IMG/VR virus record: IMGVR_UViG_3300035034_001430
Coordinates: 1-28,397 of that record
Source: a virus
Reading direction: 5' to 3' (one strand)
Length of the DNA: 28,397 nucleotides
Under the pieces are notes generated by a model that searched no databases, was not told the DNA's origin, and worked only from the letters and a program-made list of their open reading frames with translations. The position numbers and the translations under genes were made by a program. Positions 1 through 28,397 of the stretch are shown here, one piece after another (position 1 is the first letter of the stretch; every line of letters begins with the position of its first letter).

Positions 1-77
1 CGAGCGACAGCGCAGCCCATACTAAACTTGTAAAGATCCGAATCTAATATAGATCTTATAATTGGATCAAAATTCAT
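1..77 (-). CDS. pncB: Nicotinate phosphoribosyltransferase, N-terminus (partial)
   Basis: Only the first 25 codons are in the window; the gene runs off the left edge on the minus strand. The reading ILDSDLYKFSMGCAVA matches the conserved opening of the NAPRTase family (LLDTDxYKxxMxQAV). These enzymes make nicotinate mononucleotide from nicotinate and PRPP in NAD salvage, in the cytoplasm. The start is the ATG at 77-75. It overlaps the stop of the upstream remnant reading frame in an ATGA arrangement, and an AAAGG about 10 bases upstream could serve as ribosome binding site. Transcription diverges from the sigma-factor gene. The family call rests on a short but distinctive stretch. NAPRTase is preferred to nicotinamide phosphoribosyltransferase because of the D-x-D-x-Y-K-x-x-M pattern, but the catalytic part is not visible. 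Confidence 0.75.
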   Translation of the reverse strand, partial: MNFDPIIRSILDSDLYKFSMGCAVA

Positions 78-249
78 GTCTGCAACCTTTCACAAAGCCA
101 TCCTTTATGGTGCTTACGCTCACCATTTGCTACTTTAATCATATTGGGGGGCAAAAGCCCGTATTCTCTGCTGCCATTATAGAGGCTTTTGTATCCTCTT
201 GCACTACATATATAAGTTGCAGATTATCGCCGGAGGATTCCCAAATGAA
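74..249 (-). pseudogene. Frameshifted NUMOD1/IENR1-like domain remnant
   Basis: On the minus strand one frame reads LIYVVQEDTKASIMAAENTG and then stops after CPPI. A second frame continues with PNMIKVANGERKHHKGWLC. Joined, they reproduce the S-I-x-A-A-x-x-x-G ... I-x-x-x-x-x-G-x-x-K-x-H-K-G-W pattern of the NUMOD1/IENR1 DNA-binding modules attached to homing nucleases. The switch falls at a run of six C (G run at 146-151 on the + strand), a typical frameshift site. No good start codon exists upstream (TAG at 252-250). The second frame ends in a TGA that overlaps the NAPRTase ATG. Likely a decayed fragment of a homing endonuclease or similar module. A sequencing indel or a programmed frameshift is possible. 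Confidence 0.5.
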
Positions 250-360
250 CTAAAAACTCATCTGGTGCGTTCAACTTATAGAATATTTTTTGACGATAAA
301 CTTGCCTGGTGAAACCATAAGCGATTAAATGTGTTTTGGTTACGTTACACAAGGAGACCA
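250..360. other. Divergent intergenic region upstream of the sigma gene
   Basis: This stretch separates the minus-strand NAPRTase side from the plus-strand sigma-factor gene, so promoters in both directions are expected. The best -35-like hexamer on the + strand is TTGACG at 290-295, but no convincing -10 lies at 16-18 bases from it. A clear ribosome binding site, AAGGAG near 350-355, precedes the sigma gene. I could not define a promoter with confidence. Confidence 0.35.
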
Positions 361-1194
361 ATGACTGAAACAATTTGCCCCGAAGCATTAGAAAAAACCT
401 GGAAGAAATTCAAAAACACAGGCAACGAACAGATAAGGCATCAACTAGCGAATCACTACTTTCCCTATGTTCAAAAGATATCTGTCAAGATGGCGGAGAA
501 ATTAGGATGGAAGGTTCAGCCTGAAGAACTTGCCAGCTTTGGAGTAGATGGACTCTATAAGGCTATTGAGGGATTTGATCTTTCTCAGAACGTTAAATTT
601 GAGTCCTATGCGAGCCGTAGAATAAACGGCAGTATGATTGACGGGCTTAGGAGAGAGGATTCTGTCCCTCGAAGCGTCCGCATAGCAACTGAGCAATTTA
701 AGAGACACAAGGATAGGGTTCAGAGTCATGTGGGTCACAGGTTATCGGATGTAGAATTTGTTTCGATCATTGGTATGGACGAAGAAGATTATCAAAAGAA
801 TTTTCGCAAATACAATGCGTCATCAAAAGCCAGCTTAGATCATCATTCAGATGACGGAAAAGAAGAAGACATTTGTCAAGACTCAAACGATAATCTAATT
901 AACGACTCAAATTCGTCTCCAGATGCTAAGGTAAAGCGTAAGGAATTCTTCTCTAAGATAATGAGCGGCGACTTCACAAAGACAGAGCAAAAAATAATCT
1001 ACCTTCACTACTACGAAGCTTATACAATGGAACGTGTCGCCAAGGCAATTAACAGATCAGAGTCTAGGGTTAGTCAGTTACACAAGAAGATTTTGCCTCG
1101 TCTGAAAGACAAGATTGATCGCAATCCTGAATATTTTTCTGAGGATGTGGCGAGTTATATGGGAGACTGCAACGACAAAGAGTCGATCTTCTAA
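361..1194 (+). CDS. Phage RNA polymerase sigma factor, FliA/sigma-28-like
   Basis: A 277-residue sigma-70-family factor that would direct host RNA polymerase to phage promoters. Region 2 is recognisable around residues 55-105: GLYKAIEGFDLSQNVKFESY, then ASRRINGSMIDGLRRED followed by VPRSVR, the typical region 2/3 boundary of FliA/WhiG-type factors. Region 4 lies at about residues 206-246 (TEQKIIYLHYYEAYTMERVA, then SESRVSQLHKKIL), a helix-turn-helix for -35 recognition. An acidic, asparagine-rich linker separates the two. The ATG at 361 is chosen over the in-frame ATG at 331 because AAGGAG sits just upstream of it. The gene is the first of a + strand run and is followed after 3 bases by a small gene. 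I see no anti-sigma factor nearby. Confidence 0.88.
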   Translation: MTETICPEALEKTWKKFKNTGNEQIRHQLANHYFPYVQKISVKMAEKLGWKVQPEELASFGVDGLYKAIEGFDLSQNVKFESYASRRINGSMIDGLRREDSVPRSVRIATEQFKRHKDRVQSHVGHRLSDVEFVSIIGMDEEDYQKNFRKYNASSKASLDHHSDDGKEEDICQDSNDNLINDSNSSPDAKVKRKEFFSKIMSGDFTKTEQKIIYLHYYEAYTMERVAKAINRSESRVSQLHKKILPRLKDKIDRNPEYFSEDVASYMGDCNDKESIF

Positions 1195-1197
1195 CAA

Positions 1198-1422
1198 ATG
1201 GGAAAACTAATGAAGGCGTACAAAAAAATTAAGTTGTCCGTTGAGGACGCTAAGGTTCTTGCATCGAACTTACAATACGCCATTGATGAATCTGAATGCC
1301 ATCAGGTGCCTATGTCTGCCGTAGATCATGGAAGCGAGATTAGCATCACGGTCAGCCCGTTCTATAAAAGCTGGCTTGACGCCACGATCGAAGATGTCAG
1401 CCCTAAAGCAAGCCGACTGTGA
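1198..1422 (+). CDS. Small hypothetical protein (74 aa)
   Basis: Unrecognised protein of 74 residues. It starts 3 bases after the sigma-factor stop. An in-frame ATG at 1210 with GGGA seven bases upstream is an alternative start that would give MKAYKKIKLSVEDA and may be the true one. The stop codon overlaps the GTG start of the macro-domain gene (GTGA), a sign of translational coupling. The sequence is soluble, with a helix-prone first half (EDAKVLASNLQYAIDE) and a strand-rich second half (SEISITVSPFYKSWL). Probably a small accessory protein of the early region. No function assigned. Confidence 0.7.
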   Translation: MGKLMKAYKKIKLSVEDAKVLASNLQYAIDESECHQVPMSAVDHGSEISITVSPFYKSWLDATIEDVSPKASRL

Positions 1423-1961
1423 CCAAAAAGCCCAAAACCTACAAAGTCCGCATCCGTTGCGAATATGGCGATCCTTCTAAGCCCAATTTCCCTGCGATGG
1501 TTGTACCCGCCAATTTAGATGGTATACTGTCTGCCCCTCTCGCTAAACAGGTGTTGGAGTTTACGGGAGACGACCTCAAGAAAGCCGTTAGAAACGTCGC
1601 TCTGTCTTATCGAGGCAAGATCGATGTAGGCGACAGCTTCATTACTGAAGCCTTCAGGATGCGTCGCAGAGGCGTCAAGAAGATCATTCATGCGGTCATT
1701 ACGGATCACCCAGGAGGATTCGTAACGTTAAACTCAGTAGATAGGTCTATAAGGTCTGCGTTAAGGCAGTCTGTAGAAAACGGGATAGATCAATTAGCGA
1801 TACCAGGATTGGGAATCGCTTCAGGCAGGTTGGACGGGTGTTCAGTTGCCAGTATAATAGCACCGATTGCGCGAGAATATTGTAACCGCGTAGAAATAAA
1901 GATTGTTGACGACAACAAGGAGTTCATAGATGCGATTAAATCGCTTTTAAGGCAGGATTGA
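1419..1961 (+). CDS. Macro-domain (ADP-ribose binding/processing) protein
   Basis: A 180-residue protein with the pattern of the macro domain. VVPANLDG at about residues 28-35 corresponds to the VNAAN loop, followed by LAKQVLEFTG and a G-D-S-F-I-T-E-A stretch equivalent to the family's G-x-A-x-x-T. The later AIPGLGIASGRLDG (near residue 127) corresponds to the fPaigtGxxG phosphate loop. VKKIIHAV matches the central strand. Macro domains bind ADP-ribose and often hydrolyse it from proteins, nucleic acids or metabolites. The start is GTG at 1419, overlapping the previous stop, so it is probably translated by coupling. Activity is not proven by sequence: the first alanine of the usual N-A-A-N is replaced by proline here (P-A-N). 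Its location two genes from a sigma factor and near an NAD-salvage gene suggests a role in host takeover or counter-defence (inference). Confidence 0.78.
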   Translation: MTKKPKTYKVRIRCEYGDPSKPNFPAMVVPANLDGILSAPLAKQVLEFTGDDLKKAVRNVALSYRGKIDVGDSFITEAFRMRRRGVKKIIHAVITDHPGGFVTLNSVDRSIRSALRQSVENGIDQLAIPGLGIASGRLDGCSVASIIAPIAREYCNRVEIKIVDDNKEFIDAIKSLLRQD

Positions 1962-1964
1962 ATT

Positions 1965-2582
1965 ATGAGTGTATTAGCAAAACCAGTTTTAACTTTGAAC
2001 AAGGGGTGGACCCCAATCCGCGTAGACACCGTACTGAAGGTCATAAGTGATATAAGTATTGGTACAAAATGCGCCCTTGATCACGAAAACTACATTGTAT
2101 ATGACTGGGAAGGTTGGCAGGAATTGCCAGTCCTTGAAGGTCATCGCTCTATCAAGATGACGCGAGGTCGCGAGATCCGCGTGCCTGAAGTTGTTGTTTG
2201 CGCTGAATACAACAAGATCCCTAGACAGTCCATCAAGCTGAATAGGAGAAACCTGTACTTGCGCGATAATTACACTTGTCAGTACACTGGCGAGAAATTC
2301 CATCCTGACAATCTTAACCTTGACCACGTTCTACCCTCATCGCGTGGAGGCAAGTCTACTTGGGATAACCTTGTTACTTGTTCGGTAAGGATCAATACGC
2401 TTAAAGGAAACATGACGCCCCAAGAGGCAGGACTGAAGTTGCTTTCGAAGCCTCGCAAGCCTAAGTTCTCTCCTTTGTACAATCATGTCGGGTCTGTTAA
2501 GACGATGCTTCCTAGTTGGGAGAAGTTTTTGCCCAAAACAGGAGGAATCCTTGGGGCTTCTCTAACCGAATCTGGTAAATGA
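1965..2582 (+). CDS. HNH endonuclease
   Basis: 205 residues in the common free-standing HNH nuclease layout. An N-terminal VLTLNKGWTPIRV strand region leads to the nuclease core at about residues 97-150: RRNLYLRDNYTCQYTGEKF, LNLDHVLPSSRGG, TWDNLVTC, then RINTLKGNMTPQEAG. Catalytic H121 (in D-H-V-L-P), N135 and N144 are in place. The family normally has two C-x-x-C zinc knuckles; here only the first cysteine of each remains (CQYT and CSVRI), so zinc is probably not bound in the usual way. It starts three bases after the macro gene and ends in an ATGA overlap with the next gene. It could be a homing-type nuclease or a processing or packaging nuclease. I see no intron around it. Confidence 0.85.
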   Translation: MSVLAKPVLTLNKGWTPIRVDTVLKVISDISIGTKCALDHENYIVYDWEGWQELPVLEGHRSIKMTRGREIRVPEVVVCAEYNKIPRQSIKLNRRNLYLRDNYTCQYTGEKFHPDNLNLDHVLPSSRGGKSTWDNLVTCSVRINTLKGNMTPQEAGLKLLSKPRKPKFSPLYNHVGSVKTMLPSWEKFLPKTGGILGASLTESGK

Positions 2583-3271
2583 TAAGGAAACGAGTCAGGT
2601 CTTACAAAGTAGGATCACGAAGCGACGTTAAAGGCTGGAGCAATTCACTTGTGGATTGCCCAGCCTTTCTTATTGGAAACGCTCCGTCGCTAAAAGATTT
2701 AGATCTGTCGTTATTAAAGGATCATTTTACTATTGGCATCAACAGGGCTTTCTACGAAATTGACCCTACGATACTCATGTGGCAAGATGCGGAGTTGTGG
2801 TGGAACCATCGCGCAGAAATTAGCAGGCTAAAAGCAATTAAATATTGCAAGAACCTGGCTGACCCCAAGAACCGATGCTACCATTTTAAATTGTCAAATG
2901 GAGATTTTAAGTTAACCGATACAGCAAGCATGTTATACGGCAGAGGAGCGACTGGACCTCTCGCTTTTCAACTTGCTCATGTCCTTGGATGCGACCCAAT
3001 TTTTATGCTTGGAATGGACTGCTGCTATAGGGAAGGTAAGACTGATTTCTACGGTGTCAATCCTTCCCATAAGTCGCATACAAGAAAGAACTGCAACAAG
3101 GGTCTAAAGTGGATAAAAATGTGCAACAGCGATAGGGAAATTTACGCCTGCTCGCATAGTAAAATATTTGATTCGCCCATTTCTTTAGAAGATGCAGTTG
3201 ATATGTGCCGGTCTATTCATCCTCAAAATAGGTCTATTTTCCGAAGTAAAATACTCGGTAGCTCCAAATAA
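2579..3271 (+). CDS. MptE/DUF115-like protein
   Basis: 230 residues. AFLIGNAPSLKDLDLSLLKD (residues ~30-49), followed by TIGINRAFY and ILMWQDAELWW, and later GATGPLAFQLAHVLGCDPIF with LGMDCCY, match the layout of DUF115 (6-hydroxymethylpterin diphosphokinase MptE-like) proteins. That group is related to glycosyltransferase or sialyltransferase folds and is frequent in large phages and in flagellin-modification loci. The G-N-x-P-S-L loop and the late G-M-D motif are the most diagnostic parts. The ATG overlaps the HNH stop (ATGA). Substrate unknown: it may modify a glycan, a cell-surface component or a nucleotide derivative. Confidence is moderate for the family and low for the reaction. Confidence 0.5.
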   Translation: MIRKRVRSYKVGSRSDVKGWSNSLVDCPAFLIGNAPSLKDLDLSLLKDHFTIGINRAFYEIDPTILMWQDAELWWNHRAEISRLKAIKYCKNLADPKNRCYHFKLSNGDFKLTDTASMLYGRGATGPLAFQLAHVLGCDPIFMLGMDCCYREGKTDFYGVNPSHKSHTRKNCNKGLKWIKMCNSDREIYACSHSKIFDSPISLEDAVDMCRSIHPQNRSIFRSKILGSSK

Positions 3272-3465
3272 TTTTGAATGTGTCTCGCAATTAGATACTC
3301 TTTCTTATCTAAAGACAAAAGTAAAATATTTCTAAACCTGCCTCATAACCTAGACTTATAAGTAGTGCGGGAATATTTACCAAAATGTCATAAAGGAACC
3401 CGTCGAAGATATTCGATGTGTGGTTGATAGGAAACAAAAGAATCTAAATTTAGGAGATCAAATAC
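3272..3465 (+). promoter_or_regulatory. Leader region of nrdJ with two hairpins
   Basis: About 194 non-coding bases ahead of the reductase gene. A perfect 7-bp inverted repeat, TTAGATA (3291-3297) and TATCTAA (3306-3312), has an 8-base loop and no T tract. A second small one is TCGAA/TTCGA at 3403-3416. Possible sigma-70-like boxes include TTGAAT at about 3274 and TATAAG near 3358, but neither has a convincing partner. AGGAG about 3452-3456 is a good ribosome binding site for the ATG at 3466. It is likely that the nrdJ promoter lies here. I do not recognise a cobalamin riboswitch in it. Confidence 0.4.
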
Positions 3466-6021
3466 ATGTCAGTATCGACGATAGAAAAGTCTGAAAAAAT
3501 TGGACAAGAAAAGAAGGAAATAGAAATTTACACATACGAAGAAGCCTTAGATGCAAGCCTTGAATACTTCGAGGGAGACGACTTAGCAGCTAAGGTTTTT
3601 CTTGATAAATATGCCCTTCGAGACAATGATCAAAACCTTCTTGAGAAAACTCCAACAGACATGCATTGGCGTATCGCTCATGAGTTCGCTCGTATCGAGG
3701 CAAAGAAGTTTAAGAACCCCATGTCCGTGGAAGAGATATTTTCTTATCTAGATAGATACAGGTATATTGTTCCCCAAGGAAGCCCGATGTACGGAATTGG
3801 AAACAACTTCCAAACCATCAGCCTTTCTAACTGCTACGTCCTTGACTCGCCTCTCGACTCATACGGAGGAATCCACAGAACAGACGAGCAACTTTCCCAA
3901 ATATCTAAACGTCGTGGCGGTGTAGGAATTGACATCACTCACCTTAGACCAAACGGGTCAACAACTCATAACGCGGCTAGAACATCAACTGGCATTACAT
4001 CGTTCATGGAACGTTTCTCTAACTCTATTCGTGAAGTAGGACAGTCCGGTCGTCGTGGAGCTTTGATGTTGACAATATCTTGTCACCACCCAGAGGTTAT
4101 TGAGTTTGCTTCGATCAAGAAAGACTTGTCAAAAGTAACTGGCGCAAACATTTCTATTCGCTTCAGTGACGAGTTTTTGAAGGCAGTAGATAATAACGAA
4201 GATTACGAACTTCGTTGGCCAGTTGATGCTAGAGAAAATGGAGAAGAACCATCTATTAGCAAGAAGGTCAACGCGGGAGAAGTATGGGACAAGATTGTCG
4301 AGAGCGCTCACGGAATGGCAGAACCAGGCATTCTTTTCTGGGACAACATTATCAAAGAGTCCCCGTCAGATTGCTACGCTGATTTGGGTTTCAGAACAAT
4401 ATGCACCAACCCTTGCTCAGAAATTCCGCTATCTGCCCTTGACTCTTGTCGTCTCCTGCTTCAGAACCTTCTTAGCTACGTTGAAAACCCTTGGACAGAT
4501 AAGGCTAAGTTCAATTACAAAAAGTTCAATGAGCATGCCCAAATCGCTCAGAGGCTTATGGATAACCTAATTGACCTGGAACTGGAAAAAATAGATGCCA
4601 TTATTGCAAAGGTTCATGCCGACCCAGAGCCAATGGCTGTTAAGCAAGTAGAAATAGACATGTGGGAAGGCGTCAAGGCCGCGTGCCTTAACGGGAGAAG
4701 AACAGGAACCGGAATTACTGCAATCGGCGATGCAATGGCTGCTTGCGGTATTCGGTATGGCAGCAAAGAAAGCATCAAATTCACAAACAAGATTTATAAA
4801 AACCTCAAACTGTCTTGCTATCGCTCGTCTGTTGAAATGGCTAAAGAACTTGGTCCATTCCCAATCTATGATGCTAAGCGAGAAGAAGATTGCCCATTCA
4901 TTCAGCGTATTGCAAAAGAAGATCCTGATCTATACGCGGACATGGTTCGTTATGGCAGGAGAAACATTGCTTTGCTGACAACGGCTCCTGCTGGATCTGT
5001 TTCTATTCAGACGCGAACCACTTCAGGTATCGAGCCTCTATTCATGGCTTTCTACACTCGCAAGAAGAAGATAAATCCAAACGACCAAAACGCCCGATGC
5101 GACGAAGTTGATCAGAACGGAGACCATTGGCAACACTTCTTTGTTGTTCACCCAAGATTCAAAGAATGGATCGTTGCCAGCGGAAGAGATCTTCCAGACT
5201 TTGGAGGAGACCCTGCTGTTGTTGAAAAAGAACTCAATTCTCTTTTCAAAGAGTCTCCTTGGTTTGAGGCGTGCGCCGAAGATCTTGAATGGACTTCTCG
5301 CGTAGATATACAGGCAATCGCGAACAAGCATGTCGATCACGCAATTTCGTCAACGCTAAACCTTCCAGAAGATGTAACAGTTGAAAAGGTTAAAGAAATC
5401 TATGCGAGAGCATGGAAGTCTGGCTGCAAGGGCATAACTGTCTATCGCAACAACTGTCGATCTGGCGTTATGGTCTCTACTGCGGACAAGAACAAGGATG
5501 AATCCAGAATAACGAAGACAGACGCTCCTAAACGACCTAAAGACCTTCCATCTGACGTACACCATACAAGAGTTAAGGGGGAAGAGTATTTTGTCATGGT
5601 CGGAAAACTTGAGAATGAGCCATATGAAGTTTTTGCTGGGAAGAATGGCTTCATGTCAAAAAGCGTAAAGTCTGCGATTGTGTCTAAAATAAAGAGAGGT
5701 CACTATCAGGCTGTTCTTGACAACGGCGAAGTTATTGAAAACATTGCTGAACATATCAGCGATGATCAAGAAGCGATTACAAGAGTCGCATCCTGTAGCT
5801 TGCGTCACGGAGTTGACATATCTTATCTTGTCCATCAGCTTGAGAAGACCAAGGGAGAGATGCAGTCGTTCGCTAAAGCAACTGCTCGTTGCTTGAAGAA
5901 GCATATTGAGGATGGTAAGAAAGTTTCTGGCGAAGAATGTCCGTCTTGCTCCAACGCCAACCTTCAACGCAGAGATGGATGCGTAACTTGTATGGACTGC
6001 GGATGGTCCCGCTGCTCATAA
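3466..6021 (+). CDS. nrdJ: Class II adenosylcobalamin-dependent ribonucleotide reductase
   Basis: 851 residues. The enzyme reduces ribonucleotides to deoxyribonucleotides using adenosylcobalamin, supplying dNTPs for phage DNA synthesis. Visible signatures: first redox cysteine C123 in SNCYVL; the glycine-rich RRGGVGIDITHLRPNGS; the active-site N-x-C-x-E at N315, C317 and E319 (NPCSEIPLS); the second redox cysteine C328; and TTAPAGSVSIQTRTTSGIEP, a class II-type loop. The C-terminus carries CPSC, then GCVTCMDCGWSRC, the cysteine-rich zinc tail of many class II enzymes, which also re-reduces the active site. No glycyl-radical motif (class III) and no adjacent nrdB are present, supporting class II. 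It is preceded by a strong ribosome binding site and followed by a strong terminator, so it may be its own transcription unit. Confidence 0.93.
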   Translation: MSVSTIEKSEKIGQEKKEIEIYTYEEALDASLEYFEGDDLAAKVFLDKYALRDNDQNLLEKTPTDMHWRIAHEFARIEAKKFKNPMSVEEIFSYLDRYRYIVPQGSPMYGIGNNFQTISLSNCYVLDSPLDSYGGIHRTDEQLSQISKRRGGVGIDITHLRPNGSTTHNAARTSTGITSFMERFSNSIREVGQSGRRGALMLTISCHHPEVIEFASIKKDLSKVTGANISIRFSDEFLKAVDNNEDYELRWPVDARENGEEPSISKKVNAGEVWDKIVESAHGMAEPGILFWDNIIKESPSDCYADLGFRTICTNPCSEIPLSALDSCRLLLQNLLSYVENPWTDKAKFNYKKFNEHAQIAQRLMDNLIDLELEKIDAIIAKVHADPEPMAVKQVEIDMWEGVKAACLNGRRTGTGITAIGDAMAACGIRYGSKESIKFTNKIYKNLKLSCYRSSVEMAKELGPFPIYDAKREEDCPFIQRIAKEDPDLYADMVRYGRRNIALLTTAPAGSVSIQTRTTSGIEPLFMAFYTRKKKINPNDQNARCDEVDQNGDHWQHFFVVHPRFKEWIVASGRDLPDFGGDPAVVEKELNSLFKESPWFEACAEDLEWTSRVDIQAIANKHVDHAISSTLNLPEDVTVEKVKEIYARAWKSGCKGITVYRNNCRSGVMVSTADKNKDESRITKTDAPKRPKDLPSDVHHTRVKGEEYFVMVGKLENEPYEVFAGKNGFMSKSVKSAIVSKIKRGHYQAVLDNGEVIENIAEHISDDQEAITRVASCSLRHGVDISYLVHQLEKTKGEMQSFAKATARCLKKHIEDGKKVSGEECPSCSNANLQRRDGCVTCMDCGWSRCS

Positions 6022-6041
6022 TGAATAGGAAGTGATAGAAG

Positions 6042-6077
6042 AGTCAGATATGATTTAACGATCATACTGGCTTTTTT
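6042..6077 (+). terminator. Rho-independent terminator after nrdJ
   Basis: AGTCAGATATGAT (6042-6054) pairs with ATCATACTGGCT (6061-6072) through 12 base pairs, with one bulged A and one G-T pair. The loop is TTAACG and a run of six T follows (6072-6077). It lies 21 bases after the nrdJ stop. The ribosome binding site of mazG (GGAGA, 6082-6086) begins right after it, so mazG is reached by read-through or a nearby promoter. Confidence 0.8.
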
Positions 6078-6091
6078 AATTGGAGACACCG

Positions 6092-6649
6092 ATGGAACTT
6101 AACGAATATTGGACAGCAGCTCGTTCGACCGCAATCTACCCAGATCTTGGAAGCAACTACATATACCCTACTTTGGGTCTGTGCGGCGAGGCAAGCGAGA
6201 TCTGCGAAAAGGTTGTTGACTTCCCCGATGAGATTATCTCAAATCAAGAAACCCTTAAAGAAGGGGCGGATGCAGTTAAAGACCTTAAAAAAGAGTTTGG
6301 AGATATCTTATGGTATGTCGCTAACCTAAAAACAGAGTTAGATTTAGAAGTTGAACCCTGTGATGATCTAATTGAAGATACATTTTTAGAGACATACGCC
6401 CTTAATATATCAGCCCAAGCAGGTCATGTTGCTGAAAAAGTTAAGAAGGCTATTCGAGACAAAGATGGAAAACTAGACGATGGAGATAAGTTTGTCATCG
6501 AAGGAAGCCTATGCCGAATTGTGACTTGGGTCGCGGCGGCTTCTTCTAAACTGGGATCTTCGCTTGAAGAGGTATGTCAAATTAACATCGACAAATTGAT
6601 GAGTAGAAAGAAAAGAAATGTTCTTCAGGGCGAGGGTGACAACAGATAA
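6092..6649 (+). CDS. mazG: MazG-like nucleotide pyrophosphohydrolase
   Basis: 185 residues. TLGLCGEASEICEKVV (near residue 28) followed by KKEFGDILWYVANLKTELDL gives the E-x-x-E ... E-x-x-D metal-binding arrangement of MazG NTP pyrophosphohydrolases. The end, NIDKLMSRKKRNVLQGEGDN, is the usual C-terminal signature. The enzyme hydrolyses NTP or dNTP to the monophosphate and pyrophosphate. In phages it has been linked to degrading host nucleotides or modulating (p)ppGpp. The ATG at 6092 is preferred to an upstream TTG at 6080 because GGAGA lies six bases before it. An acidic insertion (residues ~50-105) separates the motif halves, making it longer than minimal phage MazG. It sits between nrdJ and the packaging region, consistent with nucleotide metabolism. 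Confidence 0.85.
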   Translation: MELNEYWTAARSTAIYPDLGSNYIYPTLGLCGEASEICEKVVDFPDEIISNQETLKEGADAVKDLKKEFGDILWYVANLKTELDLEVEPCDDLIEDTFLETYALNISAQAGHVAEKVKKAIRDKDGKLDDGDKFVIEGSLCRIVTWVAAASSKLGSSLEEVCQINIDKLMSRKKRNVLQGEGDNR

Positions 6650-6654
6650 ATTAA

Positions 6655-8418
6655 ATGACGCTATCGGCAACTAATGTAATTGTGATATACAGAGACGGAG
6701 ATTCTGCAAGCGAGTCGTTTGCAGATGAATATATCGCATTACATAATTTGGATCCTGATCAGAAGCAACCTATTGCTTGTAGCTCGGCAGAGGTATTAAC
6801 CAACGAGTCCGCATTTAATACTCAAGTCCTTAATCCTATAAAGTCCGCTATTGCCACTGTTGAGGGCGGAGGTAGATCTGTAAGGGGTATCTTGCTGGGG
6901 TATAAAATTCCTGGAGGATACTATGATGGAGATGATATTATTTCTTCTACTTCAAGAGTCTCCAGGATAGACCATTCTTTCAATAAAAAAGTTGGTAATA
7001 GATTATTTGATAGACAGGTCTACAAGTCATATGATGAAATTGATGCCGCGTTCGCACTGATCTGCACTCGAATAGATGCAGAGACTCTGGATGACGCGAC
7101 TAATATGCTAGACAATATCTCTGTTTTGAAACGTCAACTTTTCGCGAGCGGAACATTCTACATTGATCCATATTCTGATAGGCAGGGTCCATCGGCTTCT
7201 GAATATGAAAATGCAATTATTGATTTTCAGGGCAGGCTTCTTCCGACCTTGAATCTTGAAACATTTTCAACGACATTCTTAGATCCATATATCGACGCAA
7301 TTATACCTCGCGTTACTGAAGACTCTTTTATATGGTCTTGGTTTACAGACAGAGGGTCTCCTAACTTCTTTAGTGACAGTAATGTTACTCGTGTGTTTGC
7401 TTACAACGCAGACTATGATGGGGCTGAGACGATAAGAGATTCGCCTGATCGACGCTGGCCTCAACTGTTCTTGCAAAATGACTATTGCTCATTTGCAGGA
7501 TCTATGTCAAATCCTGGTAACGATGGTTTCTTATTCCCTGCCCCATTCTTTAGAACGCTTTTGAGATCCGGTACATTGGGCGAGGCTTATTTGTTTAGTC
7601 AGCCATATCTTGACTGGTCAATTTCTGTGTTTGGTGATCCTTTGATGAAGGTCTCTTTCCCAGCAGAGCTTGTAGAAGAAAATTCGGGAACACTGTTAAG
7701 AGAGCAATACAGTTGGAAGATAATGCTTAATAACCTCGCCAGAGCTGTAGCCTACTTCATAAGAAAAACAGATGCATGCGAGGATGCTGTAGATAGGATT
7801 GTTGCCAGCACGAATGTTTCAACAGAGGTCGATCTTCTTTATCAATCTGTAAGTTATCTTAATGACAATAACGACTCTCAAAGAAGATCTCAGTTCCAGG
7901 GCGTTACAAACAAAATAATGCAGCACATTGTTGACAGGTCTGTTTTAAGAAACAATGCGACGCCATATCCTAACTTCAATGAATTCTTAACAGATTCTGG
8001 TCAAAAAGTTAGTGAACTTGTTTACGATGTTCAGAATGACGACAATAAGGTCTCTCTAAATAACTTTTACCCAGAAGGGTATTGGGAAGTAGAAAGAATT
8101 ATACAGGACGATGCTGACGCCTTGGCTTTCTATCATTTTGAGATACAGGTTTCAGATACGCCAGACTTCTCAAATATTATTCTAGAAAAGGAAAGCTTCG
8201 ATGATTTAACTGGCTGGTCTTTTGAAGAAAATGAAAACGTGTTTGCAAATGTATCCGCAGGAGGAGTCCCTTCGCGATTTGTTGGTAAAAGAATTAGGTT
8301 CCAGGCTTCTGAGGAAGACTACCTTTCGAGGGCAGAAGTTTATTACTTCAGAATTAGGCAAAGAGATCAGCTAACTTTTTTCGAATATAGAAGCTGGACA
8401 GATATTATATTCACATGA
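6655..8418 (+). CDS. TIGR03790-like protein with C-terminal beta domain
   Basis: 587 residues. The first ~350 residues follow the TIGR03790 pattern: an opening VIVIYRDGDSASESFADEYI, a RGILLGYKIPGG segment, a CTRIDAETLDDATNMLD segment (compare R-L-D-G-x-T), and the ending GTLGEAYLFSQPYLDWSISV followed by FGDPLMKVSFP. That family is described in planctomycetes and other bacteria, and its function is not established. The remaining residues contain a helical region, then a strand-rich end (YHFEIQVSDTPDFS ... VYYFRIRQRD) like a fibronectin type III domain. No signal peptide is seen. It lies directly upstream of the terminase block and its stop overlaps the next start (ATGA). A virion or tail-associated role is possible (inference). 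The ribosome binding site is weak. Confidence 0.55.
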   Translation: MTLSATNVIVIYRDGDSASESFADEYIALHNLDPDQKQPIACSSAEVLTNESAFNTQVLNPIKSAIATVEGGGRSVRGILLGYKIPGGYYDGDDIISSTSRVSRIDHSFNKKVGNRLFDRQVYKSYDEIDAAFALICTRIDAETLDDATNMLDNISVLKRQLFASGTFYIDPYSDRQGPSASEYENAIIDFQGRLLPTLNLETFSTTFLDPYIDAIIPRVTEDSFIWSWFTDRGSPNFFSDSNVTRVFAYNADYDGAETIRDSPDRRWPQLFLQNDYCSFAGSMSNPGNDGFLFPAPFFRTLLRSGTLGEAYLFSQPYLDWSISVFGDPLMKVSFPAELVEENSGTLLREQYSWKIMLNNLARAVAYFIRKTDACEDAVDRIVASTNVSTEVDLLYQSVSYLNDNNDSQRRSQFQGVTNKIMQHIVDRSVLRNNATPYPNFNEFLTDSGQKVSELVYDVQNDDNKVSLNNFYPEGYWEVERIIQDDADALAFYHFEIQVSDTPDFSNIILEKESFDDLTGWSFEENENVFANVSAGGVPSRFVGKRIRFQASEEDYLSRAEVYYFRIRQRDQLTFFEYRSWTDIIFT

Positions 8419-8786
8419 CCATTAATCCCAACGAATACAAGTTTATATCAGACAGCCTGGGAGAGGCTTCTTCTGTAGGTGTAGATATCGCTAATAGCGT
8501 AGGAAGCATCTTGAACACGCTCAAGGCAAATGAGCTTGACGAAAGCAATACAGACAAGCAAATTCTTCTTGGAGCTTTGGCGGGATCGTACTCTTTTATG
8601 ATCAGGAAGCACATAAGAGTATCTCCTCAGTTAAGAGATATTGTTCTTGCCCTACAAGAGCATATACTTCATAGGTATAACTCTGTGGATGACTTCTTGT
8701 TAGAAAAAGGGATACTCGTCACGCAAGCCTTTGCGGATATATCTAGACAGATGGGATATGAGATAGATCCCACGAATATAGAGTAA
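8415..8786 (+). CDS. Hypothetical helical protein upstream of terminase
   Basis: 123 residues, unrecognised. The ATG overlaps the previous stop (ATGA), so translation is probably coupled. The sequence is predicted mostly helical (ASSVGVDIANSVGSILNTLK, then RDIVLALQEHILHRY), with no membrane segment and no cysteine. The position immediately upstream of the large terminase is where many phages keep a small terminase or a packaging accessory. I see no helix-turn-helix signature that would support a DNA-binding small terminase, so this is only a positional suggestion. Confidence 0.65.
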   Translation: MTINPNEYKFISDSLGEASSVGVDIANSVGSILNTLKANELDESNTDKQILLGALAGSYSFMIRKHIRVSPQLRDIVLALQEHILHRYNSVDDFLLEKGILVTQAFADISRQMGYEIDPTNIE

Positions 8787-8802
8787 TTTCACAAGTTTTG
8801 TC

Positions 8803-8839
8803 GTATATGTCTAATAGGAATAACTATTTAGGCATATAC
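8803..8839 (+). promoter_or_regulatory. Hairpin masking the terminase ribosome binding site
   Basis: Arms at 8803-8817 and 8824-8839 form 15 base pairs with one bulged T (8827), one G-T pair and the loop GAATAA. The right arm contains TTTAGG (8827-8832), the only plausible ribosome binding site for the ATG at 8842, and ends two bases before that ATG. No T run follows, so it is not an ordinary terminator. It should limit translation of the terminase unless opened. Confidence 0.65.
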
Positions 8840-8841
8840 TG

Positions 8842-10761
8842 ATGGGAAGAAAAACAAATAAAGTCAAGCAATTCCAAGACATACTATCAAGTATGTCAGA
8901 GGAATTAACTGGCGAAAAAGTGGAGTCGAAATCCGATCTCCCCGACATTATAACATTCATTGAAGATGACGAATGGCTTGGGCTGGGACCTACTCTTTAT
9001 ACTGCCCAGAGAGTTGTTCTAAAGGCATTTTACAGAGGATCTCGTGGCAATGAAAATCTCGCATTAACGCCAGAAGAAATAGAATGGTGTGAAAAGAATG
9101 GTCTTAATAATGCAGATCCGGATACAGGCAGGGGAGATCTGTTAGCTAAAGTAAAGACAGACGCTACTTTCAGAGAGCTTGTTCTTGTATGGGGTCGCCG
9201 TTCTGGCAAAGACTTTATTGTTTCTCTAATCGCATTGTATGAGGCGATGCAGCTTCTTGAATTACCGGGTGGCGATCCAAGAGAATACTACGGCGTGCAA
9301 AGAGGTGCTGAAATATCTATCCTTACAATCGCTGCGTCTAAGGGTCAAGCACAGATTGCTTTCCGCGAAATTAGAGAGAAAATGAGATTCAGCAAATACT
9401 TCCAAGATAAATATCTTGCGGATGGATTGCAGCAAGGAAGCATTCGTCTTCTAACAAAGCAAGACAAATTAGATAACGAAGAGTTTAAGAAAAAGGGCAT
9501 GCCTGTCAATAATGGTTCAGTTATTATTGAAGTTGGTCACTCTAACCCTGACACGTTGGTTGGTAAGTCTTGCTTCATGCTTATCCTTGACGAAGTCGCA
9601 TCCTACAAAGTTGGAACTGTCGGGTCTGGATCTGGCGACAAAATATATGCTCTTCTTCAACCCACCATTTCTACCTACAACAGGCAAGAGCCTATCTTTG
9701 ATAAAGAAGGCAAACCTGTTATGGATGAAGAAACTGGCGAGCAAGCTGTTAAGACAGTCTATGAAGGAAAGATTGTAAGCATTTCTTCTCCTCGCGGTAA
9801 AGAGGGAAAGCTGTGGGAGCTATGGGAACGACAGGGTGAGGTTAACAACAGGATTGCATGTAGGCTTCCAACATGGGTTGTGAACGAGAGACACAAAGAG
9901 CAGACACTTCGAGAAGAATTCGACGCGATGAGCGAGCAAGAGTTCTATATGGAATTCGGCGCGGAGTTCTCAGGAACTGCTGGTGAAAATATGTTCTCGC
10001 CAGATTTGATTAGAGAGACGTTCAAGACTAATTTGAAAACAAGAGACATTGGAGAGCCTGGAAAGGTTTACTTTGCACACCTCGACCCTGCAACCAACTC
10101 CCACAATTACGCCTTAGTTGTTTGTCATAAAGAGATGTATCTTAATAAGGAAACCAGGAAGTCTGACTTCTTTATTATTGTTGACCATGTCAAGGTTTGG
10201 ACTCCAACGCCTGATCAGTTTATTCCTGTTAATGAAATTGATCAATATATGATTTCTCTTAAGAGAAGATTCCACTTAGGAATGGTAACTTATGATATGT
10301 GGAACTCTGCTGGAAGTATTCTTAAATTGAGAAAACATGGAATTCCGGCGAAGCAGACGGCTTACAATAGGCGTCACAAAATGCAGATATATAGCGAAGT
10401 CGAGGAATTGATGAAAGCCAATAGGCTTATTATTCCGAGATACGGCTTTGATGAGAACACTTCTTTTTCTACCAATCTCTTACACAATGAGATGGTTCAC
10501 TTACAGAGGAAGTTTGATGCCAGCGGATTTAAGGTTTATCCGAAGAAAGAAGGCGACGTAACTAAGACAGACGACGCTATAGACGCTCTGGCCGGCGCGT
10601 GTTGGCTTGCTATATCGAAGGACGTAAACAGGCTACCTTCTGGCAAACTTGTCAACACAGGGGCTGTCCCGCAGGCTCAGAAGCATGACTGGCAAACAAT
10701 GCAGGGCGGAACAATGACGAAAAAAGATTGGGATATTGTCAGTAGGCTTCGTGGTCGATGA
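8842..10761 (+). CDS. terL: Terminase large subunit
   Basis: 639 residues. The motor that packages phage DNA into the prohead and cuts the concatemer. ATPase: Walker A GRRSGKD at residues 118-124 (K123) and Walker B MLILDE at 246-251 (D250, E251), followed by ISSPRGKEGKLWELWE, a coupling-motif region. Nuclease (RNase H fold): FAHLDPATNS with D415, a middle YDMWNS segment, and TKTDDAIDALAGACW with D577, D578 and D581. Both domains are complete and no intein interrupts the gene, although the portal downstream carries them. The ATG follows a long hairpin that covers the ribosome binding site. The last codons form part of a terminator stem. Portal lies ~15 kb downstream, an unusually long separation. 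Confidence 0.93.
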   Translation: MGRKTNKVKQFQDILSSMSEELTGEKVESKSDLPDIITFIEDDEWLGLGPTLYTAQRVVLKAFYRGSRGNENLALTPEEIEWCEKNGLNNADPDTGRGDLLAKVKTDATFRELVLVWGRRSGKDFIVSLIALYEAMQLLELPGGDPREYYGVQRGAEISILTIAASKGQAQIAFREIREKMRFSKYFQDKYLADGLQQGSIRLLTKQDKLDNEEFKKKGMPVNNGSVIIEVGHSNPDTLVGKSCFMLILDEVASYKVGTVGSGSGDKIYALLQPTISTYNRQEPIFDKEGKPVMDEETGEQAVKTVYEGKIVSISSPRGKEGKLWELWERQGEVNNRIACRLPTWVVNERHKEQTLREEFDAMSEQEFYMEFGAEFSGTAGENMFSPDLIRETFKTNLKTRDIGEPGKVYFAHLDPATNSHNYALVVCHKEMYLNKETRKSDFFIIVDHVKVWTPTPDQFIPVNEIDQYMISLKRRFHLGMVTYDMWNSAGSILKLRKHGIPAKQTAYNRRHKMQIYSEVEELMKANRLIIPRYGFDENTSFSTNLLHNEMVHLQRKFDASGFKVYPKKEGDVTKTDDAIDALAGACWLAISKDVNRLPSGKLVNTGAVPQAQKHDWQTMQGGTMTKKDWDIVSRLRGR

Positions 10762-10804
10762 TTATATATTCCGATAAGGATAAGAGGTTTCGACCACATT
10801 TTTT
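10751..10804 (+). terminator. Terminator overlapping the end of terL
   Basis: GTGGTCGA (10751-10758, inside the last codons of terL) pairs perfectly with TCGACCAC (10790-10797), followed by six T (10799-10804). The loop is long (31 bases), which lowers the certainty, but the stem and T run are in the right place between terL and the next gene. Confidence 0.55.
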
Positions 10805-10849
10805 CGCAATAATAAAAAACAAGTTTATCTACTTAGGAAAGAGTAAATT

Positions 10850-11821
10850 ATGGCTTTCAATTACAAAAAAGCACAAGCAGACGACACCCTCAACTATCAA
10901 AAGAAACTTGAGGAAAAACGTGACGACATGAACCAGTCTTCACCCGATGAAGGGAATACCGAATTGCAGCTTAAGCACAACTATCGCAAGGATGATGATG
11001 CTTCTGTTCCCTTCAACAAACAATTGGAGAGCGCTCGCACCGGAACAAATAATGGAGTCACTGAAAAATCTCTTGACGGCAACAGTAAGGTCTATAACGA
11101 GAAAAGAGACGACACGACCCACAATCGCAACGCAAAGTCGCAAGACCTTGTTGCTGAGGCTCACGATCAGGCTAAGCTTGAAAAGTTCCGAGAGGCTCAG
11201 AATGGTCAAGAAAGAGATACTTCTTTTTGGGACGACTATGTAGGCGTTCAAATGTTAGGACCAGAAACCAAGATTGTTGCCAATAAGCAAAAGAGTCAGC
11301 TTCCTAACCATCCTGATAGATACAAGGGCTTGAAGCCAGAAATTAAGAAAGAAATTGATGAACTTGTTATGGCCAGTTCCAAGCAAGCTGACAAGATGCA
11401 ATTCCATATTTTTGCCAAGGCTGCGATGCAAGATCGAGATCTTAACGAAGACGAGAAGCAAATGATCCGAGACATTAATGGATCTAAAGCAAGGATGCTT
11501 GCGGCTTACGAAACGGCAAACGACACAGGCGTATGGGTTAACCCCAAGACCGCTCAGTTCGGAAACGGGTTACCAGCAGGAGTGCCTGCCCGAGGACAAG
11601 GACGAGGTCGTCTTCAATTCGACGGAGGCGGAGACTTCCCCTCAAACCCTCCATCAGCCGGAGATGCTATGGGTAAGGGTCTAGGAAAAAATGACGGACC
11701 ATTAGTTCTAAACTATGACGACGGAGGCTCTGTAAGGGTTGTTAACAGCAGAGGCGAGTCTATAGATAGATTTGATTCTGCTGGGGAGGCAAAGGCTCAT
11801 TATCCTGAAGTGGAAGTGTAA
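10850..11821 (+). CDS. Hypothetical charged protein with C-terminal DGS-type domain
   Basis: 323 residues, unrecognised. The first ~115 residues are highly charged and repeat-poor, with many D, K, N and Q (likely disordered). The centre (KGLKPEIKKEIDELVMASSK, IFAKAAMQDRDLNEDEKQMI) is helical. It contains the K-T-A motif in NPKTAQFGNG and a KKAQ near the start. The last ~35 residues (DDGGSVRVVNSRGESIDRF, then GEAKAHYP) resemble the N-terminal segment of the next gene's product. The start follows AGGAAAGAG. Its place right after the terminase terminator suggests the first gene of a structural operon. Capsid accessory or scaffold-like roles are possible, none shown. Confidence 0.75.
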   Translation: MAFNYKKAQADDTLNYQKKLEEKRDDMNQSSPDEGNTELQLKHNYRKDDDASVPFNKQLESARTGTNNGVTEKSLDGNSKVYNEKRDDTTHNRNAKSQDLVAEAHDQAKLEKFREAQNGQERDTSFWDDYVGVQMLGPETKIVANKQKSQLPNHPDRYKGLKPEIKKEIDELVMASSKQADKMQFHIFAKAAMQDRDLNEDEKQMIRDINGSKARMLAAYETANDTGVWVNPKTAQFGNGLPAGVPARGQGRGRLQFDGGGDFPSNPPSAGDAMGKGLGKNDGPLVLNYDDGGSVRVVNSRGESIDRFDSAGEAKAHYPEVEV

Positions 11822-12304
11822 ATGAGAATAGTAAAAACAGCAAAATACAAAGAATCTTTTGTTTCTCCGCCAATGGCTGGAGAGGAAGTTATGCTAATCG
11901 TTAAAGAGGATGGATCTGTTGTCGCCAAAGCCATAAGAAGTGGTCAGCCGCAAGAAATCGGCTCCTACAGAGATGTTAGCGAAGCCTTAATTCAGCACCC
12001 AGATGCTAACGTTAGAAGATCGCCTCGTTCAGTTGGAAAAACAAATCCATTTGGTAAAGCTGCTCAAGTTAACGGTATGCCTAACCCGTATTATGGGCAT
12101 TTTGTATTTAAGTTCGGTGTTGAGATGGATGAATTTAGGGGAGACATGAATGATACAGAAGGCTACCTCATGTACCAAGAAAGAAGACTTCAAAAGGCAA
12201 GAGAAACATTTGATGAAATAAAGAGTGCCATAGATGAGGGAATATCAATGAACTCATTCCCTGGTGGGGTAATGCTTAAGGATTGGAAAATGGATACAGA
12301 TTAA
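11822..12304 (+). CDS. Hypothetical protein, N-terminal KTA motif
   Basis: 160 residues; the ATG follows the previous stop without a gap. It opens MRIVKTAKYKESF, one of several openings of the form M-R/K-x-x-x-T-A-K in this region. Residues ~23-60 (MLIVKEDGSVVAKAIRSGQP, SYRDVSEALIQHP) resemble the C-terminal segment of the upstream protein: D-G-S-V, a serine and glycine turn, then E-A and H/P near the end. The rest (EFRGDMNDTEGYLMYQERRL, FDEIKSAIDEGISMNSFPGG) looks folded and helical. The stop overlaps the next start (TAATG). No function known. Confidence 0.72.
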   Translation: MRIVKTAKYKESFVSPPMAGEEVMLIVKEDGSVVAKAIRSGQPQEIGSYRDVSEALIQHPDANVRRSPRSVGKTNPFGKAAQVNGMPNPYYGHFVFKFGVEMDEFRGDMNDTEGYLMYQERRLQKARETFDEIKSAIDEGISMNSFPGGVMLKDWKMDTD

Positions 12305-12942
12305 TGGATGGATTTAATAACAAATCTTATGAAGCTTCTATTTACCTTACTTGCAAATTGTGCGGAAAAACATCTCCGTTCAAACAGGCAAGCAACGGAT
12401 GTCCTTCATGTCGCCACCACCTTCTAAAGGTAGCTCATAGGGGTAATGATCCTAAAATGGATCGACTTCACAGACGCAAAGGCGACGAATATCTAGAACA
12501 AGACAGACCTGCTGTCGGTCCTAATGATGGCAGGGGCTATAAGATGACGACAATGGGCGACGAGGGAGGTATGGGTGCAAGCGGTCTCGGAGGCAACCAA
12601 AGAGAAGGGTATCCAGATGGCATCTCTGCTGAAGAGAAAAAAGAACACAAAGTAAACAATAGTATACCAACGGACCCCAGCAATATAGATCCTGCCGAAG
12701 ATCTAGAGGGAAATAAAGAGAACCCATATGGGGACAACAACCCAAGCGCTAATTTCGCAGATCCTGAAGAACCCACCAGCATTAGGAGTATGCAAAGGGA
12801 GCGTCAAAAGTTTCCTAATCAGTCTACGGAAGGCAATCTTAACAAATCTCGCGCAAAAGATCAAAGTAAACATCCTCGTTTAGTCGATACAGATAGTGTA
12901 TTCAATACCGTCATGAAACGACAACGAGGAATTAGAAGATGA
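12304..12942 (+). CDS. Zinc-ribbon hypothetical protein
   Basis: 212 residues from the ATG that overlaps the previous stop (TAATG); an in-frame ATG at 12283 is less likely. Near the N-terminus CKLCGKTSPFKQASNGCPSC gives two C-x-x-C knuckles 12 residues apart, a zinc ribbon, followed by RHHLLKVAHRG. The remaining ~170 residues are rich in G, N, P, D, E and K and look disordered (GGMGASGLGGNQREGYPDG). The stop overlaps the next ATG (ATGA). Such proteins in phage genomes are often virion or host-transcription accessory proteins. I cannot say which. Confidence 0.72.
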   Translation: MDGFNNKSYEASIYLTCKLCGKTSPFKQASNGCPSCRHHLLKVAHRGNDPKMDRLHRRKGDEYLEQDRPAVGPNDGRGYKMTTMGDEGGMGASGLGGNQREGYPDGISAEEKKEHKVNNSIPTDPSNIDPAEDLEGNKENPYGDNNPSANFADPEEPTSIRSMQRERQKFPNQSTEGNLNKSRAKDQSKHPRLVDTDSVFNTVMKRQRGIRR

Positions 12943-13880
12943 AACTATTAGTTACTGCAAAGGCAAAAGGCGAAGTAATTTTCCCTACTATCAACTATCC
13001 TGTAAAAGCAGGTCAGTTTATTTATGTAGACAAGAATCAATACTACGCCAATGATATCCAATCTGCTCTTAAAAACGAATATCTTAAAATGGATGATGGA
13101 GATGACAATCAAGAAGAGCTTAACTCTATGATTGAGATCGTCAACATTAGCCCCCGATCAATTGGTATCGGAGATATCTCGTTGCTAAGTAAAGAAAGAA
13201 AGCATATTTCAGAAGAAGCTGCCGCGCACCCTCAAGTAGAGCTTGCAGTAAATCAAGGCTTGGTAGAACTCATTTATCCTGATGAGGAAGAGGAAGATGA
13301 TGAGGAAGAAAAGCCTAAGCCAAAGAAAAAGAAAAAGAAGTCTAAGTCCAAGAAAGCTGCTAAGAAAGCAGAAGTCGAGGGCAAGGAAAACGATGAGACT
13401 GAAGCCCCTGATATTAGTCACAAGATGCAGTCATGGGATCCTGAAACCAAGTCAATGCTGAATAAGGAAGAATCTTCAGCCAGAGTTGTCACATACGAGC
13501 CTCTACCTGAATCTGTTAAATCATCTCAAGAAGGCGTCCAAGTTGGAGACATTGACTTTGATGCAGAAGAGAAAGAAGAATCTAAGCCTAAAAAAACTGC
13601 TTCTAAGAAAAAGAAAAAGCGTAGAGTTTCTAAGAAAAAGGTCGCCAAGTCGGTTGCCAAGAAACCTTCTAATGGCAAAAAGATTAAGCTATCCGCATAT
13701 TCAAAAGAGGGGTCAGGCAACAAAAAGTCGAAATCATCTATTAAACCAGTGGGTACAGTTCGAACCCAAGGCGATCCTGTTCTACCAAATGAGCAAGAAA
13801 TCAGCTTTGTGGATCGAGAGCAGACTGTTGATCGTATGAGACAGCGAGGCATTGTCCCACAAAATGATGAAATTGATTAA
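12939..13880 (+). CDS. Acidic/lysine-rich protein, histone-tail-like C-terminus
   Basis: 313 residues. A folded N-terminal part of ~105 residues (MKLLVTAKAKGEVIF, YPVKAGQFIYVDKNQYYAND, VNISPRSIGIGDISLL) is followed by an acidic run (EEEEDDEEE, near residue 116). Then come two lysine-rich stretches, KPKPKKKKKKSKSKKAAKKA and KKTASKKKKKRRVSKKKVAK, separated by a linker. The basic parts resemble histone H1-like or SR-type tails and could bind DNA or RNA. No catalytic motif. The ATG overlaps the previous stop; the TAA overlaps the next ATG. It may be a packaged or nucleoid-associated virion protein, by inference from composition and place only. Confidence 0.72.
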   Translation: MKLLVTAKAKGEVIFPTINYPVKAGQFIYVDKNQYYANDIQSALKNEYLKMDDGDDNQEELNSMIEIVNISPRSIGIGDISLLSKERKHISEEAAAHPQVELAVNQGLVELIYPDEEEEDDEEEKPKPKKKKKKSKSKKAAKKAEVEGKENDETEAPDISHKMQSWDPETKSMLNKEESSARVVTYEPLPESVKSSQEGVQVGDIDFDAEEKEESKPKKTASKKKKKRRVSKKKVAKSVAKKPSNGKKIKLSAYSKEGSGNKKSKSSIKPVGTVRTQGDPVLPNEQEISFVDREQTVDRMRQRGIVPQNDEID

Positions 13881-14053
13881 TGCGATACGTCCTTACTAAG
13901 CTGGCTAAAGAGAAGCAAAAAAGCAATAAACAAAACGACGACGAGATGGTTCGTCGTTACTTCGGCGATCTGTACGACGAAGAATATGCTGACGCTTTAG
14001 TCGCTGACGAAGATTCGCCTCGCAAAGAAGCGGACTCTCAAAGTGATGACTGA
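13880..14053 (+). CDS. Small acidic protein (57 aa)
   Basis: A short gene starting with the ATG that overlaps the previous TAA (TAATG). It codes for 57 residues beginning MRYVLTKLAKEKQKSNKQ and ending in an acidic tail (YDEEYADALVADEDSP). The M-R-Y-V-L-T-K-L-A opening is of the same kind as MRIVKTAKY and MKLLVTAKA in the genes upstream. The stop TGA (14051-14053) overlaps the start of the next gene, and the tight overlaps on both sides support that it is real. Function unknown. Confidence 0.65.
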   Translation: MRYVLTKLAKEKQKSNKQNDDEMVRRYFGDLYDEEYADALVADEDSPRKEADSQSDD

Positions 14054-14825
14054 CTCATGGTCTATGATTAAAAAAGAACTTGCCGTCTATGGGATCAATC
14101 TCTTAGACGGTAATCTTTGTGAATATTTTTCTGATGGAAATTTAAACAAATTAGAGCTTGTCGAAATGGATAAGATCATTAGAGAAGAAATCAAAGATAA
14201 TACAACACTATTAAATGACCTTTGGATAGACCTGTCCAAAGTTCTAAATGAAACAGGCGATGTAAGCGACATATCTGATCCCAGATCTAATCGCCTTTTC
14301 ATATTCTCTCTCAAAGATCTTTCTTCATGGTTAAACATGTTTGACCCAATGGAAGTGAAACAGTACAAGCCAGTTATAGAGAATGCCCTTAAAAGGGACT
14401 CTTTATCCTATTCTGAAGATCAAAAGAAAAAGATTGTTGAATACAAGATCAGTATAGACTGGGTCCATAGAGTTATATCTAGACTTTATTACATGAGACG
14501 ATTGGTAAAGGTCGCATACAAAGGCAAAACAGAAGCTAACAAGAACAAAATTGTTGTTGCTAAAGGAATATCTGGTCCGTGGGCTAACCTTGACCTACCT
14601 ATGCAGGAGCGTGTTTGGAACTGGATGGAAGAAGATGAGAACTTCCGGAACAGAGACAGAAACATTCGCAAGCAAAGGAGATACCGTAAGGGTCTTGAAC
14701 ATTATAATAAGCCCGAGGTGGGCGAAGGTCACTATTGGCGAGAAATAAGAAACGAACCTTACAAATGGTCAGACAAGGGTTCTGAAAGTCCGTATCCAAG
14801 TCGAAACACTATGTTTTGGGGTTAA
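14046..14825 (+). CDS. Hypothetical structural-region protein
   Basis: 259 residues from the ATG at 14046 (a GTG one codon earlier is possible). The first half is helical and acidic (MDKIIREEIKDNTTLLNDLW, SLKDLSSWLNMFDPMEVKQY). The second half is basic and aromatic (DWVHRVISRLYYMRRLVKVA, RKQRRYRKGLEHYNKPEVGE, HYWREIRNEPYKWSDKG). It ends with PYPSRNTMFWG and a normal TAA. The IsrB element begins within a few bases after this stop, so the gene itself appears intact. No family recognised. Confidence 0.75.
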   Translation: MTDSWSMIKKELAVYGINLLDGNLCEYFSDGNLNKLELVEMDKIIREEIKDNTTLLNDLWIDLSKVLNETGDVSDISDPRSNRLFIFSLKDLSSWLNMFDPMEVKQYKPVIENALKRDSLSYSEDQKKKIVEYKISIDWVHRVISRLYYMRRLVKVAYKGKTEANKNKIVVAKGISGPWANLDLPMQERVWNWMEEDENFRNRDRNIRKQRRYRKGLEHYNKPEVGEGHYWREIRNEPYKWSDKGSESPYPSRNTMFWG

Positions 14826-14836
14826 TAAGTCAACTA

Positions 14837-14857
14837 CCCAACGCTAAAGCTGTTGGG
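14837..14857 (+). repeat. Left-end hairpin of the IsrB element
   Basis: CCCAACGC and GCTGTTGGG pair over 8 bp with a TAAA loop and one bulged T, the form of hairpin bound by Y1 (TnpA) transposases. It is identical to 16129-16149. Confidence 0.85.
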
Positions 14858-15094
14858 CTTGAGGAGTAAGATGCTTACCACATCACAATCTTCGAGTTAA
14901 ACGGGAGACTAGCTTGCCCAAGATCAGGGAACCCCTGGTCGCCTGAAGGAAACTGAATCACCTGAGCGTGGTAGCTCAAGAGTACGTTAGAGATGCTCCC
15001 CAAGTCTTTAACCTCTACGGAGATCAGTAGCGAAGGGGTATATACACAGGTTTTCAGTCCTGGCTTACCGCACTAAAACTGAAGAGAGTCAATT
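14837..15094 (+). ncRNA. Probable omega-RNA (IsrB guide RNA scaffold)
   Basis: 258 non-coding bases directly upstream of isrB, the place and size expected for the omega-RNA of IscB/IsrB systems. Stems visible: the end hairpin; GTAAG/CTTAC (14866-14878); an 8-bp stem GATCAGGG/CCCTGGTC (14922-14940); GAGC/GCTC (14964-14976); CTC/GAG around 15012; and CAGG/CCTG near 15048-15062. CTTGAG (14858-14863) is complementary to CTCAAG (14974-14979), a possible long-range pairing. In this family the guide is the 5' extension that reads the flanking DNA just outside the left end, here the bases before ~14836 (TTTTGGGGTTAATAAG region). The RNA role is inferred from family knowledge; expression is not shown. 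Confidence 0.7.
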
Positions 15095-16102
15095 ATGTTT
15101 GTACCAGTAGTCAACCAGAAACAAGAACCGCTCATGCCCACGACTTGCAGTCGTGCTGCAAGGTGGATCAAGTCTGGTAAAGCCACTGGTTTCTTCAAGA
15201 AAGGATTATTCTGTGTCAGATTAAATCGAAAACCATCAGATAACAGGAGACAACAGATCGCTGTAGGTATAGACCCAGGCTCAAAACGAGAAGCTTATAC
15301 AGTTAAATCTGAATCTCATACTTACCTCAATGTCTTGTCAGAAACGCCTGGTTGGGTCAAGGATGCTGTAGAAAAGAGAAGAAACGCCAGAAGGGCGAGA
15401 CGACAGAGAAACACGCCTTGTAGAAAGAACAAGCATAACAGATCGAGGAGTCCGTTCCCTCCTTCTACTAAGTCTAGATGGCAGTTAAAACTCAGGATCT
15501 GTTCTTGGTTGAAACAGCTGTTTCCTGTGTCTGCATTTGTAGTAGAAGATATCAAGGCTAGAACTTGGAAAGGAGCAAAGAAATGGAATAAATCGTTCTC
15601 TCCTCTAGAGGTTGGCAAGAAATGGTTTTATCACGAACTTTCTGTTTTAGCTTCTGTTCAGACGAGGCAAGGTTACGAAACGAAAGAGTTGCGAGACGTT
15701 CTTAGTCTTAAAAAGTCTAGTTCTAAGATGTCTGATAAGTTTGAGTGTCATAACGTAGATAGTTGGGTATTAGCCAATAGCGTTGTTGGAGGGCACATAA
15801 AGGTTGATAATAAAAGCATGTTAAAATTAGTTCCTTTTCAATTCCACAGGAGACAGTTGCATGTGTTTCAGCCTGCTTCTGGGGACAAGAGAAGGAAGTA
15901 TGGTGGGACGAGGAGTCTCGGTTTGAAACGAGGCAGTCTAATAATTCATACGAAGTATGGGTTGAGTTATGTTGGTGGGAGCATGAAAGAAAGGGTTAGT
16001 CTTCATTGTTTGGAGACTGGCAAGAGGCTAACGCAGTCAGCAAAGGTGTATGATTGTGTGTTTAAGGCTTATTGTAGTTGGAGAAGTTTTAACATTGTTT
16101 AA
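15095..16102 (+). CDS. isrB: IsrB RNA-guided nickase (IscB family, no HNH)
   Basis: 335 residues. It has an N-terminal PLMP domain (EPLMPTTCSRAARWIKSGKA, P-L-M-P at 12-15) and RuvC-I GIDPGSK with D60. An arginine-rich bridge helix RRNARRARRQRN (95-106) follows. RuvC-II is FVVEDIKA with E151, and RuvC-III is HNVDSW with H219 and D222. Between RuvC-II and RuvC-III there are only ~65 residues and no HNH domain, which marks IsrB rather than IscB (usually ~400-500 aa). All RuvC catalytic residues are present, so it may be an active RNA-guided nickase. The start ATG at 15095 follows GAAGAGAG and ends the leader RNA. The stop lies inside a tandem repeat of TTTAACATTG (16088-16107), which duplicates the last codons. 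TnpB is excluded by the PLMP domain. Confidence 0.88.
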   Translation: MFVPVVNQKQEPLMPTTCSRAARWIKSGKATGFFKKGLFCVRLNRKPSDNRRQQIAVGIDPGSKREAYTVKSESHTYLNVLSETPGWVKDAVEKRRNARRARRQRNTPCRKNKHNRSRSPFPPSTKSRWQLKLRICSWLKQLFPVSAFVVEDIKARTWKGAKKWNKSFSPLEVGKKWFYHELSVLASVQTRQGYETKELRDVLSLKKSSSKMSDKFECHNVDSWVLANSVVGGHIKVDNKSMLKLVPFQFHRRQLHVFQPASGDKRRKYGGTRSLGLKRGSLIIHTKYGLSYVGGSMKERVSLHCLETGKRLTQSAKVYDCVFKAYCSWRSFNIV

Positions 16103-16112
16103 CATTGTTTAA
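16088..16112 (+). repeat. Tandem 10-bp repeat at the isrB stop
   Basis: TTTAACATTG occurs twice in tandem (16088-16097, 16098-16107) and is followed by a third TTTAA. The isrB stop is at 16100-16102, so the second copy repeats the end of the gene after the stop. It may reflect slippage; no function is apparent. Confidence 0.7.
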
Positions 16113-16149
16113 GGAGGCGTCAATTCCTCCCAACGCTAAAGCTGTTGGG
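16113..16149 (+). repeat. Right-end hairpins of the IsrB element
   Basis: GGAGG (16113-16117) and CCTCC (16126-16130) form a stem around CGTCAATT. This is followed, with two bases of overlap, by the 21-nt hairpin sequence (16129-16149) identical to the left end. The pairing has a bulged T, as at the left end. The GGAGG...CGTCAATTCCTCCC arrangement is typical of IS605-type right ends. Confidence 0.8.
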
Positions 16150-16168
16150 TTTCCACGACGCGATTATT

Positions 16169-17509
16169 ATGAACTGGTTTGTAAAGTTAGGTCAATCAGA
16201 ATTCGGTGGCGGCATCAGGTCTGCTATCACATGGAACAAGTACGGCACGGCATTCTTTACCGTATATGGCAATACAATGCCCATCAAAGATCAACTAAAG
16301 GCTATGAAGTTTAGATACTATCAAGGCAGATGGGGTCAAAATGCAGAGACGGTTAAAAACGATCCTGTAAAGATGCAAAATCTTCAAGATATTGGTGTAC
16401 CAACTGACGTATTGAATCAAGAACTTGTTAAGCCAGAGATGCAGCAAATGCAAGATCCTCAGCAGCCCCAGCAGCAGCAGACGCAGGATCAGCCTCAAGC
16501 GTCTGAAGCAGATGCATACATAACAAAAATGCAGCAAGAAGTTGAACAGGCAGTTGCTAACGCTGAAGGAGGTCCGGCAAAAGCCATGCTCGATTATGTA
16601 GATCAGATGCTGGATAAACTTGCCGCCGCTGTTGATGATACAGAAAGGCAGGCGTTCATTAAAAAATATCTTGCTTTTGCTGCGAAATTCCACAACTATA
16701 GTTTTGGCAACCAAATGCTAATTATGATGCAGAAGCCAGATGCTCAAAAAGTAGCAGGCAAATCTACCTGGGCTTCTGAGTTTGGTAGAGAAGTCAAGCC
16801 TGACGCAGCTCCCATTACCATAATTAGACCAAATACGTCAACAAGCAAAGAAGGCAAAGAACTGAAAAAGAAAATGCCTAAAGAACAATGGAATCAGGTT
16901 AAAGGTCAATACGAAAGAACCATGTTTGCAGGAGCTTCAGTGTACGACATCTCTGACACGGAGCCGTTGACATGGTGGAAGGGTCCAAATGGAGAGGGTC
17001 CGTTTGAAATTCCTAAGATGGAGAACAGGGACGACAACGAAGCGCTTGAAGAAGTAACGGCTTTGGTTGACGCTGCGTCTTCTTGGGCTGGGAAGCTTGG
17101 CATTAAGATAGAAGACGAGGAATTGAGAGAAAATCATAGCGGATATTCTTCTGGAGGCAGGGTCGCTATAAATAGCACCTACGATGGAGTCAGAAGATTA
17201 GGAACATTGGTCCACGAGCTTGCTCACGAAATACTGCATACTTCTAAAGAAGGTAGAGCGCAAGGAAAAGAAGAGAAGTGGACCTCGAAAGATATAGAGA
17301 TAGATGCCGAAGCCACCGCATACATAGTTTTGGATCATTACGGATTCCCTTCCAAAGAAGCCGTAGATTACATATCTCTTTTCCAACGAGCAACAGGAGA
17401 AGACATTAAGAAAAGAATATCAATGGTAAGCAAAGCAGTTGGAACAATTATTTCAGGAATAAGTAAAGAAATATCTAGCGCACCCGCGCCTGACGAAATA
17501 GGAAATTAA
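16169..17509 (+). CDS. ArdC-like antirestriction protein with zincin domain
   Basis: 446 residues. Residues ~27-60 (TAFFTVYGNTMPIKDQLKAM, then KFRYYQGRWGQ) resemble the small G-N-T-x-P-I-K-D-x-L-K domain common in phages. A Q/P-rich linker follows. Then comes an ArdC N-terminal-like domain (FAAKFHNYSFGNQMLIMMQK, then VAGKSTWASEFGREVKP) and a metallopeptidase domain with H349-E-L-A-H353 and a downstream E381. ArdC proteins bind single-stranded DNA and protect incoming DNA from restriction. The zinc-protease part may act on host proteins. ATG 16169 is taken; an in-frame TTG at 16145 lies inside the IS end. Neither has a good ribosome binding site, which the insertion may have removed. Confidence 0.72.
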   Translation: MNWFVKLGQSEFGGGIRSAITWNKYGTAFFTVYGNTMPIKDQLKAMKFRYYQGRWGQNAETVKNDPVKMQNLQDIGVPTDVLNQELVKPEMQQMQDPQQPQQQQTQDQPQASEADAYITKMQQEVEQAVANAEGGPAKAMLDYVDQMLDKLAAAVDDTERQAFIKKYLAFAAKFHNYSFGNQMLIMMQKPDAQKVAGKSTWASEFGREVKPDAAPITIIRPNTSTSKEGKELKKKMPKEQWNQVKGQYERTMFAGASVYDISDTEPLTWWKGPNGEGPFEIPKMENRDDNEALEEVTALVDAASSWAGKLGIKIEDEELRENHSGYSSGGRVAINSTYDGVRRLGTLVHELAHEILHTSKEGRAQGKEEKWTSKDIEIDAEATAYIVLDHYGFPSKEAVDYISLFQRATGEDIKKRISMVSKAVGTIISGISKEISSAPAPDEIGN

Positions 17510-17510
17510 T

Positions 17511-17963
17511 ATGACAATACCCATTAAAACAACTAAAGAAAACCAATCTATTGCAGACTACCTCATACAGTTGATGCCAGGTCTGCAAATACAATTCCAA
17601 CCATCTAAGCCCACCGTGGACCAACAAGCCGCAAAAGCGCTTTATTCTGTATGGAAGGATGAAGACAACAAGCTATCTGATGGGACATATGTTAAACCTA
17701 CAACGCTTGGCAAAGTTCAAGTTGACGCAATGGAGTCAGAAGGTCTAGCCAAATCTGTAGGCGCTAAGCTTGAGATTACCGAGAAAGGCGCTGATGTCAT
17801 CAAGGTATTTGTTCTCGGCGATGATTCGTCTATTTTTGACGGAGATGACAGAATGATGGAATACTCAGCTGCATTAGCTCACACGAAGAATGCTTCTCGA
17901 AGATCTGGAGGCTTGAGCAAAGTTGCTTCAAACAATTGGTGGGAAAGATTCGATAAGAAATAA
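17511..17963 (+). CDS. Hypothetical protein, winged-helix-like
   Basis: 150 residues, not recognised. The ATG lies just after the previous stop, with AGGAAAT upstream. The middle (AAKALYSVWKDEDNKLSDGT, TTLGKVQVDAMESEGLAKSV, GAKLEITEKGADVIKV) has the look of a winged helix: helices followed by an L-E-I-T-E-K-G hairpin. The C-terminus carries GGLSKVASNNWWERFDKK, containing a variant of the K-T-A motif seen in neighbours. The TAA overlaps the next ATG (TAATG). DNA binding is possible but unproven. Confidence 0.7.
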   Translation: MTIPIKTTKENQSIADYLIQLMPGLQIQFQPSKPTVDQQAAKALYSVWKDEDNKLSDGTYVKPTTLGKVQVDAMESEGLAKSVGAKLEITEKGADVIKVFVLGDDSSIFDGDDRMMEYSAALAHTKNASRRSGGLSKVASNNWWERFDKK

Positions 17964-18322
17964 TGACTACAGTTCTTGTTAAACATCCTGTCAAAAAGAA
18001 TAAGGCGTCACCGACGCCTATTTTTTGGTATGACATAGAGAATAAAAAGATGCTTAGGTTTGATGCCGACCGAATAGAATTCAAATTCGAATACGACAAA
18101 GAACTTAAGAAGCATGTTAGAAGACCATTCGGAGTTGTCGTAGAAGAAAAAGACGACACTGTTGAAGTAGAAGATTGGTACAAGACATATGAGCGGGGAA
18201 CGTCAGGCTCTTCAATCGAGTCAAAGCAGAATGACGGTATCCGATTTGAAGTAGAAGATGATGAGGTTGACGACTTTATTCGTAGCGCGAATAGAAAAAA
18301 GCTAAAAACGAGGGTGCTGTGA
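17963..18322 (+). CDS. Hypothetical protein (119 aa)
   Basis: 119 residues, unrecognised. It starts with the ATG overlapping the previous stop. It is strand-rich and charged (PIFWYDIENKKMLRFDADRI, RRPFGVVVEEKDDTVEVEDW), with an acidic segment (VEDDEVDDFI) and a basic end (RSANRKKLKTRVL). No cysteine, no membrane segment. The stop overlaps the GTG start of the next gene (GTGA). Likely co-translated with its neighbours. Confidence 0.68.
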   Translation: MTTVLVKHPVKKNKASPTPIFWYDIENKKMLRFDADRIEFKFEYDKELKKHVRRPFGVVVEEKDDTVEVEDWYKTYERGTSGSSIESKQNDGIRFEVEDDEVDDFIRSANRKKLKTRVL

Positions 18323-19242
18323 AACTAATAGCAGAAATAGCAGATACGCCTGATAAGCAATCTATGGGTCTTATGTTCCGTAAGTCTCTTGAGTTTGATG
18401 AGGGAATGTTATTTAAATTCGAAAAGCCAAAGAAATTAGGCTTCTGGAATGTAAATACATTCATACCTCTCGATATCGCATTCATTGATAAAGACAATGT
18501 AATCACAGAGATATCTAGAATAAACGCAACAAGCAATGTCTCTGTAACAAGACCTCAAGTTGTAACAAGCAGCAAAGATTGTGTTCTTGCTATTGAAACC
18601 AATGCAGGATTCTTTAGCGATCACAAAATAAAAGAGGGTCAGGTCATTCGTATCGATGAAGGACCAGGCGGTAAAGCGATCATCTCTTTTTCTGATAATG
18701 TCAAAACCGCTCAACAATTAATTGATAAAAAAGATGAAATGAGTCCCGCAAAATTCACTAATAGAAGCCTATTAGACAATATGAACAATTATGAGAATCC
18801 AGGCAACTTGCCAGTTATTAGCCTTGATGAAATTAGCTCTATATTAGAAGATTCATACGATGAAGATACGGACGAATACCAACCTACAGAGCCAGAAGTA
18901 AGTCCTGAGACGCAAGATATGGCTCCTACTGATGAGCCTCAAGAACCATTCCCCGTACCCGAAGAAGAAGAATATCCAAACTTCGGAAACGCTGCTGATG
19001 CTCTCATGTATGCTCAGGATCAAAACGAAGTTTTGCGCATTTGGTATCAAACCAAGAGAGGCAGAGATATAGAAAGATCAGTTGCTCCTCATGGAATATT
19101 CTTTGCTGAGACTACAGGGAATACGATTGCAGTTACCTATGACTTCGATGTTGGAGACATTAGAGCGTTCATTGTGGACAATATTTTGCATTTTAATTTC
19201 GAAGGTAAAAAGTTCGAGCCGATGTTCTTGGTTAAGCAATAA
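18319..19242 (+). CDS. DUF192 domain protein with C-terminal WYL-like domain
   Basis: 307 residues from a GTG overlapping the previous stop. Residues 1-~115 match DUF192: TPDKQSMGLMFRKSLEFDEG, MLFKFEKPKKLGFWNVNTFI, PLDIAFIDKDNVITEI, then LAIETNAGFF and KEGQVIRI, the usual G-L-M-R ... W-x-x-N-T-x-I-P-L-D pattern. Then come a KTAQQ motif and an acidic, proline-rich linker. The last ~75 residues (EVLRIWYQTKRGRDIERSVA, TYDFDVGDIRAFIVDNIL) resemble a WYL domain, which binds ligands or nucleic acid in defence regulators. Neither domain's biochemical role in phages is known to me. The combination is unusual. Confidence 0.72.
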   Translation: MKLIAEIADTPDKQSMGLMFRKSLEFDEGMLFKFEKPKKLGFWNVNTFIPLDIAFIDKDNVITEISRINATSNVSVTRPQVVTSSKDCVLAIETNAGFFSDHKIKEGQVIRIDEGPGGKAIISFSDNVKTAQQLIDKKDEMSPAKFTNRSLLDNMNNYENPGNLPVISLDEISSILEDSYDEDTDEYQPTEPEVSPETQDMAPTDEPQEPFPVPEEEEYPNFGNAADALMYAQDQNEVLRIWYQTKRGRDIERSVAPHGIFFAETTGNTIAVTYDFDVGDIRAFIVDNILHFNFEGKKFEPMFLVKQ

Positions 19243-19258
19243 AGGGTTAAGGACACCT

Positions 19259-19312
19259 ATGGTTGAAACATATAAAATGTCGAATTCCTTTAAAGGATTA
19301 TTCAATGATTGA
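19259..19312 (+). CDS. Possible 17-aa leader peptide
   Basis: ATG at 19259 is preceded by AAGGA at the right distance and encodes MVETYKMSNSFKGLFND. Its stop overlaps the ATG of the next gene (ATGATTGA), so it could couple translation to that gene. Too short to test by coding signal; it may be chance. Confidence 0.3.
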   Translation: MVETYKMSNSFKGLFND

Positions 19313-20936
19313 GATCACTCGTAAATTAAGCGATTTAGCAAATGCCCTTGACGCAGCACAGATGTCTAAGATGGCATCTGTCGTTGATGGCGTTAATAGC
19401 CGCACTCTAAATATAAAGAAAGCCCAATATGAGGGCATTCAAGGATATTGGATCAGAAACAGACGTTGTTGGGAAAACTGCTACAGACAGAAAAGAGCCA
19501 GGACAGACCTTGCCGCTCAAGAAGTATGGTCTGAATGCCAGCAAGAATACGTTGATTCTCTTGGGAAAGAGGGAACCAGCTGGGACAAGTACGCTTCTGG
19601 GCTTAGATTCACTAAGACTGCTAATCTTAAGAAGATTAAGGTCGTAGACAATAAATTCAGAGATAAGGTAGCCGCTCGCGTCAAGGATGGTCTTGATGTT
19701 GGAAGCGCTGTATTTGCAACTATTGAAGAAGAAGGAGATAAGCACTTCGAAAAACTTATTGCTGAAGCAGACAAGATGGCTAAGGTCGCTACTGCATTGA
19801 AAAGTAATGGCAAAGAAGAACTTTCTAAAGTCGCATCTAATATCTCTGAAGATCTTTTTAAAGAAGCTCAGTTTTGGGATAAGGTAAAAGATTGGGGAAA
19901 GAACAATATTGTTGATCCTCTAAAGCGAGGACCAGTCGGTCGAGGAGTAAGAGGATTAGGCGGCAACGCAAATACTGAAGATGTTTCCGGTCGTCTTAAT
20001 AAACTTCTAAAGGAAGTTCAGTCGTTAAGAACAAGATTCCCATCTGATATGACGAGTCTTGATGGGCAAACAAGCGAGTTTCTTGATTCAGAATATAAAG
20101 ATTTAAGAGGTAAGGTTCAAAACGAACTAGTAAAAATTCAAGATCAAACTCGTAATAATCCTGAATCAGGAAAGATTTACCAAGCCATCTATCCCGCTTT
20201 TCAACAATTTTCTCAAGCAGAAAACCCTAATTCTAGAAGGAAGGCTTTGGACGGGCTGGGGCAGGCTATCGGCTCTGGCTTAAGCATGTCGCAAAGCATT
20301 AAGCCTCAGACGGGCGACGAGATGCAAACAGATCCCGGTAAGGCTCAGCCTAATTCATCTTTCCAAAATAGACCGCAGATCGTTGGAGAGGACCAACTCG
20401 GACCTGAACTTTTGCAACAAAACGCATTACAGCAGGATACTTCAAGTCAACCTATGCTGCCAAGCCCTGGGACAAACGGAGGACCAATAGAACTGAATGA
20501 TAAGGATGTTCCATCTTCATCTAGAACGATTCCTTCACCTGGTCAAAACGGAGGTCCGATAGATCTGAATGATAAGGAAGTCATGAGAGATGACATGAAT
20601 CCTGTAAATCAAGATACGCAAGCAAACCCCAATCAGCCAGTCGAGCAATCGCAAGATACTCAAGAAGTCGAAAAAACTAAGGACATTATTGACCAGTTAA
20701 GCTCTAAAGAGAGACAAGCACTTATTAATTACTTAACTCAGGCTTCTAATCTTAAGGGTCGAAAGAGAAAAGACTTGCCTCCGGGCCTGGTCTCAAAACT
20801 TCAAGGCGCTCAGCCAGAAAATACTGCAATGGCTACATCAAAAACAAATGACAGACGGTCTGTCAAAACGGCATCATTCGCGTTGGATGATGCGGGTAAG
20901 GATTTTCTTCGGAAGTTAAAGAAGGAATATCAATAA
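19305..20936 (+). CDS. Hypothetical multi-KTA protein with internal repeat
   Basis: 543 residues, unrecognised. The start ATG 19305 has AAAGGA upstream; a TTG at 19263 is less likely. The N-terminal ~200 residues are folded and include YWIRNRRCWENCYRQKRA and helices, with FTKTANLKK, LSKVASNISEDLFKEAQFW and other K-T-A/K-V-A sites. A central helical part follows, then a long P/Q/N-rich region. This contains a duplicated PSPGxNGGPIxLNDKxV element (about 20460-20510 and 20532-20580). The end VKTASFALDDAGKDFLRKLK resembles the C-terminal segment of the next product (K-T-A, then L-D-x-x-x-K-x-x-L). Probably a virion-region protein, perhaps processed. No catalytic motif recognised. Confidence 0.72.
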   Translation: MIEITRKLSDLANALDAAQMSKMASVVDGVNSRTLNIKKAQYEGIQGYWIRNRRCWENCYRQKRARTDLAAQEVWSECQQEYVDSLGKEGTSWDKYASGLRFTKTANLKKIKVVDNKFRDKVAARVKDGLDVGSAVFATIEEEGDKHFEKLIAEADKMAKVATALKSNGKEELSKVASNISEDLFKEAQFWDKVKDWGKNNIVDPLKRGPVGRGVRGLGGNANTEDVSGRLNKLLKEVQSLRTRFPSDMTSLDGQTSEFLDSEYKDLRGKVQNELVKIQDQTRNNPESGKIYQAIYPAFQQFSQAENPNSRRKALDGLGQAIGSGLSMSQSIKPQTGDEMQTDPGKAQPNSSFQNRPQIVGEDQLGPELLQQNALQQDTSSQPMLPSPGTNGGPIELNDKDVPSSSRTIPSPGQNGGPIDLNDKEVMRDDMNPVNQDTQANPNQPVEQSQDTQEVEKTKDIIDQLSSKERQALINYLTQASNLKGRKRKDLPPGLVSKLQGAQPENTAMATSKTNDRRSVKTASFALDDAGKDFLRKLKKEYQ

Positions 20937-20939
20937 AAA

Positions 20940-20963
20940 TGCCGAAAATTTTATCATACGGCA
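20940..20963 (+). other. Small hairpin between genes
   Basis: TGCCG (20940-20944) pairs with CGGCA (20959-20963) around an A/T-rich loop. No T run follows. Possible weak terminator or processing site. Confidence 0.3.
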
Positions 20964-20988
20964 AGATTGCTAACACGGAGAAAGTAAT

Positions 20989-21708
20989 ATGAGTTTCGAA
21001 TTCCAAACCAACCGTATTCACACCGGCAAGCCCAAAAGTTTTTCGGACCTTGTAAGTGAATACCAAAAACAGAAGCAGGTAAAAACCGCTTCTAATCAAA
21101 ACCTCGTCAAGACAGCTGAAAAGGATAAGGACGAAGCGCCTTCATCTGGACAGCTTGAAGTCGAGCCACTTCACCAAAAGGGTGAGTCTGAAACACCTGG
21201 CGACCAAAAGAACGATTCCAATAAAAAGGAAGAAGTTTCTGCTAAGTCTCAAAAGACTAAGAAGGTAGCCGAAGGCGTCCAAGACACTGACAACGAGAAC
21301 AACGGCGATGCCGATGACTCGAAGCAGCCTAAATGGGAAGGCGAAAAGGGTAACAATAATGACCCTGAAGCTGGCAAACACCGCGATGGCGATGGAGACC
21401 AGAAGAAAGCTAAGTCTGACAAGCAAGAAAAAGAGGCTAACCTTGACAACCTCGGAGACAACAAGGCTAAGCCTTTTGGATCTAAGGATGACGATGACGA
21501 TGACGCTGACGACGCTGACGACAAGGAAGCATCTGATGACAAGGACGACGACGACGACGACGAAGAAGAGGAAGAGAAAAAAGAAGCTTCCGCTACTAAG
21601 TATATCAAGACTGCAAACCTTGATGAAAAAAGCAAGACTTGGTTGAAAGAATACTGGAACGGCATTTATCCTGAAGGATTCGCCGACGCCATGACCGCTG
21701 ACAAGTAA
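20989..21708 (+). CDS. Acidic low-complexity protein with conserved-looking ends
   Basis: 239 residues; start ATG 20989 after GGAGAAAG. A short N-terminal part (FEFQTNRIHTGKPKSFSDLV) is followed by two K-T-A copies close together (QVKTASNQN, LVKTAEKD). Then come ~130 charged, disordered residues with poly-aspartate and poly-glutamate runs (DDDDDD, DDDDDDEEEEE), and a folded-looking C-terminus (YIKTANLDEKSKTWLKEYWN, then GIYPEGFADAM). Scaffold proteins and inner-capsid proteins of phages are often this acidic, but no homology is visible to me. Sequence composition alone supports a structural, possibly cleaved, protein. Confidence 0.72.
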   Translation: MSFEFQTNRIHTGKPKSFSDLVSEYQKQKQVKTASNQNLVKTAEKDKDEAPSSGQLEVEPLHQKGESETPGDQKNDSNKKEEVSAKSQKTKKVAEGVQDTDNENNGDADDSKQPKWEGEKGNNNDPEAGKHRDGDGDQKKAKSDKQEKEANLDNLGDNKAKPFGSKDDDDDDADDADDKEASDDKDDDDDDEEEEEKKEASATKYIKTANLDEKSKTWLKEYWNGIYPEGFADAMTADK

Positions 21709-21728
21709 TCAAACCTTAAAGGATTTAT

Positions 21729-22409
21729 ATGGCTCTCGTACCATCAGGTAGAAGAAGAATTATGGTAGCTCAAAGCATGCCTAACCCAATGGCTGAACAA
21801 GCCGGCGAGTTGGACATGCAAGGGGTATCTAGTCCTGATCAGCTGATGCCGCCAGAGGAAGAACAAAATCCTTTAGAAGATCCTGCTGGCGAACTTCAGA
21901 ATGAAGTTGAAGAAGTCCAAATGGATCAAGAGGTTCAGTCGGAAGGCGACAACAATGTTCGTCAAACCGTCTTTGATTTTCTTGTAACTCTTGGCTACCC
22001 GCCACGAAGACTACAGGAGTTTAAGTCAAAGTTTGTTTCCGAAACTGGCTCGCCAGACTCTGGAACTCAGGTTACGATTGTCATACCAGATGAGATATAT
22101 GGGAAGAATACTCCTATACCTCGCGATAAGATCAAAGAAATTGTTCAATTAATTGAGCAAAAGAATGGTCTTTCGTTCAAAACATATGAGCGTAAGGATG
22201 AAAAACTTACGCTCAATTTCATGTCCGCTGACGCAGCACAGCAACAGGCATTAGAAGATTCCGGACCCGGCGACATTCTCGATCAAGTATATGGGACGCC
22301 AGGCGGAAACAAAAAAGCAGCATCTACTATCCAGGAGATGATTAAAGAAAGTAAGGATCAGCAGGCAAGATTACTGCGAACGGTCCTTGGAGAAAGAGAA
22401 CTAAAATGA
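21729..22409 (+). CDS. Hypothetical protein (226 aa)
   Basis: 226 residues, not recognised. The start is preceded by AAAGG. The first ~75 residues are acidic and P/Q-rich (MPPEEEQNPLEDPAGELQNE). The centre (VRQTVFDFLVTLGYPPRRLQ, VTIVIPDEIYG, KIKEIVQLIEQKNGLSFKTY) looks like a compact alpha/beta domain. The end is helical (STIQEMIKESKDQQARLLRT). The stop overlaps the next ATG (ATGA). It belongs to the same structural-region run as its neighbours. Confidence 0.7.
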   Translation: MALVPSGRRRIMVAQSMPNPMAEQAGELDMQGVSSPDQLMPPEEEQNPLEDPAGELQNEVEEVQMDQEVQSEGDNNVRQTVFDFLVTLGYPPRRLQEFKSKFVSETGSPDSGTQVTIVIPDEIYGKNTPIPRDKIKEIVQLIEQKNGLSFKTYERKDEKLTLNFMSADAAQQQALEDSGPGDILDQVYGTPGGNKKAASTIQEMIKESKDQQARLLRTVLGERELK

Positions 22410-23242
22410 TTCAGCCAATAGGTAAAGGTGAAAATTCGATTAACTCAATCTTTGATTTTGATTGGGAAAAGCATGCTTCAGAGGTTAAAGAGATTAACCA
22501 GAAGCACAACACTGTTACTCCGCAAAGATGCAACATCTCTAAGCAGACGGCTGGAAGTATGTACGCTATGCAAAATCAGCATCGCGTAGAATTACCTTTT
22601 GATTCTCAAGGAATAGATCCTGAACCAGACAAGGTCGCTCAAGAAAAGATAAACCACGAGTCAAACAGGAAACTGGAAAGAGCATTCAATCCAGAACAAA
22701 GCCCGTATCTGCAAAACGGAATGTCTGTTTCATCTGTAGAGCATACTGCTGGTCAGGGCGGAAACTCAAAGTATATCAAGAGCGAATCGTCTAACTCAAT
22801 TTGGGATGACAATAAACTCGGAAGGCTTGCAGAAGTTATGGACTCTCGCACTAAGATGCAAGAAGAAAAACTCGCCAATAGAGAAGCAAGAATGACAATG
22901 AGGGAGCAATCTCATAACGACCTTGCAGAGGCTCTGCATGGCGTAGATCAGCGCAAATCTGCTAATGTATCTTCTTTGAGCGAATCTCAAGGCAACGATG
23001 CTGCACACTTCATGTCAACTGCTGGAAATATGAGCCTGTTTGACTTTATGGGCGAGAGATCAAAGAACGACTTCGAACGTCTTGAAGAAAAGACTGCTGG
23101 CGAAAAACTATCTGAATCCAAGGCTCAACGTAAAGCCGAGGTTGCTGAGGACGAAAGCTGGAAGTCAAGCGGCAAGGCGCTTTCAAGCCAGTCCATTACC
23201 GACCGCCTGTTCGACGCCTTGTCTGAACAGCGGGGCGAATAA
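22406..23242 (+). CDS. Hypothetical protein (278 aa)
   Basis: 278 residues; ATG overlaps the previous stop. Mostly hydrophilic and helical (KLGRLAEVMDSRTKMQEEKL, ANREARMTMREQSHNDLAEA), compatible with a coiled coil, followed by HFMSTAGNMSLFDFMGERSK and an EEKTAGEKLSESKA stretch with one K-T-A. No cysteine-rich or membrane parts. The TAA overlaps the next ATG (TAATG). Function unknown. Confidence 0.7.
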   Translation: MIQPIGKGENSINSIFDFDWEKHASEVKEINQKHNTVTPQRCNISKQTAGSMYAMQNQHRVELPFDSQGIDPEPDKVAQEKINHESNRKLERAFNPEQSPYLQNGMSVSSVEHTAGQGGNSKYIKSESSNSIWDDNKLGRLAEVMDSRTKMQEEKLANREARMTMREQSHNDLAEALHGVDQRKSANVSSLSESQGNDAAHFMSTAGNMSLFDFMGERSKNDFERLEEKTAGEKLSESKAQRKAEVAEDESWKSSGKALSSQSITDRLFDALSEQRGE

Positions 23243-26010
23243 TGCTGACATATGAAGAAGCAATGGTTATATTGCAACCGTTGATAGACGCTGGTAATCC
23301 AGCTGTTAGCGATTTCGATCTAAGCGTTCATTCTAAAGAAGAGATATCTAAAAAAGCTTTAGAAGTATCTGCGCTTGGTCAAGTAAACGAAACTAATCCT
23401 ATTGCTGAAGATTTACAATCTATTCAAAATGCAGGCGATATGATGGACGATATGAGTAACGGGATTATCCCTCCCATCGCAGCATCCTCTAAGTCATTTA
23501 ATCTAAAGAAAATTGCTCAGTTTGATCCCATGCAGGATCCAATGGCTGACCCTTTTGCAGATCCAATGCAAGATCCATCGCAAGATCCGATGGCTGATCC
23601 GATGGCTGATCCAATGGGTCAAGAAATGGAAGCAGACCCTTTTGCTGATCCTTTTGCGGAATCTCAGCCAGAAGATAGCGCTCCAAGATTTTCCAGTCAC
23701 GCAGATCTTAAGGACTTCCTTGATCAATTTGAAGATCTTGTTTCTCTTCAGTCTCAAAATCCAGAACTGCCTGAGTCGATAACAAAAGACGAGAACGCTA
23801 CAGATGCATTAGATCGTTATTATCAAGAGTCTAATGACGAAATGAGAGCGAGATACGCCGACATTATTTATAAAGGATTGCCAACAATTATGCAGAATAA
23901 AGAAGAAGGCGAGACTCCATTTAAAGGCGAGGCTGTCCCCGTAGTTAAAGAAAAGGTAGGTTCAATGTACTCTGATTATCTAAACAAAATAACCGCTTCT
24001 ATTGAGAAAGCCGCGAAAGAGGCTGCGTCCCAAAAGAAGAAGGCAAGTAAGACCTTCAATATGAAGACAGCTCAGCACCATTCTGATCAAAATGTAATCA
24101 TGTGGGGACCGGGACAAACTCGTATTGACCCATTCTACAGACAGCCAGTATCTGACTGGCACATTATGGAGAGGAACAAGGGCTTCGGTCAAGATATTGA
24201 CGGCGTTTGGGATATCGATTGGGAAGCGGTCTGGCGCGGAAACGTTATGGACAAATATTCTCGTCCATACAGAGACACTAAAACTGGCGAGTGGGTTGGT
24301 GGATATATTCAAAAGAGATTTGAAGTAGATAAGTGGATTCCTGAAACCAATAATATGCAACTTCTTCCAGGCGAAAGACGCAAACCTATCTTACCTGAGT
24401 ATGGAAGCACAGAATCTCGCCTTCAAGCGATGAGAAATAAAAATGATGGCAATCTCGGTCGAGAATTTAACGATACGAGTAAGCCTTTTAATTGGAGAGA
24501 AGCCCAGTCCAAGAAGATGACCAAGACCGCTCAATTTGGAGACGAAGGAGTGGATCTTGTTGAACAATATGCTGAAGGAATCTTTAGCAACATGGATGCT
24601 CCTGGCGACATCTCTCAACTTTTTCAGTATGTAGATCAAAAAATGCAATCAGTCGGCTCGCCTGAGTTGACTGATCAAGTTTTTAGGAGAGTTCTTCAAA
24701 TGGAGAGCGAGCCTGTAGATACAAGCACTGAAGATTGGGGAGATCTGCACGACAACATTCAGCCTTCAATGGTTGCGGCGTCTACTAAAGAATCTCAAGT
24801 TACACCAGAAAAAAGACAATTTGTTCTTGATTTGCTTGAGAGAGGTCTTGCTGAAGAAGAAAATAACATGCTTGGCGAAGAACCTAATTCTTTGCATGAG
24901 ACATCAGATCCTTCCGTTATAGCTAGAGCGGCTGCAAGGAAGACGGTAAAAAGGTTATCAGCTTACGTTAATGACGTTGACGCTCTTGCTAAGGCGATTA
25001 AGGTAAGTCAAATGGCTGTCACCCCACAAGTTCAACAGAAGCTGCCAGAAGCCCTTCAGAGGCTAATGCAACAAGATAAAACTAATGATTTTGTTAACTC
25101 ATATCAAGCAGATGATTGGGATCAAGTATTAGAGACAATGGGTGACCTAAACACAGATGACATGAAAACAGATGAGCAGGTTGCAGATCTTATTAATTTA
25201 ACGCTGACTGGCAAAAATGAGAAAGGTCAGCAGGCTGTCCCCGGTCAAACTCTTCCAGTGCCGGGCATGCAAGCCGCCGCACAAACTGATGTCTCTACTC
25301 AGAAGCAACTTGATAACGCTGCTGGCAAATCAAGCATCCAACGTCACGAAGGCGAAGGCGCTGAGGAGTCTGACGGAAGCGATTATCGAGACAATTACGG
25401 CGATGAAATTAAAGACAAGTCAGCCAGTGTTAAAAAAAAAAGCACTGACAAGGTAAAGACCGCTTGGCTTAACGAGGGCCGTCCTCAAAAAGATCCATTT
25501 CAAATAGATCCGCTTAAGCCTCTAAAGGCTCCTGGAGATACTTCTAAAACTCCAGAAGAACAAAAAGCTAGAAAAAGAGAGATGCATTGCCCTCACTGCA
25601 AAGGAGAGATCAATGTTCAAACAACGCTATGCCCTAACTGTCATAAGCCTGTAAATTCAGATCAAGCAGCGACAGGAAAGTTTACTAAGCACGGACCAGA
25701 TCCGAAGAGCAATACGCCTGACTTCTATGATCCTAATAAAAACGTTCAGCTGGCCGAAGTATTGTTTGATTCTTCAACTGGCCGCTTTATCGTTGCAGCA
25801 TACGAAAATGTAGATGATGGAGTTAGAGAAATGCTCGAACATGACAAGAAACACTTCCCTGATTTAGATGCAGTACCTCTCACAAACCCTAAAAAGAGAA
25901 GTAGGAACTTTCACAATAAATCTCTCATAGACCCTGAATCGTGCAGAAAAGATGAGACACCAGTCGATGAGATAAGTAAGTCATGCACCGATTTGGCAAT
26001 TGACGGCTAA
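23242..26010 (+). CDS. Large hypothetical protein, DP repeats and zinc ribbon
   Basis: 922 residues, upstream neighbour of the portal. Layout: an N-terminal helical part; LKKIAQFDPM, then ten D-P-x-x units (residues ~93-145: DPMQDPMADPFADPMQDPSQ and onward); and a helical stretch. Next is an aromatic region (NVIMWGPGQTRIDPFYRQPV, VWDIDWEAVWRGNVMDKYSR) with K-T-A sites either side (MKTAQHH, TKTAQFG). Helical and acidic parts follow, then VKTAWLNE, and a zinc ribbon CPHCKGEINVQTTLCPNC near residue 785. The end is a short strand-rich segment (LFDSSTGRFIVAAYENVDDG). Start by TAATG overlap. It may be a head or neck protein or an injected one; K-T-A sites could divide it into domains (inference). 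Confidence 0.72.
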   Translation: MLTYEEAMVILQPLIDAGNPAVSDFDLSVHSKEEISKKALEVSALGQVNETNPIAEDLQSIQNAGDMMDDMSNGIIPPIAASSKSFNLKKIAQFDPMQDPMADPFADPMQDPSQDPMADPMADPMGQEMEADPFADPFAESQPEDSAPRFSSHADLKDFLDQFEDLVSLQSQNPELPESITKDENATDALDRYYQESNDEMRARYADIIYKGLPTIMQNKEEGETPFKGEAVPVVKEKVGSMYSDYLNKITASIEKAAKEAASQKKKASKTFNMKTAQHHSDQNVIMWGPGQTRIDPFYRQPVSDWHIMERNKGFGQDIDGVWDIDWEAVWRGNVMDKYSRPYRDTKTGEWVGGYIQKRFEVDKWIPETNNMQLLPGERRKPILPEYGSTESRLQAMRNKNDGNLGREFNDTSKPFNWREAQSKKMTKTAQFGDEGVDLVEQYAEGIFSNMDAPGDISQLFQYVDQKMQSVGSPELTDQVFRRVLQMESEPVDTSTEDWGDLHDNIQPSMVAASTKESQVTPEKRQFVLDLLERGLAEEENNMLGEEPNSLHETSDPSVIARAAARKTVKRLSAYVNDVDALAKAIKVSQMAVTPQVQQKLPEALQRLMQQDKTNDFVNSYQADDWDQVLETMGDLNTDDMKTDEQVADLINLTLTGKNEKGQQAVPGQTLPVPGMQAAAQTDVSTQKQLDNAAGKSSIQRHEGEGAEESDGSDYRDNYGDEIKDKSASVKKKSTDKVKTAWLNEGRPQKDPFQIDPLKPLKAPGDTSKTPEEQKARKREMHCPHCKGEINVQTTLCPNCHKPVNSDQAATGKFTKHGPDPKSNTPDFYDPNKNVQLAEVLFDSSTGRFIVAAYENVDDGVREMLEHDKKHFPDLDAVPLTNPKKRSRNFHNKSLIDPESCRKDETPVDEISKSCTDLAIDG
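23518..23665 (+). repeat. In-frame DP-x-x coding repeats
   Basis: Twelve-base degenerate units of the type GATCCNATGGCT encode about ten D-P-M/F-A/Q steps within the 922-aa protein. The DNA is repeated but not spaced or conserved like a CRISPR. Confidence 0.75.
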
Positions 26011-26021
26011 GGGAGATATAA

Positions 26022-28397
26022 ATGTCAATTTTAAAATTTCAGATGCCTGAGCCTGGAGACAGCAGGCTCAATAAAAGAATTGCATCTACTGGGGGTCCGG
26101 GGCGTAACTCAAAACCTACGTTATATGCAAGGGGAAATACAGCAAGCGTACCCATCACGAGGAATGCTCAATTCGCAGGTTCAGGCGCGTCTGTAACAAT
26201 GACGCAACCCATGTTCTTCTCGCCACTGCATACGCCACAAAACTGGCAGATTGCATCTAAGCGTAGAGAAATATATCAATGGGCAAGGTTCTATTACGAA
26301 AACGAACCCAAAGTAGCAGCAGGTATCGACTTCTATTGCTTCGATCCGTCCACTCCTGTTCTGATGGCGGACGGTAGTCAAAAATCTATATCTTCTATTA
26401 AAATTGGAGACTTGGTAAGAAGCCACGATGGTTCTTCCAATCAGGTTGCTAAGGTTAATGTTAGAGATGCTTATGACGAGGATATGTTAAAGATAAAAAT
26501 ATCGGGGGTATCTTGTGGCTATGATCTTTCGGTCACACCTGGACATGAGATGCTGGTTATTAGGGACGGCAAAGAGAAATTTATTCAAGCTAAAGATCTA
26601 AATAATAATGATTATTTGTTGACTCCTTGCAAGTATGAAGAAAACGACATTGCAGGAAAAATAGACAAAAGACATGAGGATTTTATGTGGCTTTTGGGAC
26701 TGTACTCAGCAGACGGCTGCCAGATCCCATATAAGCATATAAGTAAAAAACTCAAGGCTTCTGACTATGGTAAGGGAATATATTTAACTCTTTCTTATAA
26801 CGAAAAGAGTGTAGCAGAAAAAGCTGTATCTATTGCTAAGTCAATATATGGTTGCAGTTATACAATTAGGCAAATTAAGAAAAAGGGAGTGACCGTCGTG
26901 TCTCTTTATGGGAGATCCATTGCAGACGACATGTCAGGGCTTTGTCCTGGCTCGGGACGAAAAGGGAGTAAAAGATTTTCTCCCCACATAATGAAGCAGG
27001 GCTATCCTTATCTAATTAGTTTACTTAACGGGTTTTATGCTGGAGATGGGTGTTTTACTAAAAATAGCGGTTTCCAAGGAGTCGGCGTTTCTTCCCTAAT
27101 GATGGAGCAAGTTGCCAATATGCTTGACAGGTGTGGAATCCGGTACTCATTTTATTGTCAAAACAAGGTTAAAGGCAACAGGCAACCTATCTATAATGTA
27201 AGAATATCAAGATCAGATGCTGAAAAATACTTTGCAGATAACCATAAGGTTTATAAAACGCATACAAATGAAGATTTCGCAAGAAACTTTTCAATATTGC
27301 AAGATGGAAAGTATATTAAGAGGAAAATTAGATCTATACAAAAGTTCACCTACAGCGGTCTCTTGTACGACTTAAGTGTTGACAATGTACATTCTTATGT
27401 AGTAAACAGAATATCTTGCTCGAATTCTAACTTCCCCATGAACGGGTTTAATCTAGAATGTCCAAATACAAAGATACTCGAATTCTATGAAGATGTCGTA
27501 GAAAACCTGGAACTTAACAAGTGGCTTAACTACATTAGCCATGAATACTTTCTATTAGGCGAAGTGTTCCCATTCTTGGAAATTCACTGCCCAGAATGCG
27601 AAATGTCAGGAACGGATAGCGATGGAGAGGTTTGCAACCACCCAGGAGGAACGTTTACATCTATTCGAGTCATGAACCCAGACTATATTGAAGTACAAGA
27701 TAACGTTCTTGCTAAAGAGCCTGTTATTGCGATGACGCCTGATGAAGAATTAAAGATGATCATTCAAAGGAAAGAGCCTCGTCAAATATATGACAGCCTT
27801 CCTGAATTCTTAATTGAACTTGTTTCTTCCGGGCAACCTATACCTCTTTCAAGTAGAAGTATTAGCCATATCAAGTTTAACTCATCGTCGTATGCAACAT
27901 ACGGAACGTCTTTGCTTAGAAGATTATTTACGGTTCTTGCTTATAAAACAAAGCTAATGACAGCTAACTGGATCGTCGCCGAAAGACTTATACTTCCAGT
28001 GCGTGTTGTTAAGATTGGCGAGAAAGATCGTCCGGCTTCTGAAGAAGATATTCAAGATGTTGTTAACCAACTTGCAGCCGTCGCTAACGACCCAAACTTA
28101 ACCATTGTTACACACCACGCTTTCGATTATGAATGGTATGGCAGCTGCTATGACGACCAAACAGAAGTCCTTACTTCAAATGGCTGGTCTCTTTTCAAAG
28201 ATACTACTGTTGATAATATCTTTGCTACTTACAACAATGAAAACGGGCAACTACAATACCAACAAGCAGAAGAATATCATGAATATGACTATGACTCTAT
28301 GCTGTACGGTCCCATGTATAACTTTAAAGCCCGTTCTGTAGACATTAATGTTACTCCAAATCACCGCATGCTCATCGAGAGAAAAGGCGAGAATATA
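26022..28397 (+). CDS. Portal protein precursor with two inteins (3' end outside window)
   Basis: Open from ATG 26022 (GGGAGA upstream) to the window edge, 792 codons. The extein parts are residues 1-105 (ending YYENEPKVAAGIDFY), then SNFPMNGFNLECPNTKILEF through THHAFDYEWYGS. They fit the portal ring protein of T4-like and other large phages: the N-P/FPMNGF core, HEYFLLGEVFPFLEIH, FTSIRVMNPDYIEV, and SHIKFNSSSYATYGTSLLRR. The portal is the DNA channel at one capsid vertex and the terminase docking site. An insertion CPECEMSGTDSDGEVCNH looks like a small zinc knuckle. The first intein (residues 106-468) is complete; the second begins at residue 709 and runs off the window. The mature extein seen is ~345 residues, so about a third of a usual portal lies beyond. 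Confidence 0.85.
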   Translation, partial: MSILKFQMPEPGDSRLNKRIASTGGPGRNSKPTLYARGNTASVPITRNAQFAGSGASVTMTQPMFFSPLHTPQNWQIASKRREIYQWARFYYENEPKVAAGIDFYCFDPSTPVLMADGSQKSISSIKIGDLVRSHDGSSNQVAKVNVRDAYDEDMLKIKISGVSCGYDLSVTPGHEMLVIRDGKEKFIQAKDLNNNDYLLTPCKYEENDIAGKIDKRHEDFMWLLGLYSADGCQIPYKHISKKLKASDYGKGIYLTLSYNEKSVAEKAVSIAKSIYGCSYTIRQIKKKGVTVVSLYGRSIADDMSGLCPGSGRKGSKRFSPHIMKQGYPYLISLLNGFYAGDGCFTKNSGFQGVGVSSLMMEQVANMLDRCGIRYSFYCQNKVKGNRQPIYNVRISRSDAEKYFADNHKVYKTHTNEDFARNFSILQDGKYIKRKIRSIQKFTYSGLLYDLSVDNVHSYVVNRISCSNSNFPMNGFNLECPNTKILEFYEDVVENLELNKWLNYISHEYFLLGEVFPFLEIHCPECEMSGTDSDGEVCNHPGGTFTSIRVMNPDYIEVQDNVLAKEPVIAMTPDEELKMIIQRKEPRQIYDSLPEFLIELVSSGQPIPLSSRSISHIKFNSSSYATYGTSLLRRLFTVLAYKTKLMTANWIVAERLILPVRVVKIGEKDRPASEEDIQDVVNQLAAVANDPNLTIVTHHAFDYEWYGSCYDDQTEVLTSNGWSLFKDTTVDNIFATYNNENGQLQYQQAEEYHEYDYDSMLYGPMYNFKARSVDINVTPNHRMLIERKGENI
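26337..27425 (+). mobile_element. Intein 1 in portal, with LAGLIDADG endonuclease
   Basis: 363 codons. Starts at C106 (CFDPSTPVLMADG, block A; KIGDLV follows), with block B at LSVTPGHEML. LAGLIDADG motifs are LLGLYSADG (residues 224-232) and LLNGFYAGDG (334-343), whose acidic residues D231 and D342 would be catalytic. The C-terminal splicing blocks are LYDLSVDNVHSYVV and RISCSN, with N ending at 27425 and serine as +1. Removing it joins GIDFY to SNFPMNGF, a natural portal sequence. The usual penultimate histidine is a serine here. Confidence 0.88.
28146..28397 (+). mobile_element. Intein 2 in portal, N-terminal part
   Basis: Begins at C709 (28146) with CYDDQTEVLTSNGWSLF (block A) and has block B NVTPNHRML. 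The reading frame from WYGS changes from portal-like to intein-like at this cysteine. Only 84 residues are in the window; presence of an endonuclease and the C-terminal splice site cannot be judged. Confidence 0.8.

Follow-up and report, generated by a model that had tools for sequence, protein, structure and literature searches.

Divergent NAPRTase and sigma factor-macrodomain genes at the left edge of a viral record suggest a nicotinate-route NAD operon with a possible part in counter-defense

Results

Genes at the left edge of the window

The window analyzed here (28,397 bases) is an entire virus record, so sequence to the left of position 1 could not be read. Its first gene, on the minus strand at positions 3 to 77, consists of the first 25 codons of a putative nicotinate phosphoribosyltransferase (NAPRTase, PncB) and is truncated by the contig end. 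An intergenic region at 78 to 360 separates it from divergent plus-strand genes, the first of which encodes a sigma-70-type, FliA/WhiG-like factor (open reading frame [ORF] 331 to 1194). Pfam regions 2 and 4 both scored above cutoff, in agreement with the original prediction of a phage sigma factor nearby, and the nearest NCBIfam models were WhiG and FliA, with scores under their cutoffs. The sigma ORF opens at 331, but the ATG at 361 is the likelier start, as it is preceded by AAGGAG at 351 to 356. A 74-residue ORF at 1198 to 1422 (plus strand) had no Pfam or PHROGs match, and its stop is overlapped by the GTG start of the macro gene, which occupies 1419 to 1961 on the plus strand and encodes a TTHA0132-like macrodomain protein of 180 residues. 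Directly after it come an HNH endonuclease gene (1965 to 2582, plus strand, by Pfam) and a gene for a DUF115/MptE-like protein (2579 to 3271, plus strand; Pfam 34.9 bits against a cutoff of 34.6) that overlaps the HNH stop. From sigma through DUF115, successive ORFs overlap or lie no more than 3 bases apart, a spacing that appears to be as in an operon. A Pfam-identified ribonucleotide reductase (RNR) large-subunit gene (3466 to 6021, plus strand) forms the downstream portion of what proved to be a conserved block.

Scans for regulatory and RNA features gave little: six promoter-like sites in the window, none of them within 78 to 360 and no excess over a shuffle mean of 6.7; no terminators above the level of shuffles; nothing at Rfam gathering scores; and no tRNAs in the window.

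The 25-residue N-terminal piece resembles NAPRTase N termini and runs off the record at position 3. Three of its four PDB matches at E values up to 10 were NAPRTases (the best being 2im5, E 0.0076), and the fourth was a designed repeat protein. It also matched 11 phage records: five inside an annotated NAPRTase gene, five where there was no annotation, and one in a record featureless at that place. Two of the five annotated matches were Acinetobacter records, and the one that we inspected reads as bacterial chromosome. Acinetobacter phage MD-2021a, in which pncB sits among bacterial housekeeping genes, was excluded. Being too short, the piece matched no family in Pfam (PF04095 and PF17767 included) or PHROGs, and an exact 30-base probe (positions 11 to 40) matched no other contig in the viral set searched, from which close relatives of the window may be missing. 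phmmer connected it with full-length NAPRTases of related viral loci, and the full-length proteins of loci L008, L010, and L018 scored 422 to 462 bits with NCBIfam TIGR01514 against a cutoff of 269.55. Within the window itself, evidence for a NAPRTase is slim, and its identification depends largely on these relatives. The original prediction of a NAPRTase and a macrodomain gene within 2 kb was right insofar as both genes are real and lie 1.43 kb apart, with the qualification that only 25 codons of the NAPRTase are present; the two were also expected not to form one operon, and their opposite strands bear this out.

Relatives selected by NAPRTase and by sigma factor

Searching viral contigs with an alignment of three phage NAPRTases yielded 129 relatives, of which we retained the 80 best loci; 79 contigs remained once L021, a second locus on the contig of L019, was dropped. 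Some of the 79 are mutual copies (L079, L080, and L082 are identical across 21 kb). Pfam macro matches at E values of 0.001 or less numbered 15, in 14 of the 79 records (8/39 plus 6/40), with 12 of the 79 over cutoff. In six records (L008, L010, L013, L018, L020, and L023) the macro gene lies 1.09 to 1.37 kb from the NAPRTase gene on the opposite strand, comparable to the arrangement in the window, and the next nearest match, in L071, shares the strand of NAPRTase at a distance of 3.1 kb. Six macro matches within 2 kb of NAPRTase compare with 0.65 expected if the 15 matches were placed uniformly in the 79 records, and the corresponding tail of 1.6e-5 presumes independent records, which these are not. 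Three of four further named phage records scanned also had macro matches; in LR756500 and Atu_ph07 the match was tens to hundreds of kilobases away from NAPRTase, and the third record was that of phage G. The NAPRTase of LR756500 is near genes for a Nudix-domain protein and an ADP-ribosylglycohydrolase-family protein.

A sigma factor alignment derived from the window plus seven NAPRTase-found loci identified 15 viral loci, 7 of them in records that the NAPRTase search had already yielded. A divergent NAPRTase gene was present within 1.1 kb in 13 of the 15, a proportion that overstates how usual NAPRTase is, since the source of the model was mostly NAPRTase bearing. The macro gene followed sigma in 14 of 15 loci, and the HNH and DUF115 genes held the same positions as in the window in all 15, giving a shared order of NAPRTase leftward and sigma, macro, HNH, DUF115, and RNR rightward. 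Among the eight loci new to the NAPRTase search, six had NAPRTase and all eight had macro, counting that of L119, which scored under the Pfam cutoff (16.6 bits). The macro slot of L117 is occupied by an unrelated 324-residue ORF (L015/L117) with no Pfam match over cutoff. NAPRTase is absent from the whole records of L119 (173,351 bases) and L123 (169,505 bases). With one record as long as 547,943 bases, some relatives are very large phages. When genome contigs were scanned with this alignment through one peptide pattern, five distant sigma relatives (26 to 33% identity) turned up, all lacking the block, and thus no host was found.

NAD genes beyond the NAPRTase gene

Further NAD genes had been anticipated left of position 1, and relatives of the window do have NadE, PncA-like, and Nudix genes there. 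NadE (NAD synthetase) was found in 10 of the 15 sigma-selected records, all 10 NAPRTase bearing, always on the strand of the NAPRTase gene and beyond it on the far side; it was absent from 3 of the 13 NAPRTase-bearing records. Both a long, nitrilase-joined form (L008) and a short form (L018) occur, and that of L118 exceeds the TIGR00552 cutoff. NAPRTase, PncA-like, and NadE genes are consecutive in L018, a PncA-like gene also follows NAPRTase in L023, and a Nudix gene sits between NAPRTase and NadE in L120. By Pfam, PncA-like genes occur in 3 of the 15 records, one of them remote from the block; that of L118 scored 29.6 against 174 for the nicotinamidase model, and the PncA-like match of L109 had no Pfam match. 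The adenylyltransferase family PF01467, which also misses the NadM-like protein of L002, was detected in 1 of the 15 records (partial records), tens of kilobases from the block.

Local models were also scanned around NAPRTase in the 79 viral records, up to 10 kb per side and often less. They detected NadE in 42 records, PncA-like genes in 38, and ADP-ribosylglycohydrolase in 7. The PncA-like model consists of two sequences, and the Pfam isochorismatase family, whose cutoff was passed by the 6 of the 38 loci that were checked (L007, L018, L023, L025, L060, and L081), is wider than nicotinamidases. In five of the seven loci with ADP-ribosylglycohydrolase (L060, L062, L068, L070, and L073), that gene abuts or overlaps the NAPRTase start, with the L060 genes checked against Pfam. 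Judging from these gene orders, the NAPRTase gene of the window is probably the first of a nicotinate-route (Preiss-Handler) NAD operon that diverges from the sigma-macro-HNH-DUF115 operon.

Occurrence of the macro gene with and without NAPRTase

A DUF115 model built from the window and seven NAPRTase-found loci retrieved 51 loci. The block is carried by 28 of these (L137 to L164), and sigma is included in 26, as L153 and L157 end before it; L165 and L166 are DUF115 relatives (40 to 41% identity) that lack the block. Macro was present in 22 of the 26 loci, with Pfam concordant for all 26, and NAPRTase in 16. Macro accompanied NAPRTase in 15 of 16 cases (the exception being L117/L145) and was also present in 7 of the 10 loci that lack NAPRTase. 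The association was not significant (Fisher P of 0.26, or 0.53 after merging of the similar loci L146 to L148 [>99.9% identical], L163/L164 [78%], and L144/L151 [84%]). All 10 NAPRTase-lacking loci have over 5 kb of sequence on the upstream side of sigma, so the absence is not a contig-end artifact, and neither NAPRTase nor NadE was found elsewhere in 11 NAPRTase-lacking records, which may be fragments. In a 29-row FastTree computed from sigma, HNH, and DUF115, eight NAPRTase-lacking loci formed one group with support of 1.000, comprising six macro-bearing members and the macro-lacking L163 and L164. L119, L139, and L150 also lack NAPRTase yet fall outside this group. With macro found both with and without NAPRTase in the loci and across the tree, the macro gene seems to predate NAPRTase in this phage family or to be independent of it, which is the main result against pairing. 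The proposal that NAPRTase and macro form one counter-defense pair found no support in this form: macro belongs to a separate, divergent operon, it persists where NAPRTase is missing, and the copy in the window lacks the canonical ADP-ribose loop.

These distributions bear on a rival explanation, in which the two genes are unrelated neighbors without joint function, a metabolic NAPRTase present in part of the family beside an old core block that contains macro. The nonsignificant association, the records with neither NAPRTase nor NadE, and the coherent NAPRTase-lacking group, six members of which keep canonical macro loops, all favor it. Against it, the adjacency persists at a mean sigma identity of 45% among 17 carriers, and ADP-ribosylglycohydrolase abuts NAPRTase in five other viral loci, so the theme of NAD synthesis beside ADP-ribose handling recurs. 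We regard chance neighborhood as a tentative possibility that is somewhat unlikely.

Fold and ADP-ribose loop of the macro protein

Identification of the macro gene itself was upheld by Pfam PF01661 (40.6 bits against a cutoff of 22; E 2.9e-10). The original prediction had also been staked on a macro fold appearing in structure prediction, and an AlphaFold2 model from a 16-row alignment (mean pLDDT 93.7) has that fold. Its best Foldseek match was TTHA0132 (2dx6; E 3.7e-13), and VIA-align superimposed the two with a Z score of 25.2 and an rmsd of 1.7 over 158 residues. Lower VIA-align matches included YmdB, MacroD-type, PARP14, and DarG macrodomains, among designed hydrolases with the same fold. 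D40A and N30A variant entries also occur among the structural matches. The model indicates that the gene product is a true macrodomain.

The ADP-ribose-binding loop (macro residues 27 to 50; positions 1497 to 1568, plus strand) is degenerate, reading VPANLDGILSAPLA here versus NAANGIGVMGAGVAGAI in several relatives. TTHA0132, the best match by both sequence and fold, keeps a GAGVAG loop, whereas the window protein has lost the glycine-rich GxGVAG-type motif and has SAPLAK instead. In 25 aligned macro copies, window included, the loop is canonical in 13, intermediate in 1 (L138), and deviating in 11. The canonical NAANGIGVMGAGVAGAI is found in the six macro copies of the NAPRTase-lacking group, and canonical loops also occur in the NAPRTase-bearing loci L120, L141, L142, L146 to L148, and L154. 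Deviating loops occur in the window (VPANLDGILSAPLA), L137, L140, L149, and L158 to L162, plus L139 and L119, which deviate though they lack NAPRTase. Loss of the glycine-rich loop makes hydrolysis by the window protein doubtful. By our own reading, the catalytic Asp of MacroD enzymes presumably corresponds to Ala in the loops of the phage proteins and of TTHA0132, and therefore even members with canonical loops are not established as hydrolases.

Mean pairwise identity among 17 NAPRTase carriers other than the window was 0.42 for HNH, 0.45 for sigma, 0.47 for DUF115, and 0.48 for NAPRTase, and the macro value of 0.39 (16 of the 17 carriers) was the lowest of the five genes compared. Being the least conserved of the block genes compared would suit a sponge or hydrolase for ADP-ribose immune signals made by TIR proteins, while the NAD operon would replenish the pool. 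Phage RyDEP in a NARP1 operon, which cuts cADPR signals to ADPR, offers a parallel (PMC13232231). The search results name no ligand for TTHA0132, the nearest solved relative, and the divergence of macro could be decay; we consider this role quite unlikely.

A DarG-like role, in which macro would reverse ADP-ribosylation of phage DNA or protein, or else clear RNA-repair by-products, would be in line with the DarG macrodomains at Z scores of 19.7 to 21.0 and with the PADLOC DarG model, which matched the window protein weakly (15.8 bits, E 0.0018) and the L120 protein more strongly (E 1.8e-14). On the other side, the window protein had no NCBIfam DarG match at E 0.001, the L010 protein scored 49.1 against a DarG cutoff of 250, the window loop is degenerate, and no neighbor scanned by Pfam matched an ADP-ribosyltransferase. 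Such a role is highly unlikely in our estimation.

Single-sequence searches reached few relatives. Scans of viral contigs with single window proteins (macro, sigma, and terminase) found none, so that alignments were required, and a two-row macro alignment recovered a single contig. In tblastn at E 0.01, the window macro matched a single phage, Bacillus phage G, through gp122, which is 28% identical to the window macro and 41.8% identical to the L110 copy. Unlike the window, gp122 has no annotated sigma factor within 8 kb; its neighbors are thymidylate synthase, DHFR, and unnamed genes.

Discussion

Some bacterial defenses burn NAD, and a phage able to rebuild NAD can overcome them; some phage proteins sequester His-ADPR. 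One known countermeasure is phage salvage by NadV with NadM or NadR, also called NARP2. As described in PMC9503650, phages synthesize NAD with NadV, NadM, and NadR, a proposed answer to NADase effectors; NADAR domains adjoin NadM and NadV, and macro domains are found in 56% of jumbo phages. There, as at our locus, a phage phosphoribosyltransferase starts NAD resynthesis, but in relatives of the window it is of the nicotinate (PncB) type, accompanied by NadE and sometimes by a PncA-like gene, neither NadE nor PncA being named in section 3.6 of that account (PMC9503650). NARP1 (Adps plus Namat) likewise rebuilds NAD with phage enzymes (PMC12774641), and its operon may contain RyDEP, an enzyme acting on ADP-ribose signals, whose cADPR-derived ADPR the NARP1 enzymes convert to NAD (PMC13232231); the route proposed here would instead begin with nicotinate and PRPP. 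Xanthomonas phage X1 is listed with pncB, nadM, nadD, and nadE, linked to NAD depletion by defenses, with no macro gene or sigma block mentioned in the text consulted (PMC13384950).

Sinorhizobium phage Phosso and Agrobacterium phage Atu_ph07 have an annotated NAPRTase, and Phosso has NadE, MutT-like, and nicotinamide-nucleotide adenylyltransferase genes within 5 kb of it. In contrast to the window, neither has the sigma-macro block adjoining NAPRTase; the macro match of Atu_ph07 is about 270 kb from NAPRTase, and Phosso has no macro match. In the open-access literature that we searched, we found nothing linking a phage nicotinate phosphoribosyltransferase, NAD synthetase, and macro domain, nor anything on the Preiss-Handler route in phage counter-defense. 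The idea is known in kind, and a nicotinate-route NadE operon beside a divergent sigma-macro operon is, within the literature searched, a variant of it.

The left edge of the window may be a regulatory region common to two divergent phage operons. Leftward, NAPRTase would be the first gene of an operon that makes NAD through the deamidated (Preiss-Handler) route; we infer the remainder of this operon in the present phage from its relatives. PncA of phage or host would convert nicotinamide to nicotinate, NAPRTase would combine nicotinate with PRPP to give NaMN, host NadD or a phage enzyme that escaped detection would convert NaMN to NaAD, and NadE would convert NaAD to NAD. In the rightward operon, the sigma gene is followed by a small ORF and then by the macro, HNH, and DUF115 genes. 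A free ADP-ribose derivative is the most likely ligand of the macro protein; given that this copy has lost its glycine-rich loop, binding or an altered ligand would be likelier than ordinary hydrolysis. Jointly, the two operons would sustain NAD levels while limiting ADP-ribose products, to the benefit of a phage facing NAD-depleting defenses.

The identities of the genes, the macro fold, and the conservation of the arrangement in relatives are observations. From them, a role of the NAD and macro genes in counter-defense is plausible, and we judge the chances about even that a divergent NAD operon and sigma-macro operon jointly help the phage against NAD-depleting defenses. A broader and fairly doubtful conjecture is that the deamidated PncA-PncB-NadE route is widespread among large phages and repeatedly gains ADP-ribose-handling partners: in one group an ADP-ribosylglycohydrolase directly before NAPRTase, and here a fast-diverging macro protein in a divergent sigma operon, turned binder of a defense nucleotide.

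A nicotinate-route operon (PncB plus NadE) in many viral records, often with an added gene for a PncA-like, Nudix, or ADP-ribose hydrolase protein, would give phages another countermeasure to NAD-burning defenses. The divergent sigma-macro operon supplies macro homologues that range from canonical to degenerate loops, a series that lets one ask whether a macrodomain has shifted from hydrolase to signal binder. The most likely arrangement is NAD replenishment leftward and a binder of an ADP-ribose derivative rightward.

Among the related viral contigs, the start of the nicotinate phosphoribosyltransferase (NAPRTase) gene is abutted or overlapped by an ADP-ribosylglycohydrolase gene at loci L060, L062, L068, L070, and L073, with an NAD synthetase (NadE) gene behind in all five and a nicotinamidase-like (PncA-like) gene before it in four of them. 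In the conserved sigma factor-macro-HNH-DUF115 block of loci L015 and L117, the macro position between the sigma factor and HNH genes is occupied by an unrelated 324-aa open reading frame (8054-9028 in L015), and at locus L111 a frame between NAPRTase and sigma factor (8950-9714) resembled a GIY-YIG homing nuclease when inspected by eye. The 547,943-base record containing locus L113 encodes a second, canonical macro domain (517638-517982), distant from the block, that scored 135.7 bits, compared to 38.3 bits for the block macro domain.

Another plus-strand gene of the window, at its right end (26022-28397), carries an intein with Intein_splicing and LAGLIDADG matches, both above cut-off; its host protein gave a weak portal match, below cut-off. 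By eye, a second intein begins in this gene and is truncated by the window's end. The phage protein encoded on the plus strand at 18319-19242 fuses DUF192 and WYL domains in one chain. Within the structural gene region, plus-strand positions 15095-16102 encode a 335-aa RRXRR protein (PF14239, 108.1 bits), which by visual inspection is a putative compact RuvC-type relative of IscB/IsrB/TnpB.

What the first reader, a model, noticed from the sequence alone, without database searches (positions are those of the whole stretch)
14826..16155. IsrB RNA-guided nickase element in a phage structural region
A complete PLMP/RuvC/bridge-helix protein without HNH (335 aa), with D60, E151, H219 and D222 in place, sits behind a structured leader and between matching ends. 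IsrB is the least studied branch of the IscB family (the lineage from which Cas9 arose). A phage-borne copy with an intact catalytic core, placed between virion-region genes, is worth describing. It may help the element invade sister phages at this locus.
Basis: partly seen in the sequence, partly recalled or inferred. Interest (0 to 1): 0.82.

Follow-up and report, generated by a model that had tools for sequence, protein, structure and literature searches.

The report
Phage-borne IsrB RNA-guided nickase element
This piece of a virus of bacteria carries a small mobile element that makes a guide RNA and an RNA-guided DNA-nicking enzyme (IsrB, a cousin of the ancestors of Cas9), inserted exactly in front of the start codon of a neighbouring gene; it is a real and well-preserved new example of a kind already known.

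Summary
Window 15095-16102 encodes a 335-aa IsrB: PLMP, RuvC and bridge helix, no HNH, with D60/E151/H219/D222 invariant in 42 relatives. The closest solved structure by sequence and by fold is DtIsrB. In a tree it falls with IsrBs, apart from HNH-bearing IscB, in a clade of phage, cyanobacterial and Poribacteria proteins. The leader (14829-15094) is an omega-RNA: a weak Rfam HEARO match, but 20 of 25 helix pairs covary and both pseudoknots described for IsrB omega-RNA are present and covary. Boundaries refine to 14829-16168. In 50 relatives the element is followed by ATGA/GTGA (the expected TAM) and begins GTCA, so an occupied site lacks the TAM. Relatives have empty alleles in sister genomes. 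Here ATGA is the start codon of the downstream gene, a strong trend in the clade. No TnpA is present. Best reading: an IS200/IS605-derived OMEGA element whose flank-derived guide directs nicking of empty sites in co-infecting phages (homing-like retention). Anatomy and target rule are shown; nicking, RNA expression and homing are inferred; no sister phage with an empty site was found. Phage IsrB/IscB has precedent, so this is a new member of a known kind.

The parts
14043..14825 (+). Upstream phage gene of unknown function (260 aa); its last codons and stop lie in the presumed guide
   Evidence: ORF list; no Pfam or PHROGs match
14809..14828 (+). Left flank = predicted 20-nt omega-RNA guide, CTATGTTTTGGGGTTAATAA
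   Evidence: Flank varies between relatives and stops at the conserved GTCAACTACCC/GTCACTAACCC; guide position and length as in DtIsrB (PMC9581776)
14829..15094 (+). Left end and omega-RNA scaffold (266 nt)
   Evidence: HEARO 14829-15093, 25.4 bits; relatives' HEARO matches begin at exactly the same boundary; covariation
14837..14857 (+). Left-end hairpin CCCAACGCTAAAGCTGTTGGG (SL1-like)
   Evidence: Identical copy at the right end; covarying stem
14877..14972 (+). Adaptor pseudoknot: ACCA 14877-14880 with UGGU 14969-14972
   Evidence: A-U/G-C covariation, 97% of cells paired
14957..15024 (+). Central stem 14957-14962 with 15019-15024, enclosing the hairpin 14963-14978 and further stems
   Evidence: All 6 pairs of the stem have compensatory changes; coordinates
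14998..15038 (+). Nexus pseudoknot: CCCC 14998-15001 with GGGG 15035-15038
   Evidence: U-A/C-G/A-U/G-C covariation, 94% of cells paired
15095..16102 (+). IsrB, 335 aa: PLMP, RuvC, bridge helix, TAM-interacting domain, no HNH; D60, E151, H219, D222
16129..16149 (+). Right-end hairpin, identical to 14837-14857
16150..16168 (+). Right-end tail TTTCCACGACGCGATTATT; element ends at 16168
   Evidence: Aligned with right ends of 49 relatives that also stop just before [A/G]TGA; rule verified on empty sites of two relatives
16169..16172 (+). ATGA: right flank, expected TAM of the empty site, and start codon of the downstream gene
   Evidence: TAM NTG/NTGA of IsrBs (PMC9581776)
16169..17509 (+). Downstream phage gene, 446 aa, weak ArdC-N and M78 peptidase-like similarity; intact

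Best explanation
This is a complete IsrB OMEGA element of IS200/IS605 descent without its own TnpA, resident in a phage genome between two intact genes. Its leader is transcribed as an omega-RNA whose 5' 16-20 nt are copied from the left flank (14809-14828). IsrB uses this RNA to find the same sequence followed by NTGA, which exists only where the element is absent: the element itself begins GTCA, which spoils the TAM. It nicks the non-target strand there with its RuvC domain. During co-infection or replication, nicked empty copies are repaired from element-bearing copies or lost, so the element is kept or spread like a nicking homing endonuclease. First placement at a new ATGA site needs a TnpA supplied in trans. 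Shown: protein type, intact active site, structured RNA with both pseudoknots, ends, target rule, empty alleles of relatives. Inferred: transcription, nicking, homing, trans-mobilisation.
For: Protein: DtIsrB best, E=5.9e-27; catalytic residues invariant in 42 sequences; pLDDT 87.1, pTM 0.85; DtIsrB TM 0.80, first of all PDB; IsrB side of the tree, SH-aLRT 100. RNA: 20/25 pairs with compensatory changes, 92.7% paired, at most 49% when slid; both pseudoknots covary. Ends and target: (left end GTCA, right flank RTGA). Empty alleles: the L072 site joins base-exactly in L145 and L146; the L067 site is uninterrupted in L156 and L161 with only single-base differences near the join. Mobility among phages: L016 and L017 elements 91.6% identical over 1.2 kb in unrelated flanks. 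Precedents: DtIsrB nicking (PMC9581776), TnpB gene drive in plasmids (PMC11870625), nicking homing enzyme in jumbo phage competition (PMC11620839).
Against: No empty-site sister of this phage was found, so homing at this locus is not shown. No TnpA in the window and in only 3 of 14 phage records; most records are fragments. The HEARO match is far below the Rfam gathering score. A nick is a weaker driver of homing than a double-strand break. No expression data.
Confidence: 0.78

Rival explanations
1. A stranded, passive passenger: an intact-looking IsrB element brought in by a cellular TnpA and carried neutrally because it sits harmlessly between genes, with no active retention or homing in the phage.
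For: No TnpA in the window or in the largest phage records; the insertion leaves both neighbouring genes open; Microcystis phages share one IsrB between the same neighbour genes, as expected of vertical inheritance.
Against: Catalytic residues invariant across deep phage branches and RNA helices and pseudoknots kept by compensatory change imply continued selection for function; near-identical elements sit in unrelated phage contexts.
Confidence: 0.2
2. A domesticated phage tool: IsrB with its guide, or with other RNAs in trans, acts against competing phages, plasmids or the host rather than serving the element.
For: Nicking homing enzymes can work as weapons between jumbo phages (PMC11620839); one 545-kb phage record carries four RRXRR genes, one IsrB and three of IscB length.
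Against: The guide is simply the left flank of the insertion, as in relatives; its 16-nt seed plus TAM has no exact match in 2.9 million viral contigs; no extra omega-RNA was identified.
Confidence: 0.1
3. The leader is mainly a cis-acting regulator of translation or the DNA end for transposition, and not a guide RNA.
For: The first hairpin is repeated at the right end and is a DNA end as well; the IsrB ribosome-binding region lies in the RNA 3' end.
Against: The right end repeats only the hairpin; the rest of the leader covaries as RNA, including the two pseudoknots required for DtIsrB nicking (PMC9581776).
Confidence: 0.05

Closest known systems
DtIsrB, Desulfovirgula thermocuniculi (PDB 8dmb; PMC9581776)
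   Same: Domain order, size (about 350 aa), no HNH, RuvC residues, about 262-nt scaffold with adaptor and nexus pseudoknots, TAM ending in TGA; R311-x-x-Q314 here has the spacing of the TAM readers R323-x-x-Q326
   Different: About 26-30% identity; different clade in the tree; pseudoknot wiring here looks like group A (first hairpin pairs with the 5' strand), Dt is group B; phage-borne
K2IsrB (viral metagenome contig k249_576930; PMC9581776)
   Same: IsrB from a virus, group A omega-RNA, NTG TAM
IsrB of uncultured 485-kb phage LR745208 and of IMG/VR phage contigs L002, L007-L019, L030
   Same: 48-64% identity, same clade, and where readable the same left and right ends
   Different: Other insertion loci and neighbours
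Cyanobacterial and Poribacteria IsrB elements (L048-L095)
   Same: About 50-65% identity, same ends, same RTGA flank
   Different: Chromosomal; many cyanobacterial right ends carry a Shine-Dalgarno-like motif, which the window lacks
IscB / HEARO nucleases (PMC9755519)
   Same: PLMP-RuvC-bridge helix core, HEARO-type RNA, viral members known (over 16% of fragments)
   Different: IscB has an inserted HNH domain and cuts both strands; separate clade
Phage nicking homing endonucleases, e.g. PhiPA3 gp210 (PMC11620839)
   Same: Proposed function: nick the element-free allele in a co-infecting phage
   Different: Protein-guided HNH enzyme inside an intron, no guide RNA

Membership tests
IsrB (OMEGA nickase) | PLMP + split RuvC + bridge helix architecture | tested here: met
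   RRXRR 5.7e-31; AF2 model pLDDT 87, best PDB match DtIsrB TM 0.80
IsrB (OMEGA nickase) | No HNH domain between RuvC-II and RuvC-III | tested here: met
   335 aa; no HNH hit in Pfam; DtIsrB aligns with it without a large insert
IsrB (OMEGA nickase) | Intact RuvC catalytic residues | tested here: met
   D60, E151, H219, D222 invariant in 42 sequences
IsrB (OMEGA nickase) | Phylogenetic grouping with IsrB apart from IscB | tested here: met
   HNH IscBs one side of a branch, SH-aLRT 100; window with DtIsrB on the other
IsrB (OMEGA nickase) | Upstream omega-RNA with adaptor and nexus pseudoknots | tested here: met
   Covariation; window keeps 23 of 25 nested pairs and all 8 pseudoknot pairs
IsrB (OMEGA nickase) | NTG/NTGA TAM next to the guide sequence in the empty site | tested here: inconclusive
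   ATGA follows the right end here and ATGA/GTGA in 49 relatives; empty alleles of two relatives confirm the rule; no empty allele of the window's own site
IsrB (OMEGA nickase) | RNA-guided nicking of the non-target strand | not testable with these tools
   Needs a nicking assay
IS200/IS605 superfamily element | Subterminal hairpins at both ends, insertion without target duplication | tested here: met
   Hairpins at 14837 and 16129; relatives' empty sites show no duplication
IS200/IS605 superfamily element | Own Y1 transposase TnpA | tested here: not met
   No PF01797 in the window; so not an autonomous IS200/IS605 element
Rfam HEARO RF02033 | Score at or above the gathering threshold of 83 bits | tested here: not met
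   25.4 bits, E=0.009 in 1.8 kb; full-length match and exact boundary, so HEARO-like rather than a curated member
IscB | HNH insertion; NCBIfam guided_IscB above cut-off | tested here: not met
   89.9 vs 175 bits, N-terminal half only
TnpB / Fanzor / Cas12 branch | TnpB-type RuvC domains; RNA guide at the 3' side of the element | tested here: not met
   No TnpB family matched; best solved structures are IsrB/IscB, Cas12f far behind

The most novel reading that the evidence does not exclude
A distinct, largely phage-borne IsrB clade works in phages as RNA-guided nicking homing elements that insert exactly in front of start codons (the TAM ATGA includes the start codon), with ends shaped so that neither neighbour is broken: the left end supplies a stop, some right ends supply a ribosome-binding site, and GTCA at the left end protects the occupied site.
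Probability: 0.35. Interest if true: 0.65.

Novelty: new member of a known kind. Interest (0 to 1): 0.42.

Why it matters
IsrB is the smallest RNA-guided branch on the path to Cas9, and its natural role is not established. Phage genomes are multi-copy, recombine heavily and already host homing nucleases, so they are a natural setting to test whether a nickase alone can drive a gene. The clade gives clear, testable predictions: guide = left flank, TAM = ATGA, occupied site protected by GTCA.

Tried and rejected
Empty site of this phage: searched through the downstream protein, a degenerate DNA pattern of its N-terminus (the one hit is chance), terminase, the upstream protein and guide+TAM as DNA: none. 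Folding the leader alone was uninformative. HEARO was not seen at the gathering threshold, nor in L002-L005 in a 40-kb search. Self-targeting: the guide has one copy in the window, followed by GTCA rather than NTGA. IscB, TnpB and an autonomous IS200/IS605 element were considered and rejected (membership table). The start-codon statistic uses RTGA to define the ends, so the 50/50 RTGA figure is by construction; the independent checks are the empty alleles and the Rfam boundaries.

Full report
What was checked. The window is a 28,397-base virus record with a terminase (8842-10761), a portal gene broken by inteins (26022-28397), a ribonucleotide reductase, a MazG-like protein, a sigma-70-like protein and an HNH endonuclease. 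The finding is a 335-aa ORF at 15095-16102 with a 266-nt leader.

The protein. Pfam places it in RRXRR, the PLMP/RuvC-I/bridge-helix part of IscB and IsrB. The NCBIfam IscB model matches only the N-terminal half and below its cut-off, as expected of a protein without HNH. Among all PDB sequences the best is DtIsrB (E=5.9e-27, along residues 3-294), IscBs far behind. An AlphaFold2 model on 42 relatives is confident (pLDDT 87.1, pTM 0.85); the top of all PDB folds is DtIsrB, TM 0.80. D60, E151, H219 and D222 are invariant in the 42 sequences. R311-x-x-Q314 has the spacing and C-terminal place of R323-x-x-Q326, which read the TAM in DtIsrB (PMC9581776); the correspondence was not superposed. In a 72-row tree, HNH-bearing IscBs form one side (SH-aLRT 100). 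The window lies in a 37-row clade (support 100, stem 0.9) of 14 phage rows and 23 cellular rows (mainly cyanobacteria and Poribacteria), apart from DtIsrB and from the clade of Crocosphaera, Dolichospermum and Microcystis-phage IsrBs. Cyanobacteria and Poribacteria form nested groups; phage rows are spread over the base, but inner order is poorly supported.

The RNA. cmscan finds HEARO over the whole leader, 14829-15093, weakly (25.4 bits, E=0.009). In four relatives HEARO matches begin at exactly the left boundary set by comparison. An alignment of 26 leaders gives a consensus with 25 pairs, 20 of them with compensatory changes; 92.7% of cells pair, against 68.5% in shuffles and at most 49% when slid. 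Two further interactions were then found: ACCA (14877-14880) with UGGU (14969-14972), and CCCC (14998-15001) with GGGG (15035-15038). Both covary, 95.6% of cells paired against at most 45% when slid. They correspond to the adaptor and nexus pseudoknots of IsrB omega-RNA, whose disruption abolishes nicking in DtIsrB (PMC9581776). Their wiring (first hairpin with the 5' strand, second with the 3' strand) fits that paper's group A, which includes the viral K2IsrB; assigning the group is my inference.

Ends and target. Left ends of relatives start GTCAACTACCC or GTCACTAACCC, right after a flank that differs in each. Right ends have a hairpin, GGGTTTCC-like bases and about 10-20 more, then ATGA (47) or GTGA (3). 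Because RTGA was used to place the end, this was tested independently. Flanks of two cyanobacterial elements, joined by the rule, were searched in family genomes. Uninterrupted alleles exist, with a base-exact join for L072 in L145 and L146. For L067, the alleles L156 and L161 differ from the join only by single-base differences near it. The empty allele therefore reads guide + ATGA, and insertion duplicates nothing. By the same rule the window's element is 14829-16168, the guide is 14809-14828 and the TAM is ATGA at 16169-16172. Since elements begin GTCA, the occupied allele puts C where the TAM needs G (47 of 51 left ends are GTCA); protection of the occupied site is my inference.

Start codons. 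In 27 of 49 elements the flank RTGA opens a frame of at least 150 codons, against 5.6 expected from other RTGA in the same loci; for phages 4 of 9 against 1.1. In L072 the gene begins like 2-isopropylmalate synthase (my identification by eye from the translated sequence). Ten of 19 cyanobacterial right ends carry AGGA/GGAG/GAGG at ribosome-binding distance, 1.1 expected, though these elements are related and not independent; the window's right end has none. In the window the predicted empty site places GGGG seven bases before the ATG of the downstream gene. I found no description of this start-codon habit in the papers held; the original HEARO paper is not held.

Mobility. L016 and L017 are 91.6% identical over 1.2 kb of element in unrelated flanks, and no two phage elements tested share flanks (the hits listed there are re-fetched copies of the same loci, apart from one weak hit). 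A Y1 transposase is in 3 of 14 phage records and not in the window, the 485-kb or the 545-kb record. TnpA presumably acts in trans.

Mechanism and its status. Shown: protein type, active site, RNA fold, ends, target rule in relatives. [quoted passage not shown] TnpB drives insertion sequences through plasmid populations (PMC11870625); a nicking homing enzyme gives a jumbo phage an advantage in co-infection (PMC11620839). Inferred: that this IsrB nicks empty sister genomes and so is retained or spread.

Verdict. A genuine phage IsrB element. Phage carriage of this family is known: K2IsrB came from a viral metagenome, over 16% of HEARO-nuclease fragments looked viral or prophage-derived (PMC9755519), and Microcystis phages have annotated RRXRR genes. 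Hence a new member of a known kind, with a target-site habit that deserves follow-up.

Noticed in passing
window 26022-28397 (+): Portal gene with two apparent inteins: one with a LAGLIDADG domain, and the start of a second (SCYDDQTEVLTSNGW...) cut off by the contig end.
   Followed up: partly
window 1965-2582 (+): Free-standing HNH endonuclease, probably another homing-type gene in the same phage.
   Followed up: no
IMGVR_UViG_3300037484_000435 (L019, L047, L133): A 545-kb phage record with four RRXRR genes (one IsrB, three of IscB length; L047 has a visible HNH region) and no Y1 transposase.
   Followed up: partly
L063:5090-5104, L064:4486-4500, and right ends of L053, L056, L072: Cyanobacterial IsrB right ends carry a Shine-Dalgarno-like motif (AGGAGGTTTTC|ATGA), as if restoring the ribosome-binding site displaced by insertion.
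   Followed up: partly
L016 and L017: Near-identical phage IsrB elements (91.6%) in unrelated flanks: recent movement between phages or loci.
   Followed up: yes
L008, about 3710-3760: Two tandem copies of the left-end start and hairpin (GTCAACTACCCAC...) upstream of one IsrB.
   Followed up: no
L003:102-3554 (LR745208): DNA polymerase gene of the 485-kb phage appears to hold two inteins (read from the translation).
   Followed up: no
G001 (L007 contig), 26841-29320: Two RRXRR genes about 2 kb apart on one phage contig.
   Followed up: no
window 18319-19242 (+): Fusion-like gene with DUF192 and WYL domains.
   Followed up: no
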